Shown here: piece after piece, positions 1 to 64,000 of the stretch
Layout: each line of letters begins with the position of its first letter
How positions within the stretch are numbered: the first letter of the stretch is position 1
Origin: Curvibacter microcysteis
GTDB taxonomy: Bacteria > Pseudomonadota > Gammaproteobacteria > Burkholderiales > Burkholderiaceae_C
Assembly (NCBI RefSeq): GCF_028649455.1
Contig: NZ_JAQSIO010000010.1
Coordinates: 1 to 64,000, forward strand
Direction of reading: 5' to 3'
Length of the DNA: 64,000 bases
The notes under the pieces: model-generated
What the model was told of the DNA's origin: nothing
The model's input: only the letters and a program-made list of their open reading frames with translations
Database searches by the model: none
Made by a program: the position numbers and the translations under genes

Positions 1-237
1 CTCCGTCGCAGCACAAAAGAAACTCTTTCACACCACCACTTCACCAAACTTCTGCGCAGCCACTTAAGCCGCTACACAGAAGGACTGTTTGATCAGTCGA
101 GCCCTCAAGTATACACAAGAAATGACAGCACGACGACAAACTGTGCATTTTTTGAGCCCTGGCGCCTTGAACGCTCGCTAGGCACCGCGCAATCACCGCG
201 GTGCGGCCTGCGGACGCTCCCATGTGAGAAGCCGAGA
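1..237. other. Non-coding edge region downstream of livM
   Basis: No convincing gene is seen between the window edge and the livM stop. The one longer open frame here is antisense and overlaps livM, with no ribosome site or recognisable protein. No T-tracted terminator for the liv operon is visible. It may carry control signals for a gene beyond the left edge. Confidence 0.5.
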
Positions 238-1224
238 TCAGCCCTTCCCTGCACTCTTCAATCGGTCCTTCAGGGCAATGATCTCCCCCATGATGCCGCG
301 CCGGAAAGACAGCACACACACCACAAAGATCAAGCCGGTGACCATGGTGACCGACTCACCCAAGGTCTTGAACCAATCGACCCCACTCAAGGCCGCCAGC
401 ACATTCCCGATCTCACCCAGCTTGTTTTCAAGCAAGACAACGACTGCCGAGCCGAGCAAGGGCCCAGACAGCGTTCCCAAGCCTCCCACCAAGGTCATCA
501 GAATGACGCTTCCCGAGTTGGTCCAGTGAACGTCGCTGAGCGTCGCAAAACCAAGGACCACCGTCTTCAGTGCGCCCGCCAGCCCTGCGAGCCCAGCGGA
601 CAGGACGAATGCCAGAAGTTTGAAGCGCTGGGTGTCGTAGCCCAGTGAAATAGCGCGCGGCTCGTTTTCTTTGATGCCTTTGAGCACCTGACCGAAGGGC
701 GAATGGATGACGCGCACCACCAACAAGAAAGCGGCCACCACCACCACCAGGGCCACGTAATACATCACAAGATCATTCTGGAGATCGATGAAGCCGAACA
801 GGCGACCTCGCGGGACGCCTTGCATGCCGTCTTCACCCCCCGTGAACGGGGCCTGAAGGCAGATGAAGAAAAGCATCTGAGCCAGGGCCAAGGTGATCAT
901 CGAGAAGTAGATGCCTTGGCGACGAATTGCGAGGATCCCGAACAGCCAGCCCAGCAAGCAGCCCCCCGCCGTCCCAAACAGCAAGCCCAACTCCGGCGTC
1001 AGCCCCCATGCCTTGATCGCATGGCCACACAGATAGGCCGAGCCCCCCAAGAAGGCAGCATGCCCAAAGGACAGCAAGCCGGTATAGCCCAGCAGCAGGT
1101 TGAAGGCCGAGGCGTACAGCGCGAAGCACATCAGCTTCATGACGAAGACCGGGTAGGCCCCCATGAAGGGCGCCACCAACAAACCCAGCAGCAGCAGGCC
1201 GTAGCCAATGAAAGACTTGTTCAT
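238..1224 (-). CDS. livM: Branched-chain amino acid type ABC transporter permease LivM
   Basis: 328 aa inner-membrane permease. It is built almost entirely of hydrophobic helices, with the family stretch GYTGLLSFGHAAFLGG near residues 47-62 and, in the second half, the cytoplasmic coupling region with IKENEPRAISLGYD. LivM forms the transmembrane heterodimer with LivH and moves the substrate delivered by the periplasmic binding protein. It is the last gene of a five-gene minus-strand operon (livG, livF, binding protein, livH, livM), 13 bases after the livH stop. The real substrate cannot be read from the permease; branched-chain amino acids, urea, amides and aromatic acids are all moved by this family. 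Confidence 0.93.
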   Translation of the reverse strand: MNKSFIGYGLLLLGLLVAPFMGAYPVFVMKLMCFALYASAFNLLLGYTGLLSFGHAAFLGGSAYLCGHAIKAWGLTPELGLLFGTAGGCLLGWLFGILAIRRQGIYFSMITLALAQMLFFICLQAPFTGGEDGMQGVPRGRLFGFIDLQNDLVMYYVALVVVVAAFLLVVRVIHSPFGQVLKGIKENEPRAISLGYDTQRFKLLAFVLSAGLAGLAGALKTVVLGFATLSDVHWTNSGSVILMTLVGGLGTLSGPLLGSAVVVLLENKLGEIGNVLAALSGVDWFKTLGESVTMVTGLIFVVCVLSFRRGIMGEIIALKDRLKSAGKG

Positions 1225-1237
1225 GTTGTGTGGCCCC

Positions 1238-2122
1238 TTATTTCTCTTTGCCGAACAGGCCGGCGGGGCGAATCAGAAGAACGATGACCATGATCACGAA
1301 CACCACGGTAGAAGAAGCCTCTGGGTAGAACACCTTGGTGAAGCCTTCGACGATTCCCAGGCCAAGGCCTGTGAGGATGGAGCCCATGATGGACCCCATG
1401 CCGCCGATCACCACCACCGCAAACACCACGATGATGAGGTTTTGCCCCATCAGCGGCGTGACCTGGATCACCGGCGCAGCCAGCACGCCAGCAAACGCAG
1501 CCAGTGCCACACCGAAGCCATAGGTGAGAGTGACCATGAGAGGCACATTGATGCCAAAGGCTTCGACCAAGCGCGGGTTCTCCGTGCCCGCGCGGAGATA
1601 AGCCCCCAGGCGGGTCTTCTCAATGACAAACCACGTGGCAATGCAGACCACCACCGAGGCCACCACCACCCAGGCGCGGTAGTTGGGCAGCATCATGAAG
1701 CCGACATTGGTGGCACCGACCAACTGGTCTGGCGTGTCATAGCCCAGGCCCGACACACCATAGACCGAGCGGAAGGCTCCTTCGATCAGCAGCGTCAAGC
1801 CCAGGGTCAGCAGCAAGCCATATAGATGGTCAAGCTTGTAGATCCAGCGCAAGAGCAACCGCTCAATCAAAACACCAAAGGCACCCACAATGAGGGGCGC
1901 CGCAATCAACATGACCCAATAGCTGATGTTGAAATATGTCATGCCCATCCAGGTGAGGATGGCCCCCATCATGAACAAAGCCCCGTGCGCAAAGTTGATG
2001 ACGTTCAGCAAACCAAAGATCACCGCCAAGCCCAGGCTCAAGATGGCATAAAAAGACCCATTGACCAGCCCCAAAAGGAGCTGGCTCATCATGGCCGGTA
2101 AAGAGACTCCGAAGATTTCCAT
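1238..2122 (-). CDS. livH: Branched-chain amino acid type ABC transporter permease LivH
   Basis: 294 aa permease partner of LivM. The N-terminal helix continues into the family motif SLGLAVIFGLLNVINFAHG, and the C-terminal half carries a second bundle ending in LLIRPAGLFGKEK, typical of LivH. I chose the ATG at 2122 (MEIFGVSLPAM); the frame is open 19 codons further up, but that extension is not family-like. The preceding binding-protein gene ends 66 bases upstream, so it is probably co-transcribed. Confidence 0.93.
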   Translation of the reverse strand: MEIFGVSLPAMMSQLLLGLVNGSFYAILSLGLAVIFGLLNVINFAHGALFMMGAILTWMGMTYFNISYWVMLIAAPLIVGAFGVLIERLLLRWIYKLDHLYGLLLTLGLTLLIEGAFRSVYGVSGLGYDTPDQLVGATNVGFMMLPNYRAWVVVASVVVCIATWFVIEKTRLGAYLRAGTENPRLVEAFGINVPLMVTLTYGFGVALAAFAGVLAAPVIQVTPLMGQNLIIVVFAVVVIGGMGSIMGSILTGLGLGIVEGFTKVFYPEASSTVVFVIMVIVLLIRPAGLFGKEK

Positions 2123-2188
2123 AGCGTGATTGGCGGTGAGCAGACGGAGAAGCAGGGCCGCATTCAGCCAGCCCTGCACATCAAGGCA

Positions 2189-3382
2189 TTACTTCCAGAG
2201 TGCGCACTTGGATTCGGCTTTGGTCGTGAAGACCTGATCACCTGGCAGCTTCTTGACCTGCTTGTAATAGTCCCAGGGCTTGGTCGATTCCGAAGGCGAC
2301 TTCACTTGCATCAGGTACATGTCGTGCACATAACGGCCATCAGCGCGCAACTGGCCTGAGGCGAAGAAGTCGTTCATCTTCATGCCGCGCCAGGTTTCCA
2401 TGACCTTGTCGGCGTCCGTGGTCTTGGCGGCCTGAACGGCCTTGAGGTAGTTCATCGTGGCCGAGTAGTCAGCCGCCTGGATTTCCGTCGGCATGCGCTT
2501 GGCCTTCTCAAAGAAGCGCGCCGAGAATTTGCGCGTTTCATCGTTCAAGTCCCAATACCAAGGCGTCGTGAACAGCAGACCCTCTGTGTTCTTCAAGCCC
2601 AGGCTGTGAACGTCTGAGATGAAGATGAGCAAGCCGGCCAGTTTCATGGTCTTGCCGATACCAAACTCCTTGGCGGCCTTGATGGAGTTGATGGTGTCGC
2701 CGCCCGCATTAGCCAAGCCCAGGATCTGCGCTTTGGAGTTTTGCGCCTGCAACAGGAAAGAGGAGAAGTCCGAGGCGTTGAGCGGGTGACGCACGCCGCC
2801 CACGACTTGGCCGCCCTTGGCCTTGACGACAGTGGAAGTGTCCGCTTCGAGGGCGTGACCGAACGCATAGTCCGCCGTCAACATGAACCAGGTTTTGCCA
2901 CCACCGTCGACCACGGCTCCGCCCGTCCCCTTGGCCAGGGCCACGGTGTCGTAGGCGTAGTGCACGGTGTAGGGCGTGCATTGTTCGTTGGTCAATGCGG
3001 AACTGGCCGCGCCGTTGTTCACGTAGACCCGCTTCTTCTCCGCTGCAACCTTGGCAATGGCCAAGGCCGTACCGGAGTTAGTGCCACCGAAAATCATCGT
3101 CAAGCCCTGGGTGTCGATCCATTCACGGGCCTTGGATGCGGCGATGTCGGCCTTGTTTTGATGGTCAGCCGAGAGCAGTTCAATCGGCATGCCGTTGACC
3201 TTGCCACCAAAATCATCGATGGCCATTTGAATCGCCATGGCGCCGTTCTTGCCTTCCACGTCGGCGTACAGACTGGACATGTCGGTGATGAAGCCGATCT
3301 TGACCTTGTCTTGCGCCTGGGCTGAACCGGCACCAAAGCCCGCAGCCAACAAAGTCGCGAGCAGGGTGAGTTTGCTTGTCAT
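2189..3382 (-). CDS. Periplasmic substrate-binding protein of the Liv-type transporter
   Basis: 397 aa. An N-terminal signal peptide (about residues 1-23, ending AGSAQAQ) precedes a Peripla_BP_6 fold: KVKIGFITDMSSLYADVEG near residue 27, IFGGTNSGTALAIAKVA near 97, and a hinge around residues 120-140. Two Cys, in NEQCTPY and the C-terminal SKCALWK, may form a disulfide. It captures the ligand for LivHMGF. Placing the binding-protein gene between the ATPase and permease genes is unusual but seen in this order. The lack of the classic Leu/Ile/Val-binding sequence context leaves the ligand open. Confidence 0.9.
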   Translation of the reverse strand: MTSKLTLLATLLAAGFGAGSAQAQDKVKIGFITDMSSLYADVEGKNGAMAIQMAIDDFGGKVNGMPIELLSADHQNKADIAASKAREWIDTQGLTMIFGGTNSGTALAIAKVAAEKKRVYVNNGAASSALTNEQCTPYTVHYAYDTVALAKGTGGAVVDGGGKTWFMLTADYAFGHALEADTSTVVKAKGGQVVGGVRHPLNASDFSSFLLQAQNSKAQILGLANAGGDTINSIKAAKEFGIGKTMKLAGLLIFISDVHSLGLKNTEGLLFTTPWYWDLNDETRKFSARFFEKAKRMPTEIQAADYSATMNYLKAVQAAKTTDADKVMETWRGMKMNDFFASGQLRADGRYVHDMYLMQVKSPSESTKPWDYYKQVKKLPGDQVFTTKAESKCALWK

Positions 3383-3433
3383 AGAGGTCTCCTGTTAGAA
3401 AAATAAGGGTCGCTGTCGCGCGAGCATGGGGGC

Positions 3434-4174
3434 TCAGACGCCCAGCAGTTCATTGAGCACAGGCATCTTGGCTTCCAGTTCGGAAGCACCGAACTGTTCC
3501 ACCATCTGGCCGTGCTCCATCACGTAGAAACGGTCAGCCAGCGGCGCAGCAAATCGGAAGTTCTGCTCCACCATCACCACCGTGTAGCCTTTTTGGCGCA
3601 GCGTGGTGATCATGCGAGCCAGGGCTTGCACGATGACGGGCGCCAGGCCCTCAGAAATTTCGTCGAGCAACAGCAGACGCGCGCCAGTGCGCAAAATGCG
3701 CGCCACCGCCAGCATTTGCTGCTCACCGCCGGACAGGCGCGTGCCCTGGCTGTGGCGACGCTCCGCCAAATTGGGGAACATGTCGTAGATCTCTTCGACC
3801 GACATGCCCTCGGAGGTGCCTTTCAGGCGCGGTGGGAGCAGCAGGTTCTCTTCACACGACAGGCTGGAAAAAATGCCCCGCTCCTCGGGGCAATAGCCCA
3901 CTCCCAGGTGGGCTATGCGGTGCGTTGGCATGCCGATGGTTTCGGTGCCATGGATCTTGAGTGAGCCCTTGCGGCTGCCCGTTAAGCCCATGATGGCGCG
4001 CATGGTGGTGGTCCGACCTGCGCCGTTGCGACCCAGCAGGGTCACGACCTCACCAGGGCGAACCACCATGTCCACGCCATGCAGCACATGGGACTCGCCG
4101 TACCAAGCGTTCAAACCGCTGATCTGCAGCGCGGGCGTCTCGCTGCCTTGAGACTTGTTCATCATGCTGGTCAT
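3434..4174 (-). CDS. livF: ABC transporter ATP-binding protein LivF
   Basis: 246 aa cytoplasmic ATPase of the Liv transporter. Signature LSGGEQQMLAVARIL and Walker B LLLLDEISEGLAP are intact. The Walker A reads GRNGAGRTTT, with Arg where nearly all ABC ATPases have the catalytic Lys; the codon is clearly CGG. I chose the ATG at 4174, one base after the livG stop, with a GGGG stretch about 12 bases upstream; an in-frame ATG at 4201 would lie inside livG. LivF and LivG form an ATPase heterodimer, so one altered site can be tolerated. Confidence 0.93.
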   Translation of the reverse strand: MTSMMNKSQGSETPALQISGLNAWYGESHVLHGVDMVVRPGEVVTLLGRNGAGRTTTMRAIMGLTGSRKGSLKIHGTETIGMPTHRIAHLGVGYCPEERGIFSSLSCEENLLLPPRLKGTSEGMSVEEIYDMFPNLAERRHSQGTRLSGGEQQMLAVARILRTGARLLLLDEISEGLAPVIVQALARMITTLRQKGYTVVMVEQNFRFAAPLADRFYVMEHGQMVEQFGASELEAKMPVLNELLGV

Positions 4175-4175
4175 C

Positions 4176-4946
4176 TCAATGGGCCCCTTGCAACTGGCCA
4201 TCGGTGGTGCCCATGTAGGCCTCCATCACCAGGGGATTGCGGGACACCTCGGCATAAGGTCCTTCGGCCAGCACCGCGCCACGCTGCAGCACCGTGATGG
4301 TGTCGGCGATGTTGGAGATCACGCTCATGTTGTGTTCAACCATCAAGATGGTGCGGCCGGCCGACACTTTCTTGATCAACTGCGTGACTCGGTGCACATC
4401 CTCGTGACCCATGCCCTGCGTGGGCTCGTCAAGCAGCATCAGTTCGGGCTCCATGGCCAAGGTGGTCGCGATTTCCAGCGCGCGCTTGCGGCCATAGGGC
4501 AGGTTCACGGTCACCTCGTGTGCCATGTCGTCCAAACCGACCTCGGCCAACAAGGCCAGGGCTCGGTCATTGAGTTGGTGCAGGGACTTTTCACTGCGCC
4601 AGAAGTGGTAGCTGGTGCCCAACATGCGCTGCAGGCCCAGGCGCACGTTCTCAAGCAAGGTCAGGTGCGGGAACACCGCCGAGATCTGGAAGGACCGGAT
4701 GATGCCGCGCCGCGCGATCTGCGCTGGGCGCTCACGCGTGATGTCAATGCCATTGAAAAGAATGGTCCCCGAGCTGGGCTCGAGGAACTTGGTCAGCAGA
4801 TTGAAGCAGGTGGTCTTGCCGGCCCCGTTGGGACCAATCAAGGCGTGGATGGAACCTCGCTGTACCGACAGATCCACCTGATTGACCGCCGTGAAGCCTT
4901 TGAACTCTTTGGTGAGCTGTTGCGTTTGCAGAATGATGTCACTCAT
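4176..4946 (-). CDS. livG: ABC transporter ATP-binding protein LivG
   Basis: 256 aa cytoplasmic ATPase, first gene of the liv operon. Walker A is GPNGAGKTTCFNLLTKF (about residues 38-54) and Walker B is ELMLLDEPTQGMGHED. The signature region is degenerate (VNLPYGRKRALEIATTLA), as is normal in LivG. The C-terminal extension, with GAVLAEGPYAEVSRNPLVMEAYMG, is typical of the family. It pairs with LivF. The promoter should lie in the gap upstream (4947-5362). Confidence 0.94.
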   Translation of the reverse strand: MSDIILQTQQLTKEFKGFTAVNQVDLSVQRGSIHALIGPNGAGKTTCFNLLTKFLEPSSGTILFNGIDITRERPAQIARRGIIRSFQISAVFPHLTLLENVRLGLQRMLGTSYHFWRSEKSLHQLNDRALALLAEVGLDDMAHEVTVNLPYGRKRALEIATTLAMEPELMLLDEPTQGMGHEDVHRVTQLIKKVSAGRTILMVEHNMSVISNIADTITVLQRGAVLAEGPYAEVSRNPLVMEAYMGTTDGQLQGAH

Positions 4947-5362
4947 CGTCTCAGAGTCGCTCCGGCTGGTTTGATGCGGTTAGGAACAAGAGTGCAAGGC
5001 GGTCACGCCCCACAAGCATTTGAGTTCATGCTACGGCTGCAACACCGGCGGGGATACTGGGGCAAATGCCTAGACCTGACGCACACAGGACACAAGCCAT
5101 GCGCAGGCCGCACAGGCAGCCCATTCGCGCTGTTGACGCTGAACAGCAGAAGACTCGGGCTTGCAGTGGAACAACAACATCCGCGCGTTAGCCCGCATGT
5201 TGAGCCCACACGCTTTCCGATAAGGTGAATCAAAACGCGCCCCACACCCACACCCACCGCGCTGGAGAACCGCATGACACCGCGTCCCGTGATCGCCCCA
5301 AGCCACCACCCCGCCCCCAAGGCGTGTGAGACTTGGCCGGCTCGGGCCTGAGGCGCGACACC
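4947..5362. promoter_or_regulatory. Divergent intergenic region between livG and the EgtD-like gene
   Basis: A 416-base region that must hold the promoters of the liv operon (minus) and of the EgtD-like gene (plus). I do not see a strong -35/-10 pair or a recognisable riboswitch. A 25-codon frame at 5274-5351 (ATG preceded by GGAG) ends just before the methyltransferase start; it matches nothing I know and I do not call it a gene. Confidence 0.4.
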
Positions 5363-6403
5363 ATGTCCAAGGTCGGCCCGATGCACCAATGGAACAGCGC
5401 CCACCGCTCGCTCCATGCGGAGCCCCTGCCCTGGGCTCTGAGCCCTGCCCCGACCGCTGCGTCATCTCCTGAATTGAATGCAGACGCTTTCAGGGGACTG
5501 CAGCTCACGCCGCGCAACCTGCCGGGACGCTACCTTTTTGATTTGGAGGGTTGCACGCTGTTCGATCGGGCGACGGAGACGCCTGACTACTACCTGGCAC
5601 GCACGGAGCTGAGCGTGGTGCACGCCCACGCCAGTGAAATTGCCCGCCGGATGGGCCCTTGCCCGGAGTTGGTTGAGTGGGGAGCTGGCGCCATGCGGGT
5701 GATTCGCAGGCTCATTGAAGAGACCGACCAACCGGTGCGCTACCTGCCGATCGACCTGTCCGCACAGCACCTGCAGGCTCAGGCCGCAGGCTTGCAGCAC
5801 GACTACCCTCGTCTGGACATCCAACCCTTGCTGCAAAGTCCGCTGCAGGCCCAAAACCTACCGGCGCGCCACCCCCAGGCCAGCCGCCGCATGGGCTTGT
5901 TGGGCGGTGCGGCGCTGGCCAGCGTACCGCCAGAGCAACGATTGACCGTGCTCCGCCACATGGCGCAAGCCCTGCGCGGAGGCGCCTTGCTGGCCACTGT
6001 GGATCAGGTGCAGGAGGCCGACGTCTTGAAACGGGCCTACAACGACGCCCAAGGCTTGATGGCGCGTTTCAACCAAAATGCGCTGCTCCGTTGCCGCCGG
6101 GAGTTGAACTTGCAAGGCGAGATCAGTGGCTTTCGCCACCAGGTCAGTTGGAGCCCCATCGCCTCCATGGTTCAGCTGCAACTGATCAGCAGCAAGGCGC
6201 AAACCTGGCTGCTCGGCCAGGGGGAGCAGCGCACCGAGCTAAAGCTGTTGGCAGACGAGCCGATCAACACCTTGCGCAGCTTCCAATGGAGCGCCAACGC
6301 CCTGCAAAGCGAGGCTCGCTTGGCGGGATTTTCCCCCGGGCCTTGCTGGCAGGACCCGCAGGCTCGGGTGGCCTTGTGCTGGCTCCAAGCCCCGCCGGTG
6401 TAA
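5363..6403 (+). CDS. EgtD-like SAM-dependent methyltransferase (histidine-methyltransferase family)
   Basis: 346 aa. It matches the EgtD family in order: YLFDLEGCTLFDRATETPDYY then LARTEL near residues 55-80 (family FDxxGSxLFExIxxxPEYYxTRTE), LVEWGAGAMRVIRRLIEE (family ELGSGxxxKT), YLPIDLS, and AYNDAQGLMARFNQNALLRCRREL. EgtD makes trimethylhistidine for ergothioneine. However, the SAM-binding loop (usually GSTIGNF) is here GLLGGAALASV, and no egtB is adjacent, so the substrate is uncertain. I chose ATG 5363 with GAGG upstream; an upstream TTG (5333) is also possible. It converges with the efflux operon. Confidence 0.75.
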   Translation: MSKVGPMHQWNSAHRSLHAEPLPWALSPAPTAASSPELNADAFRGLQLTPRNLPGRYLFDLEGCTLFDRATETPDYYLARTELSVVHAHASEIARRMGPCPELVEWGAGAMRVIRRLIEETDQPVRYLPIDLSAQHLQAQAAGLQHDYPRLDIQPLLQSPLQAQNLPARHPQASRRMGLLGGAALASVPPEQRLTVLRHMAQALRGGALLATVDQVQEADVLKRAYNDAQGLMARFNQNALLRCRRELNLQGEISGFRHQVSWSPIASMVQLQLISSKAQTWLLGQGEQRTELKLLADEPINTLRSFQWSANALQSEARLAGFSPGPCWQDPQARVALCWLQAPPV

Positions 6404-6435
6404 CAGCCCCCCCAGCAGGGGCCGCGCCGTCAGGG

Positions 6436-8016
6436 TCAATGAGCGCCTGCCGCGGCGTCGGCACTGCCCGCCGTGGAGGGCAAGGGGTGGGACAACCACA
6501 CCAGTGGGATCAGCGCCATGAAGATGATGGCCGACACCAAAAACACATCATTGGCGGCCAACATGAAGGCCTGCTGATCCACCAGGCGATTCACCTGCGC
6601 CAGCGCTTGCTCACTCGTCAAACCCGCAGTGGACAGCCCTTGCAAAGCAGCCATGGCGGGACCGTTGCCGGCCTGGATGGACTCCACCAGCTGCGCATGG
6701 TGAAGTGCGGCCCGGTTCTCCCAAGCCGTGGTGGCGATCGAGGTGCCAAAGGCCCCCGCCGTGATGCGCACAAAGTTCGACAAGCCCGATGCCGCCGGAA
6801 TGCGCTCAGGCGGGATGCCCGACAAGGTGATGGTCACCAGGGGGATGAAGAAAAACGCCATGGCCACGCCCTGCACAATCGTAGGCACCATGATGGTCGC
6901 CAAGTCCGCCTGGGTGTTGAAACGCGAGCGCATCCACAGCACCAAAGCAAACACCAGAAAGGCGAAGGACGCAAACTTGCGGGGGTCAAACTTGCTGAGG
7001 TTCTTCCCCACCCAAGGGGACAGCACCAAGGCCATCAACCCCACCGGCGCCATGACCATGCCGGCCTGCGTGGCGGTGTAGCCCATGTACTGCTGCAGCC
7101 ACAGCGGCAGCAGCACCACATTGCCAAAGAACAGACCGTAGCCCACCGACAGGGCCAGCGCACCCGCCCAGAAATTGCGCTTCTTGAACAGCGCCAAGTC
7201 CACCACGGGGTGCTTGTCCGTCAACTCCCAGACCAGGAACAGCGCCAAGCCCACCACGGCGACCACCGCCAGGGCCACCACAACGCCGGAATGGAACCAG
7301 TCGTTTTCCTTACCGATGTCCAAGGTGACCTGCATGGCCCCGACCCAGATCACCAGCAAGGCCAGACCGACCGAATCAATCGGCAGTTGGCGCGTCGGCG
7401 TCTCCCGCTTGTGGTACAGGCTCCAAGCCACACCAGCAGCGACCAAGCCCACAGGGATGTTGATGTAAAAAATCCAGGGCCAGGACAGGTTGTCGGTGAT
7501 CCAGCCGCCCAAAAGCGGTCCCATCACGGGCGCTATCAAGGTCGTCATGGACCACATGGCCATCGCCAGGCCCGCCAACACGCGCGGGTAACTGGACAAC
7601 AGCAGGCCCTGGGACAGCGGAATCATGGGACCGGCCACGAAACCTTGCAGCGCGCGAAAAGCGATCAGCGTGGTCATGTTCGGCGCCAGGCCGCACAGCC
7701 AAGATGCGACCACGAACAGCAGCACGCTGAGGACAAACAAGCGCACTTGGCCGACGCGCTGCGACAACCAGCCCGTCAAGGGCACAGCGATCGCGTTGGC
7801 CACAGCAAAGCTCGTGATCACCCAGGTGCCCTGGTTCGGACTGACCCCCAAGTCCCCCGCGATGGCGGGCAAGGACACGTTGGCGATCGAAGTGTCGAGC
7901 ACGTTCATGAAAGTCGCGGCCGACAGGGCAATGGTGCCCCAGGTGCGCGCCGAGCCCGTCAAGGGCGGCGGCGGCACGTAGGCCGCCGGCCCGGCAGCAG
8001 CAGGTGCATTGGACAT
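6436..8016 (-). CDS. emrB: DHA2-family multidrug efflux MFS permease (EmrB/QacA type)
   Basis: 526 aa inner-membrane proton antiporter with about 14 transmembrane helices. Family motifs: LDTSIANVSLPAIAGDLG in TM1, WVITSFAVANAIAVPLTGWLSQRVG (motif A), and RALQGFVAGPMIPLSQ then WGPLLGGW-like GPLLGGWITDNLSWPWIFYINIPVG (motif C and the following loop). It exports lipophilic drugs through the adaptor and outer-membrane proteins encoded upstream. ATG 8016 is chosen; a TTG at 8031 would overlap the emrA stop. It is the last gene of the operon marR - outer-membrane factor - emrA - emrB. Confidence 0.93.
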   Translation of the reverse strand: MSNAPAAAGPAAYVPPPPLTGSARTWGTIALSAATFMNVLDTSIANVSLPAIAGDLGVSPNQGTWVITSFAVANAIAVPLTGWLSQRVGQVRLFVLSVLLFVVASWLCGLAPNMTTLIAFRALQGFVAGPMIPLSQGLLLSSYPRVLAGLAMAMWSMTTLIAPVMGPLLGGWITDNLSWPWIFYINIPVGLVAAGVAWSLYHKRETPTRQLPIDSVGLALLVIWVGAMQVTLDIGKENDWFHSGVVVALAVVAVVGLALFLVWELTDKHPVVDLALFKKRNFWAGALALSVGYGLFFGNVVLLPLWLQQYMGYTATQAGMVMAPVGLMALVLSPWVGKNLSKFDPRKFASFAFLVFALVLWMRSRFNTQADLATIMVPTIVQGVAMAFFFIPLVTITLSGIPPERIPAASGLSNFVRITAGAFGTSIATTAWENRAALHHAQLVESIQAGNGPAMAALQGLSTAGLTSEQALAQVNRLVDQQAFMLAANDVFLVSAIIFMALIPLVWLSHPLPSTAGSADAAAGAH

Positions 8017-8027
8017 GGTGGGTCGGC

Positions 8028-9290
8028 TCAATGGGTGCTGGTGGTGGCAGTGCGGGCCGCAGCCAGTCGCACCGAGCGGCCTGCGTTGGCCGAAATCACC
8101 CGGTTGATCAGCGCCGTGGCCTCGTCTTCCGACACCGTATAAACCTGGGTTTGTACCGTGGCGTTGTCACGCGGGGCTTCGGCCAGGGTCTGGCCATCCC
8201 GGTTGCTCACGTCCACCGTGGCCTCCATCGACAGGCCAATGCGCAGCGGGTGGGCGGCCAGCTCGGTCGGGTTCAGCAGCACGCGCACCGGCACACGCTG
8301 CACCACCTTGATCCAGTTGCCAGTCGCGTTTTGGGCCGGCAGCAAGGCAAAGGCCGAGCCTGTGCCCACGCCCAGGCCTGCCACCTTGCCGGTGTACTCG
8401 ACCTTTTCACCCCACAGGTCCGCCGTGAGCTTGACGGGTTGACCAATGCGGATGTTGCGCAACTGCACTTCCTTGAAATTGGCGTCCACCCACAGCTGGT
8501 TGAGCGGCACGATGGACATCATCGGGCTGCCGGCGCTCACCCGCTGACCCAATTGCACGGTGCGCTTGGCAACATAGCCGTCCACCGGGGCCGGCAGTGC
8601 CGCCCGGCGCGAGGCCAGGAATGCCTCGCGCACCTTGGCGGCGGCGGCTTGCACGCTGGGGTGCGCTTCCAGATGGGCGCCGTCGGTCATGGCCTGGTTG
8701 CTGGCCAATTGTTCACGGGCCGCCGCCACGGCGGCCTGGGCAGATGCCAGCCCCGAACGAGCATTGGCAAGCTGGGTTTGCGTGTGGGCCAGCTCCTCAC
8801 GAGAGACCGCGCCGTTGCCGCTCAGGGACTGGCGTCGGTTCAGGTCGTCGGAGGCGCGCTCGATCTCGATCTGGGCCTTGCTGACTTCGGTTTCACGCAG
8901 CTTGACCTGCGCATCCAGCGCGCTGTTGTTGGCGTACAAGGTGCGGACTTGGCGCACGGTCTGGGCCAAGTTGGCCTCGGCCTGGTCCAGGGCCACGCGG
9001 GCATCTGCTGGGTCGAGCTTGACCAGCGGCTGGCCCGCCTTCACGAAATCGGTGTCATCGGCCAGCAAAGCGGTGACCGTGCCACTGATCTGCGGGGTGA
9101 TCTGAATCAGGTTGCCTTGGACATAGGCGTTGTCCGTGGTTTCATAGTGGCGCGCCACCATCCATTCGTACGTGGCCCAACCAGCACCCGCCAACACCAC
9201 CACAGCGGCGATGCTCAGCAAGCCTTTGCGGCGGGGATTGGAACGGGATGTGGCCTCAGCGGCCGAAGCGGTGTTGGAAGCGTTGCTCAT
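8028..9290 (-). CDS. emrA: Efflux periplasmic adaptor, HlyD/EmrA family
   Basis: 420 aa. A single N-terminal transmembrane anchor (about residues 23-42) is followed by a lipoyl/barrel-sandwich half (TTDNAYVQGNLIQITPQISGTV), a long alpha-helical hairpin (about 95-205, rich in Ala, Gln and Glu), the second lipoyl half (LPAPVDGYVAKRTVQLGQRV) and a beta-barrel domain (LWVDANFKEVQLRNIRIGQPV). This is the EmrA type that bridges an MFS pump to a TolC-like channel. The ATG at 9290 is preferred over a TTG two codons upstream. It ends 11 bases before emrB. Confidence 0.94.
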   Translation of the reverse strand: MSNASNTASAAEATSRSNPRRKGLLSIAAVVVLAGAGWATYEWMVARHYETTDNAYVQGNLIQITPQISGTVTALLADDTDFVKAGQPLVKLDPADARVALDQAEANLAQTVRQVRTLYANNSALDAQVKLRETEVSKAQIEIERASDDLNRRQSLSGNGAVSREELAHTQTQLANARSGLASAQAAVAAAREQLASNQAMTDGAHLEAHPSVQAAAAKVREAFLASRRAALPAPVDGYVAKRTVQLGQRVSAGSPMMSIVPLNQLWVDANFKEVQLRNIRIGQPVKLTADLWGEKVEYTGKVAGLGVGTGSAFALLPAQNATGNWIKVVQRVPVRVLLNPTELAAHPLRIGLSMEATVDVSNRDGQTLAEAPRDNATVQTQVYTVSEDEATALINRVISANAGRSVRLAAARTATTSTH

Positions 9291-9396
9291 ATTCAATCCT
9301 GTGTTGGTGTGAGGCGGTCCGACCCAGGGCCGGGCCGCTCATCGTTTGTTCTGGCGGTCGAAGTTAAAAGATTGGGTACTGCGCGCGGCCAGCGCC

Positions 9397-10959
9397 TCAC
9401 TGCGGGCGGGCTGCGGAAGCGTCTGGACGACTGGATGGGCCTCGGCCCGCCAGGGTCGACTGAACCGCGATCAAGCCCTGCTCTGCCGTGCTGCGCGGTG
9501 CGATCGCCACGGTTTGAGGGGTCAATCCGCCGCCCAATGCGCGCCACAGGGCGACCTGGGTGTCGACCGTTCGGGCGGCCAAATCGACACTGGAGCGGCG
9601 CTGGTTGAGCACATTGGATTCGGCGCTGAGCACCTGCAAGTAGGTTCCCAAGCCCGCCTGGTAGCGTTGACGAGCGATGGCATACGCGTCCTCAGCCGCT
9701 TTTCGTGCAGCCTGTTGCTGCGCCTGTTGGCGCAGCAGGGACTCACTCACCAGCAGCTGGTCAGCCACGTCATGCACGGCATCCAGAACGGCGCCGTTGT
9801 AGGCCGTGACAGCGCTGTCCAAGTCAGCGGTCTTGACCTTGAGGTTGGCGCGCAGACGACCGCCTTCAAAAATCGGCAGGCTGATCGCCGGCGCAATGCC
9901 CGCCTGTTCGCTGCTGGACTTGAGCACGTTGGAAAAACCAAAGGCCGACAAACCTGCGTAGGCCTTGAGGTTGATGTTGGGATAGAACTGCGCGCGCGCC
10001 ACGTCGGTGTCCCGCGCCGCCGCCTCGACACGCCAGCGCGCAGCCACCACATCGGCACGCTGGCCAATCAGGTTGACAGGCACCTGGGCTGGGGTTTCGG
10101 CCGACACGGCCTCGGGCAAAACGGGCACCGTCAGGCGCGTGGCCAAGGCAGGCTCCCCCACCAGCGCAGCCAAGGCGTTGCGCGCCAGGCCCGACTGCTC
10201 CTGCAGGGCTTCGATTTGCAAATGGGCCTCGGGCAGGCTGCCCTGGCTTTGACGCAATTCCAATTGCGTGTCCAGCCCGGCCTTCAAGCGAGCCTGCACC
10301 AAGCTCAATATTTCCTCGCGCTGGTGCAAGGTGCGTTGGGCCACGCCGAGTTGCTGGCCCAAGCGGGCCCACTGGAAATAGGTCCGCAGCACCTGACTGG
10401 CCAGCAGCAAACGAGCGGCCTGGGCGTCCGCAGCGGCCGCCTGAACAGCGCCCACGGCAGCGTCGAGCGCCGCGCGGTTCTTGCCAAAGAAGTCCAGTTC
10501 CCATGAGGCCGATGCCTGCAAAGTGCCCATGTTCTCCACACTGCCGGCCAAGGGCTTGGGGTACAAACCATTGGCGGTGTAAAGGTCACGGCTGATGTCC
10601 GCCACCGCGCCCACCTGGGGCAGCAAGGCAGCGCCTGCGCCGCCCGCCAAGGCCTGAGCGCGCTCCAAACGCAAACGGGCCTGCTGAAGGCTCGGGTTAC
10701 CCGACAAGGCTTGGCTCATCAAGGTGTTCAGCTGGGCATCGCCGTACTGCGCCCACCAATCCTGGCGCTGCCAGACAGAAGTCGCCAGGGGCGCTGCATC
10801 GTTCAAAGCCAAGGCAGAGGCCGGGCGCAAGGGGGCCTGGCTCTGGATACCGGAGAAATCAGCGCATGCACTCAAGGCCAGGGAGGCGACCAGAGTCAGC
10901 GCGCCCAGGGAAGAAATGGATCGGCTCCGAGATGGAGCGGGGGAAAGAAACGGGGTCAT
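9397..10959 (-). CDS. Outer-membrane efflux lipoprotein, NodT/OprM family
   Basis: 520 aa TolC-like channel. The start at 10959 gives a lipoprotein signal ending LALSAC (lipobox Cys about residue 32); the ATG overlaps the marR stop as ATGA, showing translational coupling. Two outer-membrane-efflux repeats follow, with WWAQYGDAQLNTLMSQALSGNPSLQQARLR (split here as WWAQYGDAQLN...) at the start of the first and the repeat motif in VNLIGQRADVVAARWRVEAAARD starting the second. It completes the tripartite pump with EmrA and EmrB. The 106-base gap before emrA holds no gene. Confidence 0.92.
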   Translation of the reverse strand: MTPFLSPAPSRSRSISSLGALTLVASLALSACADFSGIQSQAPLRPASALALNDAAPLATSVWQRQDWWAQYGDAQLNTLMSQALSGNPSLQQARLRLERAQALAGGAGAALLPQVGAVADISRDLYTANGLYPKPLAGSVENMGTLQASASWELDFFGKNRAALDAAVGAVQAAAADAQAARLLLASQVLRTYFQWARLGQQLGVAQRTLHQREEILSLVQARLKAGLDTQLELRQSQGSLPEAHLQIEALQEQSGLARNALAALVGEPALATRLTVPVLPEAVSAETPAQVPVNLIGQRADVVAARWRVEAAARDTDVARAQFYPNINLKAYAGLSAFGFSNVLKSSSEQAGIAPAISLPIFEGGRLRANLKVKTADLDSAVTAYNGAVLDAVHDVADQLLVSESLLRQQAQQQAARKAAEDAYAIARQRYQAGLGTYLQVLSAESNVLNQRRSSVDLAARTVDTQVALWRALGGGLTPQTVAIAPRSTAEQGLIAVQSTLAGRGPSSRPDASAARPQ

Positions 10960-11486
10960 GGCTTGCCTTTGGCAGTGCTTGCCTCGGCCTGTGCTTGCAG
11001 GCCTTCGGCATTCTGAAGAATGCGGTCTAGGAAATGACAGAGTTGCTGCCACTCGGCTTCTGAAAACCCGGCCAGAACAGCGTTTTGCATCTCGCTCAAG
11101 ACCTGGGGAATCACCGCTGCGGCCTGCTGACCTTCAGGCGTGAGGGTCAGGTTGACCACCCTGCGGTCAGACACGGAGCGCTCACGACGGCAAAGGCCTT
11201 TGTTCTCCACACGGTCCAGCAAGCGGGTCATGGCCCCGGTATCGAGTTGACAAGCACGAGCCAGTTCAGCCACACCACAACTGCCTTTACCGCCCTGCAG
11301 CTTGATGAGCGGGAGCCACTGCGCGTTGGTCAGGCCATGGGGCTCCATCTTGCGGTCGATTTCCTGGCCCATGAGTCGCACGATGTGGCGCATGGTGTAG
11401 CCGACGCTCATCTGTGTGCCGTAGTCCTCGGCTCGGTAAAAAGCGGAGATTTGGGGCGGATCTGCGTCGGGTGTTTCAGAAGACAT
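10956..11486 (-). CDS. MarR-family transcriptional regulator of the efflux operon
   Basis: 176 aa winged-helix repressor of the EmrR/MprA kind. It has LTNAQWLPLIKLQ (helix 2), CGVAELARACQLDTGAMTRLLDRVENKGL (recognition helix, about 75-105) and the wing with RRERSVSDRRVVNLTLTPEG. It is the first gene of the efflux operon, and its stop overlaps the next start. By analogy it represses its own operon and is released by lipophilic ligands. A matching inverted repeat lies 12 bases upstream of its start codon. Confidence 0.92.
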   Translation of the reverse strand: MSSETPDADPPQISAFYRAEDYGTQMSVGYTMRHIVRLMGQEIDRKMEPHGLTNAQWLPLIKLQGGKGSCGVAELARACQLDTGAMTRLLDRVENKGLCRRERSVSDRRVVNLTLTPEGQQAAAVIPQVLSEMQNAVLAGFSEAEWQQLCHFLDRILQNAEGLQAQAEASTAKGKP

Positions 11487-11498
11487 GCCGGGATATTA

Positions 11499-11512
11499 TT
11501 TGCCTAAGCAAA
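11499..11512. promoter_or_regulatory. Probable MarR operator
   Basis: Inverted repeat TTTGC-CTAA-GCAAA, perfect in both five-base arms, in an AT-rich patch (TATTATTTGCC) just upstream of marR and 115 bases upstream of the divergent ABC exporter. Its size and position fit MarR-family operators. The assignment is inferred from position. Confidence 0.6.
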
Positions 11513-11626
11513 CATTGTCAAGGCTATGATTGCAGGGGCAGACTTGTAAAAGCAGCACAATGCCCCAAGTGCCGGTATCCGCATCGATCCGTCCCGCCTC
11601 CAGCCGACGCCACCCAACCCTTCGCC

Positions 11627-13450
11627 ATGAATTCACCTGCCAAGCCTTCGACTGCCAAAGCGTCACCTCGGTCTCTGTCGGGCTTGCGCCCCTTTCTTCG
11701 GCCCTACCGCTGGCAAATCGGACTGGCACTGCTGTTCTTGCTCCTGGCTGCGGCCTCCACACTGGCCTTTCCGATCGCCTTGCGCAGCCTGATCGACGGC
11801 GGGCTGGTACCTGCACAGCGCGAAGCCCAGGCCCTGGCTCTGGCCGAGCACTTCTTGGCCCTGTTCGGCGTGGCGGCCGCGTTGGCGTTTTTCTCGGCTG
11901 CGCGCTTCTACACCGTCAGTTGGCTGGGAGAGCGCATCACCAGCGACCTGCGCAATGAGGTCTATGCCCATGTGCTCGAACAAAGCCCCACTTTTTTTGA
12001 AACCACCCAGACCGGTGAAGTGCTCTCGCGCCTGACCGCGGACACCACCCTGGTACAGACGGTGGTGGGCTCGTCCTTGAGCATGGGCTTGCGCAACGCG
12101 GTCATGGGCCTGGGCGCCCTGGGTGTGTTGGTATGGACCAACCCACTGGTGATGGGCAAGGTGCTGCTGGTGTTGCTCTTGATCGTGGCCCCCTCGGTCT
12201 GGTTTGGTCGTCGGGTGCGCCGGCTCTCGAGGGCCAGCCAAGACCGGGTGGCCGATGCCAGCGCCGTCGCCGCCGAAGTCCTGAATGCGGTGTCGACTGT
12301 CCAGGCCAACAACGCCACCCAGCGTGAAGCAACCCGATTTGCCCAAGCCACCCAGGCCGCGTTTGATACGGCTGTCCGCCGCAGCCGCGCTCGCTCAGTG
12401 TTGGTGGCCTTTGTCATCATGGCCAGCAGCGCGGCCCTGCTTTGGGGTCTCTATGAGGGCACCCAAGCGGTGATGCAAGGGCGAATGAGTGCCGGCGCCT
12501 TGGGCCAGACGGTGGTCTATGTGCTGATCCTGGCCAGTTCGGCCGCGGTACTGGGTGAGGTGTATGGCGATCTGCTGCGAGCGGCAGGCGCCACTGAGCG
12601 CCTGATGGAGCTGCTTCACAGTCCGCCGACCATTGTGTCGGGCCCGCAAAGCGCTCCGCCCCCCCGCAGCACCCCGCCGGGCGCCGCCATTTCGTTTGAC
12701 AATGTGAACTTCCACTACCCCTCGCGCCCGCAGCAGGCCGCCCTGTCGGACCTGACGCTGCACATCGCTCCGGGCGAGACCGTGGCGCTGGTGGGCAGCA
12801 GCGGTGCAGGCAAATCGACGGTGTTCCAGATCCTGCAACGCTTTTACGATGTCAGCCCGGGTGCGGCGGCTAGCGCAGAAGGCAAAGGCCAGATCCACCT
12901 GGACGGCGTGGCCTTACCAGACTGGAACTTGGACGCCCTGCGCGCCCAAATTGGCATCGTGCCTCAGGAGGCGGTGATCTTCTCCAGTTCAGCGATGGAA
13001 AACATCCGATATGGCCACCCCGAGGCCACGGATGCGGAAGTGATCGCGGCAGCCCAGGAGGCTTTTGCCGATGAATTCATCCGCGCTTTGCCTGAGGGCT
13101 ACAACACCTTTTTGGGTGAACGCGGCGTGCGCCTGAGTGGTGGGCAAAAGCAGCGCATCTCGATCGCCCGCGCCCTGCTGCGGCGCCCTCGCCTGCTGTT
13201 GCTGGATGAGGCCACCAGTGCGCTGGACGCCGAAAGCGAGCGCATGGTGCAGGCGGCCTTGGAAGCCGCCATGCACGGTGGCCGAGAACGGACCACTTTG
13301 GTGATCGCACACCGGCTGTCCACGGTTCAAAAATCAGACCGGATCGTGGTGCTGGAGCACGGTCGCGTGGTCGAGCAAGGCCGACACGAAGAACTCATGG
13401 CGCGAGGCGGCGCTTATGCCCATTTTGCGCAGATGCAATTGCTCAATTGA
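11627..13450 (+). CDS. MsbA-like ABC exporter (fused permease and ATPase)
   Basis: 607 aa half-transporter. Six transmembrane helices (about residues 20-310) with the exporter hallmark FFETTQTGEVLSRLTADTTLVQTVVG are followed by an ATPase domain with Walker A GSSGAGKSTVFQILQRFYD, Q-loop GIVPQEAVIFSSS, signature LSGGQKQRISIARAL, Walker B LLLLDEATSALDAES and a switch His in VIAHRLST. It probably acts as a homodimer exporting a lipid or drug. It is divergent from marR and may share its operator. I chose the ATG at 11627 (MNSPAKPS); the open frame above it is not family-like. Confidence 0.9.
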   Translation: MNSPAKPSTAKASPRSLSGLRPFLRPYRWQIGLALLFLLLAAASTLAFPIALRSLIDGGLVPAQREAQALALAEHFLALFGVAAALAFFSAARFYTVSWLGERITSDLRNEVYAHVLEQSPTFFETTQTGEVLSRLTADTTLVQTVVGSSLSMGLRNAVMGLGALGVLVWTNPLVMGKVLLVLLLIVAPSVWFGRRVRRLSRASQDRVADASAVAAEVLNAVSTVQANNATQREATRFAQATQAAFDTAVRRSRARSVLVAFVIMASSAALLWGLYEGTQAVMQGRMSAGALGQTVVYVLILASSAAVLGEVYGDLLRAAGATERLMELLHSPPTIVSGPQSAPPPRSTPPGAAISFDNVNFHYPSRPQQAALSDLTLHIAPGETVALVGSSGAGKSTVFQILQRFYDVSPGAAASAEGKGQIHLDGVALPDWNLDALRAQIGIVPQEAVIFSSSAMENIRYGHPEATDAEVIAAAQEAFADEFIRALPEGYNTFLGERGVRLSGGQKQRISIARALLRRPRLLLLDEATSALDAESERMVQAALEAAMHGGRERTTLVIAHRLSTVQKSDRIVVLEHGRVVEQGRHEELMARGGAYAHFAQMQLLN

Positions 13451-13529
13451 ATCGGAGCACCAAGAGGACGGGTGCCCCAAAGCACAGACCATGTGCCTTG
13501 CCAGATTCGTGGCATGAGCCCAATGCAGA

Positions 13530-14024
13530 CTACTGCAGCGTTTCTTTGGCGGCGGCTGGCAGGGGCAGCGGCAAAACCGAGATGCCCTCTTCCAGCAAAG
13601 CCGCCGTCTCTTGTGGCGTCGCCTGACCGCGAATGCCGCGTTCAGGCGCTTCGCCCTGGTGAATGCGCCGCGCTTCGTCCGCGAAATCACTGCCCACATC
13701 TTCGGTGTTGCGCACCACCTCACGCGCCAACTGCAACCAAGCTGCCTGAAGGCGATGGCGATCTTGGGCACTCAATCCGGAGGCGTTGGCGCTCTTGGCC
13801 AACTGCGAAGCGGTGTCCGTAGCCGCCGGAGAAACAGGTGCGTCGGCCGGGCGAGGTGCCCCCAAATTCAAGCGGGGTGCTGAAGGCAGCTTGCGAACTT
13901 GAGGATCCTGGCAGATGGGACAAGTCACCAGTCCACGGCTCAACTGACTTTGGAAGTCATCCTCAGAGCCAAACCAGCCTTCGAACCCGTGGCCGCCCTC
14001 GCATTGGAGGTTGAGCACCTTCAT
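13530..14024 (-). CDS. DUF1178 family protein
   Basis: 164 aa cytoplasmic protein of unknown function. The N-terminus is family-typical: MKVLNLQCEGGHGFEGWFGS, then SQLSRGLVTCPICQDPQVRKLPSAPRL, with Cys residues (CEGGH and CPIC) that look like a small zinc-ribbon. The middle is low-complexity (Ala/Pro) and the C-terminal half carries IRGQATPQETAALLEEGI. It follows DUF2818 by 3 bases and is probably the last gene transcribed from the nuo operon. Confidence 0.85.
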   Translation of the reverse strand: MKVLNLQCEGGHGFEGWFGSEDDFQSQLSRGLVTCPICQDPQVRKLPSAPRLNLGAPRPADAPVSPAATDTASQLAKSANASGLSAQDRHRLQAAWLQLAREVVRNTEDVGSDFADEARRIHQGEAPERGIRGQATPQETAALLEEGISVLPLPLPAAAKETLQ

Positions 14025-14027
14025 GGT

Positions 14028-14348
14028 TTAGGCCGGTGACTTGCCAACTGCCCGGTGCTTGAGCAGGTAGCGGTACACGAACCCGGGAAAGGCCAAGGTG
14101 AGGAACAAGGCGCCGGTGATGGCATAGAACTCCCAGCCTTGGGGAGAAATCTGCCCAGCTCGTTGCTCCAGCAGCAAGCCGACACCCCCTGCGAGGCCGT
14201 AAAAAAACAGCAACTCCAAGGCCCGAACGGGCAAGGACTTGGGCCCCCGAAGCGGCACCACCGCCAGCAGGCGGTGGTTGATGAAAGGCAAATTGGCGGC
14301 CACAAGGGCCGCCAAGATGACCAGCCAAATGGCACCAGTCTGGTTCAA
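14028..14348 (-). CDS. DUF2818 small membrane protein
   Basis: 106 aa with three hydrophobic segments (about residues 6-24, 44-62, 74-94) and a basic C-terminus (RYLLKHRAVGKSPA). DUF2818 proteins are known mainly as the gene following nuoN in Burkholderiales, which is the position here (30 bases after nuoN). A role with complex I is suggested by this linkage but is not shown. Confidence 0.83.
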   Translation of the reverse strand: MNQTGAIWLVILAALVAANLPFINHRLLAVVPLRGPKSLPVRALELLFFYGLAGGVGLLLEQRAGQISPQGWEFYAITGALFLTLAFPGFVYRYLLKHRAVGKSPA

Positions 14349-14378
14349 GACGTGTGACCTCGGCGGATCAGCCCGGGC

Positions 14379-15866
14379 TCAAGAGCCCAGGGTGCGCACA
14401 ATGGCGCGAGCACACAGAGCCATCAGGCCGCCGGGCACCAGACCCAGCACCAAGATCAAGCCGGCATTCAGCGAGAGCACGACGCGGACATCGGCAGGCG
14501 CCGACACGGTGGTGGCAGTCAGAGGCTGGTCGAAGTACATCACCTTGACCACACGCAGGTAGTAGAAAGCGCCGATCAAGGACATGATCACAGCAAACAC
14601 CGCCAGAACCAGATAGCCGGTTTCGCCCGTCGTCACCAGCGCTTGCAACACCGACAGCTTGGCGTAGAAGCCCATCAACGGCGGAATACCCGCCATCGAG
14701 AACAAGCACACCGACATCACGGCCGCATAGAACGGGCTGCGTTGGTTCAGGCCTGCCAGGTCGGAGATCTCTTCGCTTTCAAAGCCTTCACGGGCCAGCA
14801 GCAGGATCACACCGAAGGTGGCCAAGGTGGTCAACACATAGGTGACCACATAGAACATGGCCGAGCTGTAGGCATTGGCTGCCGGCAGGGTCGTACCCGC
14901 CACCACACCGGGAATCAGGCCCAGCAACACGAAACCCATTTGCGAGATGGTCGAATAGGCCAGCAGACGTTTGAGGTTGGTTTGCACCACACCGACCAAG
15001 TTACCCACCAGCAGCGAACCCACCGACAGCACCACCAACATTTGCTGCCAGTCAATGGCCAGGGGCAAGAGGCCCTCAACCAACAGGCGAATGGCGATGG
15101 CGAAAGCAGCGAACTTGGGAGCGCCACCAATCATCAGTGTCACAGCAGTCGGGGCACCTTGGTAAACGTCGGGAACCCACATGTGGAAAGGCACCACGCC
15201 CAGCTTGAAGGCCAAGCCAGCGACGATGAACACCAGACCAAACACCAGCACTTGGTGGTTGACTTGACCCGAACCCACGGCCTTGAACACCTGGCCGATG
15301 TCCATCGAACCGGTGGCGCCGTACATCATGGACAGGCCATAGAGCAGGAAACCACTGGCCAAGGCACCCAGCACGAAGTACTTCATGGCGGCCTCAGTCG
15401 AGGTGGCGTGATCGCGGCGAAGCGCAACCAAGGCGTAGCTCGACAGAGTGAGCAGTTCCAGACCCAGGTAAATGATCAGGAAGTTGTTGCCCGAGATCAT
15501 GACGAACATGCCGAGCAGGGCAAACAGGCTCAAGGTGAACAACTCACCGCCACGCAACATGTCGCGGTCGGCCGCATAGGGACGACCATAGACCAGGGTC
15601 ACGAACATGGCCACGGTGGCGAAGCACTTGAGCCAGTTCCCCATGGGGTCGCTGACGATCAAGCCACCAAAACCGTAGAGAGTCTGCTCGCTGTCGGCAT
15701 ACACCGCTTGCATCACGGCCACGACGGCCAGCGTCAGCAAGGTGAGCACGTAGGTCGCCGTGCGGCGGGTACTGGTCACACTGAGGTCGAACAGAGCGAT
15801 CACGCAGGCCATGGCCAGCAAAATCGCCTCCGGATAGGTCGTGACCCAGCTGAGTTTGTCAATCAT
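14379..15866 (-). CDS. nuoN: NADH-quinone oxidoreductase subunit N
   Basis: 495 aa antiporter-like membrane subunit of complex I with about 14 helices. Seen: GLELLTLSSYALVALRR, GLAFKLGVVPFHMWVPDVYQGAP (the conserved channel Lys and the HMWxPD loop) and LLAYSTISQMGFVLLGL. It is one of the proton-pumping modules and the last of the fourteen nuo genes. Confidence 0.97.
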   Translation of the reverse strand: MIDKLSWVTTYPEAILLAMACVIALFDLSVTSTRRTATYVLTLLTLAVVAVMQAVYADSEQTLYGFGGLIVSDPMGNWLKCFATVAMFVTLVYGRPYAADRDMLRGGELFTLSLFALLGMFVMISGNNFLIIYLGLELLTLSSYALVALRRDHATSTEAAMKYFVLGALASGFLLYGLSMMYGATGSMDIGQVFKAVGSGQVNHQVLVFGLVFIVAGLAFKLGVVPFHMWVPDVYQGAPTAVTLMIGGAPKFAAFAIAIRLLVEGLLPLAIDWQQMLVVLSVGSLLVGNLVGVVQTNLKRLLAYSTISQMGFVLLGLIPGVVAGTTLPAANAYSSAMFYVVTYVLTTLATFGVILLLAREGFESEEISDLAGLNQRSPFYAAVMSVCLFSMAGIPPLMGFYAKLSVLQALVTTGETGYLVLAVFAVIMSLIGAFYYLRVVKVMYFDQPLTATTVSAPADVRVVLSLNAGLILVLGLVPGGLMALCARAIVRTLGS

Positions 15867-15890
15867 CTCGTTTCTCTCTGATCAGTCTGG

Positions 15891-17366
15891 TCAGTTCAGC
15901 TTGGACGCTGCCACATGCTGCAGCAGATCGGCCACTGAGGTGTTCATCACATCGGTGAAGGGCTTGGGGTACAGGCCCATGTACAAGACCGCAGCAGCCA
16001 GCAGCGCCATGATCAGGAACTCACGGGCATTGATGTCCTTGAGTTCGCGCACGTCGTCGTTGGTCACCGGGCCGAGGTAAACACGCTTGAACATCCACAG
16101 GGTGTAAGCCGCACCGAAGATCAGCGCCGTGGCGGACAACATGCCCAACCAGAAGTTGGCCTTCACCGCCCCCAGGATCACCATCCATTCGCCCACGAAA
16201 CCAGCGGTACCCGGAAGGCCGCAGTTGGCCATCGAGAACAACAAGGCAAAGGCAGCAAACTTCGGCATGGTGTTGACCACACCGCCATAGCTTGCGATCT
16301 CACGCGAGTGGACGCGGTCGTACAGGACACCAATGCTCAAGAACATGGCGCCGGACACGAAACCGTGCGCAATCATCTGCACCAAACCGCCGGCGACGCC
16401 CAGGTCGTTGAAGATGAAGAAACCCAGGGTCACAAAACCCATGTGGGCCACCGACGAGTAAGCGACCAGCTTCTTCATGTCCTTTTGGACCATGGCAACC
16501 AGGCCGACGTAGATCACAGCCGTCAGCGACAGACCGATGATCAACCAAGCCCATTCACGCGATGCGTCCGGTGCGATGGGCATCGAGAAGCGCAAGAAGC
16601 CATAGGCACCCAGCTTCAGCATGATCGCGGCCAGAACAGCCGAACCACCCGTGGGGGCTTCAACGTGAACGTCGGGCAACCAGGTGTGCACCGGCCACAT
16701 CGGGACCTTGACAGCGAATGCCGCGAAGAACGCGAAGAACAGCAGCGTCTGAGCAGTGCTGCTCAGGGGCAGCTTGTGCCAGGTCAGGATGTCGAAACTA
16801 CCGCCCGAGGCGCTGTACAGATAGATCAAAGCGACCAAGGTCAGCAGCGAGCCCATCAAGGTGTACAGGAAGAACTTGAAAGCCGCGTAGATCTTGTTCG
16901 GGCCACCCCAGATACCGATGATCAGGTACATCGGGATCAGTGTGGCTTCGAAGAACACGTAAAACAACATGCCATCGAGTGCGGTGAAGACACCGATCAT
17001 CAAACCGCTAAGGATCAGGAAGGCGCCCATGTACTGGTTGACGCGTTCGGTGATGACTTCCCAGCCAGCGATCACGACGATCAAGGTGATGAAAGCCGTC
17101 AGCGGCACGAACCAGAACGAGATACCGTCCAAGCCCAGGTGGTAGTGGATGTTGAAACGCTCGATCCACGAGACGTTTTCAACAAACTGCATGGCGGAGG
17201 TTCCGAGCTGGAAGCCCTCATACAGCGGCCAAGTGACCAAGAGACTGGCCAAGGCGCCAATCAAAGCGACCCAACGGACCGCCTTGGCATGTTCATCCCG
17301 GCCCAAGGCCAGCAGCACGACACCAAAAACAATCGGTGTCCAGATTGCAAGACTCAACAAACCCAT
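15891..17366 (-). CDS. nuoM: NADH-quinone oxidoreductase subunit M
   Basis: 491 aa antiporter-like membrane subunit. Family motifs include YHLGLDGISFWFVPLTAF, FFEATLIPMYLIIGIWGG (the conserved intramembrane Glu), AFAVKVPMWPVHTWLPDVHVEAPTGG (split as VKVPMWPVHTWLPD) and LVAYSSVAHMGFVTLG. It lies between nuoL and nuoN and pumps protons in the distal membrane arm. Confidence 0.97.
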   Translation of the reverse strand: MGLLSLAIWTPIVFGVVLLALGRDEHAKAVRWVALIGALASLLVTWPLYEGFQLGTSAMQFVENVSWIERFNIHYHLGLDGISFWFVPLTAFITLIVVIAGWEVITERVNQYMGAFLILSGLMIGVFTALDGMLFYVFFEATLIPMYLIIGIWGGPNKIYAAFKFFLYTLMGSLLTLVALIYLYSASGGSFDILTWHKLPLSSTAQTLLFFAFFAAFAVKVPMWPVHTWLPDVHVEAPTGGSAVLAAIMLKLGAYGFLRFSMPIAPDASREWAWLIIGLSLTAVIYVGLVAMVQKDMKKLVAYSSVAHMGFVTLGFFIFNDLGVAGGLVQMIAHGFVSGAMFLSIGVLYDRVHSREIASYGGVVNTMPKFAAFALLFSMANCGLPGTAGFVGEWMVILGAVKANFWLGMLSATALIFGAAYTLWMFKRVYLGPVTNDDVRELKDINAREFLIMALLAAAVLYMGLYPKPFTDVMNTSVADLLQHVAASKLN

Positions 17367-17379
17367 TTTTGTTTTTCTC

Positions 17380-19410
17380 CTACTTGTTGAGCCAGACGAA
17401 GTACGTCATGAAGGCAAACACACCCAGAATCATCACCAGGGCGTAGTGATAGATGTAGCCGGACTGCGCCCAGCGCACCAGGCCAGCGACCCAACCTACC
17501 AGCTTCCAGGAACCATTGACCAGCGTACCGTCGATGATGGCTTGGTCACCCGCCTTCCACAGACCGGTACCCAAGGCGCGCGCGCCACGGGCCAGGATGT
17601 TCTCGTTGATCCAGTCGAGGTAGTACTTGTTTTCCAACAAGGTGTAGATCGGCTGGCAGATGCGCTTGATGGCCGCGGGCAAGGCCGGGTTGATCATGTA
17701 CATGTAATAAGACACCGCCACACCCGCGAAGGCCAACCAGAACGGTGCCGTGCTCAAAGCGTGGATCGCCATCGCCACCGGACCGTGGAAAGCATGACCC
17801 AGCTCTTCCATCACGGCGTGCTTTTCAGCATCCACAAAGATCACGTCTTTGAAGAAGTCGCCGAACAGCATGGGCTCGATCGCGAAGAAACCGATCAGCA
17901 CCGAAGGGATAGCCAGCAGCAGCAGCGGCAGCGTCACCACCCAAGGCGATTCATGGGGACCATGGTCACCATGGTGGTCGTCGTGGTGACCGTGGTCGTC
18001 ATGACCGTGGTGAGCATCGGGGTTCTGGTCGAAGCGTTCCTTGCCGTGGAAGACCAGGAAGTACAGACGGAACGAGTAGAAGGCCGTCACAAAAACCCCT
18101 GCCAACACAGCGAACTCAGCAAAACCGGCGGCCGGCAGATGACTTTCATGCACCGCTTCGATGATGCTGTCCTTCGAGTAGAAACCCGAGAAGAAAGGCG
18201 TACCGATCAAGGCCAGCGAACCCAGCAGAGAAGTGATCCAGGTGATGGGCATGTACTTGCGAACGCCCCCCATCCAGCGGATGTCTTGGTTATGGTGCAT
18301 CCCCATGATGACGGAACCCGCAGCCAAGAAGAGCAAGGCCTTGAAGAACGCGTGCGTCATCAGGTGGAACACGGCCACCGAGTAAGCCGAAGCACCCAGG
18401 GCGACGGTCATGTAGCCCAGCTGCGACAGCGTCGAGTAGGCCACGACACGCTTGATGTCATTCTGGATGATGCCCAGAAAGCCCATGAACAAGGCCGTGA
18501 TGGAGCCGATCACCATGATGAAATTCAGCGCGGTGTCGCTCAGCTCGAACAGCGGCGACATGCGAGCCACCATGAAGATGCCCGCGGTGACCATGGTCGC
18601 AGCGTGGATCAGGGCCGAAATGGGGGTCGGACCTTCCATGGAGTCCGGCAGCCAGACGTGCAAAGGGAACTGGGCCGACTTGCCCATGGCACCGATGAAC
18701 AAGCAGATGCAAACCACTGTCACCAACATCCAGTCGGTGCCCGGGAAGGTCAGCTTGGCAATCTCGTCGGCCTTGGCAAAGGTCTCCGAATAGTTCAGCG
18801 TACCGCCGTAAGCGGCCAGCAGGCCAATGCCCAAGATGAAGCCAAAGTCACCCACACGGTTGACCAAGAAGGCCTTCATGTTGGCGAAGATCGCGGTCGG
18901 CTTGTTGAACCAGAAACCAATCAGCAGGTAGGACACCAAACCCACTGCTTCCCAACCGAAGAACAGTTGCAGCATGTTGTTGCTCATCACGAGCATCAAC
19001 ATGGAGAAGGTGAACAGCGAGATGTAAGCGAAGAAACGGTTGTAGCCCTCGTCTTCTTCCATGTAGCCGATGGTGTAGATGTGCACCATCAGCGACACGA
19101 AGGTCACGACGCACATCATCATCGCCGTCAGGCTGTCAATCAGGAAGCCGACTTCCATCTTCAGGTCACCCACCACCATCCAGGTGTAGAGGGTTTCATT
19201 GAAGCGGGCACCGTCAAAAACGACGCTCTGGAAGGTCAAGGCCGACAGCACAAAGGCGACGAACACGCCAAGAATCGCCAGCGTGTGCGTGGCGCGGCGG
19301 CCAATCACATTGCCGCCAAAGGTCGTGCCCAAAACCCCAGCGAGGAATGAACCCGCCAGCGGGGCCAGCGGCACCGCAAGCAGGGTGGATGCAGAAAGCG
19401 TAGCGCTCAT
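17380..19410 (-). CDS. nuoL: NADH-quinone oxidoreductase subunit L
   Basis: 676 aa, largest membrane subunit, with about 14-16 helices and the long lateral helix near the C-terminus. Motifs: FFGWEAVGLVSYLLIGFW, GAMGKSAQFPLHVWLPDSMEGPTP (split as GKSAQFPLHVWLPD) and VVAYSTLSQLGYM. Between two late helices, around residues 468-490, lies a loop very rich in His and Asp (HHGHDDHGHHDDHHGDHG). The rest is normal in length. It overlaps nothing and follows nuoK by 15 bases. Confidence 0.97.
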   Translation of the reverse strand: MSATLSASTLLAVPLAPLAGSFLAGVLGTTFGGNVIGRRATHTLAILGVFVAFVLSALTFQSVVFDGARFNETLYTWMVVGDLKMEVGFLIDSLTAMMMCVVTFVSLMVHIYTIGYMEEDEGYNRFFAYISLFTFSMLMLVMSNNMLQLFFGWEAVGLVSYLLIGFWFNKPTAIFANMKAFLVNRVGDFGFILGIGLLAAYGGTLNYSETFAKADEIAKLTFPGTDWMLVTVVCICLFIGAMGKSAQFPLHVWLPDSMEGPTPISALIHAATMVTAGIFMVARMSPLFELSDTALNFIMVIGSITALFMGFLGIIQNDIKRVVAYSTLSQLGYMTVALGASAYSVAVFHLMTHAFFKALLFLAAGSVIMGMHHNQDIRWMGGVRKYMPITWITSLLGSLALIGTPFFSGFYSKDSIIEAVHESHLPAAGFAEFAVLAGVFVTAFYSFRLYFLVFHGKERFDQNPDAHHGHDDHGHHDDHHGDHGPHESPWVVTLPLLLLAIPSVLIGFFAIEPMLFGDFFKDVIFVDAEKHAVMEELGHAFHGPVAMAIHALSTAPFWLAFAGVAVSYYMYMINPALPAAIKRICQPIYTLLENKYYLDWINENILARGARALGTGLWKAGDQAIIDGTLVNGSWKLVGWVAGLVRWAQSGYIYHYALVMILGVFAFMTYFVWLNK

Positions 19411-19425
19411 GGTTGGATTCTCTGG

Positions 19426-19734
19426 TTAGCCTTTGAGCGTGTTGAGTTCATCGACATTGATGCTGTTCTTGTTGCGGAACAAGAGCACCAGAATCGCCAG
19501 ACCAATGGCGGACTCAGCGGCCGCCACGGTGAGGATGAAGAACACGAACACCTGACCGTGCATATCCCCCAGGTAGTGAGAGAAGGCCACAAAATTCGTG
19601 TTCACTGCCAGCAGCATCAATTCGATGCACATCAGCAGCACGATCAAGTTCTTGCGGTTCAAGAAAATCCCAATCACCGACAGCGCGAACAGCACTGCCC
19701 CGATGGAAAGAAAGTGTCCAAGTGTCAGGGTCAT
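19426..19734 (-). CDS. nuoK: NADH-quinone oxidoreductase subunit K
   Basis: 102 aa, three transmembrane helices. The family signature [20 protein letters not shown] (with the conserved intramembrane Glu in [11 protein letters not shown]) is present, and the C-terminus has [13 protein letters not shown]. Its start overlaps the nuoJ stop as ATGA. Together with J, A and H it forms the quinone-coupled part of the membrane arm. Confidence 0.97.
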
Positions 19735-20387
19735 TTGCTTTGCTCCGGAGCCGACGCGGATGCCGCCTCTGCCTTGCGCGTCACGGCCACTTTGACCAGC
19801 TTGACGCGGTCACGGGAACGCACGCGAACCTGTTCAGAGGCGTCGACGAACTTGCTGTCCTTGCGTTGACGCAGGGTCAGCGCGATGGCGGCGACCATGG
19901 CGACCAACAAGATCATGGCTGCAATTTCAATCGGGTAGATGTACTGGGTGTACAGCAGCTTGCCGATTTCTTGCGCGTTGGAATACTGAATGCCCTTGGC
20001 AGCCGCTTCAGTCATGGCCGCAGTACTGGGCTCTTCCGTCAAACGGAAACCACCCAACAACACCGCCGCCATTTCCAGCGCGACCACCGAACCCATCAGG
20101 GCGGCCAGGGGGAAATGCTTCCAAAACCCCTTGCGCAGGCTGTCGACGTCGATATCGAGCATCATCACCACGAACAGGAAGAGCACCATCACCGCCCCCA
20201 GGTACACCAGCACCAGAGTAATGGCCAGGAACTCGGCCTTGAGCAGCAGCCAGACGGCTGAGGCCTGCGAAAAGGCCAGCATGAGGTAGAGAACCGCGTG
20301 CACAGGGTTGCGCGCAGTGATCACTCGGAAGGCTGCAAACAGCAGCACCACCGAGAAGAGATAAAAGAAACCAGTCTTGGCGTCCAT
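19731..20387 (-). CDS. nuoJ: NADH-quinone oxidoreductase subunit J
   Basis: 218 aa with five predicted helices: [62 protein letters not shown] and two more. The tail after residue 185 is basic and hydrophilic, somewhat longer than in E. coli. Its stop overlaps nuoK. Confidence 0.96.
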
Positions 20388-20424
20388 GAATCAGGTCTTT
20401 TCAGGGTTCAGGCGTGAAAGCTGG

Positions 20425-20934
20425 TCAACGGTATTTCGCATCTGCCGCTTTGGCAGCTGCAATATCGTTCTCGTAACGGTCGCCCACCGCCAACAGCATG
20501 TCTTTGGTGAAGTACAGGTCGCCCCGCTTTTCACCGTGGTACTCAAAAATATGCGTTTCAACAATCGAATCCACCGGGCAGCTTTCTTCGCAGAAACCGC
20601 AGAAGATGCACTTGGTCAGATCGATGTCATAACGCGTGGTACGGCGTGAACCGTCATCGCGGACATCGGATTCGATGGTGATGGCCATGGCGGGGCACAC
20701 GGCCTCGCAGAGCTTGCAAGCAATGCAGCGCTCTTCACCGTTTTCGTAGCGACGCAGCGCGTGCAGACCACGGAAACGGGGCGACAAAGGGGTTTTCTCT
20801 TCAGGAAACTGAACGGTGACCTTGCGCTTGAAAGCGTAACGACCGGTCATTGCCATGCCCTTGAACAACTCGAAAAGCATGAAGCTCTTCAAGAAGTCCT
20901 TGAGCGAGAAGGGGGAAGCTGCGGCGACTGTCAT
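20425..20934 (-). CDS. nuoI: NADH-quinone oxidoreductase subunit I
   Basis: 169 aa peripheral subunit with two ferredoxin-type [4Fe-4S] motifs, [12 protein letters not shown] and [12 protein letters not shown] (clusters N6a/N6b), passing electrons to NuoB. ATG 20934 ([14 protein letters not shown]) is preferred; a GTG four codons upstream is possible. The gap after nuoH is 12 bases. Confidence 0.97.
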
Positions 20935-20946
20935 GTTCTTGCCCAC

Positions 20947-22029
20947 TCAGTTCCAGATGTTCCAGGGGGTCTGCATCCAGAACCCCACCACGAGCAGCCA
21001 CACCAGGGTGACCGGGATGAAAATCTTCCAGCCCAGACGCATGATCTGGTCGTAGCGGAAGCGCGGGAAGGTGGCACGGATCCAGATGAACATGGACACG
21101 ACCAGGAAGGTCTTGATGCCCAGCCAGATCCAGCCCGGCACGGCGTTGAAGATCGCGTGGTCGATCGGCGACAGCCAACCACCCAGGAACATCAGCACGG
21201 CCAGGATCGACACCAACCACATGCTGGCGTATTCGGCCAGGAAGAAGATAGCGAAGCCCATGCCCGAGTACTCGACCATGTGACCTGCCACGATTTCAGC
21301 TTCGCCTTCCACCACGTCGAAGGGGTGGCGATTGGTTTCTGCCACACCGGAGATCAGGTACACCACGAAGATAGGCAGCAGGGGGAGCCAGTTCCAGGAC
21401 AGGAAGTTCAGACCCAGACCGGCCAAAGTGCCCTTGGCTTGACCCGCCACGATGGTCGACAGGTTCATGCTGCCCGACACCATCAGCACCACCAAGAAGC
21501 AGAAGCCCATGGCGATTTCGTAGCTCACCATCTGAGCCGACGCACGCAGCGCGCCCAAGAAAGCGTACTTGGAGTTCGATGCCCAGCCCGCAATGATCAC
21601 ACCGTAGACTTCAATCGACGTGATCGCCATCACCAGCAGCAAGCCGGCATTGAGGTTGGTCAGCGCGACTTCCGGGCCGAAAGGAATGGCGACCCAGGCG
21701 GCCAAGGCAGGCATGATCGCCATGATCGGACCGAGACGGAACAGGCCATTGCTGGCTGCCGTCGGGCGAATCAATTCCTTCGTCAGCAGCTTGACCGCAT
21801 CAGCGATGGGCTGCAGCAAACCGGCGGGACCCACGCGGTTGGGGCCGTAACGCACCTGGATGAAACCCAGCAGCTTGCGCTCCCACAGCGTCAGGTAGGC
21901 CACAGCCCCCATCAGCGGGGCCAGCACGGCCACGATCTTGATCAGAACCCAGAGCACCGGCCAGGCCGCCAGCGTCCACCAGCTGGCGGGCAGCAGACCC
22001 AGTCCAGCGTTGTACAGCGCGTCGATCAT
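20947..22029 (-). CDS. nuoH: NADH-quinone oxidoreductase subunit H
   Basis: 360 aa membrane subunit with about eight helices that forms the quinone chamber with NuoB and NuoD. Signatures: [25 protein letters not shown] (split as [18 protein letters not shown]) near residue 48, and [20 protein letters not shown] in the middle. Its ATG overlaps the nuoG stop (ATGA). Confidence 0.97.
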
Positions 22030-24155
22030 GCGGTCACCTCATCCAAAGCCAGGCGGGCATCCGCCGTCATTTGCAGCGACGGTGCACGGCGAACCAGACC
22101 GTCAAGCTGGTAGATCGCAGCCGTCACCGGTGCAACTTCACCAGCCACGCTGGCCCGGATGGCGGCCTGGCTGCCATTGTTCAGGCGGCCGGCGGCCACT
22201 TGCGGCTGATCAGCTGTGGCCAAAGCGGCTTGGGCCAGCACTTCTTGCGACGACTCGAATGCGAAGTCGCCCAAGCCCAACAGGTTACCGAGCACACGCA
22301 AGACCTTCCAAGCCGGACGGGTCTCGCCCAGGGGCTTGACCACCGCATGGAAGCTTTGCAGACGGCCTTCGGCGTTGACAAAGCTGCCCGAGGTTTCGGT
22401 GAACGGTGCAATCGGCAACAGCACGTCGCTGATCTCGAGGTTGGTCTTGAAGGGGCTCAAAGTGACCACCATCTCGGCCTTGTTCAAGCCTGCGAGCGCA
22501 GCCTGACCTGCAGCGGTATCGAACGCCGGTTCGACATTGAGCAACAACACCGCCTTGAGAGCACCTTGCACCATTTGACCCGCATTGAAACCTGCACCCG
22601 TCGGCTGGGCATTGACCAGCTGCGCACCCACGGTGTTGGCGGCTTCGGTCAGGTAACCGACGCTGGCGCCGGTTTCGCTGGCGATCCAGTTGGCCAGAGC
22701 CAGCAGGCTGCTGGCGTTGGCGTGGTGGGCTGCGGCATTGCCAAGCAAGACCGCCTTGCGGTCCCCGCCCAACAAAGACTTGGCGATGGCTTGGGCTTGA
22801 GCCGTGACCTCAGCAGACCACGGAGCGACCAGGCCCTTTTCTTGAGCCACAGCCGCAGCGATCGACGCCAAAGCATTGACCCATTGGTCGGCAGCGGCCA
22901 CTTGGAACTGCGCAACAGGCAATGCCCAGTCAGATTCAGCCGAATACAAGGCATGCACCTGGGCGCCCTTGCGAGCGGCCTGGCGAATGCGCTGAGCAAA
23001 CAGCGGGTGATCCTTACGCAGGTTAGAGCCGACCACCAGCACGCGCTGGAGTTCGCCCAAGGAAGCGATGGAGGTGCCCAACCAGCGAGCGCCTTCAGGG
23101 GCGCTGAATTCAGCGTTGCGCAGACGGTGGTCGATGCTGTCGCTGCCCAGGCCACGCACCAAACGGGCGGCCAGGAACAACTCTTCCACGGTGCTGTGCG
23201 GGCTCACCAGGGCGCCGATGCTGTTGGCGCCGTGGTTGGCCCCAATTTGCTTCAGGCCGTTGGCCACATATTCGAGAGCGGTCTGCCAGTCGACAGTCTT
23301 CCACTCGCCACCTTGCTTGAGCATGGGCTGGGTGAGGCGGTCGGGGCCGTTGAGCGACTCGTAGGAGAAGCGGTCGCGGTCAGCAATCCAGCATTCGTTG
23401 ATGGCTTCGTTTTCCAACGGCACCACGCGCAACACTTGGTGGTTCTTGACCTGAACGATCAGATTGGCACCGGTCGAATCGTGCGGGCTGACGCTCTTGC
23501 GGCGCGACAGCTCCCATGTGCGGGCGCTGTAGCGGAAAGGCTTGCTGGTCAAGGCACCGACCGGGCAGATGTCGATCATGTTGCCCGACAGTTCGGAGTC
23601 AATGGACTCGCCCGCGATGGTGGTGATCTCGGAGTGCTCGCCACGGTGGATCATGCCCAGTTCCATCACGCCGGCCACTTCCTGGCCAAAGCGCACGCAA
23701 CGGGTGCAGTGAATGCATCGGCTCATCTCTTCCATCGAGATCAGCGGACCCACGTCCTTGTGGAAGACAACGCGCTTTTCTTCGGCATAGCGCGAAGAAG
23801 AGCCACCATAACCCACAGCCAGGTCTTGCAACTGGCACTCACCGCCCTGGTCGCAGATGGGGCAATCCAGCGGGTGGTTGATGAGCAGGAATTCCATCAC
23901 CGATTGCTGGGCCTTGATGGCCTTGTCGCTCTTGGTGCGGACGATCATGCCCTGCGTCACCGGGGTGGCGCAGGCGGGCATGGGCTTGGGGGCCTTTTCC
24001 ACATCGACCAGGCACATGCGGCAGTTGGCCGCGATGCTCAGCTTCTTGTGGTAGCAAAAATGCGGAATGTAGGTGCCGGCCTTTTCAGCTGCATGCATGA
24101 CCATGCTGCCTTCATTGACCTCTACCTTCTGACCGTCGAGTTCGATTTCAACCAT
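22026..24155 (-). CDS. nuoG: NADH-quinone oxidoreductase subunit G
   Basis: 709 aa iron-sulfur subunit of the peripheral arm. From the N-terminus: a [2Fe-2S] domain ([20 protein letters not shown]), the His/Cys-ligated cluster ([19 protein letters not shown]), a [4Fe-4S] motif ([16 protein letters not shown], then DICPVGAL) and a molybdopterin-oxidoreductase-like domain that keeps the fold but not the cofactor. ATG 24155 ([13 protein letters not shown]) is chosen over a TTG overlapping nuoF. Confidence 0.96.
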
Positions 24156-24169
24156 ATGTTCTCTCGCGA

Positions 24170-25525
24170 TCAAGCGTGTGCAGGTTTCTGCGACTTGGCT
24201 TGCTCAATCAAAGCCTGGAATTCGGGCTTGAAATGCTTCAGCATGGCACGCACGGGCATGGCGGCGGCATCGCCCAGCGCGCAAATGGTGCGCCCTTGGA
24301 TGTTGTCGGCCACGGAGTTCAGCAAATCGAGGTCGCCATCGCGGCCCTGGCCGTGCCAGATGCGGTCGACCACGCGCCACATCCAGCCCGTGCCTTCGCG
24401 GCAAGGCGTGCACTGACCGCAAGACTCATGCGAGTAGAAGTACGACAGACGCAGCAGGCTTTCAACCATGTTGCGCGAATCGTCCATCACGATCACGGCA
24501 CCCGAGCCCAGCATGGAGCCGGCCTTGGCGATCGAGTCGTAGTCCATGGTGCATTCCATGATCACCGAAGCAGGCAGCACCGGCGAAGACGAGCCCCCTG
24601 GGATGACTGCCTTCAGCTGGCGGCCCTTGCGGATGCCACCGGCGAGTTCGAGCAGCTTGGCGAACGGCGTACCCAGCGGCACTTCATAGTTGCCCGGCTT
24701 TTCGACGTCACCACTGACCGAGAAGATCTTGGTGCCACCGTTGTTGGGCTTGCCACACTCCAGGTAGGCGGCGCCACCGTTGCGGATGATCCAAGGGACG
24801 GCCGCAAAGGTTTCGGTGTTGTTGATGGTGGTTGGCTTGCCATACAAGCCAAAGCTGGCCGGGAATGGTGGCTTGAAGCGCGGCTGGCCCTTCTTGCCTT
24901 CGAGCGACTCGAGCAAGGCGGTTTCTTCACCGCAGATGTAAGCGCCGAAACCGTGCGCAGCGTGCAACTGGAAGTTGAAGCTGCTGCCCATGATGCCGTT
25001 ACCCAAGTAACCGGCGGCACGGGCTTCTTCCAGGGCCTCTTCAAACCGATCGTAGGTCTGGAAGATTTCGCCGTGGATGTAGTTGTAGCCCACCGAGATG
25101 CCCATGGCATAGGCCGCAATGATCATGCCTTCAATCACGATGTGCGGATTGAATTGCAGGATGTCACGGTCCTTGCAGGTGCCCGGTTCGCCTTCGTCCG
25201 AGTTACAGACGAGGTATTTTTGACCGGGGAACTGACGCGGCATGAAGCTCCACTTCAGGCCCGTCGGGAAACCCGCACCGCCCCGGCCACGCAGGCCGGA
25301 TTCCTTGACCGTCGCAATGACCTGGTCTTGGGTCAGGCCTTCGCCACCGTCTTGACCCAGGATCTTGCGCAGGGCCTGGTAGCCACCGCGGGCTTCGTAG
25401 TCCTTGATGCTCCAGTTCTTGCCGTCGAGACCCGCGTAAATTTGGGCGCCGATGTGGCGGTCGTGGAAGCAGGTTTCAACGCCTGTGGCCTGAAACTGAT
25501 TGAGAACGCTTTGAACAGACGCCAT
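24170..25525 (-). CDS. nuoF: NADH-quinone oxidoreductase subunit F
   Basis: 451 aa NADH- and FMN-binding subunit. The nucleotide site [17 protein letters not shown] and the FMN loop with [14 protein letters not shown] are intact; the N3 cluster motif is [14 protein letters not shown] with a fourth Cys in [10 protein letters not shown]. The ATG at 25525 overlaps the nuoE stop (ATGA). Confidence 0.97.
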
Positions 25526-26013
25526 CACTTCACCTCGGCGGCGCGCAGGCCGTCAATCAGTTGGTCGAGTCGTTCGTTGCTCATGAAGCTGCACATGGCG
25601 CGGTCATTGACCAGCATCACCGGCGAATCAGCGCAAGCGCCCAAGCATTCGCTTTGCTGCAGCGTGAACAGGCCATCTGGCGTGGTTTCGCCCATGGCGA
25701 TGCCCAGCTTTTGCTCCAGGTGCTTGAGCGCCTTGTTGCCATCGCGCAGCTGGCACGGCAAGTTGGTGCACACGTTGAGCTTGAAGCGGCCCACGGCCTG
25801 CTGGTTGTACATGTTGTAGAAGGTGGTGACTTCGTGCACCGCGATCACCGGCATGCCCAGCACCTCGGCAATCACGCGCTCACTGTCTTCACTGACATGG
25901 CCCAGCTCCTGCTGAACAATGGCCAGGCAAGCCATCACCGCCGACTGCTTTTGTTCAGCCGGGTACTTCGCTACTTCGCGGGCAAAACGTGCCCTGGTCG
26001 AATCAGAGATCAT
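25525..26013 (-). CDS. nuoE: NADH-quinone oxidoreductase subunit E
   Basis: 162 aa thioredoxin-like [2Fe-2S] subunit (cluster N1a). The ligands lie in [12 protein letters not shown] (C-x4-C) and [12 protein letters not shown] (C-x3-C). The N-terminal helical part has [16 protein letters not shown]. Its start overlaps the nuoD stop (ATGA). Confidence 0.97.
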
Positions 26014-27263
26014 CGATCAATCTCTCCAAACACAATGTCCATGGTGCCGATGATGGCTACCGCGTCCGCCAGCATGTGGCCGCGGGCCATTTCGTCCAGG
26101 GTGGCCAAATGGGCGAAACCCGGGGCGCGGATCTTGAGGCGATAAGGCTTGTTGGCCCCGTCGCTCACCAGATAAATGCCGAACTCACCCTTGGGGTGTT
26201 CAACAGCAGCATAAGCCTCGCCCTCGGGGACGTGGAAGCCTTCAGTGAAGAGCTTGAAGTGGTGAATCAGCTCTTCCATGCTCGACTTCATGGCCTCACG
26301 GGCCGGCGGCGCCACCTTGTGGTTGTCGGTGATAACCGGACCCGGGTTGACGCGCAGCCAGTCCACGCACTGCTTGATGATGCGATTGGATTCGCGCATT
26401 TCCGCCACGCGCACCAAGTAGCGGTCGTAGCTGTCGCCGGTTTGGCCGACGGGAATGTCGAACTCCACCTTGTCGTAGACGTCGTAAGGCTGGGCCTTGC
26501 GCAGATCCCAAGCCACGCCAGAGCCACGCAGCATCGGGCCCGTCATGCCCAGGTTGAGCGCACGCTCGACCGGCACCACACCAATACCAACCGTGCGTTG
26601 CTTCCAGATGCGGTTTTCGGTCAGCAGGTTCTCGTACTCGTCCACGCACTTGGGGAAGCGCTTGGTGAAGTCGTCGATGAAGTCCAGCATCGAACCCGAA
26701 CGGTTCTGGTTCAACTCAGCCAGGGCCTTGGCGTTCTTGATCTTGCTGACCTTGTACTGCGGCATGCTGTCAGGCAGGTCACGGTACACGCCCCCCGGAC
26801 GGAAGTAAGCCGCGTGCATGCGAGCGCCGGAGACAGCCTCATACATGTCAAACAGGTCTTCGCGTTCACGAAAGGTGTAGATCAGGATGGTGGAACTGCC
26901 GATGTCGTTACCGTGCGAACCGAGCCACATCAAGTGGTTCAGCAGGCGGGTGATCTCGGCAAACATCACGCGGATGTACTGAGCTCGGATCGGCACTTCC
27001 AGGCCCAGCAGCTTTTCGATGGCCAGGCAGTAGGCGTGCTCGTTGCTCATCATCGACACGTAATCCAGTCGGTCCATGTAGGGCAGCGACTGGATGAAGG
27101 TCTTGTGTTCGGCCAGCTTTTCAGTGGCGCGGTGGAGCAACCCGATGTGGGGATCAGCGCGCTGGACGACTTCGCCGTCCAGTTCGAGCACCAGACGCAG
27201 AACGCCGTGGGCTGCCGGGTGCTGGGGCCCGAAATTGAGGGTGTAGTTTTTGATTTCAGCCAT
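26010..27263 (-). CDS. nuoD: NADH-quinone oxidoreductase subunit D
   Basis: 417 aa 49-kDa-type subunit next to the quinone site. Family stretches: [20 protein letters not shown] near the N-terminus, [36 protein letters not shown] and the C-terminal DIVFGEIDR. NuoC and NuoD are separate genes here, unlike the NuoCD fusion of E. coli. Confidence 0.98.
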
Positions 27264-27289
27264 GATGCATCACACAAGGCGCGGGGGCC

Positions 27290-27898
27290 TCAGTGCAGGC
27301 CTCCATACTTGTCTTCGCGGATGATACGGGGCGTGATTTCGCGCGGCTCGATGGTCACGGGCTCGTACACCACGCGGCGGCGTTCGGCGTCATAGCGCAT
27401 TTCAACGTGACCCGAAATCGGGAAGTCCTTGCGGAACGGGTGGCCGATGAAGCCGTAGTCGGTCAAGATGCGACGCAGGTCGTTGTGGCCTTCGAACACG
27501 ATGCCATACAGGTCAAACGCTTCGCGCTCGTACCAGTTGGCCGAATTCCAGATGTCAGACACCGAGTCCACCAAAGGTGCATCATCGTCAGGGCAGAACA
27601 CACGCACGCGAACGCGCTGATTCAGGCTCACCGACAGCAGGTGGCTGACCACAGCGTAACGAGCACCTTCCCAGCGGCCATCGCCGTAGGTGGAGTAGTC
27701 CACACCGCACAGATCGACCAGCTGCTCGAATCGGCAGCCAGCGGCGTCGCGCAGGGTTTGCATGGCCGAGCGGTAGTCGGCAGCAGCCACTTCAATCGTC
27801 ACTTCGTCGAGGGCAACCGAGGTGTTCTTCACCTTGCCGGCCAACGCTTCGACGATCACGTCTTTCAGGGCTTCCGCTTGAATTGCAATCAATGTCAT
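27290..27898 (-). CDS. nuoC: NADH-quinone oxidoreductase subunit C
   Basis: 202 aa 30-kDa-type subunit. It carries the signature [29 protein letters not shown] (shown in part: [10 protein letters not shown] and [20 protein letters not shown]). It lies between nuoB and nuoD, at 10 and 26 bases. Confidence 0.97.
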
Positions 27899-27908
27899 GG
27901 CGAGAATC

Positions 27909-28388
27909 TCAGACCCGGGCGATCGTGTTGGTACGGCGAATCTTTTGCTGCAATTGCATGATGCCGTAGATCAACGCTTCAGCCGTGGGCGGGCAGCCTG
28001 GGACGTAAACATCCACCGGCACAATGCGATCGCAGCCACGCACGACCGAATAGCTGTAGTGGTAATAGCCACCACCATTGGCGCAAGAGCCCATCGAGAG
28101 CACCCAGCGCGGCTCGCTCATCTGGTCATACACCTTGCGCAAGGCTGGCGCCATCTTGTTGCACAGCGTGCCTGCCACGATCATCAAATCACTTTGACGA
28201 GGGCTGGCACGGAACACTTCAGCACCGAAACGACCGATGTCGTAACGCGCTGCCGCGGCGTGCATCATTTCAACCGCACAGCAGGCCAGACCAAAAGTCA
28301 TGGGCCACAGCGATCCAGTCTTAGCCCAGTTCACCACCGCGTCGTAGCTGGTGGTGACGAAGCCTTCCTTCATGACACCTTCAATCAT
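27909..28388 (-). CDS. nuoB: NADH-quinone oxidoreductase subunit B
   Basis: 159 aa subunit that binds the terminal cluster N2. The four ligands are visible: tandem Cys at 36 and 37 ([10 protein letters not shown]), Cys 102 ([10 protein letters not shown]) and Cys 132 ([11 protein letters not shown]). It hands electrons to quinone at the NuoB/NuoD interface. Confidence 0.98.
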
Positions 28389-28415
28389 TGCATGCGTCCT
28401 TGTTGATGCACTCGC

Positions 28416-28775
28416 TCATTCCCAATCCAGCGCGCCTTTTTTCCACGCGTAGACAAAGCCCACGAGCAGATCGATCAGGAACACCACGCCCGACCAGAAG
28501 CCTGTGGAACCGATGTCGGTCAAGGCCACAGCCCAAGGGACGAGAAAACAAATTTCGAGGTCAAAGAGAATGAACAGAATCGCCACCAGGTAGTAGCGAA
28601 CGTCGAACTTCATGCGAGCGTTTTCAAACGCTTCGAAGCCACACTCATAAGGGGAATTTTTGGCCGGATCGGGCCGATTTGGGCCCAACAGGTAGCCCAG
28701 CACTTGGGGAACGACCCCAACGCCTAGACCAACCAGAATGAACAAGAGAACGGGGAGGTATTGATCAAGGTTCAT
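28416..28775 (-). CDS. nuoA: NADH-quinone oxidoreductase subunit A
   Basis: 119 aa, three transmembrane helices, with the family loop [30 protein letters not shown] (shown in part: [20 protein letters not shown]). It is the first of the 14 nuo genes. There is no clear AGGAG before the ATG; instead a five-codon frame (28791-28774, MKSSR) ends with a TGA that overlaps the nuoA ATG. Confidence 0.97.
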
Positions 28776-28796
28776 CTGGAGGATTTCATCACCGCG

Positions 28797-28831
28797 ACCC
28801 TTCCAGCGGGGGCTGGAAGGGTCTTTATTTT
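28797..28831 (+). terminator. Perfect 11-bp hairpin between nuoA and tRNA-Leu
   Basis: ACCCTTCCAGC pairs perfectly with GCTGGAAGGGT around a GGGG loop, followed on the plus strand by CTTTATTTT. This is the form of an intrinsic terminator for plus-strand (antisense) transcription. On the minus strand, where both neighbours are transcribed, the hairpin lacks a T-tract and would lie in the nuoA leader just past the tRNA CCA end. Confidence 0.55.
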
Positions 28832-28915
28832 GGTGCCGTCGGCGAGACTCGAACTCGCACAGCTTTCGCCACTACCCCCTCAAGATAGCGTGTCTACCAA
28901 TTTCACCACGACGGC
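28831..28915 (-). tRNA. tRNA-Leu (anticodon GAG)
   Basis: 85 bases including an encoded CCA. Acceptor stem GCCGTCG/CGACGGC, D-arm with GAAATTGGTAGACAC, anticodon stem CTATC/GGTAG around loop TTGAGGG (anticodon GAG, reads CUC/CUU), a long class II variable arm, and T-arm GCGAG-TTCGAGT-CTCGC. The adjacent secG gene repeats the secG-leuU neighbourhood seen in other proteobacteria. Confidence 0.97.
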
Positions 28916-28987
28916 GGGATGTTGCTGCCCGGATGGCATGAGGACCCAAAGGTTTTGGCTTTCCGGACAGACTGCTATTCTACCCGT

Positions 28988-29008
28988 AAAAACCCGCCCC
29001 TTTGGGGC
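28988..29008 (-). terminator. Intrinsic terminator after secG
   Basis: On the minus strand GCCCC-AAA-GGGGC (stem extendable by CT/GG) is followed by GGG and TTTTT, 20-odd bases after the secG stop. It separates the tpiA/secG transcript from the tRNA. A TAGAAT -10-like box for the tRNA lies just beyond it. Confidence 0.6.
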
Positions 29009-29029
29009 AGTCAGGCAGAAATTCAAGAC

Positions 29030-29389
29030 TCACTTGGTCGGAATCGCAGCGGCCCCTGTGGCCGGCTCGGGCGTCACGACAGGCGCAGCCGGCGCAGCAG
29101 CAGGCGCCACCGGAGCAGCACCCTCCAGCACGCTGCCCGAGCTGACCGGACGAACATTGCCAAAGTAGGCCAGAGCCAGTGTGCAAACAAAGAAGACCAC
29201 CGCCAAAGCTGCTGTCGTGCGCGACAAAAAGTTGGCACTGCCGCTGGCGCCGAACAAGCTGCCCGAACCACCGCTGCCAAAGGCCGCACCCATGTCAGCA
29301 CCCTTGCCGTGCTGGATCAAAATCAAACCAATCATACCCAGGGCGCTCAGCATCTGAACCGCCAGGATGATCGTGGTAACGATGTGCAT
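29030..29389 (-). CDS. secG: Preprotein translocase subunit SecG
   Basis: 119 aa. Two transmembrane helices (about residues 2-22 and 52-72) flank the family loop IGLILIQHGKGADMGAAFGSG then FGASGSANFLSRTT. The tail after residue 80 is low-complexity Ala/Pro/Val, as in other betaproteobacterial SecG. SecG assists the SecYE channel. It follows tpiA by 21 bases. Confidence 0.96.
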   Translation of the reverse strand: MHIVTTIILAVQMLSALGMIGLILIQHGKGADMGAAFGSGGSGSLFGASGSANFLSRTTAALAVVFFVCTLALAYFGNVRPVSSGSVLEGAAPVAPAAAPAAPVVTPEPATGAAAIPTK

Positions 29390-29410
29390 AAAAACTCCAG
29401 AACAAAAAAA

Positions 29411-30160
29411 TCAGACCGCCAGCGCCGAAGCGGCTGCCACGATCGTGAGGAAATCAGGCGCCTTCAAGGAGGCACCGCCAATCAGCCCGCCATCAATGTC
29501 AGGCTGCGCCAACAATTCGGCCGCGTTGGCCGCATTCATGCTGCCACCGTACAAGAGGCGGATGCGATCCGCCTTGGCGCTGGCTGCTTGCAACTGAGCA
29601 CGCAGCACCGCATGCACCGCCTGCGCCTGCTCAGGCGAGGCCGTCTTGCCCGTGCCAATGGCCCACACCGGCTCATAGGCCACCACGATCTCACTGATGC
29701 AATGGCCATTGAGGTGGATCACGGCCGCCAACTGGCGACGCACGACCAACTCGGTTTCGCCCGCTTCACGCTGGGCCAAGGTCTCACCCACGCAAACAAT
29801 GGGGACAAGGCCAGCCGCCAAAGCGCGCTGCGCCTTCTGCGCCACTTGCTCGTCGGTTTCGCCATGGTATTGCCGGCGCTCCGAGTGACCCACGATCACA
29901 TACTGCACCCCCAACTCACGCAGCATGGCGGCCGACACCTCGCCGGTGTACGCACCAGACTCATGGGCCGATACATCCTGCGCCCCCAAGGCCACCGGGC
30001 CACGCAAACCAGCCACCTGGGCCAGGTAGGGGGACGGAACACAGACCGCCACGTCGGCACACGCCTCAGACAGGCCCGCAGCCACCGCGCCCAGCAGGGC
30101 TTCGTTGGCAGCCAAGCCGCCATTCATTTTCCAGTTGCCGGCAATCAGCTTCTTTTTCAT
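29411..30160 (-). CDS. tpiA: Triosephosphate isomerase
   Basis: 249 aa TIM barrel. N-terminal IAGNWKMNG (catalytic Lys), [10 protein letters not shown] (catalytic His), [17 protein letters not shown] (catalytic Glu and the flexible loop) and the phosphate loop [15 protein letters not shown] then [13 protein letters not shown] are all present. It interconverts dihydroxyacetone phosphate and glyceraldehyde 3-phosphate. It lies 4 bases after the quinone oxidoreductase gene, so the two are probably co-transcribed. Confidence 0.98.
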
Positions 30161-30164
30161 GAAC

Positions 30165-31151
30165 TCACCAGGTCAAAACAATTTTTCCAACATGCTGGCC
30201 CGACTCCATCAGCGCGTGGGCCGAAGCCGCTTGCGCCGCCGGGAAGGTGGCATGCACCATGGGCTTGACAGCACGACTGGCCAGCAAAGGCCACACTTGC
30301 TCACACAGAGACTGCGCAATCTTCGCCTTGAAAGCCACCGGACGCGGACGCAAGGTCGATCCCGTGATCACCAAGCGACGGCGCAACACCAAACCAGCAT
30401 TGAATTCCGCCTTGGTGCCCCCCTGCACGGCAATGATCACGATGCGACCATCCTCAGCCATGCATTCCACCTCGCGCGCAACGTAGGCACCAGCCACCAT
30501 GTCCAGCACCACATTGACCCCTCGGCCCTGCGTCAGCTCTTTGACGACCGCCACAAAGTCCTGGGTCTTGTAATTGATCGCGTGATCTGCACCCAAAGCC
30601 AAGCAAGCGGCGCATTTTTCATCGCTGCCTGCCGTCACGATCACCGTGGCGCCCCGGGCCTTGGCCAACTGAATCGCAGTCACCCCAATGCCACTGGTGC
30701 CGCCTTGAATCAACAAGGTCTCACCCGCTTGCAACGCTCCCCGGTCGAAGACATTGCTCCACACCGTGAAAAAGGTTTCCGGCAGCGAGGCCGCCTCGAC
30801 ATCAGTCCAACCTTCCGGCACCGGCAGGCACTGCCCGACGGGCGCCACGCACAGCTCAGCGTAACCACCACCGGCCACCAGAGCACAGACACGCTGGCCC
30901 AGCGCCAAGCCCGCTTGCGCCATCGCAGCGGCATCCCCAGCGACCACCACGCCCGCCACCTCCAGGCCCGGAATGTCCGAGGCACCGGGCGGCACAGGGT
31001 AATTGCCCGTGCGCTGCAGCACGTCCGGGCGATTCACACCGCTGGCGCTGACACGGATCAGCAACTCGCCCTCACCCGGCACCGGGTCAGGACGCGTGGC
31101 TGCCTGCAGAACCTCTGGGGCACCGTAAGAAGTGATTTCAATGGCGTTCAT
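30165..31151 (-). CDS. NAD(P)H quinone oxidoreductase, zinc-less MDR family (PIG3 type)
   Basis: 328 aa. An N-terminal GroES-like domain ([36 protein letters not shown], in part) and a Rossmann domain with [30 protein letters not shown] (in part: [16 protein letters not shown]). The Cys ligands for structural zinc are absent, as in quinone oxidoreductases. It probably reduces quinones or enones with NADPH. It is the leading gene of the tpiA-secG group. Confidence 0.9.
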
Positions 31152-31205
31152 GGCGATCGTTCAAACGCCCGACCCACCATCAGGTGAGCCGGGCGTGGGC
31201 TGGGT

Positions 31206-33350
31206 TTATTGCTGCTGCTGTTGCTGTTGCTGTTGAGCGCCTTCCGGGTTGTACGCCGGACGCTCAGCCAAAGCCTTCATCGACAGCTTGACACGACCCT
31301 TTTCATCGGTTTCCAGAACCTTGACCTTGACGATCTGACCCTCGCTCAGGAAGTCAGTGACCTTCTCGACGCGCTGGTGGGCAATCTGGCTGATGTGCAG
31401 CAGACCGTCCTTGCCAGGCAGCAGGTTGATCAGGGCGCCGAAGTCCAGGATCTTGGTGACCGGGCCTTCGTAGATCTTGCCGATCTCGACTTCAGCCGTG
31501 ATCTGCTCGATGCGGCGCTTGGCTTCGTCAGCCTTGGCCGTGTCGGTGGCAGCAATGGTGATGGTACCGTCTTCGTCGATGTTGATCTGGGTGCCAGTTT
31601 CTTCGGTCAGCGCACGGATGGTGGCGCCGCCCTTGCCGATCACGTCGCGGATCTTCTCGGGATTGATCTTCATGGTGAAGAGCTTGGGCGCGAAGTTGGA
31701 CACTTCCGTCTTGGCTTCGCCCATCGCTTCTTGCATCTTGCCCAAGATGTGCAGACGAGCTTCCTTGGCTTGTGCCAGGGCCACTTGCATGATTTCCTTG
31801 GTGATGCCCTGGATCTTGATGTCCATCTGCAGCGCGGTGATGCCGTTGGTGGTACCGGCCACCTTGAAGTCCATGTCACCCAGGTGATCTTCATCGCCCA
31901 GGATGTCGGTCAGCACGGCGAAACGGTTGGCGTCCTTGATCAGACCCATGGCGATACCCGCCACGTGGGCCTTCATCGGCACGCCGGCGTCCATCAGCGA
32001 CAGGCAGCCGCCGCAGACCGAAGCCATCGACGAGGAACCATTGGATTCGGTGATTTCCGACACCACACGCATGGTGTAAGGGAATTCTTCCTTGGTCGGC
32101 AGCACAGCCACGAGGGCGCGCTTGGCCAGACGGCCGTGACCGATTTCGCGGCGCTTGGTGCTGCCCATGCGGCCCACTTCGCCAGTGGCAAAGGGAGGCA
32201 TGTTGTAGTGCAGCATGAAGCGGTCTTCGTACTCACCGGCCAAGGCGTCGATGCGCTGGGCATCTCGCTCGGTGCCCAGCGTGGCCACGACCAGCGCCTG
32301 GGTTTCACCACGGGTGAACAGGGCCGAACCGTGGGTGCGGGGCAGCACCGAGTTGCGGATTTCGATCGGGCGCACCGTGCGGGTGTCGCGGCCATCGATG
32401 CGGGGCTCACCCGCCAGAATTTGGCCGCGCACGATGCCGGCTTCGATTTCAAACAGCAAACCTTCAACCTTGACGGCGTCGAATTCAACACCATCAGCCT
32501 TCAGGCCAGCCAACACATTGGCGTAGGCTTCGCGGCAGGCCTGGGTGCGGGCTTGCTTGTTGCGGATTTGGTAGGCGGCGCGCAGGGGCTCAGCAGCCAG
32601 GGCATTGACCTTGGCGATCAGGGCCTCGTCCTTGGCCGGGGCTTCCCACTGCCACAGCGGCTTGCCAGCTTCGCGCACCAGTTCATGGATGGCGTTGATG
32701 GCAATGCGGCCTTGCTCGTGACCGAACACCACAGCGCCCAGCATCACGTCTTCAGGCAGCTGTTGGGCTTCGGATTCCACCATCAGCACGGCGGCTTCGG
32801 TGCCCGCAACCACCAGATCCATCTGGCTGCTCTTGCGCTGGGTTTGACCCGGGTTGAGCACGTATTCGCCGTTGATGTAGCCCACGCGAGCGGCGCCGAT
32901 CGGGCCGTTGAACGGGATGCCCGAGATGGCCAGAGCGGCCGACGAGGCGATCAAGGCCGCGATGTCGGCGTCGACTTCAGGGTTCAAGGACACGGTGTGG
33001 ATCACCACGTGCACTTCGTTGAAGAAACCTTCCGGGAACAGCGGGCGGATCGGGCGGTCGATCAGGCGGCTGGTCAGGGTTTCGAGTTCGCTGGGCTTGG
33101 CTTCACGCTTGAAGAAGCTGCCCGGGATCTTGCCGGCGGCGTAGGCCTTCTCGATGTAGTCCACGGTCAACGGGAAGAAATCTTGACCCGGCTTGGCCGA
33201 CTTGGAAGCCACCACGGTGGCCAGCACCACGGTGTCGTCGATGTTGACCAGCACGGCGCCCGTGGCTTGACGGGCGACTTCGCCGGTCTCCAGGGTCACG
33301 GTGTGCTGACCCCATTGGAAGGTCTTGGTGACTTTGTTGAAAATGCTCAT
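31206..33350 (-). CDS. pnp: Polyribonucleotide nucleotidyltransferase (PNPase)
   Basis: 714 aa. Two RNase PH domains (second with [29 protein letters not shown], in part), then a KH domain ([20 protein letters not shown]) and an S1 domain ([20 protein letters not shown] then GLLHISQIA). It degrades RNA 3' to 5' with phosphate. The C-terminus is unusual: after NPEGA it ends in nine Gln encoded by mixed CAA/CAG triplets. It follows rpsO, as in many bacteria. Confidence 0.98.
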
Positions 33351-33371
33351 GTTTCAGCTCCTGCTGTGTTG

Positions 33372-33412
33372 CCGGCCCCAGGCCGGACTTGAGACCACCC
33401 TGCCTGGGTGGT
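33372..33412 (-). promoter_or_regulatory. Two tandem hairpins in the pnp 5' leader
   Basis: Stem CCGGCC/GGCCGG (33372-33386) and stem ACCACCC/GGGTGGT (33394-33412) lie within 65 bases upstream of the pnp start codon. In E. coli pnp is controlled by RNase III cutting of a leader hairpin followed by PNPase itself; these could serve the same role. The link is inferred from position. Confidence 0.4.
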
Positions 33413-33530
33413 GGAGGTCAGTTGAAAACCCGAAACACGATGCCATTCCAGCAAATTCCGGCTGCCGGCAAAGCCCCAGAAACTGTTGGAATGACACAGC
33501 GCGCATCCCTGTTTTCAAACCTGATGGAAG

Positions 33531-33573
33531 CGACAAAAAACAAACGCCTGAGCTAGTGAACTAACTCAGGCGT
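33531..33573 (-). terminator. Intrinsic terminator after rpsO
   Basis: On the minus strand ACGCCTGAG and CTCAGGCGT form a 9-bp stem (extended by three more pairs after one mismatch), followed by TTTGTTTTTTG. It stands 20 bases after the rpsO stop and would limit read-through into pnp. Confidence 0.85.
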
Positions 33574-33592
33574 CCAGCATTCGTCGTGCGAA

Positions 33593-33859
33593 TTACTTGC
33601 GCAGACCCAGCTTGGCGATCAGTGCAGTGTAACGGTCAGCATCTTTGGACTTCAGGTAGTCCAGCAGCTTACGGCGACGGCTCACCATGCGCAGCAGACC
33701 GCGACGGCCGTGGTGGTCCTTGGCGTGGGTCTTGAAGTGGGGGGTCAGCTCATTGATGCGAGCGGTCAGAATGGCCACTTGGACTTCTGGGCTGCCCGTG
33801 TCGGTGGCGCTGCGAGCGTTGGCCTTGACGACCTCTGCCTTGATGGACGATGCGATCAT
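33593..33859 (-). CDS. rpsO: 30S ribosomal protein S15
   Basis: 88 aa with the full S15 signature: [40 protein letters not shown] and [10 protein letters not shown]. It binds 16S rRNA in the central domain. The ATG at 33859 has AAAGGAAC upstream. The frame stays open above it, but that region overlaps the promoter and the aminotransferase. Confidence 0.98.
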
Positions 33860-33943
33860 TTGATGTTCCTTTGAATATTTGACTTGCGCTGGCTGCCGGA
33901 AATTGCGGCCAGCGTGCTGCTTCGCACAATGCAAAGCTTCGGG

Positions 33944-33972
33944 ATTATAGCCCGAGCCAACGCTTGAGTCGA
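33944..33972 (-). promoter_or_regulatory. rpsO promoter
   Basis: On the minus strand TCGACT, a 17-base spacer and a perfect TATAAT (33944-33949), about 85 bases upstream of the rpsO start. The -10 box overlaps the TAA stop codon of the upstream aminotransferase. Confidence 0.65.
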
Positions 33973-35114
33973 GCCACGCCCTCGTCCAGCCGCGCCAGGT
34001 CCTGGGATGCAAAGCACCAACGCAGCCAGCCATCCGCCTGCGGTGCAAATGCGCTGCCCGGCGCCAAGCCCAAGCCCGCCTCGCGCACCAGGCGCTTGGC
34101 CACCGCCAGAGAGTCGTCGTAACCCTCCAATTTGAAGAACGCGTACATGCCACCGGGCGCAGCCGCCACCTGCACCCCCGGCAGGGCCTGCAGTTGCGGG
34201 ACCAAGCGGTCACGGCAGGCTTTCAAGTGACTGACCACGCGTGGCGTGATGTCGCCAACCTGCTGCAGTGCAGCCAAGCCGGCGCGCTGCGTGAAGACCG
34301 AGGCACACGAGGTATTGAACTCAATCAACTTGCCCATGGCGTCGAGCATGGACGGCGGCATCACCAGCCAGCCCAAGCGCCAGCCGGTCATCAGGAAGCT
34401 CTTGGAAAAGCTGTGCACGACCACCAGCCGGTCTTCGGGCTCGGCGAGGTCCAGAAAACTCGGAGCACACTGCTTGGGCGAGTCCCCGTAATACAGGCGC
34501 TCATAGACCTCGTCAGCCAGGATCCAGGTGCCTGTTCGGCGGCAATGCGCCAGCAAGGCCTGCTGCTCGTCCGCCCGCAAGGTCCAGCCCGTGGGGTTGT
34601 TGGGGGCATTGACGATCAGCAAGCGCGTGGCAGGCGTGATCGCGGCCAGCAGCTCGGGCAAGTCGAGCTGCCACAGACCCGCGCCCTCCCCATGAGGCAC
34701 TGGCTTGAGCGCAACCGTGCGCACCACGCCACCCATGATCACGGGTTGAGCCAGCAAATTCGGCCACACCGGCGTCACCGCCACCACCTCGTCACCCGGC
34801 TCCACCAGGGCTTGGATGGCCAACATGAGCGCATTCACCCCCCCAGACGTGATGGCGATGCGCTCCGGCCCCACCGGGCGGTGCAAACCACTGGTGTAGT
34901 CCGCCACCGCCTGTCGCAGCTCGGGCAGGCCCAGGTTGTGGGCGTAAAACGTCTCCCCCTGGGATATCGAGTCCAGCGCCGCCTGGCGCACGGCCTGCGG
35001 CGTGACTTCATCGCTCTCGCCAAACCAGAAGGCCAGCACGTCGGGCCGCCCCAGGCCGGCATTGGCCACTTCACGAATCAAAGATGCTTCAAGCTGCAGG
35101 ATGGCGGGTCTCAT
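33945..35114 (-). CDS. PLP-dependent aminotransferase, class I/II
   Basis: 389 aa fold-type I enzyme. NAPNNPTG (169-176), Asp 201 in DEVYERLYY (pairs with the pyridoxal nitrogen), Lys 238 in [15 protein letters not shown] (Schiff base) and the C-terminal [22 protein letters not shown] are seen. It resembles aspartate- or aromatic-type aminotransferases; the amino acid used cannot be fixed from sequence alone. Confidence 0.92.
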
Positions 35115-35210
35115 TCAATGGGTCCTGTGGGGTGCGCATGGCGCGCGCAAATGAACAAAACACCATGTTAGCGGAGCCTTCTAGCATCACCGCTTTGAGA
35201 AGGAGTCAGC

Positions 35211-35555
35211 ATGCATCCTGCCAAGTACTCAAAGCCCACAAGCACCCGAGGTCCAGCGCCGAGGGACATCATTCTCAGCATCCTGAGCGCACTGCTGTTG
35301 CACGCGGAGCCCTGCGGGGCGGCGACCTTCGGCGACGGGCATGCCCACACCCTGCCGAGCGGGCCTGGCACCATGTCAAGCCCCCAGATCCAGACCGCGA
35401 CACCCGGACAGCAACGCAAGGCGAAGCCGACCCGCAAGGCCAAACCCCTTCCCCCCACCAGCAGCGAGGAAAGCCGCACCGAACGCGAGCGGCGCCTGTA
35501 CCGGGAGTGCGCAGGCCGCCCCAATGCAGGGGCCTGCGAAGGATTCGCCCACTAG
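35211..35555 (+). CDS. Small hypothetical protein with Cys-containing C-terminal motif
   Basis: 114 aa. A hydrophobic stretch (about residues 20-38, IILSILSALLLHAEPCGAA) could be a signal peptide or anchor. A Pro/Lys/Thr-rich linker follows, then a conserved-looking end RERRLYRECAGRPNAGACEG. Similar endings occur in small exported proteins of Comamonadaceae; the function is unknown. The ATG at 35211 has AAGGAG upstream. Its neighbours are the ends or starts of unrelated genes. Confidence 0.6.
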   Translation: MHPAKYSKPTSTRGPAPRDIILSILSALLLHAEPCGAATFGDGHAHTLPSGPGTMSSPQIQTATPGQQRKAKPTRKAKPLPPTSSEESRTERERRLYRECAGRPNAGACEGFAH

Positions 35556-35581
35556 GCGCGGGCGATACCAATCCTTACCCA

Positions 35582-36862
35582 TCAGGGACGGACCATGCGG
35601 CAACTGGTCGCCATCTCGGCCTTGCTGGCGGGGATCTGGCGGATGACCTTGAAGCCGTAGCCCGAGCCCTCCACATCGAAGCGCACGCCGGGGCTGCCCA
35701 GCTTCTCCATCACGCCGACCGTCAAACCTTGCTGGAACTGGTGGTCCGAGGCGCGCATGGTGCCTGACTGGCCCGACAAGGACACGGTGCTGCCCTCCAG
35801 CTTGCCGGCCACTGCGGCAGCCTCCGTGCTGCCGGCTTTTTCGATGGCTTGGGCCAAAGCCTCCACCATCAACTGCATGCGCATGTGTACGTAGTCATCT
35901 GCGGGCTTCGGAAAACGCTGGCGGAAGGATTGGTAGAAGGCCTCGCTCTGCGCCCCTGGCACATTCGGCAGCCAGTCCGCAACAGCCACCACGCGTCCCA
36001 GACCTGCATCGCCGATGGCGGCCGGTGCACCCAGCGCGTTGCCGTAATAGGTGAAGAACCGCCCCTCGTAACCCACCTCGCGCGCCGCCTTGATCAACAA
36101 GGTCAGGTCGTTGCCCCAGTTGCCCGTGATCACGGCCTGCGCACCGCTGGCCTTGATCTTCACGGCATAGGGTGCGAAGTCCTTAACCCGACCCAGCGGA
36201 TGCAGCTCATCGCCCACGATGTGCACATCGGGGCGCTGTTCAGCCAACTGGCGACGCGCCTCTTTGAGCACCGCCTGACCGAAGCTGTAGTCCTGGCCAA
36301 TCAGGTAGAGGCTCTTGACGGCACGGTCTTCGCGGATGACCTCCATCAGAGCCGCCATGCGCATGTCCGCATGGGCGTCGAAACGGAAGTGCCAGAAGCT
36401 GCAACGCTCGTTGGTCAGCGCCGGGTCCACCGCCGAATAGTTGAGAAACAAAACACGACGCGCCGGGTCGCGATCGTTGTTCTTTTGGATCGCATCGAGC
36501 AACACCGCCGCCGTGGCCGAGGAATTGCCCTGCAAGACCACACGCGCGCCGTCATCGATCGCCGAGCGCAGTGCCGACAAGGCCTCTTCGTTTTGCCCCT
36601 TGCTGTCGTAGCGCTCCAGCTGCAGCAGGCGGGTGCCTCCGGCCAGCTTCACGCCACCACGCGCGTTGACGCGCTCCACCGCCCACAAAATATTGCGATA
36701 GACCGCTTCGCCCGCGTTGGCAAAGGGCCCACTCAGGCCCTCAATCAGGGCCAATTTGATCGGCCCAGCGGCACTCGCCGACTGCGCCTGGGACAACGGT
36801 GCGAGGCCGGCAGATAACGCCAGCGCCACCGTTTTCAAGAGGGATCTGCGCAGATATTCCAT
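35582..36862 (-). CDS. Orphan Liv-type periplasmic substrate-binding protein
   Basis: 426 aa. A signal peptide (about 1-26, MEYLRRSLLKTVALALSAGL then SQAQS) precedes a Peripla_BP_6 fold: IKLALIEGLSGPFANAGEAVYRN, VVLQGNSSATAAVL, FLNYSAVDPALTNERCSFWHFR and LYLIGQDYSFGQAVLKEA. The ATG at 36862 has AAGGAA upstream; a longer frame exists. No transporter genes are nearby, so it either serves the liv system at 0.2-5 kb or one elsewhere. Ligand unknown. Confidence 0.85.
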   Translation of the reverse strand: MEYLRRSLLKTVALALSAGLAPLSQAQSASAAGPIKLALIEGLSGPFANAGEAVYRNILWAVERVNARGGVKLAGGTRLLQLERYDSKGQNEEALSALRSAIDDGARVVLQGNSSATAAVLLDAIQKNNDRDPARRVLFLNYSAVDPALTNERCSFWHFRFDAHADMRMAALMEVIREDRAVKSLYLIGQDYSFGQAVLKEARRQLAEQRPDVHIVGDELHPLGRVKDFAPYAVKIKASGAQAVITGNWGNDLTLLIKAAREVGYEGRFFTYYGNALGAPAAIGDAGLGRVVAVADWLPNVPGAQSEAFYQSFRQRFPKPADDYVHMRMQLMVEALAQAIEKAGSTEAAAVAGKLEGSTVSLSGQSGTMRASDHQFQQGLTVGVMEKLGSPGVRFDVEGSGYGFKVIRQIPASKAEMATSCRMVRP

Positions 36863-36954
36863 GAAGAAAATTCCTTGAAAAAAAACACGTGGATCACACC
36901 TTCGATCCATGCGGGGCTCAGTTCGAGCGCCGCGCAGTGTAAAGGACTCGTCCC

Positions 36955-37347
36955 ATGATCTTCGCGCCCGTCATCCGCCATTCCGCCTACCTGCCCGGCC
37001 TGCGCATCACCGACCGCCAGTTGGAGCGCTTCCTGGGTCAAACCTTGCAGCAAGCGCCCGCACGGCGCGGTGAACAGCCCGCCCGCTTCGAGCAAACCGA
37101 GCAGGACTTCACCCTTGAACTCGACGTCCCCGGCCTGAGCCGAGAGCAGCTGCAAGTCGAATTGGGCAGTAACACCGTGCGCATCGACAGCGTGGCCGAC
37201 GCACCGCGGCGCTACCAGGCGGCTTACGAATTGCCGCAAGACCTGGACCCCAGCACCAGCAGCGCCCGACTGGAAAACGGCGTGCTCACCCTCAAGCTGG
37301 GCAAAAAGGCCCCGGTCACCCTCCACACCCGCCTGAACATCGACTGA
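36955..37347 (+). CDS. Small heat-shock protein, Hsp20/alpha-crystallin family
   Basis: 130 aa. After a short N-terminal arm, the alpha-crystallin domain (about residues 44-125) shows DFTLELDVPGLSREQLQVEL and the end motif ARLENGVLTLKLGKK. It acts as an ATP-independent holdase. It is on the small side and lacks an obvious C-terminal I-x-I/V tail. It is divergent from the binding-protein gene and ends at a clear terminator. Confidence 0.87.
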   Translation: MIFAPVIRHSAYLPGLRITDRQLERFLGQTLQQAPARRGEQPARFEQTEQDFTLELDVPGLSREQLQVELGSNTVRIDSVADAPRRYQAAYELPQDLDPSTSSARLENGVLTLKLGKKAPVTLHTRLNID

Positions 37348-37414
37348 GCATCAACCGAACGAGGGCTAAGACCGGCTCCGCTGAGCGACAGGGCAACGCC
37401 GGCGGCGCCCCAAA

Positions 37415-37444
37415 GAAAAAGCCTCCCTGTCGGGAGGCTTTTTC
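37415..37444. terminator. Bidirectional intrinsic terminator
   Basis: AAAAAGCCTCC and GGAGGCTTTTT, interrupted by C-TGTC-G, form a symmetric stem with A-tract on one side and T-tract on the other. It can end both the hsp20 transcript (plus) and the HTH-receiver transcript (minus). Confidence 0.9.
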
Positions 37445-37460
37445 TGGCCGCTGCGCAGAA

Positions 37461-37483
37461 CCCGCGGTGGCGAACCACGCGGG
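37461..37483. repeat. Strong GC hairpin without T-tract
   Basis: CCCGC-G-GTGG-CGAA-CCAC-GCGGG forms a nearly perfect hairpin with a one-base bulge between the terminator above and the HTH-receiver gene. Its role is unclear; it may protect the 3' end of the minus-strand transcript. Confidence 0.5.
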
Positions 37484-37552
37484 AGCTGACAGCGAAACAC
37501 AAACCTTTGCAAGCCCAGCACAAGGATGGCGCTGGGTCGGCAGATCAGGCGT

Positions 37553-38209
37553 TCAGCTCAGGGACTCACCCAGGCCGGACGCCGCGGCAGCGCCCTCGCC
37601 ATCTTGCAGCAGGCGGTGCAGCAACTTGGGCAAATCGGTCACCAAATTAGGCTTGTAAACCAGGGGAATGTCCCGCAGGGCAAATGCGTAGGGGCGGCGC
37701 TGCTCTTCGTCCAGCGAGGTCACGACCACCAGTTGGCTCCGATTGAGCTCAGGGTGCGCGCGCAGGCTGGTCAGCAAGGTTGCGCCATCGATGCCAGGCA
37801 GCAACAGATCGAGCAGCAGCACATCGGGTTGCAACTGGCCATACATGGCCAAACCCACGATCCCGTCATCGGCCAAATGCAGGGCCACTTCAGGGAAGTG
37901 CTGCTGCATCATCAAAGACACCAGATTTTGGTAATGCGCTGAATCTTCGATGAACAACACGCGGCGCGGATTGGCGGGACTGCCACGTTGAGCGCCTCGG
38001 CGACCCGCGCGTCGATTGGCCAACCATCGGTCCACCGAGATGCGTGAAATACGCCGGTGACCACCGGGTGTTTTCCACGCCTCCAGCTCACCCCGGTCCA
38101 CCATCATTTGGACCGAGCGGACAGCCATGCCCAGCTCGCGGGCCACCTCGATCGTGGTGCAGTGCTCACCAGAGGGAGGCGCAGGGTTAAATGTGTTTTC
38201 GGAACTCAT
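37553..38209 (-). CDS. MerR/excisionase-type HTH fused to a receiver domain
   Basis: 218 aa. Residues about 17-68 form a MerR-like helix-turn-helix (TTIEVARELGMAVRSVQMMVDRGELEAWKTPGGHRRI, in part). Residues about 82-200 form a receiver: VLFIEDSAHYQNLV, DVLLLDLLLPGIDG (phospho-acceptor Asp), VVVTSLDEE and PLVYKPNL (conserved Lys). The DNA-binding domain lies before the receiver, the reverse of common response regulators. No histidine kinase is adjacent. The gene has no Shine-Dalgarno and may be leaderless. Target unknown. Confidence 0.85.
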   Translation of the reverse strand: MSSENTFNPAPPSGEHCTTIEVARELGMAVRSVQMMVDRGELEAWKTPGGHRRISRISVDRWLANRRAGRRGAQRGSPANPRRVLFIEDSAHYQNLVSLMMQQHFPEVALHLADDGIVGLAMYGQLQPDVLLLDLLLPGIDGATLLTSLRAHPELNRSQLVVVTSLDEEQRRPYAFALRDIPLVYKPNLVTDLPKLLHRLLQDGEGAAAASGLGESLS

Positions 38210-38450
38210 GAATCAATTCTACCGAATTTGCCAATTAAATTGTCAAGTTCAACAAAGTGATAGTTGAAAAAATTAGTTTTTCGCTCTGTCTGCCAATTAC
38301 AAGTCTTATGAGCGCTTTAGCACCGACGAAAGTAAGAGTTACTGTGACAGCCGGAAGTTCATATGAAAAAAACGAAATCCTGCTGATTGAAAATCTGGGC
38401 GCACGCGCCTGCACCCAGGGAGCCCGCCCCCTTCCAAACAAGGGGCAGCC
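38210..38450. other. AT-rich intergenic region between tsaD and the HTH-receiver gene
   Basis: A 241-base gap, clearly AT-richer than the surroundings in its left 180 bases. It holds the promoter above and a GC-rich hairpin next to the tsaD stop (GCCCCTT/AAGGGGGC, one bulge, no T-tract). Short frames in it lack a start with a ribosome site and resemble no protein. Confidence 0.5.
38216..38246 (-). promoter_or_regulatory. Promoter and operator-like palindrome of the HTH-receiver gene
   Basis: On the minus strand TTGACA (38241-38246), a 19-base spacer and TAGAAT (38216-38221); the -10 box ends only six bases before the ATG. The imperfect palindrome TTGCCAATT-A-AATTGTCAA (38228-38246, 8 of 9 pairs) overlaps the -35 and spacer, and a second repeat TTCAAC-N9-GTTGAA follows at 38248-38268. 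This would suit self-control by the MerR-like domain. Confidence 0.5.
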
Positions 38451-39530
38451 TCAAGCGTCGATAGCGTCCAGCGGCCAGCGAGGCCGCACGTCGAAGCTGT
38501 AGCGGTGGTCAGCCTGCGCGTGGCCCGCCTGCAGGCGCATGGCGGCGGCCATCGCAATCATGGCGCCATTGTCCGTGCACAGGTGCAACTCGGGGTAATG
38601 CACCCGCACACGCGCTGTCTGGCAGGCCGCATTGAGCCGCGTGCGCAGCTCTCGGTTGGCGCCCACCCCGCCGGCCACCACCAGACGACGCAGGCCGGTT
38701 TCGCGCAAGGCAGTCATCGATTTCTTCAGCAGGACTTCGACGATGGCCGCCTGGGTACTGGCCGCCAGGTCCGCCTTGCGCGCCTCCAGGTCGTCGCCCA
38801 GCTTGCGCGCTTGGGTCAACACCGCCGTCTTGAGGCCCGCAAAAGAGAAATCCAGGTCGCCGCTGTGCAACAAAGGTCGCGGCAGCTTGAAGGCAGCCGG
38901 ATCTCCTGACTCGGCCAAACGGGACAGCGCGGGCCCGCCTGGGTAGCCCAGGCCCATCAATTTGGCCGACTTGTCAAAGGCCTCGCCGGCGGCGTCATCA
39001 ATGGTCTCGCCCAGGATGCGGTAGTTGCCCACCGCGTCCACCCGCATCAGTTGGGTGTGCCCGCCAGACACCAACAAGGCCACAAAAGGAAACTCAGGGG
39101 GGTCGGCACTGAGGAAGGGCGACAGCAAATGGCCCTCCAGGTGGTGCACGCCCAGCACCGGCTTGCCCAGGGCGGCCGCCAAGGCGCAGGCCACACCCGA
39201 CCCCACCAACAGCGCGCCGGCCAGGCCTGGGCCGCGCGTGTAAGCCACCACATCGACGTCCGCCAGACTGCGACCCGCTTCGGCCAGCACCTGGCGCGCC
39301 AGCGGCAGCACGCGCCGAATGTGGTCACGGCTGGCCAACTCAGGCACCACACCGCCGTAGGCTTGGTGCATCTCGATCTGGCTGTGCAAGGCATGGGCTT
39401 CGAGTCGGGGCACGCCAGAGGCTTGGGCGTGGACCAGGGCCACGCCAGTTTCATCGCAAGAGGACTCGATGCCCAGCACCAGGCCAGGCGCAAGGGTCGC
39501 ATCAACAGAGGGGAGCAAGGGCTTTGTCAT
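38451..39530 (-). CDS. tsaD: tRNA N6-adenosine threonylcarbamoyltransferase TsaD
   Basis: 359 aa Kae1/TsaD ATPase-fold enzyme of the t6A pathway. Family motifs: [15 protein letters not shown] at the start, metal-binding [22 protein letters not shown] (split [12 protein letters not shown]), [19 protein letters not shown] and [10 protein letters not shown]. It adds threonylcarbamoyl to A37 of ANN-decoding tRNAs with TsaB and TsaE. ATG 39530 (MTKPLLPS) is chosen; the open frame above it crosses the divergent promoter region. Confidence 0.97.
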
Positions 39531-39675
39531 CGGAGCAGAAGTGTAGGCCAGAGCCCTTCCCTCGGCGGCTGCCCCACGCAACGGCCTGGTCCCAGCAGGG
39601 TTAGCCCCCACAGGCGACGCGGGCCAGGCCCCTGCGCCCAGCCGCGCCTGGCTGTGAATCTTGCACAATCAGCCC

Positions 39676-40302
39676 ATGACCGAGGCATTGCGCATTGTGG
39701 TGGTCGCCCCGGACCTGGCCATACAAGACCCCGAGGACGATCACGCTGTTTCTCAGGCTGAGCGCTCGCGCAGCCTGCGCATTGGCTTGCTCGAAAACGG
39801 CTTCAACCTGATCGCCACGCTGCCCGCCGACGTGTTTTTGACCGAGCGCCTGGCCCAGCTGCAGCCCGACCTCATCGTGGTCGACGCCGAAAGCGAGGCG
39901 CGCGACGCCCTGGAGCACGTGGTGCTGGCCACGCGCGACGCGCGGCGCCCCATCGTCATGTTCACCAATGACCAGGACACCTCACACGTGCCCGACGCAG
40001 TGGCCGCTGGCGTGACCGCCTACATCGTGGCGGGTCTGTCGTCCCAGCGCATCCGCCCCATCCTGGACGTGGCCATGGCTCGCTTTCAGCACGAAGAGCG
40101 CTTGCGCCGCGAGCTGGCCGAGGCCAAGACCGAACTGCACCAGCGCAAGGTCATCGACCGCGCCAAAGGCCTGCTGATGCAGCGCCAAAACCTCAGCGAG
40201 CAAGCGGCCTACGACAAGCTTCGCCGCGCTGCCATGGACAAAGGCCTCAAGGTGGTCGAGGTCGCGCAGCGCGTGCTCGACGTGGCCGACCTGCTGGGTT
40301 GA
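39676..40302 (+). CDS. nasT: ANTAR-domain antiterminator, NasT type
   Basis: 208 aa. An N-terminal pseudo-receiver (about 5-125) with Asp 70 (LIVVDAESEARDALEHVV) and VMFTND, followed by AYIVAGLSSQRIRPILDVAMARF; the usual receiver Lys is missing, as in NasT. A 15-20 residue acidic insertion (DPEDDHAVSQAERSRS) follows the first strand. A coiled helix leads to the ANTAR domain (155-205, RKVIDRAKGLLMQRQNLSEQ). ANTAR proteins bind leader RNA to prevent termination; two matching leaders lie downstream. No NasS partner gene is adjacent. ATG 39676 is preferred over a TTG at 39661. Confidence 0.92.
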   Translation: MTEALRIVVVAPDLAIQDPEDDHAVSQAERSRSLRIGLLENGFNLIATLPADVFLTERLAQLQPDLIVVDAESEARDALEHVVLATRDARRPIVMFTNDQDTSHVPDAVAAGVTAYIVAGLSSQRIRPILDVAMARFQHEERLRRELAEAKTELHQRKVIDRAKGLLMQRQNLSEQAAYDKLRRAAMDKGLKVVEVAQRVLDVADLLG

Positions 40303-40349
40303 TGCCCCAGCTCGCTGCGTCGGGCGGCGCAGCGCAGGTCATGGTGCAG

Positions 40350-40389
40350 CGCACAACTCAGGTGCAAGCCCAAGCGCGAAGCTGGTGCA
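40350..40389 (+). promoter_or_regulatory. Two NtrC-like sites upstream of nrtA
   Basis: Sites of the form TGCACC-N5-GGTGCA: c-GCAC-a-actca-g-GTGC-a (40350-40366, 10 of 12 positions) and a-GCGC-g-aagct-g-GTGC-a (40373-40389, 9 of 12). Their centres lie about 118 and 95 bases before the expected start of the sigma-54 promoter, and 23 bases (two helical turns) apart. Confidence 0.65.
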
Positions 40390-40449
40390 CCGAAGCACGT
40401 CCCCAGGTCCAGGACCGCCAAAATCCCACGCACAACCCCGCAAGTCACC

Positions 40450-40465
40450 TGGCACAGGGTTTGCT
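40450..40465 (+). promoter_or_regulatory. Sigma-54 promoter of nrtABD
   Basis: TGGCACA-GGGT-TTGCT matches the -24/-12 consensus TGGCACG-N4-TTGCW with exact spacing. Transcription should start near 40476, giving a leader of about 165 bases before nrtA. Confidence 0.88.
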
Positions 40466-40504
40466 TAATCCGTCGCAATGACCCCAGTGGGTCACCTGAC
40501 AGAG

Positions 40505-40605
40505 CAGGTCCAAAGGCGGGCTTGATCTGTCTCAAGGACAAAGGCGTCCCCACCTCTTGCCGAGCCCCTGCGGGCTGACGGCGAGCGTGTGAGGACGCCT
40601 TTTTT
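40505..40605 (+). promoter_or_regulatory. ANTAR-controlled leader RNA of nrtABD: two hairpins and terminator
   Basis: Hairpin P1 (40505-40524): CAGGTCC/GGGCTTG stem with loop AAAGGC. Hairpin P2 (40536-40549): GGAC/GTCC stem with the same loop AAAGGC. Both loops have A at position 1 and G at 4, the known ANTAR target. The P2 3' side (GGCGTCC) is also the 5' strand of a terminator: AAGGCGTCC (40541-40549) pairs with GGACGCCTT, ending in a T-tract (40600-40605). P2 and the terminator cannot form together. Confidence 0.88.
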
Positions 40606-40640
40606 GCTTTTCTGTTCCGCCCAGTCCCAAGGAGTGCCCC

Positions 40641-41885
40641 ATGACCCATCTGTTGAAAACCAGCCTGAGCCGACGCGCCGTCCTGCAAACCGCAGCCGTC
40701 GGGGCCGCAGGCCTGAGCCCCGCCCTGCGCACCCTGGTGCACGCAGCGGGCTCCGACAAGCCCGAGAAGGAAGAGGTCAAGATTGGCTTCATCCCGCTGA
40801 CGGACTGCGCCAGCGTGGTCATGGCCTCGGTGCTGGGCTTTGACAAAAAATATGGCGTCAAGATTGTGCTCAGCAAGGAAGCCAGCTGGGCCGGCGTGCG
40901 CGACAAGCTGGTCAACGGTGAACTGGACTTCGCCCATGTGCTGTACGGCCTGATCTACGGCGTGCACTTGGGCATTGGGGGCCCCAAGAAGGACATGGCC
41001 AACCTGATGACCCTGAACAACAACGGCCAGGCCATCACCCTGTCCAAGAAGCTGGCCGACAAGGGCGCCGTGGACGGTGCCAGCCTGGCCAAGCTGATGG
41101 GCACGGAAAAGCGCGAATACACCTTTGCCCAGACCTTCCCCACCGGCACCCACGCCATGTGGCTGTACTACTGGCTGGCCAGCGTGGGCGTGAACCCGCT
41201 GAAGGACGCCAAGGTCATCACCGTGCCGCCGCCGCAAATGGTGGCCAACATGCGGGTGGGCAACATGGACGGCTACTGCGTGGGCGAACCCTGGGGCCAC
41301 CGCGCCATCATGGACGGCATTGGCATCACCGCCGTCACCACCCAGGACATCTGGAAGGACCACCCCGAGAAGGTGCTGGGCACCACGGGTGACTTCGTCA
41401 AGAAGAACCCCAACACCTGCCGCGCCGTGATGATGGCGGTGCTCGAAGCCAGCCAGTGGATTGACGCCAGCCTGCAAAACAAGCTGAAGATGGCCGAGAC
41501 CATTGCCGACAAGTCCTATGTCAACACCAGCGTGGATGCCATCAACCAACGCATCCTGGGCCGCTACCAGAACGGCCTGGGCAAGACCTGGGACGACCCC
41601 AACCACATGAAGTTCTTCAACGACGGCGCAGTGAACTTCCCCTACCTGTCCGACGGCATGTGGTTCCTGACCCAGCACAAGCGCTGGGGCCTGCTCAAGG
41701 ACCACCCGGACTACCTGGCCGTGGCCAAGCAGATCAACCAAGTCGACCTGTACAAGGAAGCCGCCAGTGGCCTGAAGATCAGCGTGCCCAAGGACGCGAT
41801 GCGCAGCAGCAAGCTGATCGACGGCGTGGTCTGGGACGGCAAGGACCCGAAGAAGTACGCCGACTCCTTCAAGGTCAGCGCCTAA
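40641..41885 (+). CDS. nrtA: Nitrate ABC transporter substrate-binding protein NrtA/NasF
   Basis: 414 aa. A twin-arginine type signal (LSRRAVLQTAAVGAAGLSPA, residues 9-28) precedes an NrtA-type binding domain: VKIGFIPLTDCASVVMAS, ASWAGVRDKLVNGELDFAHV, QTFPTGTHAMWLYYWLASVG and VGEPWGHRAI. It binds nitrate in the periplasm and hands it to NrtB. It has an AAGGAG ribosome site and is the first gene after the leader terminator. The exported signal argues against its being the cytoplasmic NasS sensor. Confidence 0.93.
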   Translation: MTHLLKTSLSRRAVLQTAAVGAAGLSPALRTLVHAAGSDKPEKEEVKIGFIPLTDCASVVMASVLGFDKKYGVKIVLSKEASWAGVRDKLVNGELDFAHVLYGLIYGVHLGIGGPKKDMANLMTLNNNGQAITLSKKLADKGAVDGASLAKLMGTEKREYTFAQTFPTGTHAMWLYYWLASVGVNPLKDAKVITVPPPQMVANMRVGNMDGYCVGEPWGHRAIMDGIGITAVTTQDIWKDHPEKVLGTTGDFVKKNPNTCRAVMMAVLEASQWIDASLQNKLKMAETIADKSYVNTSVDAINQRILGRYQNGLGKTWDDPNHMKFFNDGAVNFPYLSDGMWFLTQHKRWGLLKDHPDYLAVAKQINQVDLYKEAASGLKISVPKDAMRSSKLIDGVVWDGKDPKKYADSFKVSA

Positions 41886-41907
41886 GCCCCCAGCCCAGGA
41901 GATCGCC

Positions 41908-42819
41908 ATGGTCAGCGCCGTTTTCCATCACCCCCTCGAGACGACCGCCCCGGCGGCCGTCAGCCCCACCCAACCCGCCAGCGCCGCTGCGTCGAAAGAA
42001 GTCCGCCCCATGAGCCCCCCCAAACGCATGCCCTACGACTGGCGCGGCTTCTGGCTGCGCGTGCTGCCACCCTTGATGGGCTTGGGCTTGTTGGTGGGTT
42101 TGTGGGCCATCGTGTCGATCTCCACCGCCAGCGCCATTCCGTCGCCGCTGGAAACTTTCAAGCAAGCGGTCGACGTGTTCAGTGACCCCTTCTACCGCAA
42201 GGGCCCCAACGACCAGGGCGTGGGCTGGAACGTGCTGTTCTCGCTGCAGCGCGTGGCGCTGGGCTTCGGCCTGGCCGCGGCCGTGGGCATCCCGGCGGGC
42301 TTCCTGATCGGGCGCTTCGAATTCCTGTCGCGCATGTTCAACCCGCTGATCAGCCTGCTGCGCCCGGTGTCCCCGCTGGCCTGGCTGCCGATCGGCCTGC
42401 TGGTCTTCAAGGGCGCCAACCCGGCCGCCATTTGGACCATCTTCATCTGCTCGATCTGGCCCATGATCATCAACACCGCGGTCGGCGTGCAGCGCGTGCC
42501 ACAGGACTACATGAACGTGGCCCGCGTGCTCAAGCTGTCGGAGTGGAAGATCTTCACCAAAATCCTGTTCCCCTCGGTGCTGCCCTACATGCTGACCGGT
42601 GTGCGCCTCGCGGTGGGCACGGCCTGGCTGGTGATCGTGGCGGCTGAAATGTTGACCGGTGGCGTCGGCATCGGCTTCTGGGTCTGGGACGAGTGGAACA
42701 ACCTCAACGTCAAGAACATCATCATCGCGATCTTCGTGATCGGCATCGTGGGCCTGCTGCTCGAATACGCCCTGGTCAAGATCGCCACCGCCTTCACCTT
42801 CGAAGAAGTGAAGAGCTGA
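41908..42819 (+). CDS. nrtB: Nitrate ABC transporter permease NrtB
   Basis: 303 aa with an N-terminal Ala/Pro-rich arm (about 40 residues) and six transmembrane helices. NrtB family stretches: FLIGRFEFLSRMFNPLISLL, RPVSPLAWLPIGLLVF, the coupling loop VPQDYMNVARVLKLSEWKIF and GTAWLVIVAAEMLTGGVGIG. It moves nitrate across the inner membrane. It lies 22 bases after nrtA with its own AGGAG. Confidence 0.95.
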   Translation: MVSAVFHHPLETTAPAAVSPTQPASAAASKEVRPMSPPKRMPYDWRGFWLRVLPPLMGLGLLVGLWAIVSISTASAIPSPLETFKQAVDVFSDPFYRKGPNDQGVGWNVLFSLQRVALGFGLAAAVGIPAGFLIGRFEFLSRMFNPLISLLRPVSPLAWLPIGLLVFKGANPAAIWTIFICSIWPMIINTAVGVQRVPQDYMNVARVLKLSEWKIFTKILFPSVLPYMLTGVRLAVGTAWLVIVAAEMLTGGVGIGFWVWDEWNNLNVKNIIIAIFVIGIVGLLLEYALVKIATAFTFEEVKS

Positions 42820-42846
42820 CCCCCACCACCCCACCGGAGACCTGCC

Positions 42847-43653
42847 ATGAACACCAGCAAGTACATTGAAATCCAGGGCGTGGAGCAAACCTTCCGCACC
42901 CCCAAGGGCACCTTCCCGGCGCTGCGCAACATCGACCTGAACATCGCCAAGGGTGAGTTCGTGGCCCTGATCGGGCACTCGGGTTGCGGCAAGTCCACCC
43001 TGCTCAACCTGATTGCGGGCCTGACCCAGCCCACCAACGGCGTGCTGCTGTGCGCCAACCGCGAAATCAAAGGCCCCGGCCCGGAGCGCGCCGTGGTGTT
43101 CCAGAACCACTCCCTGCTGCCTTGGCTGACCTGCTATGAAAACATCTTTCTGGCGGTCGAGCGCGTATTTGGCGGCAAAGAAAGCAAGGCCCAACTCAAG
43201 ACCCGCACCGAGGCCGCTCTGGCCCTGGTCGGCCTGACGCCGGCCGCGCAAAAGCGTCCCGGTGAAATCTCCGGCGGCATGAAACAGCGCGTGGGCATTG
43301 CGCGCGCCCTGTCCATGGAACCCCAGGTGCTGCTGATGGACGAGCCTTTCGGTGCCCTCGACGCGCTCACCCGCGCCAAGCTGCAGGACGAGCTGCTGGA
43401 AATCGTCGCCAAGACCCAGGCTACCGTGGTCATGGTGACCCACGATGTGGACGAGGCCGTGCTGCTGTCCGACAAGATCGTGATGATGACCAACGGCCCG
43501 GCCGCCACCATCGGCGAAGTGCTGTCCGTCGAGCTGGACCGTCCGCGCTCGCGTGTGGCGCTGGCGGAGAGCGCTCAGTACCTGGGCTACCGCAAAGCGG
43601 TGATCGACTTCCTCTACACCCGCCAGGCCCACGTCGAGAAAACCGCAGCCTGA
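42847..43653 (+). CDS. nrtD: Nitrate ABC transporter ATP-binding protein NrtD
   Basis: 268 aa. Walker A GHSGCGKSTLLNLIAG, Q-loop VVFQNHSLLPWLT, signature ISGGMKQRVGIARAL, Walker B VLLMDEPFGALD and switch His in VMVTHDVDEAVLLSDKIV are intact. It lacks the NrtA-like extension of NrtC, so the transporter is the three-gene type. It is the last gene before a terminator. Confidence 0.96.
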   Translation: MNTSKYIEIQGVEQTFRTPKGTFPALRNIDLNIAKGEFVALIGHSGCGKSTLLNLIAGLTQPTNGVLLCANREIKGPGPERAVVFQNHSLLPWLTCYENIFLAVERVFGGKESKAQLKTRTEAALALVGLTPAAQKRPGEISGGMKQRVGIARALSMEPQVLLMDEPFGALDALTRAKLQDELLEIVAKTQATVVMVTHDVDEAVLLSDKIVMMTNGPAATIGEVLSVELDRPRSRVALAESAQYLGYRKAVIDFLYTRQAHVEKTAA

Positions 43654-43695
43654 GCCCGCGCTGCGCCGCCATCCAAGCGCGGTCCGCCCCGAACC

Positions 43696-43730
43696 AGCCC
43701 CAGGCGCTACCAAGCGCCGGGGCTTTTTTC
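43696..43730 (+). terminator. Intrinsic terminator after nrtD
   Basis: AGCCCC-a-GGCGCT, loop ACCA, AGCGCC-GGGGCT, then TTTTTT. The stem is 12 bp with one bulged A. It separates nrtABD from the nitrate reductase unit. Confidence 0.9.
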
Positions 43731-43801
43731 ATGGGGCAAGGCCCCTCGTGACCCTGGGGTGATCAGGCCTGAAGCGCCCCACCGGCCAGCCATGCAGCGC
43801 A

Positions 43802-43818
43802 CGCCCCAAGCTGGTGCA
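43802..43818 (+). promoter_or_regulatory. NtrC-like site upstream of the nitrate reductase unit
   Basis: c-GCCC-c-aagct-g-GTGC-a fits TGCACC-N5-GGTGCA at 10 of 12 positions and shares its aagct centre with the second site upstream of nrtA. Its centre lies about 118 bases before the expected transcription start. Confidence 0.55.
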
Positions 43819-43901
43819 GCAAAGCCCGGCGGCGTGCACCACACCCCGACCTCACCCGGGGCCCCAAGCGCCATGCCGCAGCCGGACAGCAGCACCCAGC
43901 T

Positions 43902-43917
43902 TGGCACAGGCATTGCT
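43902..43917 (+). promoter_or_regulatory. Sigma-54 promoter of the nitrate reductase unit
   Basis: TGGCACA-GGCA-TTGCT, exact -24/-12 spacing, nearly identical to the nrtA promoter. The start should be near 43928, leaving a leader of about 160 bases. Confidence 0.88.
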
Positions 43918-43956
43918 TAGTTTTCGCATCAGCCCCCAAGGCTGTGGACTTCGGCA

Positions 43957-44045
43957 CTGCAATGGCGCAGCGCAGGGGTTCAAGGACGAAGGCGTCCCCA
44001 CCCGTTTGGCCCCTCGGGCCGAGCTTGGTGAGGGCGCCTTTTTTG
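43957..44045 (+). promoter_or_regulatory. ANTAR-controlled leader RNA of the nitrate reductase unit
   Basis: P1 (43957-43970): CTGC/GCAG stem, loop AATGGC (A1, G4). P2 (43984-43997): GGAC/GTCC stem, loop GAAGGC (G4 kept but G, not A, at position 1). The 3' side of P2 belongs to a terminator: AAGGCGTCCCCACC (43989-44002) pairs with GGTGAGGGCGCCTT (with a wobble and a mismatch), then a T-tract to 44044. The design copies the nrtA leader. Confidence 0.8.
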
Positions 44046-44088
44046 TTTTCTGAACCGCCAACAAGGGGGTTCACGCGACGGAGAGGCC

Positions 44089-45315
44089 ATGAGTGACAAG
44101 CAGAAACTGGTGATGGTGGGCAACGGCATGGCCGGCGTGCGCACCATTGAAGAACTGATGAAGCTGGCCCCGGACCGCTACGACATCACCATCTTCGGCG
44201 CCGAGCCCCACCCCAACTACAACCGCATCATGTTGTCGCCCGTGTTGGCCGGCGAGCAGACCCTGGACGAGATCGTGCTCAACCCGCTGGACTGGTACCG
44301 CTCGCACGGCATCACCCTGCACACCGGCAGCAAAGTGGTCGCCGTGGACCGCGTGAAGCGGCGGGTGCGCGCCGAAGACGGGACCGAAGCGGCCTACGAC
44401 CGCCTGCTGCTGTGCACCGGCTCCAAGCCCTTCATGCTGCCCGTGCCCGGCAACACCCTGCAAGGGGTGATGGCGTACCGGGACATCGCCGACACCCAGG
44501 CCATGATCGAAGCGGCCAGCCGCCCGGGCCATGCCGTGGTCATCGGCGGCGGCTTGCTGGGCCTGGAGGCGGCCAATGGCCTGCGCCTGCGCGGCATGGA
44601 CGTCACCGTGGTGCATGTGGGCGACTGGCTGCTGGATCGCCAACTCGACCAGTCCGCCGGCCGCCTGCTGCAAGACGCGCTGCAAGCGCGCGGCCTGGCG
44701 TTCCGCCTGGGGGCCCACACCGAGGCCCTGCTGGGCGACGAGGCCGGCCGTGTGCGCGCCCTGCGCTTCAAGGACGGCAGCGAGATCCCCGCCGATCTGG
44801 TGGTGATGGCCGTGGGCATCCGCCCCAACACCGAGCTGGCCGAGCAGATGGGCCTGCTGGTGAACCGTGGCATCGTGGTGCACGACACCCTGCAAACCGT
44901 CACCGATGCGCGCATCTACTCGGTCGGTGAATGCGCAGCCCACCGGGGCACGGCCTACGGTCTCGTGGCCCCGCTTTATGAGCAGGCCCAGGTGGCGGCC
45001 AACCACCTGGCTGAATGGGGCATGGCGCGCTATGCCGGCTCGCAGACCTCCACCAAGCTCAAGGTCACCGGCATCGACCTGTTCTCGGCCGGTGACTTCA
45101 TGGGCGGCGAGGGCAGCGAAGAAATTGTGCTCACCGACCCGGCCGGCGGGGTCTACAAGAAGCTGGTGCTGCGCGACGACAAGCTGGTGGGCGCCTGCCT
45201 GTACGGTGACACGCAGGACGGCAGCTGGTACTTCCAACTGCTGCGCGAGGGCGCCAGCCTGGGCTCTTTGCGTGGGCAATTGATGTTTGGCCCACCGGCC
45301 GAACGGGCTCACTGA
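44089..45315 (+). CDS. nasB: Nitrate reductase electron-transfer subunit, FAD/NAD(P)-binding (NasB/NirB N-terminal type)
   Basis: 408 aa pyridine-nucleotide-disulfide oxidoreductase fold. FAD motif VMVGNGMAGVRTIEEL near residue 8, NYNRIMLSPVLAGEQ, NAD motif AVVIGGGLLGLEAANGL near 150, and the second FAD site with IYSVGECAAHRGTAYGLVAP. It matches the first half of NirB; the siroheme nitrite-reductase half is absent. It probably carries electrons from NAD(P)H to NasA, whose C-terminal iron-sulfur domain could receive them. It has a GGAGAGG ribosome site. Confidence 0.88.
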   Translation: MSDKQKLVMVGNGMAGVRTIEELMKLAPDRYDITIFGAEPHPNYNRIMLSPVLAGEQTLDEIVLNPLDWYRSHGITLHTGSKVVAVDRVKRRVRAEDGTEAAYDRLLLCTGSKPFMLPVPGNTLQGVMAYRDIADTQAMIEAASRPGHAVVIGGGLLGLEAANGLRLRGMDVTVVHVGDWLLDRQLDQSAGRLLQDALQARGLAFRLGAHTEALLGDEAGRVRALRFKDGSEIPADLVVMAVGIRPNTELAEQMGLLVNRGIVVHDTLQTVTDARIYSVGECAAHRGTAYGLVAPLYEQAQVAANHLAEWGMARYAGSQTSTKLKVTGIDLFSAGDFMGGEGSEEIVLTDPAGGVYKKLVLRDDKLVGACLYGDTQDGSWYFQLLREGASLGSLRGQLMFGPPAERAH

Positions 45316-45335
45316 ACCGAAACGGATTCCCCACC

Positions 45336-46130
45336 ATGGCCTCCACCCCCATCACCCGCCTGAACCGGCGCCACTGGATCGCCCTGACGGCCTGCAGCGC
45401 CCTGCCCGCCTGGGCCCAACTCAATGACCTTGGCGATGCCATCAACACCGCCGGGCGCCAACGCATGCTGTCGCAACGCCTGAGCAAAGCCTGGCTGGCC
45501 CGGGTGCAACAAACTGGTGGGGCCCAGGCCCAGCAAGTGATGCAACGCTCCATCGAAGTCTTTGAACGCCAACTCAACGAGTTGCAGGCCTACGCCCCCA
45601 GCCCCAGCATCCGCAACACCTATGCCGAGCTGGACAGCGCCTGGCTCAGCTTTCGCGAGCAACTGCTGAACGCCCCGGCCTCGCGCAGCGGCGCCCAGGC
45701 CCTGTTGCAGGCCGATGGCCGGGTGCTGGCCCTGGCGCATCAAGGCACACAACAACTTGAGGCCCTGGCCACCCGCAGCGCCGGCCGCTGGGTCAACCTG
45801 GCCGGCCGCCAACGCATGCTGTCGCAGCGCATGGCGAAGTTCTATTTCGCGGCCGCCTGGCAAGTGGACGTGCCCACGGCCCGGCAGGAGATCAAGCTGG
45901 CCCGACAAGAGTTTGTCACCGCGGCCAAAGCCCTGAGCCAGGCCCCCGAGACCACCCAACGCATCGCCGAAGAACTGACCTTGGCCGAAGGCCAGTGGGT
46001 GTTCTTCGATGCGGCCCTGCAAGCCGAAGCCAGCAGCCCCAAGCAACTGACCGAGGTCTTTGTCAGCAGCGAAAACCTGCTGGCCGTGATGGACCGCGTG
46101 ACCCGCCTCTACGCCGCCCTGAAGACCTGA
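45336..46130 (+). CDS. Exported tandem PilJ-domain protein (putative nitrate/nitrite sensor)
   Basis: 264 aa. N-terminal RR-containing signal (LNRRHWIALTACSALPAWA, cleavage about residue 27). Two PilJ-type helical domains each carry a P-box-like motif: INTAGRQRMLSQRL (about 36-49) and VNLAGRQRMLSQRM (about 153-166). P-boxes bind nitrate in the NarX/NarQ sensors. There is no transmembrane helix after the signal, no output domain and no lipobox. It sits between nasB and nasA, 20 bases from each. A periplasmic nitrate/nitrite-binding role is inferred. Confidence 0.8.
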   Translation: MASTPITRLNRRHWIALTACSALPAWAQLNDLGDAINTAGRQRMLSQRLSKAWLARVQQTGGAQAQQVMQRSIEVFERQLNELQAYAPSPSIRNTYAELDSAWLSFREQLLNAPASRSGAQALLQADGRVLALAHQGTQQLEALATRSAGRWVNLAGRQRMLSQRMAKFYFAAAWQVDVPTARQEIKLARQEFVTAAKALSQAPETTQRIAEELTLAEGQWVFFDAALQAEASSPKQLTEVFVSSENLLAVMDRVTRLYAALKT

Positions 46131-46151
46131 GCCCCAGCCCGAGACCTGACC

Positions 46152-49001
46152 ATGACCTGCTCCGATGCCCTGCGCGAAACCCGCTCCACCTGCTCTTACT
46201 GCGGCGTCGGCTGCGGCGTCATCATCGAGTCGCGTGGTGCCACCATCACCGGTGTGCGCGGCGACCCCGATCACCCGGCCAACTTTGGCCGCCTGTGCAC
46301 CAAGGGCTCGACCCTGCACCTGACCGCCCGCCCCGAGGTCACACAGCAGACCCGGCTGCTGCAACCCCAGCTGCGCTTGCAGCGCCAGGCCAGCCCGCTG
46401 GCCCTGGACTGGGACAGCGCCCTGGACCTGGCCAGCCAGCGCCTGGCCGATGTGGTGCAGCGCCATGGTCCCAACGCACTGGGCTTTTACCTGTCGGGCC
46501 AATTGCTGACCGAGGACTACTACGTCTTCAACAAACTCGTCAAAGGCCTGCTGGGCAGCAACAACCTGGACACCAACTCACGCCTGTGCATGAGCAGCGC
46601 GGTGGCCGGCTACAAGATCACCCTGGGGGCCGACGCGCCACCAGCCAGCTACACCGACGTGGACCATGCCCACTGCCTGTTCATCTCCGGCAGCAACACC
46701 GCTTGGGCGCACCCCATCCTGTTTCGCCGCATCGAAGACGCCAAACGCGCCCGGCCCGAGCTGAAGATCGTGGTCATCGACCCTCGGCGCACCGACACCG
46801 TGGAGCTGGCCGACCTGCACCTGGCCCTGCAGCCTGGCACCGACGTCATGCTCTACCACGGCATGTTGCACTTGATGCTGCGCCAGGGCTGGACCCAGCC
46901 GGCCTACATCGCCGCCCACACGCATGGATTTGAAGCCCTGGTCGAACAAGTGCGCGACTGCACACCCGAACGCACGGCGCAAGTCTGTGGCATCTCGGTC
47001 GAGGACCTGCTTGAAGCCACGCGCCTGTTCGCCACCTCACCCGCCACCCTGAGCCTCTACTGCCAGGGCCTGAACCAGTCCAGCAGTGGCACCGATAAAA
47101 ACGCGGCGCTGATCAACCTGCACCTGGCCACGGGCCAGATCGGCCGCCCCGGTGCGGCCCCGTTCTCACTGACGGGCCAGCCCAACGCCATGGGCGGACG
47201 CGAGGTCGGCGGCCTGTCCAACCTGTTGAGCGCCCACCGCGACCTGGCCAACCCCGTGCACCGCGCCGAAGTGGCCGCCTTGTGGGGCGTGCCCGACGTG
47301 CCCAGCGTGCCGGGCAAATCCGCGGTGGAAATGTTCGAGGCCGCCGCCGACGGCGAGATCAAGGCCTTGTGGATCGCCTGCACCAACCCGGCCCAGTCCC
47401 TGCCCGACCAAGCCACGGTGCGCCGTGCACTGGAACGGGCCGAGTTCGTCGTGCTGCAGGAGGCCTTTGCCACCACCGCCACCGCGGCCTACGCCGACCT
47501 GCTGCTGCCCGCCACCACCTGGGGCGAAAAGACCGGCACCGTGACCAACAGCGAGCGCCGCATCAGCCGGGTGCGCGCCGCCACCCCGCCCAGCGGCGAG
47601 GCGCGCCACGACTGGGCCATCGGCGTGGCCCTGGCCCAGCGCCTGGAAGCCCGGCTGCGCCCGGGGCAAGCCAGCCTGTTTCCTTACGACACCCAGGACG
47701 CCCTGCGCGGCACCGAAGCCATCTGGAACGAGCACCGCGAATCCACCCGAGGCCGCGACCTGGACATCACTGGCCTCAGCTACGCCCTGCTCGATGCCCA
47801 AGGTCCCCAGCAATGGCCCTGGCCCAGCGGGGCCAGCCAAGGCAAAGAACGCTTGTACGAAGACGGCGTCTTCCCCACCCCCGACGGCAAGGCCCGCTTC
47901 CACAGCACGACCTACCACCCGGTGGCCGAAGCGCGGGACGAGGCCTACCCCTTCTCCCTCAACACCGGGCGCCTGCGCGACCAGTGGCATGGCATGAGCC
48001 GCACCGGCACCCTGGGCCGCCTGTTTGGCCATGTGGCCGAACCAGCCGTGCAAGTCAACCCGCAAGACCTGGCCCGCTTGGGCTGGGAAGACGGCGCCCT
48101 GGTGCGGGTGCGCTCGCGCCGGGGCCAGGTCGTGCTGCCGGTGCAGGCCAGCGCCGAACAGGGGCCGCAGCAGGTCTTCATCGCCATGCATTGGGGCCAG
48201 GAGTTCCTCGGCGGGCACGACGAGGCGGGCCAGGCCCTGACCGGGGTGAACGCGCTGCTGCCCTCGGCCTACTGCCCACGCTCCAAGCAACCGGAACTCA
48301 AGCACGCCGCGGTGCAGTTGGAAGCGGCCGCCCTGCCCTGGTCGCTGGTCGCCATGGCCTGGCTGCCAGCGCAGCAGGTGCTGCGCGTGCGCGAATCACT
48401 CAAGGCCCTGATGGCTGAGTTTGACTACAGCAGCTGCGTGCCCTTCAGCGACACCGTGCCGCTAGAACAGGCCCCGACCCAAAAGGCCGGCCTGCTGTTT
48501 CGCGCCGCCGCCAGCCGCGCCCCGGCCCCCGCGCTGCTGCGACAAATCGAGACGCTGCTGGGTCTGGACCCGCGCCAGGCCTTGCACTACAGCGACGCGA
48601 GCCATGACCAGTACCGCACCGTGCAAGTCTTGGCGGACGGCGAACAACGCCATGTGGGCGCTTGGCTGCTGGCGGGCGACACCCGCGCCCAAGCCTGGCT
48701 GCGCCCCCTGCTGCAAGAAGCGCAGGACGTGAGCGCCTACGGCCAACGCCTGCTGAGCCCTGGCGCCACACCGCCCGTGGCCCAAGCCGCACGCAGCGCC
48801 CTGGTTTGCAGCTGCCTGGGCGTCAACGAGCAGTCCATTCGCCATCAACTGGCCCAAAGCAGGGGATCCGACGACGAAAGGCTCAAAGAACTGCAGTGCG
48901 CGCTCAAATGTGGCACGAATTGTGGTTCTTGCGTCCCAGAGCTCAAGCGTTTGGTCCGGTGGGTCCGGCCCAACACCGAAGCCCCTGAATTGGCCATATA
49001 G
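46152..49001 (+). CDS. nasA: Assimilatory nitrate reductase, catalytic subunit
   Basis: 949 aa molybdopterin enzyme, cytoplasmic (no signal). The N-terminal [4Fe-4S] motif has Cys 14, 17, 21 and 49 (CSYCGVGCGV, GRLCTKGS). Molybdopterin domains follow (SRLCMSSAVAGYK, ISGSNTAWAHPI, LYCQGLNQSSSGTDKNAAL in part, TTWGEKTGTVTNSERRISRV). A dinucleotide-binding domain has RDQWHGMSRTGTLGRLFGH. The C-terminal [2Fe-2S] BFD-like domain has CSCLGVNEQSIRHQL and CGTNCGSC. It reduces nitrate to nitrite. Confidence 0.95.
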   Translation: MTCSDALRETRSTCSYCGVGCGVIIESRGATITGVRGDPDHPANFGRLCTKGSTLHLTARPEVTQQTRLLQPQLRLQRQASPLALDWDSALDLASQRLADVVQRHGPNALGFYLSGQLLTEDYYVFNKLVKGLLGSNNLDTNSRLCMSSAVAGYKITLGADAPPASYTDVDHAHCLFISGSNTAWAHPILFRRIEDAKRARPELKIVVIDPRRTDTVELADLHLALQPGTDVMLYHGMLHLMLRQGWTQPAYIAAHTHGFEALVEQVRDCTPERTAQVCGISVEDLLEATRLFATSPATLSLYCQGLNQSSSGTDKNAALINLHLATGQIGRPGAAPFSLTGQPNAMGGREVGGLSNLLSAHRDLANPVHRAEVAALWGVPDVPSVPGKSAVEMFEAAADGEIKALWIACTNPAQSLPDQATVRRALERAEFVVLQEAFATTATAAYADLLLPATTWGEKTGTVTNSERRISRVRAATPPSGEARHDWAIGVALAQRLEARLRPGQASLFPYDTQDALRGTEAIWNEHRESTRGRDLDITGLSYALLDAQGPQQWPWPSGASQGKERLYEDGVFPTPDGKARFHSTTYHPVAEARDEAYPFSLNTGRLRDQWHGMSRTGTLGRLFGHVAEPAVQVNPQDLARLGWEDGALVRVRSRRGQVVLPVQASAEQGPQQVFIAMHWGQEFLGGHDEAGQALTGVNALLPSAYCPRSKQPELKHAAVQLEAAALPWSLVAMAWLPAQQVLRVRESLKALMAEFDYSSCVPFSDTVPLEQAPTQKAGLLFRAAASRAPAPALLRQIETLLGLDPRQALHYSDASHDQYRTVQVLADGEQRHVGAWLLAGDTRAQAWLRPLLQEAQDVSAYGQRLLSPGATPPVAQAARSALVCSCLGVNEQSIRHQLAQSRGSDDERLKELQCALKCGTNCGSCVPELKRLVRWVRPNTEAPELAI

Positions 49002-49068
49002 CCAGAAGTCAGAAAGCTTCAGTGACAATCCGCGGCTCTGCTTCCAACACAAGAACACAGACAAGGCC

Positions 49069-49974
49069 ATGCCCATCAGTCACTACATCAAAGAAATCGG
49101 CCGCGGCAAGGAGGGAGCGCGTGCGCTCAGCCGCGAGCAGGCCGCCGATCTCATGGGCCAGGTGCTCGACGGCAGCGTCAGCGACCTGGAAATCGGCGCC
49201 TTTTGCCTGGCCATGCGCATCAAGGGCGAAACCCCTGAGGAGATGGCCGGTTTTCTGGATGCCACCCACGCGCGCACCGCACGCGTGCCCAGCACCCTGC
49301 GGCCGGTGGTGGTGCTGCCCAGCTACAACGGCGCGCGCAAATTGCCGGTGCTGACCCCGCTGCTCGCCTTGCTGCTGGCGCGCGAAGGGGCCAGCGTGCT
49401 GGTGCATGGCACGCCCACCGAAGACAGCCGCATCAGCGCGGCCTCGGTGTTGTCGGTGCTGGGCACCCCGTCGCTGGCCGCAGTGCGTCCGCTGCACGCA
49501 GGTGAAGTGGTGTTTGCCCCCACCGGCTTGCTGCTGCCGGGCCTCAAGCGCTTGCTGGACGTGCGCCGCGTGGTGGGCCTGCGCAACCCAGCGCACAGCC
49601 TGGTCAAACTCATGAGCCCTTGCGTCGGGCCCAGTGTGCTGGTCAGCAGCTACACCCACCCCGAGTACGCCCAGTCCATGGCAGCGACCTTGAGCCTGAC
49701 CGGCCAGCGCGCCCTGCTGTTGCGCGGCACCGAAGGCGAAGTGGTGGCCGACGCACGCCGCACGCCTGAAATGACCGGCTACGTGAACGGCCAGGCCCTG
49801 GCCCTGCAAGCCGCCCAAACCGGTGCACTGGTTCAAGTGCCCGAATTGCCGCGCGACATCAGCGCAGCCTCCACCGCCAGCTACATCCAACTGGTGCTGG
49901 CTGGCAAACTGCCCGTCCCGGCGCCCATTGCGCGCCAGGTCCAACACATCCTGCACCTCGTGGAACTGCCATGA
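49069..49974 (+). CDS. ybiB: YbiB-like nucleic-acid-binding protein (glycosyltransferase family 3 fold)
   Basis: 301 aa related to anthranilate phosphoribosyltransferase: an N-terminal helical domain (LSREQAADLMGQVLDGSVSDLEIGAFCLAMRIKGE, in part) and the larger domain with VLVHGTPTEDSRISAASVL and GLRNPAHSLVKLMSP. The TrpD substrate residues are not conserved; E. coli YbiB (TrpD2) binds nucleic acids. The start is ATG 49069 (MPISHYIKEIG). It overlaps cobA as ATGA, so it belongs to the nitrate operon, but its role there is unknown. Confidence 0.85.
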   Translation: MPISHYIKEIGRGKEGARALSREQAADLMGQVLDGSVSDLEIGAFCLAMRIKGETPEEMAGFLDATHARTARVPSTLRPVVVLPSYNGARKLPVLTPLLALLLAREGASVLVHGTPTEDSRISAASVLSVLGTPSLAAVRPLHAGEVVFAPTGLLLPGLKRLLDVRRVVGLRNPAHSLVKLMSPCVGPSVLVSSYTHPEYAQSMAATLSLTGQRALLLRGTEGEVVADARRTPEMTGYVNGQALALQAAQTGALVQVPELPRDISAASTASYIQLVLAGKLPVPAPIARQVQHILHLVELP

Positions 49975-50762
49975 CACACCCCCTGCCCCTGCAAGGCCAA
50001 TGCACCCTGGTGGGCGCCGGCCCCGGCGACCCCGAACTGCTCACCCTCAAGGCCCTCAAGGCCATCCAGGCGGCCACCGTGCTGCTGGTCGACGACCTGG
50101 TCAGCGACGAGATCGTGGCCATGGCCTCACCAAGCGCCCGCATCGTCTACGTGGGCAAGCGCGGCGGCTGCAAGTCCACCCCCCAGGCCTTCATCGAAAA
50201 ACTCATGATCACCGCCGTGCAAGAGGGTGAAAACGTGGTGCGACTCAAAGGCGGCGATCCCTTCATTTTTGGCCGCGGTGGTGAAGAGGTGGAGCACTTG
50301 CGTGCCGCTGGCATCGAGGTGGGCGTGGTCAACGGCATCACTTCCGGCTTGGCCGCTGTCACCTCGTTGGGGGTGCCCCTGACGCACCGAGAACACGCCC
50401 ACGGCGTGGTCTTTGTCACCGGCCACGCCAAGCCTGGCGACAGTGGCACCGACTGGCGCGCGCTGGCGGCCACGGCTCGCAGTGCCAAGCTCACCCTGGT
50501 GATCTACATGGGGGTCAGCGACGCACAACACATCCAGGCCGAATTGCTGCAGGGCCTGCCCGCCAGCACCCCGGTGGCCATCGTGCAACGGGCCAGCTTG
50601 CCCAGCCAACGTCACGCCACCAGCACCCTGGGTGAACTGTCGGCCACCCTCGTGCGCGAGGGCCTGGGCAGCCCCTCGGTGATCGTGGTGGGCGACGTCA
50701 TCAGCGGCGTGCAAGCTGCTTTGCAAACCCGCTCAGGCGAGCTGCGCACCGGCACGCACTGA
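49971..50762 (+). CDS. cobA: Uroporphyrinogen-III C-methyltransferase
   Basis: 263 aa SAM-dependent enzyme that makes precorrin-2 for siroheme, the cofactor of nitrite and sulfite reductases. Motifs: LVGAGPGDPELLTLKALKAI near residue 12, YVGKRGGCKSTPQAFI, VVRLKGGDPFIFGRGGEEVE and GITSGLAAVTSLGVPLTHRE. It lacks the CysG oxidase/chelatase half. Its place in this operon fits supply of siroheme to a nitrite reductase encoded elsewhere. Confidence 0.96.
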   Translation: MTHPLPLQGQCTLVGAGPGDPELLTLKALKAIQAATVLLVDDLVSDEIVAMASPSARIVYVGKRGGCKSTPQAFIEKLMITAVQEGENVVRLKGGDPFIFGRGGEEVEHLRAAGIEVGVVNGITSGLAAVTSLGVPLTHREHAHGVVFVTGHAKPGDSGTDWRALAATARSAKLTLVIYMGVSDAQHIQAELLQGLPASTPVAIVQRASLPSQRHATSTLGELSATLVREGLGSPSVIVVGDVISGVQAALQTRSGELRTGTH

Positions 50763-50794
50763 GCCACCGCCAGTCAACTTCGTCGGGGTCCGCC

Positions 50795-50810
50795 TGGCCC
50801 GTCATTTGCT
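50795..50810 (+). promoter_or_regulatory. Sigma-54 promoter of the PilJ-chemoreceptor gene
   Basis: TGGCCCG-TCAT-TTGCT fits the -24/-12 consensus with exact spacing. The start should be near 50821, 28 bases before the gene. I could not find a convincing NtrC pair upstream, within the end of cobA, and there is no room for an ANTAR leader. Confidence 0.78.
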
Positions 50811-50848
50811 TAACACTGGCGGTGTTCACCAGGGAATGAAAGATCGAT

Positions 50849-51562
50849 ATGGCTGCTCTTGCTCTGCAAAACAATTCGGCCTACCAACCCAGTGCGACGG
50901 CAGGCCGTGCCGCCGCGCACAGCCCCGCCAAGCCCCCGGCGGCGACGGGGGAGATCTCCCTGGTCAACATGGCCGCACGCCAACGCATGCTGTCCCAGCG
51001 CATGATCTTGCAAACGGTGCTGGCCTCCCAAGGTCACCCCACCCAGTTGGCCGCCGCCCGGCAGTCGCTGGCCTTGTTCACCACCAGCCAACAGAAGCTG
51101 CGCCAAACCGGCCGAGAACTCGCGCCTGACCTGGCCCAGATCATCCTCAAGGCCTATGAAGGCCCCCAAGGCGCAGGGCCGACCGTGGACGCCTTCATCC
51201 AGCAAATCAGCGCCACCTTGGACCAGATCGAGCGGCAGGACCGGCGCATGCCCGACACCCTGGCCCAGCTGGTGGACCGCACCGACCAAGTGCTGGACGC
51301 CCTGAACCGCGCCACCACGGCCTTTGACCAGATCACCAGCGCCCAATCCCAAGCCATGATGCGCGAGCTGACCGGCATCGTGAACTCCATTCAAACCGTG
51401 GCCCGTGAAGCCAAGGTGGTGAGCTTCAACGCCCAGGTGATGGCGGCGCGGGCTGGCCAGCATGGGCGCGAGTTTGCGGTGGTGGCCAACGTGCTGTCCG
51501 GCATCACGGCTGAAATTGATGGCCTGTCCCTGAAAGCCATCTCGCTGACGGGCCGCAAGTGA
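50849..51562 (+). CDS. Soluble PilJ P-box protein with a truncated chemoreceptor signalling domain
   Basis: 237 aa, with no signal peptide or transmembrane helix. A 33-residue disordered start is followed by a PilJ-type domain with P-box SLVNMAARQRMLSQRM (about 37-52). From about 160 it turns into a methyl-accepting chemotaxis signalling hairpin: SIQTVAREAKVVSFNAQVMAARAG then HGREFAVVANVLSGITAEID (178-223), the CheA/CheW-contacting tip. Methylation helices are very short. It may link cytoplasmic nitrate or nitrite to chemotaxis arrays; this is inferred. Confidence 0.8.
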   Translation: MAALALQNNSAYQPSATAGRAAAHSPAKPPAATGEISLVNMAARQRMLSQRMILQTVLASQGHPTQLAAARQSLALFTTSQQKLRQTGRELAPDLAQIILKAYEGPQGAGPTVDAFIQQISATLDQIERQDRRMPDTLAQLVDRTDQVLDALNRATTAFDQITSAQSQAMMRELTGIVNSIQTVAREAKVVSFNAQVMAARAGQHGREFAVVANVLSGITAEIDGLSLKAISLTGRK

Positions 51563-51800
51563 GCCGCCGTCTGGGTGCGAACTGAACACGTGCTGGCACA
51601 AGCCCGGCGGCGCAGCGCCCGCGCTTTGGGGGCGCCCCTGCGACGCAAGCAATCACCATCGACCAGCCAAGACAGCCGCGCCACGAGCCAGCCCCCGCCG
51701 CACTGGGGATAATCGGGCGCCTATGCCCCGGCCCGGACCACGTTGTCTGCGCCCCTGCACCACACTGGTGCCCCGGGGCTGAATTTCCAGGAGCCTTGTT
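51563..51800 (+). other. Intergenic region before the FAD oxidoreductase gene
   Basis: GC-rich, 238 bases. I see no clear terminator T-tract, and no gene. The last bases carry CCAGGAGCC, the ribosome site of the next gene. Confidence 0.4.
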
Positions 51801-53054
51801 GTGAATGTCGATGTTGTGATCGTGGGTGCCGGTGCGGCCGGTCTGTTTTGCGCCGGGGTGGCGGGGCAACTGGGCTTGAAGGTGCTGGTGCTGGACCACG
51901 CCCCCAAGGTGGCTGAAAAAATCCGCATCTCGGGCGGGGGGCGCTGCAACTTCACCAACCGCGACGCCACGCCCGCCCAGTACCTGAGCGCCAACCCGCA
52001 CTTCTGCCGCAGCGCGCTGAGCCGCTACACCCCGCAGGACTTCATCGCCCTGGTGCAGCGCCACGGCGTGCCCTTTCATGAGAAGCACAAAGGCCAGTTG
52101 TTTTGCGACCGTTCCGCCGAGGACATCATTGAGCTGCTGCTCAAGGAATGCGCCGCCGGGGCCGCTGGCGGCAGCGTGACGCGCTGGCAGCCCTGTGCGG
52201 TGAAAAACATCCGCTACCACGACAGCCCGGCCTCTGCCGAGTCGACCGCGCCCAGCCTGGGCCGCTACGAACTGGACACGGATCAAGGCGTGGTGAGCTG
52301 CCACAGCGTGGTGGTGGCCAGTGGCGGCCTGTCCATTCCGAAGATCGGCGCCACGGATTTCGGCTACCGGGTGGCGCGGCAATTCGACCTGCGCCTGGTC
52401 GAACAGCGCCCGGGTCTGGTCCCACTGACCTTCGACGGCGCCGCCTGGGCTCCGTACGCGCAACTGGCGGGCCTGGCCTTGCCGGTGGCCATGGAGACCG
52501 GCAGCAAGAAAACCAAAGGCTTGTTCCTGGAAGACCTGCTGTTCACCCACCGGGGCTTGTCGGGCCCGGCGGTGCTGCAGATCTCCAGCTACTGGCAGGC
52601 CGGCTCGCCGATCCGCATCAACCTGGCGCCCGACCAAGACCTGCCCGCGCTGCTGGCCCGCGCCAAGGCCACTTCGCGCAAGCTGCTGGGCAACGAACTG
52701 GGTCAGCATGTGCCGTCCCGCCTGGCCGACGCCTGGGTGCAGCAAGATGCCGCCTGGCAACGCCCTTGCACCGACGTGACTGACAAAGCCTTGACCTCGC
52801 TGGCCGAGCGCCTGTCGCGCTGGGAGCTGGTGCCCACGGGCACCGAGGGCTACAAAAAAGCCGAAGTGACCCTGGGTGGCGTGGACACGCGCGACCTGTC
52901 GCAGCAAACCATGGAGTCGCGCCAACCCGGCCTGTTCTTCATCGGCGAGGTGGTCGACGTCACCGGCTGGCTGGGCGGCTACAACTTCCAGTGGGCCTGG
53001 GCCAGCGCCCACGCTTGTGCCCAGGGTTTGGCCGCGCGCCAGGGCAAGCTTTGA
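51801..53054 (+). CDS. FAD-dependent oxidoreductase, HI0933/YhiN family
   Basis: 417 aa flavoprotein of unknown substrate. FAD motif VDVVIVGAGAAGLFCAGVAGQ near the N-terminus, ISGGGRCNFTNRD (family signature, about 52-64), VVVASGGLSIPKIGATDFGY, LFTHRGLSGPAVLQISSYW and the C-terminal GLFFIGEVVDVTGWLGGYNF. It starts with GTG at 51801 after CAGGAGCC. No pathway is implied by its neighbours. Confidence 0.9.
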   Translation: MNVDVVIVGAGAAGLFCAGVAGQLGLKVLVLDHAPKVAEKIRISGGGRCNFTNRDATPAQYLSANPHFCRSALSRYTPQDFIALVQRHGVPFHEKHKGQLFCDRSAEDIIELLLKECAAGAAGGSVTRWQPCAVKNIRYHDSPASAESTAPSLGRYELDTDQGVVSCHSVVVASGGLSIPKIGATDFGYRVARQFDLRLVEQRPGLVPLTFDGAAWAPYAQLAGLALPVAMETGSKKTKGLFLEDLLFTHRGLSGPAVLQISSYWQAGSPIRINLAPDQDLPALLARAKATSRKLLGNELGQHVPSRLADAWVQQDAAWQRPCTDVTDKALTSLAERLSRWELVPTGTEGYKKAEVTLGGVDTRDLSQQTMESRQPGLFFIGEVVDVTGWLGGYNFQWAWASAHACAQGLAARQGKL

Positions 53055-53147
53055 AGGCGCCCCCTGCGGCTTGAGCGCTGCCGCACCTTGACCGGGACGG
53101 CCCCTCGTTTTTTTGCAGGGCTGGCAGGCCCTGGATGCACAAAAATC

Positions 53148-53175
53148 TTGTTTGTGCAAGCGTTAACGCTATAAT
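53148..53175 (+). promoter_or_regulatory. rpsU promoter
   Basis: TTGTTT (53148-53153), a 16-base spacer and a perfect TATAAT (53170-53175), about 108 bases upstream of the rpsU start. Confidence 0.75.
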
Positions 53176-53282
53176 CGCAGGCTTTGCTGGCAAATGCCCC
53201 GCCGGCCGATACTTTTCAAGGCGGGGAACCTTAGCTTGTGGGCCCGATCTTCCCCAAGCACCTCATTGGAAAACATTACGTA

Positions 53283-53495
53283 ATGACCACCATCCGTGTT
53301 AAAGAAAACGAGCCCTTCGACGTCGCTCTGCGTCGTTTCAAGCGCACCATCGAAAAACTGGGTCTGCTGACCGACTTGCGCGCCCGCGAGTTCTACGAAA
53401 AGCCGACCGCTGAGCGCAAGCGCAAGAAGGCCGCCGCCGTCAAGCGCCACTACAAGCGCGTGCGCAGCATGCAGCTGCCCAAGAAGCTGTACTGA
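53283..53495 (+). CDS. rpsU: 30S ribosomal protein S21
   Basis: 70 aa, with [40 protein letters not shown] and a basic end, fully typical of S21, which acts in translation initiation. The ATG at 53283 is chosen; an upstream frame extension adds nothing conserved. It is followed by a terminator and yqeY, a common pair. Confidence 0.98.
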
Positions 53496-53530
53496 TCGCA
53501 GCCGGTCTGCTGGCCTACAGCAGCCCCATC

Positions 53531-53565
53531 AACCCGCGCTCGGGACGCCAGGCGCGGGTTTTTTG
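53531..53565 (+). terminator. Intrinsic terminator after rpsU
   Basis: AACCCGCGC pairs with GCGCGGGTT (9 bp), then a T-tract. It could attenuate read-through from rpsU into yqeY, whose start lies 34 bases further on. Confidence 0.85.
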
Positions 53566-53598
53566 CTTTTTGAAGACCGATTTCAACCGGAGAACACC

Positions 53599-54045
53599 AT
53601 GTCCCTCAAGGAACAGATCACCGAAGACATGAAGGCCGCCATGCGCGCCAAGGATTCGGAAAAGCTGGGCACCATCCGCCTGCTGCAAGCTGCCATGAAG
53701 CAGCGCGAAGTGGACGAGCGCATCACCCTGGACGACGCCGCCGTCGTGGCCATCGTCGACAAGCTGATCAAGCAGCGCAAGGACTCGATCGCCGCCTTCG
53801 AGCAAGCCGGCCGCCAAGACCTGGCTGACAAAGAAGCGTCCGAGCTGGTCGTGCTGCAGGCCTACCTGCCGGCGCGCCTGAGTGCCGACGAAGTCAGCGC
53901 CGAAGTCAAGGCCATCGTGGCCGAGCTGGGCGCCAGCGGCCCCGGTGACATGGGCAAGGTCATGGGCGCGGTCAAGACCCGCCTGGCCGGCAAGGCCGAC
54001 ATGGGCCTGGTCTCCGCCGCCGTGAAAGCCGCACTGGCCGGTTGA
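53599..54045 (+). CDS. yqeY: GatB/YqeY domain protein
   Basis: 148 aa. The N-terminal helical part has MSLKEQITEDMKAAMRAKDS and IRLLQAAMKQREVDER; the C-terminal GatB-like part has GPGDMGKVMGAVKTRLAGKADMGLVSAAVK (in part). YqeY resembles the tRNA-interacting tail of GatB; its exact function is unknown. It has a GGAG ribosome site and lies just after rpsU. Confidence 0.95.
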   Translation: MSLKEQITEDMKAAMRAKDSEKLGTIRLLQAAMKQREVDERITLDDAAVVAIVDKLIKQRKDSIAAFEQAGRQDLADKEASELVVLQAYLPARLSADEVSAEVKAIVAELGASGPGDMGKVMGAVKTRLAGKADMGLVSAAVKAALAG

Positions 54046-54080
54046 ACCGCCGTCCGCCCGCTGACCCGGGCTGTGACCCC

Positions 54081-54119
54081 ACCGCCAACGGCCTGGAGCA
54101 GGCCCTGGCGGTTTTTTTG
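54081..54119 (+). terminator. Intrinsic terminator after yqeY
   Basis: ACCGCCA and TGGCGGT pair, with an inner GGCC/GGCC stem, followed by seven T. Confidence 0.85.
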
Positions 54120-54230
54120 CGCCTGGACGCCACGGCCCGCGGGATCACCGCGGGTGGCAGCGCCCCACCTCGCCTTGTGGCCTTTTTGGGGGGCTCGCGC
54201 GTTGAGCCTGGACACCTCCACGAGAACACC

Positions 54231-56321
54231 ATGCCCGTGCCCAGCCCCTTCCCGCCGTCTTCATCCTTGACCCACACCGCAGCGGCCCCATCAGCCGCTC
54301 AGCTTCCAGCTCGGCGCCCCACGCTGCACGGGTCTTGGCGTGGGCGAATGAAGGCCGGTGCAGCAGTGCTGCTGCTGGCCCTGACCCCGCTGCTGACGCT
54401 GGCACAAGAGGGCCCCGGCCGCGTCGCCTACCCCAGCCTGATCGAAGGCGTGGTGCAGGTCAGCGATGCCAAAAACCCCGACGGGCGCAACCTGACGCCC
54501 AACCAAGCCCTGCCGCCCGGCAGCCGACTGAACCTGAGCCCGGGCGCCCGCTTGGAGCTGAGCCAGGGCAGCAGCACCTGGCGTGCCGAGGGGCCCGCCT
54601 TGATCGAACTCAGCGCCCTGGACGACAACAGCAGCCAGACGCTGCTGCGCCGGGGCAAGCTCGATGTGCGGGTGCGCCGCCTGGAAGCCGGCGAGCGGTT
54701 GGAGATCGACACCCCCAACCTGGCGGTGCTGGTGCAGCAAGCGGGCACCTACCGCCTGGACGTCGACCCTGACAGCGGTCAGACCCGGGTCAGTGTGGGG
54801 CCAGGCAGCTTGGTGGCCTACGGTGAGCAAGGCCAGGCCCTCAGCCTGCCTGCCGGCCTGCAGTGGACCTTCCAGGGCCGTCAGCTGAGCCAGGTCGGCC
54901 GCCCTGCGGTGCCCCGAACCGACAACTTTGATCTTTGGACGCAAGGCCGCCAGCAGCAGGAGGACCAGTCGCTGAGCGCCCGCTACGTGCCGCGCGAACT
55001 GATCGGCTACCAGCAACTGGACGGCTGGGGCGATTGGCAAAACGACCCCAGCCTGGGCCCGGTCTGGTACCCGCAATTGAACAACCCGGACTGGGCGCCC
55101 TACCGTTACGGCCAGTGGCAGTGGATTGAACCCTGGGGCTGGACCTGGGTCGATGACGCGCCCTGGGGCTTTGCCCCCTTCCACTATGGCCGCTGGGTGG
55201 TGTCCAGCCGGGGCTGGGGCTGGGTGCCTGGCCGCTACGAGCGCCGACCTGTTTACTCCCCGGCGCTGGTGGGCTTCATCGGGCAACCCCAGCGCGGTGG
55301 CGCCGGCCACCACCGCCAGCCTGGCGTCGCCTGGGTGCCCCTGGCCCCTGGTGAAAACTGGCGCCCCGGCACCCCGGTGGGCCCGCACAACCCAGCGGCA
55401 GGCCAGGGCCGGGACCGCCGCCCCGACAGCGGCTATGCCCACCAATACCGCCCGGGCGGCATGACCCAGCAGGCCCAAAGCGGCGGGCACGGCTGGAGCC
55501 GCCCCAGCGCGGGCGCCAACGACGCCCTGCCCATGCCCAAGCCCTTCATCCAGGTGCAGCCCGGCGGGGGCAGCACGGTGATGCCCCCTGCCAACAATGA
55601 CAACGGTCGCCTGCCCCGTGGCCCAGAGGCGCAGCGCCCATCCCTGAATCCACAGCCGGCCTTCACGCCCAGCCCCTCAGCAGGCCAGCGCCCCCTGCCC
55701 CCAGGCCAGGTCACCGCTGTGCCCAACACCGCGCCGCGATCGGAACAAGAACGCGTCGAGCGTGAGCAAGCCCAACAACGGGAACAGGCCCAGCGCCTGC
55801 AGCTCAACACGGGCAACTCAGCGCTTCTGGAACGCCAAAGACAAGAACAACAACAGTGGCAACAACACCAACTTCAGATGCAGCAGCAACAGCAGCTCTT
55901 GCAACAGCAACAGCAACAGCAGTGGCAGCGCCAGCAGCAAGCCGAGCAGGAGCGCCAGCGCCAGCGCCAGGAGGCCGCACAACGAGAACAGGTCCAGCGC
56001 GAGCAAGCCCAGCGTGAACAGCAAATGCAGCAACAGCGCCAGCAACAGGAACGCCAACAACAAGAGCGATGGCAGCAGGAACGCCAGCAGCAGGAGAGGC
56101 TGCATCAGCAGCAACTGATGCAGCAACAACTTCAGCAGCAGCAACAGTTTCAACAAGCACAGCAGCCGCCGCAGCGCCAGCCTGGCTTTTCACGCGACGG
56201 TGCTCCAGGACGTGAAGGCGGTCCCTCGCTGAGGCCGCAACAGGTCCAGGGTCAAGCGCAGGGCGGCGCCCCCGTGGGCCCAAGGCTCACGCCCCCGTCC
56301 ACGGCCCCGAACACGCAATGA
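54231..56321 (+). CDS. DUF6600/FecR-like exported protein with Gln-rich coiled tail
   Basis: 696 aa from ATG 54231 (GAGAACACC upstream); an ATG at 54348 (MKAGAAVLLLALTPLLTLAQ) would start directly at the signal peptide. A FecR-like beta region (about 75-240) is followed by the aromatic DUF6600 repeat (PDWAPYRYGQWQWIEPWGWT, WVDDAPWGFAPFHYGRWVV, then GWGWVPGRYERRP; about 280-350), a Pro/Gly-rich linker and, after about 500, a very Gln/Arg/Glu-rich helical tail with long Q runs. Probably periplasmic or envelope-attached. Function unknown. Confidence 0.8.
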   Translation: MPVPSPFPPSSSLTHTAAAPSAAQLPARRPTLHGSWRGRMKAGAAVLLLALTPLLTLAQEGPGRVAYPSLIEGVVQVSDAKNPDGRNLTPNQALPPGSRLNLSPGARLELSQGSSTWRAEGPALIELSALDDNSSQTLLRRGKLDVRVRRLEAGERLEIDTPNLAVLVQQAGTYRLDVDPDSGQTRVSVGPGSLVAYGEQGQALSLPAGLQWTFQGRQLSQVGRPAVPRTDNFDLWTQGRQQQEDQSLSARYVPRELIGYQQLDGWGDWQNDPSLGPVWYPQLNNPDWAPYRYGQWQWIEPWGWTWVDDAPWGFAPFHYGRWVVSSRGWGWVPGRYERRPVYSPALVGFIGQPQRGGAGHHRQPGVAWVPLAPGENWRPGTPVGPHNPAAGQGRDRRPDSGYAHQYRPGGMTQQAQSGGHGWSRPSAGANDALPMPKPFIQVQPGGGSTVMPPANNDNGRLPRGPEAQRPSLNPQPAFTPSPSAGQRPLPPGQVTAVPNTAPRSEQERVEREQAQQREQAQRLQLNTGNSALLERQRQEQQQWQQHQLQMQQQQQLLQQQQQQQWQRQQQAEQERQRQRQEAAQREQVQREQAQREQQMQQQRQQQERQQQERWQQERQQQERLHQQQLMQQQLQQQQQFQQAQQPPQRQPGFSRDGAPGREGGPSLRPQQVQGQAQGGAPVGPRLTPPSTAPNTQ

Positions 56322-56372
56322 GGCCATGCAGCCCGGCCGGCCCGATCAGGGCTGGCCAGGCGGGTGCCGGCT

Positions 56373-57752
56373 TCAGCTGCCAGCGATCTTCATGCGACCG
56401 ATCAGCACCGAGCCCACGGTCTTGGAGCCGTAGGTGTAGGTGTCGGCGCCCACGGCCTCGATGGCCTTGAACATGTCCTTGAGGTTGCCGGCGATGGTGA
56501 TCTCTTCGACCGGGAAGGCGATCTGGCCGTTTTCGACCCAGAAGCCACTTGCGCCGCGCGAGTAGTCACCCGTCACGTAGTTGACGCCTTGGCCCATCAG
56601 CTCGGTCACGAACAAGCCAGTGCCCAGCTTTTTGAGCATGGCATCCAGATCGTCACCGGCCTGGGTCAGGCGCGAACTCAGGCTCAGGTTGTGCGAGCCG
56701 CCGGCGTGTCCGGTGGTCTTCATGCCGAGCTTGCGTGCCGAGTAACTGGTCAGGAAATAGCCTTCGACCCGGCCCGCGTCCACCACGGTGCGAGCGCGCG
56801 TGCGCACGCCTTCCTCGTCAAACGCTGAACTGCCCTTGCCACGCAGCACAAAGGGGTCTTCCCGCACATCGATGTGCTTGGGGAAAATGCGCTTGCCCAG
56901 CGAGTCGACCAAGAAGGTGCTCTTGCGGTAAATGGCGCCGCCGCTCACCGCCTGCACAAAGCTGCCCAGCAGGCCCGCCGCCAGCGGCGACTCGAACAGC
57001 ACTGGGCACTGGGTGGTGGCGATCTTGCGCGACTTCAGGCGGCTCAGCGCACGCTGGGCCGCATAGCGGCCAATGGCCTCGGGGCTGGCCAGTTCGTCGG
57101 CGCAGCGCATGGAGCTGTACCAGGCGTCGCGCTGCATGTCCGCGCCCTTGCCGGGCAGCGAGGCGATCGGTGCCACCGACAGGCTGTGGCGCGAGCTGGC
57201 ATAGCCGCCACGAAAGCCGTGGGTGTGGGCGCTGAAGAAATGCGATTGCTGGGCCGACACGCCCGCGCCTTCGCTGTTGGTGATGCGCCGGCTGGTCTTC
57301 AAGGCGGCGGCTTCGCAGGCACGCGCCAGATCGGCAGCCTGCTCACTGGTGATGGCCCAGGGGTGGAACAGGTCCAAGTCGGGCTGCTCGGTGGCGATGT
57401 CGGCCTCATCCGGCAAACCGGCCACCGGGTCTTCGGCGGTGAAGCGCGCGATGTCGTAGGCCGCTTGCACGGTCTGCAAAATCGCGGGCTCGGAAAAGTC
57501 GGAGGTGCTGGCATTGCCCCGGCGGTTTCCGATGTAAACCGTCACGCCCAAGGATTTGTCGCGGTTGCGTTCCACGTTCTCCAACTCGCCTTTGCGCACG
57601 CTGACACTCAGGCCGCAGCCCTCGGAGGCCTCGGCCCCGGCGTCGGTGGCGCCTATCTTTTTGGCGTGCGCCAAGGCGGTGTCCACCAGATGTTCAAAGG
57701 TTTCGCGGGTGTAGCTGAAGCCGTTGCCGGCCGGTGTCTGGGGTTTCTTCAT
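56373..57752 (-). CDS. pmbA: Metalloprotease-related protein PmbA/TldE
   Basis: 459 aa. TldD/TldE family: ATDAGAEASEGCGLSVSVRKGE near the start, VTVYIGNRRGNASTSDFSE, PVLFESPLAAGLLGSFVQAVSGG (in part) and LFVTELMGQGVNYVTGDYSRGASGFW (in part). It lacks the HExxxH metal motif, as expected for the TldE/PmbA partner of TldD, which degrades unfolded peptides and matures microcins. It is divergent from yjgA with a 63-base promoter gap. Confidence 0.95.
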   Translation of the reverse strand: MKKPQTPAGNGFSYTRETFEHLVDTALAHAKKIGATDAGAEASEGCGLSVSVRKGELENVERNRDKSLGVTVYIGNRRGNASTSDFSEPAILQTVQAAYDIARFTAEDPVAGLPDEADIATEQPDLDLFHPWAITSEQAADLARACEAAALKTSRRITNSEGAGVSAQQSHFFSAHTHGFRGGYASSRHSLSVAPIASLPGKGADMQRDAWYSSMRCADELASPEAIGRYAAQRALSRLKSRKIATTQCPVLFESPLAAGLLGSFVQAVSGGAIYRKSTFLVDSLGKRIFPKHIDVREDPFVLRGKGSSAFDEEGVRTRARTVVDAGRVEGYFLTSYSARKLGMKTTGHAGGSHNLSLSSRLTQAGDDLDAMLKKLGTGLFVTELMGQGVNYVTGDYSRGASGFWVENGQIAFPVEEITIAGNLKDMFKAIEAVGADTYTYGSKTVGSVLIGRMKIAGS

Positions 57753-57815
57753 AGCGGAAGCTATGATACTTGCCGCTTAGGGCCCCCTGTGGTCCTCGTC
57801 CCGGATACCCCCAAC

Positions 57816-58472
57816 ATGTCACGCAAACCCAAAAAAGGCTACTACGTCCGTGGTCAATTCGTTGCCGAAGGCAGCGAACTCGACCTGCAGCTCAAAGCCG
57901 AGCTCAAGGGCACCGATGAAGCCAGTAAAACCGATCTGAAACGCGAGAGCTCTGCCCTGCAAAAGCTGGGGGAAGAGCTGCTCACGTTGCGCGCCGACCT
58001 GATGGCCAAGCTGCCGCTGTCGGACAAGCTGGTCGATGCCCTGGCCGAAGCCAAGCGCATCACCAACTTTGAAGGCCGGCGCCGCCAGATGCAGTTTGTC
58101 GGCAAGCTCATGCGCTTGCTCGACGAAGAAACCGTGGAAGCCGTCAAAACGGCCCTCGAAGTGCAGCGCAAAGGCTCGGCCGCCGACACCGCGGCCCTGC
58201 ACCAGGCCGAGCTGTGGCGCGACCGCCTGATCGGCGTTGAAGAAGCCTTGGCCCAGTGGATGGCCGAATACCCCGACACCGACACCCAGCAGCTGCGCGC
58301 CCTGATCCGCCAAGCCCGCAAGGATGCCGTGCCGGCCGACCGCGCCGCCGTGTCGCAAGGCCTGGCACCACGCCAGGGACGGGCCTACCGCGAGCTGTTC
58401 CGCTTCATCAAGCAGCAGATGAACCCGGACGCTGTGGACGACGACGACGAAGACCCCGCCCACGATGACTGA
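57816..58472 (+). CDS. yjgA: DUF615 ribosome-associated protein YjgA (DarP)
   Basis: 218 aa. Conserved core: KRESSALQKLGEELLTL, DALAEAKRITNFEGRRRQMQ, FVGKLMRLLDEE and RALIRQARKDA with YRELFRFIKQQM. The tail is acidic (DDDDEDPAHDD). YjgA binds late 50S assembly particles. ATG 57816 is chosen; the frame upstream overlaps pmbA antisense. It overlaps mog by 8 bases. Confidence 0.94.
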   Translation: MSRKPKKGYYVRGQFVAEGSELDLQLKAELKGTDEASKTDLKRESSALQKLGEELLTLRADLMAKLPLSDKLVDALAEAKRITNFEGRRRQMQFVGKLMRLLDEETVEAVKTALEVQRKGSAADTAALHQAELWRDRLIGVEEALAQWMAEYPDTDTQQLRALIRQARKDAVPADRAAVSQGLAPRQGRAYRELFRFIKQQMNPDAVDDDDEDPAHDD

Positions 58473-59076
58473 AGCCGCCGCCCTGCCCCCGCCCGAGCCG
58501 GTGCGCATTGGGATTGTCTCGATCAGCGACCGCGCCTCCAGCGGCGTTTACGAAGACAAGGGCTTGCCCGCCTTGCAGGACTGGCTGAGCCGCGCCCTGC
58601 ACAACCCGATCGAGTTCGTGCCCCGGCTCATCCCGGATGAGCAATACGGCATCAGCGCCACCCTGATCGAGCTGGTCGAGCGTGAAGCCTGCTCGCTGGT
58701 GCTGACCACCGGTGGCACAGGCCCGGCGCTGCGCGATGTCACCCCCGAAGCCACGCTGGCTGTGGCCCACAAGGAGATGCCGGGTTTTGGCGAGCAAATG
58801 CGCCAGATCAGCCTGCGCTTTGTGCCCACGGCAATCCTGTCGCGCCAGGTGGCGGTGATTCGCCACCAAAGCCTGATCATCAACTTGCCGGGTCAGCCCA
58901 AGGCCATCCAGGAGACGCTGGAAGGCCTCAAGGCCAGTGACGGCAGCGCCTTGGTGCCCGGCATTTTTGCCGCCGTGCCTTACTGCGTGGATTTGATTGG
59001 CGGACCCTACCTGGAAACCCGCGACGAGGTCTGCAAGGCCTTCCGGCCCAAGACCGCGCAACGACCAGCGCGTTGA
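58465..59076 (+). CDS. mog: Molybdopterin adenylyltransferase
   Basis: 203 aa MoaB/Mog family. RIGIVSISDRASSGVYEDKG near the N-terminus, the SLVLTTGGTGPALRDVTPEAT loop (in part), and FGEQMRQISLRFVPTAILSRQ. It adenylates molybdopterin before molybdenum insertion, so it would serve NasA among others. It overlaps yjgA by 8 bases. Confidence 0.94.
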   Translation: MTEAAALPPPEPVRIGIVSISDRASSGVYEDKGLPALQDWLSRALHNPIEFVPRLIPDEQYGISATLIELVEREACSLVLTTGGTGPALRDVTPEATLAVAHKEMPGFGEQMRQISLRFVPTAILSRQVAVIRHQSLIINLPGQPKAIQETLEGLKASDGSALVPGIFAAVPYCVDLIGGPYLETRDEVCKAFRPKTAQRPAR

Positions 59077-59106
59077 AAGCGCTGGCCCCACCAGCGACCC
59101 GAACTG

Positions 59107-59137
59107 AAAAGCGACCTGATGCCCAGGTCGCTTTTTT
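59107..59137. terminator. Bidirectional terminator between mog and cysE
   Basis: AAAAGCGACCTG and CAGGTCGCTTTT pair perfectly, with T-tracts on both strands. It serves both converging genes, and its edge overlaps the cysE stop codon. Confidence 0.92.
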
Positions 59138-59909
59138 ATTTGCCCACCAGGTCGCTGAGCTTGCCGGCCTCAAAACAGCCCTGGCGCTGAGCGTCCTGGG
59201 GCACGCAATTGCCCTCGGGCGCACGCGCGGCCAGCTGCTCGATGGCCTGCCACAACAGAGCGATCTGGTGCTCTTGCGAAGACGCGCTGGTGATCAAGCC
59301 CTTCAGGGCCTGGCCCACGGGGTCGTCTTCCAGGGTCACCCCGTAGGCGGAGAACTTGGGTCCCTCGGGCGTGGCGTCGGCGCTGGCGCCCGCCTTGGAG
59401 GGCAGGATGCGGGCTGGAATGCCCACCGCCGTGGCGCCCGCCGGTACGGGCTTGATGACCACGGCATTGCTGCCGATCTTGGCCCCATCGCCCACCACAA
59501 AGCCGCCCAGCACCTTGGCCCCGGCGCTGACCACCACGTCCTTGCCCAGGGTGGGGTGGCGCTTGGTGCCCTTGTAGAGCGAGGTACCACCCAGGGTCAC
59601 GCCCTGGTAGATGGTGCAACCATCGCCAATCTCAGCCGTCTCGCCCACCACCACGCCCATGGCGTGGTCAAAGAACACACGCTCACCCAACTTCGCACCC
59701 GGGTGGATTTCAATCCCCGTCAGCCAGCGTGAGACATGCGAGATGAAGCGTCCCAGCCACTTGAAGCCATGCGTCCAGCACCAGTGCGCAGGCCGGTGCA
59801 GCACCACCGCATGCAAACCCGGGTAACAAGTGATCACCTCCCACGTGCTGCGCGCGGCAGGATCGCGGTCGAGGATGCACTGGATGTCGGATCGCAAGCG
59901 GGAGAACAT
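59136..59909 (-). CDS. cysE: Serine O-acetyltransferase
   Basis: 257 aa. An N-terminal helical part ([20 protein letters not shown]) and the left-handed beta-helix: DIHPGAKLG-type repeats ([21 protein letters not shown]), [22 protein letters not shown] (in part) and [20 protein letters not shown]. It acetylates serine for cysteine synthesis and is usually feedback-inhibited by cysteine. The C-terminus is longer than the minimal short form. Confidence 0.96.
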
Positions 59910-59941
59910 GAGCTTTGGAAATATTTTTATGGCTGCACAGT

Positions 59942-60667
59942 CTATCGGTTAGCGCGTTCGGCCGTTTCGATCATGGCCTTGGCGACACCTCGGAGGATGT
60001 GGATTTCCTCTTGGCTCAGATCGGCGCGGTTGAACAGCTGGTTCAGGCGTGGCATCAGCTTCTTGGGGGCCGCCGGGTCCAGGAAGCCCACATCCACCAA
60101 GGCCTTCTCCCAATGGCCCAGCATGCCCGCCACCTGCTGCGCATCTGCCGGGCGCACCGGGGCGGTGGCGGACTGCACGCCAAAACCGCCCAAGGCCTGG
60201 CGCCATTCGTAGGCAATGACCTGGATGGCCGCGCCCAGGTTGAGCGAGCCAAAGCCCGGGTTGGTCGGAATGCTCAAGCAGGTGTGGCAGCGGTAAACGT
60301 CCTCGTTTTGCATGCCAAAGCGCTCGGAGCCAAACAAAAAGGCCACCGAGTGGTCGGTCTGGGCCAGCGGACCAAAGTGCTCGCGCGGGGTCTTGACGGG
60401 CGGCCCAAAGTCGCGCGGCGTCATGGCCGTGGCGCACAGGTGGCTGATGCCGTCCAGGGCCTCGTCCAAGGTCTCGACGATGCGTGCCTTTTCCAGCACG
60501 TCCAGGGCGCCGCTGGCGCGCTGGATGGTTTCTTCGCGCTTGAGCACGTTGGGCCAGCGCGGGGCCACCAGCACCAGCTCGTCAAAGCCCATGACTTTGA
60601 GGGCGCGGGCGGCAGCGCCGACATTGCCGGCATGGCTGGTCTGGATCAGAACAAATCGGGTTTTCAT
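59942..60667 (-). CDS. trmJ: tRNA (cytidine/uridine-32-2'-O)-methyltransferase TrmJ
   Basis: 241 aa SPOUT enzyme. [20 protein letters not shown] at the start, [18 protein letters not shown] and the knot motif [20 protein letters not shown] are typical. A C-terminal extension follows the knot. ATG 60667 (MKTRFVL) is chosen; the open frame above it crosses the suhB promoter region. Confidence 0.94.
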
Positions 60668-60821
60668 GGGGCTTGAAAGCGGGGGTCTGGCGCAAAACGC
60701 GCAACGGCGGGTAAAATCTCGCCCTATTGTCGCCTGCCGCATCGCCGAGCAGGCTCTTTCGCCGCCCCACCTGCCACCCGGCACCCGGTTTCAGGGGCGA
60801 CCCAGCTCTTCCTCACAATTC

Positions 60822-61775
60822 ATGTCATCCAACCTGCACCCCATGCTTAACGTGGCCATCAAGGCCGCTCGCGCCGCTGGCGCCCTCATCAACCGCGCCG
60901 CACTCGACGTCGAATCCGTTCGGGTTTCGCAAAAGCAGGTGAATGACTTTGTGACGGAAGTCGATCAAGCGGCTGAAAACGCCATCATCGACACCCTTCT
61001 GACCGCCTACCCGGGCCACGGCATCCTGGCCGAGGAATCGGGCCAAACCCACGGCGCCAAGGACTCTGAATTCGTCTGGATCATCGATCCCCTGGACGGC
61101 ACCACCAACTTCATCCACGGTTTCCCCGTGTACTGCGTGAGCATCGCCCTGGCCGTGCGCGGCAAGATCGAGCAAGCCGTCGTGTACGACCCCAGCCGCA
61201 ACGACCTGTTCACCGCCACCAAGGGTCGCGGCGCCTACATGAACGACCGCCGCATCCGCGTGAGCAAGCGCACCCGCCTGGGCGAGTCGCTGGTGTCCAC
61301 CGGCTTCCCCTTCCGCCCAGGCGACAACTTCAAGGCCTACATGGCCATGATGGGTGACGTGATGCAGCGCACCGCCGGCCTGCGCCGCCCCGGTGCTGCG
61401 GCGCTGGACTTGGCCTATGTGGCCGCCGGTTTCACCGACGGCTTCTTTGAAACCGGCCTGCAACCCTGGGACATCGCCGCCGGCTCGCTGCTGGTGACCG
61501 AAGCCGGTGGCTTGGTGGGCAACTTCACCGGCGAAGCCGACTTCCTGGATCAGCAAGAGTGCCTGGCTGGCAACCCGCGCATCTACGGCCAACTGGTCGG
61601 TCTGCTGGGCAAGTACAGCAAGTTCGCCGGTGCCGGCGACAAAGCGGCGGTGCGCCAAGCCCTGGGCCAAGACAGCGCCGCCGCTGAAAGCAGCGCCGAG
61701 GACAGCGCGGATGCTGAAGCCGCTCCGGCTGCCGACAGCGACAAACCTGCTGCCCTGCCCGACGCGCCCTTCTAA
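60822..61775 (+). CDS. suhB: Inositol-1-monophosphatase family protein SuhB
   Basis: 317 aa. Metal-binding motifs: [23 protein letters not shown] and [19 protein letters not shown]. The C-terminal 45 residues are low-complexity and acidic (Ala/Glu/Asp-rich) and not part of the fold. In E. coli SuhB also takes part in rRNA antitermination. ATG 60822 or 60843 (MLNVAIKAA) are both possible. It ends at a strong terminator. Confidence 0.95.
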
Positions 61776-61830
61776 GGCCTGTTCCAGGCGCCTGCCCTCC
61801 GGGGCAAGGCGCCGCTCCCCGGCCCCAGAG

Positions 61831-61867
61831 AAAAAGCCCGCCAGCGTTGATGCTGGCGGGCTTTTTT
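61831..61867. terminator. Bidirectional terminator after suhB
   Basis: A 15-bp perfect stem, AAAAAGCCCGCCAGC with GCTGGCGGGCTTTTT, loop GTTGAT, and T-tracts on both strands. It serves suhB (plus) and the HD-GYP gene (minus). Confidence 0.95.
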
Positions 61868-61886
61868 CATGGCGAAGAGGGGGCGA

Positions 61887-63011
61887 TCAGTCCGCGTAGC
61901 GGATGGCGATGGCGCGAAAGTCGTCCGCGATCTCAATGAAGGCGTCCACGATGTCGGGGTCAAAGTGCTGGCCGCGGCCTTGAACCACGATCTGGCAGGC
62001 CTGATCGTGGGTGAACGCGGGCTTGTAGACGCGCTTGCTGATGAGGGCGTCGTACACATCGGCCACCGCCATCAGGCGCGCGGACAAGGGGATGGCGTCG
62101 CCGGCCAGGCCTTCGGGGTAACCGGTGCCGTCCCACTTCTCCTGGTGGCTGTAGGCGATTTCCTTGGAGAAGGTCAGAAACTTCACCTTGATGCCCAGAC
62201 GGCGCTCGGCGTCCTCGATGGCATCACGGCCAATCGCGGGGTGGCGCTTCATGACCTCAAACTCTTCCACCGTCAGCTTGCCGGGCTTGAGCAGGATGCT
62301 GTCGGGAATCCCCACCTTGCCGATGTCGTGCAACGGCGCCGACTTGTAGAGCAGCTCGATGTTGCGCTCGGTCAGGACCGATTCAAAGCGCGGGTGGTGG
62401 CGCAGGCGCACGGCCAGTGCCTTCACGTAGAGCTGGGTGCGTCGGATGTGGTTGCCCGTGTCGTTGTCCCGGGTCTCTGCCAGCGAAGCCATGACCATGA
62501 TGGTCACGTCCTGGATGGCCTGCACCTCCAGGGTGCGCAGGGCCACCTCTTGTTGCAGGTAGTCGCTTTTGCTGCGCAGAAAGTCCGACGTGGCCTTGAG
62601 CGCCAAATGGGTCTGCACCCGGGCCAACAGAATGGGCGGGCTGATGGGCTTGGTGATGTAGTCCACCGCCCCCAGCGACAAGCCCAATTCTTCGTCGGCC
62701 ACTTCAGAGCGGGCAGTCAGGAAGATCACCGGGATGTGGCGGGTGCGCGGTTCAGCCTTGAGGCGCCGACAGACCTCATAGCCATCCAAGCCCGGCATCA
62801 TGATGTCCAGCAGGATCAGGTCCGGCGGGGGGTCTTGGGCGGCGATCTTGAGGGCTTTTTCGCCTTGGTTGGCCACCTTGACACGGTAATGGTCCTTGAG
62901 CAGCGAACTCATCAAGCTCAGGTTGTCCGCGGTGTCGTCCACCACCAGCACGGTGGCAATGGGCTTTTCCACCAACGGTGAAGACTCCGACACAACTGCA
63001 TTCATGACCAT
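61887..63011 (-). CDS. HD-GYP response regulator (putative cyclic-di-GMP phosphodiesterase)
   Basis: 374 aa from ATG 63011 (an ATG two codons on is also possible). Receiver about 20-140: VLVVDDTADNLSLMSSLL, ILLDIMMPGLDGYEV (phospho-Asp), VIFLTARS and YITKPISPP. HD-GYP about 165-370: TGNHIRRTQLYVKALA, APLHDIGKVGIPDSILLKPG and HQEKWDGTGYPEGLAGDAIP (HD and GYP motifs intact). It should hydrolyse cyclic di-GMP when activated. It lies 34 bases after the receiver-Hpt gene, its likely partner. Confidence 0.93.
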   Translation of the reverse strand: MVMNAVVSESSPLVEKPIATVLVVDDTADNLSLMSSLLKDHYRVKVANQGEKALKIAAQDPPPDLILLDIMMPGLDGYEVCRRLKAEPRTRHIPVIFLTARSEVADEELGLSLGAVDYITKPISPPILLARVQTHLALKATSDFLRSKSDYLQQEVALRTLEVQAIQDVTIMVMASLAETRDNDTGNHIRRTQLYVKALAVRLRHHPRFESVLTERNIELLYKSAPLHDIGKVGIPDSILLKPGKLTVEEFEVMKRHPAIGRDAIEDAERRLGIKVKFLTFSKEIAYSHQEKWDGTGYPEGLAGDAIPLSARLMAVADVYDALISKRVYKPAFTHDQACQIVVQGRGQHFDPDIVDAFIEIADDFRAIAIRYAD

Positions 63012-63045
63012 CAAAACACCCTGTTAGAAGTTGGGGCGAGACATA

Positions 63046-64000
63046 TCAAGCGGACCGCTCTTTCAGCGAGAGGGCCGACTCCAACTCTTCAAGCGCTTGT
63101 TCAAATTCAAAGGCAAGCGCTTTTTGCTCGACGGCATGAAAAGCTGGTCCCAAGGCGCTCAGCAGCATAGCGGCATTTTCTCGGAGCACGTCTAACGCCG
63201 CCGAGTCGTTGTCGGCAAACAACGTACGCAGGCGATCCAAAATCTGAATCAGCGAGAACTCTGTGCTGGTCCCCAGGGGGGCACCCGCCAGGGGGCGGGC
63301 ACTTTGCTGCTGCAGCCAGGCATTCAAGTCCTCCAGCAGCAACTGCAAGGCGGCCAGCAAGGGCACGCTCAGGCGGTGCAGGCGCTCGGCGCTCTGCCCG
63401 CCAGCCAAGGCCAGCTCCAGCTCACCGCAGGCCTGCTGCAGGCCACTGGCCCCCAGGTTGCCCGCCAGGCCCTTGAGGGTGTGGGCCAGGCGCTCGGCCA
63501 ACACCAGGTCGCCCTGGGCCAGGGCCTCAGGCAGGCTCTCCAGCGTGGGGCTCTGGCTGGCGACAAAGCGCTCCAGCATGGACAGGTACAGGCTGCGCTT
63601 GCCCATCACGCGCTTCAAGCCCAGGGCCACGTCCAGGCCCGCAATGTCGGTGGGCAGGCTGATGGCGCTGGGAGCAGGCCGCAAGGGGCTGACCTGGCGG
63701 CCCACGGGCACCTGAGGGGCCAACCAGCGCGCCAGGGCCAGCCACAGGTCATCGGGGTTGACCGGCTTGGCCAGGTGGTCATTCATGCCGGCGGCCAGGC
63801 AGCGCTGGCGGTCAGCGTCCATGGCGTTGGCGGTCATGGCGATCACGGGCAGGTGGCGGGTGTCGGGCTGGGCGCGGATGGCGCGCGTGGCCTCCAGGCC
63901 ATCCATCACCGGCATTTGCATGTCCATCAACACCAGGTCCACCGGCTGCTGGCGCAGCTTCTCCAGCGCCTCGCGGCCGTTGGAGGCCAGTTCCACCACA
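63046..64000 (-). CDS. Receiver-Hpt C-terminal end of a hybrid sensor kinase (partial)
   Basis: At least 318 aa are visible; the gene continues beyond the right edge. A receiver domain is cut at its start (VELASNGREALEKL, LVLMDMQMPVMDGLEATRAI, VIAMTANAMDADRQRCLAAG, DHLAKPVNPDDLW). After a Pro-rich linker comes an Hpt domain with ERLAHTLKGLAGNLGASG (phosphorylatable His). The end is a helical region. This is the usual tail of a BarA-type hybrid kinase, which would phosphorylate the HD-GYP regulator downstream. Confidence 0.85.
   Translation of the reverse strand, partial: VVELASNGREALEKLRQQPVDLVLMDMQMPVMDGLEATRAIRAQPDTRHLPVIAMTANAMDADRQRCLAAGMNDHLAKPVNPDDLWLALARWLAPQVPVGRQVSPLRPAPSAISLPTDIAGLDVALGLKRVMGKRSLYLSMLERFVASQSPTLESLPEALAQGDLVLAERLAHTLKGLAGNLGASGLQQACGELELALAGGQSAERLHRLSVPLLAALQLLLEDLNAWLQQQSARPLAGAPLGTSTEFSLIQILDRLRTLFADNDSAALDVLRENAAMLLSALGPAFHAVEQKALAFEFEQALEELESALSLKERSA

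Follow-up and report, generated by a model that had tools for sequence, protein, structure and literature searches.

A putative two-key control circuit for nitrate assimilation in Curvibacter microcysteis: NtrC/sigma-54 initiation and ANTAR antitermination at three-hairpin leaders

A stretch of 64,000 nucleotides from Curvibacter microcysteis (here called the window) carries an ANTAR gene followed by genes for nitrate uptake and reduction, raising the question of which signals open each set of genes, and whether they open both alike. The reading preferred here, with a probability of about 0.7, is a two-key circuit in which NtrC and sigma-54 would control initiation and an ANTAR protein would control antitermination at three-hairpin leaders.

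Genes and promoters of the two operons

The order of genes is nasT, then nrtABD, then nasB-pilJ1-nasA-ybiB-cobA, and all features described here lie on the forward (+) strand. Pfam and NCBIfam profiles and the sequence itself thus bear out the original prediction of an ANTAR gene followed by two nitrate assimilation operons. The 208 amino acid product of nasT (39676..40302) is a pseudo-receiver plus ANTAR antiterminator (Pfam ANTAR, 5e-20). In the first operon, nrtA (40641..41885) encodes a predicted periplasmic nitrate-binding protein (PF13379 (NMT1_2), 2.9e-101) with a Tat-like signal, SRRAVLQ, read by eye, and is followed by the permease gene nrtB (41908..42819; TIGR01183 over cut-off, Pfam BPD_transp_1) and the ATPase gene nrtD (42847..43653; TIGR01184 over cut-off, Pfam ABC_tran). 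A terminator 3' of nrtD (43703..43728; given as 43703-43718 by a generic terminator scan) separates the two operons, and the findings fit separate transcripts for nrtABD and the nasB operon.

The second operon begins with nasB (44089..45315), which by its profile matches encodes a NirB-N-like FAD reductase that lacks the sirohaem half. The assimilatory nitrate reductase gene nasA (46152..49001) combines a molybdopterin oxidoreductase with a C-terminal BFD [2Fe-2S] domain (Fer2_BFD); NasA-type NCBIfam models match it, but below their cut-offs. A ybiB-like gene (49069..49974; NF006005 over cut-off for the longer ORF 48910-49974 that was scanned) and the uroporphyrinogen-III methyltransferase gene cobA (49971..50762; TIGR01469 over cut-off, Pfam TP_methylase) complete the operon. 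All genes named in the earlier list are present, but that list was incomplete for the second operon, omitting pilJ1 (45336..46130) and ybiB. The interval to which it applied (39676-51562) ends with a further gene, pilJ2 (50849..51562).

As predicted, an exact -24/-12 promoter stands at the head of each operon: TGGCACAGGGTTTGCT for nrtABD (40450..40465; predicted transcription start near 40474) and TGGCACAGGCATTGCT for the nasB operon (43902..43917; predicted start near 43926), the sole exact matches within the 64 kb. With up to one mismatch, the motif occurs 4 times in the window against a shuffle mean of 2.84, and 33/100 shuffles reach 4; this is chance level, so the motif by itself proves little and was rejected as stand-alone evidence. 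Among relatives, a sigma-54-type site is found no more than 300 bp from nrtA in 69/69 loci (those with nrtA found, out of the best 80 nasT loci), versus 0.17% when these stretches are shuffled by mononucleotide. A promoter scan listed no sigma-70 promoter in 39600-51700.

The NtrC-like sites that had been placed near -118 (and -95) are also found, with centres near -116 in both operons and near -93 in nrtA. Scored against a 14-position consensus, the nrtA dyads CGCACAACTCAGGTGCA (40350..40366) and AGCGCGAAGCTGGTGCA (40373..40389) each match at 11/14, and the nasB dyad CGCCCCAAGCTGGTGCA (43802..43818) at 12/14; there are 14 sites scoring at least 11/14 in the whole window. Such a site is present in 44% of 106 promoter-upstream regions (the window's two included), compared with 0.5% of mononucleotide shuffles. 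NtrC is encoded in the genome, and for a related species the available part of one report describes mutation of ntrC as abolishing the use of nitrate (PMC10052978).

Leader RNAs of the uptake and reduction operons

The original prediction gave each operon a dual-hairpin leader with an intrinsic terminator. Folding recovers a hairpin leader in each (z-scores -4.0 and -3.9) and a terminator overlapping the last hairpin, but the hairpins number three per leader, termed P0, P1 and P2. In the nrtA leader, P1 (40498..40531) has the hexaloop AAAGGC, and P2 (40536..40549; GGAC-AAAGGC-GUCC), which is also found by covariance model, overlaps the alternative terminator (40540..40605). In the nasB leader, P1 (43946..43981) has the hexaloop AAUGGC, and P2 (43984..43997; GGAC-GAAGGC-GUCC) has its alternative terminator at 43991..44044. 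Measured from full P1, the linkers to P2 are 4 and 2 nt long; measured from the P1 core they are 11 and 13 nt. Rfam at gathering thresholds has no match in the window, and the generic terminator scan lists 8 terminators, against 9.9 in shuffles, the two long leader terminators not among them.

Comparison with relatives by a covariance model, proposed in the original prediction, shows strong conservation of the hairpin loops and terminators, the lack of which had been named there as counter-evidence. Alignment A1 consists of 41 of 70 distinct leaders, both window leaders included, and excludes leaders with long P1-P2 inserts, short Polaromonas-type leaders and L042; alignment A6 is the same set minus the window (39 leaders). 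The model of these 39 finds both window leaders at 63.3 and 39.1 bits (E 6e-18 and 2e-10), and the next match has 12.2 bits (E 0.055). In alignment, 90.2% of helix cells are paired versus 31-48% when slid, and helix covariation is 0.367 versus 0.146 when shuffled. Model R1, built with the window leaders included, has no strong match in the genome besides these two; no third ANTAR leader was found, the next R1 matches having E 0.046 or worse. Model R2 has no match at E 1 in 18 kb around nirB. The region 5' of nirB holds one strong hairpin with the hexaloop AACGAC, but no P2 or terminator is seen there.

Judged by alignment and folding, the window leaders belong to a conserved three-hairpin class, in which P0 often carries the ANTAR loop signature (A1 and G4). 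The signature is seen in 61/81 leaders whose P0 has a hexaloop and whose gene is assigned (57/75 at nrtA, 4/6 at nasB/nirB) and in 1.5% of all shuffles, a count in which P1 may be taken for P0 in some short leaders. Within the window, P0 has apparently decayed to a degenerate hairpin. At nrtA (40479..40494) it can be drawn as a hexaloop, UGACC-CCAGUG-GGUCA, with G4 kept and A1 lost, although the MFE fold closes it further to a tetraloop; at nasB (43930..43944) it has a 5-nt loop without the signature. P0 might accordingly be a mere 5' stability hairpin and the G1 loops described below neutral drift, leaving ordinary dual-hexaloop ANTAR targets. Besides the incomplete window loops, P0 loops vary among relatives, being GNRA-like or other tetraloops or lacking P0 altogether in several lineages, so that P0 could be a 5' stabiliser tolerating A1/G4. 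However, A1 and G4 are retained at the frequencies above while positions 2, 3, 5 and 6 vary, and this explanation is somewhat improbable.

The P2 loop differs between the operons. Position 1 is A in 81/90 and G in 9/90 leaders at nrtA, but G in 7/10 and A in 3/10 at nasB/nirB (Fisher p 6.6e-5, with kinship ignored, related species not being independent). The count set comprises 106 leaders, six without an assigned gene; as a sigma-54 match was required, it is uninformative on promoter conservation. Leaders without a patterned P2 or U-run were dropped (for example L133, L182 and L185, the first two read by eye), identical leaders were counted once and close relatives were kept unmerged. Of nine genomes with both leaders assigned (nrtA/nasB-nirB), seven are A/G, two A/A and none reversed. 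An exception is G052, with G1 at nrtA and an A1 leader 5' of an unassigned gene.

The available text of one study proposes that an ANTAR dimer engages the hexaloops singly, first that of P1 and next that of P2, with G4 as the only base-specific contact and A1 thought to keep the loop open (PMC8934654). The nrtA leader has A1 and G4 in both loops (AAAGGC twice), in two tandem hexaloop hairpins of at least 3 bp. A second correction concerns the nasB P2: its loop is GAAGGC, lacking A1, and folds as a 5-bp stem plus tetraloop (MFE), next to a hexaloop P1. From its sequence, the nasB leader is described as a variant that would work like a dual-hexaloop ANTAR target, not as a strict member. As G1 is predicted to close the loop, the reductase operon is expected to require ANTAR protein in a larger amount, or in a better-activated state, than the uptake operon does. 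Gating of both operons by both signals is thus consistent with the sites and leaders, but equal gating is not, if P2 position 1 matters.

Candidate routes for nitrate

The window NasT is 74-86% identical to its counterparts in the best 80 loci of relatives, has relatives in the PDB (1s8n, 6wsh, 4akk, 1qo0), and carries an insertion of ~14 amino acids after beta-1 that is absent from three NasT proteins with a NasS-like neighbour. It has no NIT domain; a NIT-ANTAR protein, NasR, is encoded elsewhere in the genome in a nirB-nirD-nasR cluster. No NasS (the signal-less NrtA-like sensor) was found in the genome, whose completeness is given as 99.99%. At E 1e-10 the PF13379-type matches are limited to two proteins, NrtA and one encoded on contig C8 that is linked to an ABC transporter; the latter is judged unlikely to be NasS because permease and ATPase genes follow. 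Paracoccus NasT senses nitrate through NasS, according to the part of the source available (PMC3795266). As no NasS is found here, the statement that nitrate makes NasT permit read-through is unsupported as written, and nitrate most likely enters via NasR or via a NasT partner not yet known.

NasR alone could be the antiterminator, with NasT constitutive or decayed and the leaders answering to the NIT-ANTAR protein. NasR is present in the same genome, and a NIT-ANTAR gene lies directly 5' of the leader and nrtA in L173, L174, L175 and L178. Set against this are the conservation of NasT and 17 relatives in which the leader-adjacent nasT is the sole ANTAR match, with no NIT match better than 1e-20, making this alternative unlikely.

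Another candidate is NrtA itself: its cytoplasm-folded, Tat-exported precursor would act as NasS until nitrate-bound or exported, the uptake protein thereby being the sensor. Besides the search that found no separate NasS, this would accord with the nrtA start lying less than 1.7 kb from the nasT start in 60/69 loci, although the distance is 1.8-8.6 kb in the other 9/69. The protein adjacent to NasT in Caballeronia (a record with no annotated features at that place) is nearer to the window NrtA (44% identity) than to a Paracoccus NasS-like protein (36%); when compared with an NrtA and with two alphaproteobacterial NasS-like proteins, the window NrtA is nearest to the NrtA. The NasS label of the plasmid proteins is by position beside NasT, their records giving CmpA/NrtA family or nitrate transporter. 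Paracidovorax citrulli has no NasS gene between nasT and nrtA, yet the available text of a paper on this species reports lower expression, in the absence of ntrC, of a gene it calls nasS (PMC10052978). The Tat-like signal and transporter partners suggest that NrtA acts in the periplasm alone, and this possibility is distinctly improbable.

The pilJ1 product is a predicted exported tandem PilJ-PilJ protein (Pfam) with a signal-like N-terminus, read by eye, and two exact nitrate N-boxes, at 45441 and 45792, one per half (N-box scan). A PDB search by sequence gave nothing useful. Its AF2 model (pLDDT 86.5) has two four-helix bundles, and a half superimposes on the McpN ligand-binding domain (6gcv) at 2.7-3.2 A (Foldseek probability 1.00, E only about 0.3). 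Going by the model, pilJ1 has the fold and N-boxes of a McpN-type nitrate-binding domain, and it may bind nitrate. The pilJ2 product combines a soluble PilJ domain with an MCP tip fragment and has an N-box variant (A for G). A third sigma-54-type site, TGGCCC-N5-TTGCT (50795..50810), lies 5' of pilJ2 without a hairpin leader; such a site is found in 6/6 cases inspected and 0/1000 shuffles. Relatives encode receiver-ANTAR-PilJ-PilJ fusions, of which no description was found in the literature searched; the structure prediction of one is poor (mean pLDDT 65.7) and was set aside. The nirB/nasB leaders beside such fusions (L067, L086, L161) have sigma-54 sites and hexaloop-like hairpins, with no P2 or terminator made out and no match to model R2.

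The proposed circuit and known systems

In the preferred two-key circuit, judging from the sites and the presence of NtrC, nitrogen limitation would lead NtrC-P bound ~116 bp upstream to activate sigma-54 polymerase at each operon. The transcript would form P0 and P1 first. With no ANTAR protein active, P2 would lose its 5' arm to downstream pairing, which forms the terminator; an active ANTAR dimer would load on P1 and move to P2, blocking the terminator. For most relatives' nrtA leaders, P0 may offer an earlier loading place, as a third ANTAR-type hexaloop after the start site. The trans-acting protein would be NasT, or NasR, or both. A more tentative extension, on the unlikely side, is that Comamonadaceae nitrate leaders are three-station relays, in which the dimer binds P0 immediately after this hairpin emerges from the polymerase and passes to P1 and P2, with interchangeable sensors (NasT, NIT-ANTAR, perhaps receiver-ANTAR-PilJ-PilJ) and P2 base 1 as a threshold that opens uptake before reduction.

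The two-step model of ANTAR antitermination has been built mostly on a single protein, EutV. With natural leaders in which a third hexaloop at a constant position is intact, degraded or absent, plus an A1/G1 P2 pair in one genome, the model can be tested on native sequences. NasT without detectable NasS and the PilJ-ANTAR fusions of relatives bear on how nitrate could reach an antiterminator outside NasR and NasS-NasT systems.

Control by NtrC and ANTAR is an already-known kind of circuit; what appears new from the sequence is the three-hairpin leader class, the operon-specific P2 loop and NasT without detectable NasS. The nasF system of Klebsiella oxytoca has one operon and one leader. As there, NtrC would signal nitrogen limitation alongside ANTAR antitermination (PMC5424462, available part), but here there are two operons with nasT upstream and NasR encoded elsewhere, and the leaders have a third hairpin and, in one of them, G1 in the P2 loop. 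With NasS-NasT of Paracoccus, Azotobacter and Pseudomonas the window shares a pseudo-receiver plus ANTAR NasT and a hairpin leader before structural genes (the two hairpins HI and HII of the Paracoccus leader are studied in the same source), and differs in the NasT insertion and in that NasS is not found. Like McpN, pilJ1 has a similar predicted PilJ fold and an exact N-box in both halves; unlike McpN, it is tandem, with a signal-like N-terminus and no signalling domain. The nrtA leader resembles a EutV-type dual-hexaloop target in its A1/G4 P1 and P2, short linker and P2 overlapping the terminator, whereas the extra promoter-proximal P0 of the class and G1 in the reductase leader's P2 set these leaders apart.

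Gene order and promoters

The cluster begins with nasT (39676-40302), followed on its 3' side by nrtA, nrtB and nrtD (40641-43653), the reductase operon nasB, pilJ1, nasA, ybiB and cobA (44089-50762), and then pilJ2 (50849-51562). The best 80 NasT relatives show 74-86% identity and belong to Rhodoferax, Acidovorax, Polaromonas and others, mostly Comamonadaceae, which makes this family the probable origin of the window. No nitrite reductase is found in the reductase operon, although NasB and NasA are encoded there; on a different contig of the genome, a full-length nirB is grouped with a NIT-ANTAR gene and with a frame that by eye resembles nirD.

TGGCAC-N5-TTGCT is matched exactly 5' of both the nrtABD and nasB operons. 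With one mismatch allowed, the -24/-12 motif has four sites in the window, which is chance level; what supports the promoters is their position and conservation. In the 69 of 80 related loci where nrtA was detected, a sigma-54-type site always lies within 300 bp of nrtA (69/69, versus 0.17% of shuffles). If the transcription start is placed 24 bp from the beginning of the -24 element, NtrC-like dyads lie near -116 at both operons and also near -93 at nrtA. Dyads matching at least 11 of the 14 consensus positions occur in 44% of 106 upstream regions, versus 0.5% of mononucleotide shuffles. NtrC is encoded in the genome, and in the related Acidovorax citrulli, ntrC deletion abolishes growth on nitrate (PMC10052978, excerpt). 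A terminator-like hairpin 3' of nrtD supports separate transcripts for the two operons. The best NtrC-like dyad of the window (13/14) is found elsewhere, at 51756-51772, 5' of an ORF at 51801-53054, with no sigma-54 match there.

Leader structure and the additional hairpin P0

The leaders carry three hairpins, P0, P1 and P2 in 5' to 3' order, P2 overlapping the intrinsic terminator. In both window leaders the alternative to P2 is a terminator with a U run at its end, and folding z scores are -4.0 and -3.9 against shuffled sequence. A covariance model from 39 relatives, excluding the window, recovered both the nrtA leader (40467-40554; 63.3 bits, E 6e-18) and the nasB leader (43921-44002; 39.1 bits, E 2e-10); no other match scored above 12.2 bits. 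Across 41 leaders the three helices are paired in 90.2% of cells, versus 31-48% when slid, a control that flatters the structure because it was drawn from the same sequences; the covariation score is 0.367 versus 0.146 shuffled, and P0 alone is paired in 84.7% of cells. Model R1, built with the window leaders, matches 58/120 same-family genomes at E 0.01 and, at E 0.001, 18 of a 274-genome sample of the class, the genome itself being counted in each.

As published, the ANTAR target comprises a pair of hexaloops, both with an A in position 1 and a G in position 4 (A1 and G4; PMC3369931, in part). In the structural tests of this target made here, the nrtA leader passes all, and the nasB leader fails on A1 in P2; from its sequence we call the latter a variant that would work like an ANTAR target. 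The leaders differ from the published target in the extra hairpin P0, which lies a few bases past the expected start. At the P0 place, 86/106 leaders have a hairpin with a hexaloop and a stem of 4 bp or more, versus 17% of shuffles. A1 and G4 are present in 57/75 nrtA and 4/6 nasB/nirB leaders with a hexaloop P0 (five further such leaders have no assigned gene), and in 21 of 36 distinct nrtA P0 loops, such a loop occurring in 1.5% of all shuffles. Loop positions 2, 3, 5 and 6 are variable. P0 is absent from short Polaromonas-type leaders, and some leaders have tetraloops. Three stretches from two other families (L228, L235, L236) have a row of three hexaloop hairpins. In the window P0 is degenerate: its loop is CCAGUG at nrtA, which retains G4, and is five bases long at nasB.

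It has been proposed that a EutV dimer occupies a single hexaloop at any moment, binding P1 first and P2 next (PMC8934654, excerpt). P0 would be an earlier binding station for the ANTAR dimer, ahead of P1 and P2. No three-hexaloop ANTAR leader is named in the titles and abstract openings found in a search of open-licence texts.

Two variants were also seen. In Acidovorax leaders such as that of stretch L020 (10947-11067), an inserted segment, by eye forming a hairpin of its own, lies between P1 and P2 and puts P2 at 23-44 nt from core P1, even though a 20-nt extension abolishes EutV action. In stretches L177 (minus strand) and L210 (genome G085) a further leader of this class has GTTGGC as its P2 loop, and near that of L210 the window proteins have no match.

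Base 1 of the P2 loop at uptake and reduction operons

Of 90 nrtA leaders, 81 have A and 9 have G as the first P2 loop base; of 10 nasB/nirB leaders, 7 have G and 3 have A (Fisher p 6.6e-5, kinship ignored). Among six more leaders without an assigned gene, 5 have A and 1 has G. Among nine genomes with both leaders assigned, the nrtA leader has A and the nasB/nirB leader has G in the window, L025, L082, L090, G010, G088 and G003, while both have A in G085 and G012. Genome G052 is an exception, with G1 at nrtA.

A1 is proposed to block cross-loop pairing and let G4 flip out (PMC8934654, excerpt). G1 would act in the opposite way, and weaker ANTAR action is predicted on the reductase operon. The window's nasB P2 is predicted to fold with 5 bp and a tetraloop (-6.0 kcal/mol) rather than as a hexaloop hairpin (-4.0 kcal/mol). 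The same G1 hairpin may, on the reverse reading, be more stable against the terminator.

Nitrate sensors and PilJ proteins

In Paracoccus, loss of NasS makes the system constitutive (PMC3795266, in part). In the genome studied here, a NasT-adjacent NasS-like Caballeronia query matches only NrtA and a transporter-linked protein, and profile PF13379 has no further match above 65.1 bits, versus 197-297 bits for three NasS-like proteins. The window NasT has about 14 additional residues after the first strand. The other ANTAR protein of the genome has a NIT domain. In stretches L173, L174, L175 and L178 nasT is replaced by a NIT-ANTAR gene 5' of leader and nrtA, and in L176 one lies 5' of nrtA with no leader-model match. 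In seventeen relatives the nasT beside the leader is the sole ANTAR match, with no NIT match better than 1e-20.

PilJ1 has two PilJ domain matches and two exact N-boxes, the window having no others (motif from PMC6381276, excerpt). Its predicted structure has two four-helix bundles (pLDDT 86.5), and one half superposes on the nitrate receptor McpN with TM 0.77-0.78 by target length, 2.7-3.2 A and 21% identity (probability 1.00, but E 0.3-0.4). PilJ1 matches at E 1e-10 or better occur in 35/120 genomes, fusions included, and a PilJ1-type gene lies between nirB/nasB and nasA in L162, L172, L174-L179 and L093.

A frame with ANTAR directly followed by PilJ is found in at least 12/120 genomes. Both domains exceed Pfam cut-offs in all seven frames scanned (six of these plus L147, from a named plasmid), and L067, L086 and L096 have additional fusions. 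The gene is divergent from nirB/nasB in 9 of 12 fetched stretches, the other three being without nirB/nasB. Receiver-ANTAR-PilJ-PilJ fusions in L160 (4249-5610), L161 (5560-6918), L165 (4854-6248), L172 (3164-4495, minus strand) and L147 (3086-4435, minus strand, 449 aa) may constitute another class of one-component nitrate antiterminators. PMC6381276 (excerpt) speaks in general terms of PilJ domains in transcriptional regulators; the parts of PMC8199190 and PMC6363711 consulted do not describe an ANTAR-PilJ fusion. Beside ANTAR-PilJ genes in L067, L086 and L161, sigma-54 sites and P0/P1-like hexaloops (loop AACGAC) were seen 5' of nirB/nasB, with no clear P2 or terminator.

A third sigma-54-type promoter and pilJ2, a soluble PilJ-MCP tip protein gene, occupy 50795-51562. 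PilJ2 matches at E <1e-40 occur in 8/120 genomes, the window's included, and TGGC[CG]C-N5-TTGCT lies 5' of pilJ2 in the window and five others inspected (6/6; 0/1000 shuffles), possibly linking nitrate assimilation to chemosensory proteins.

As NasS was sought without success, the cluster is not classed as a NasS-NasT system. Two-key circuits of this kind are known, and the functional steps proposed here are all inferred; the cluster is set apart as a variant by its three-hairpin leader class, by a loop base that depends on the operon and by regulators that are interchangeable.
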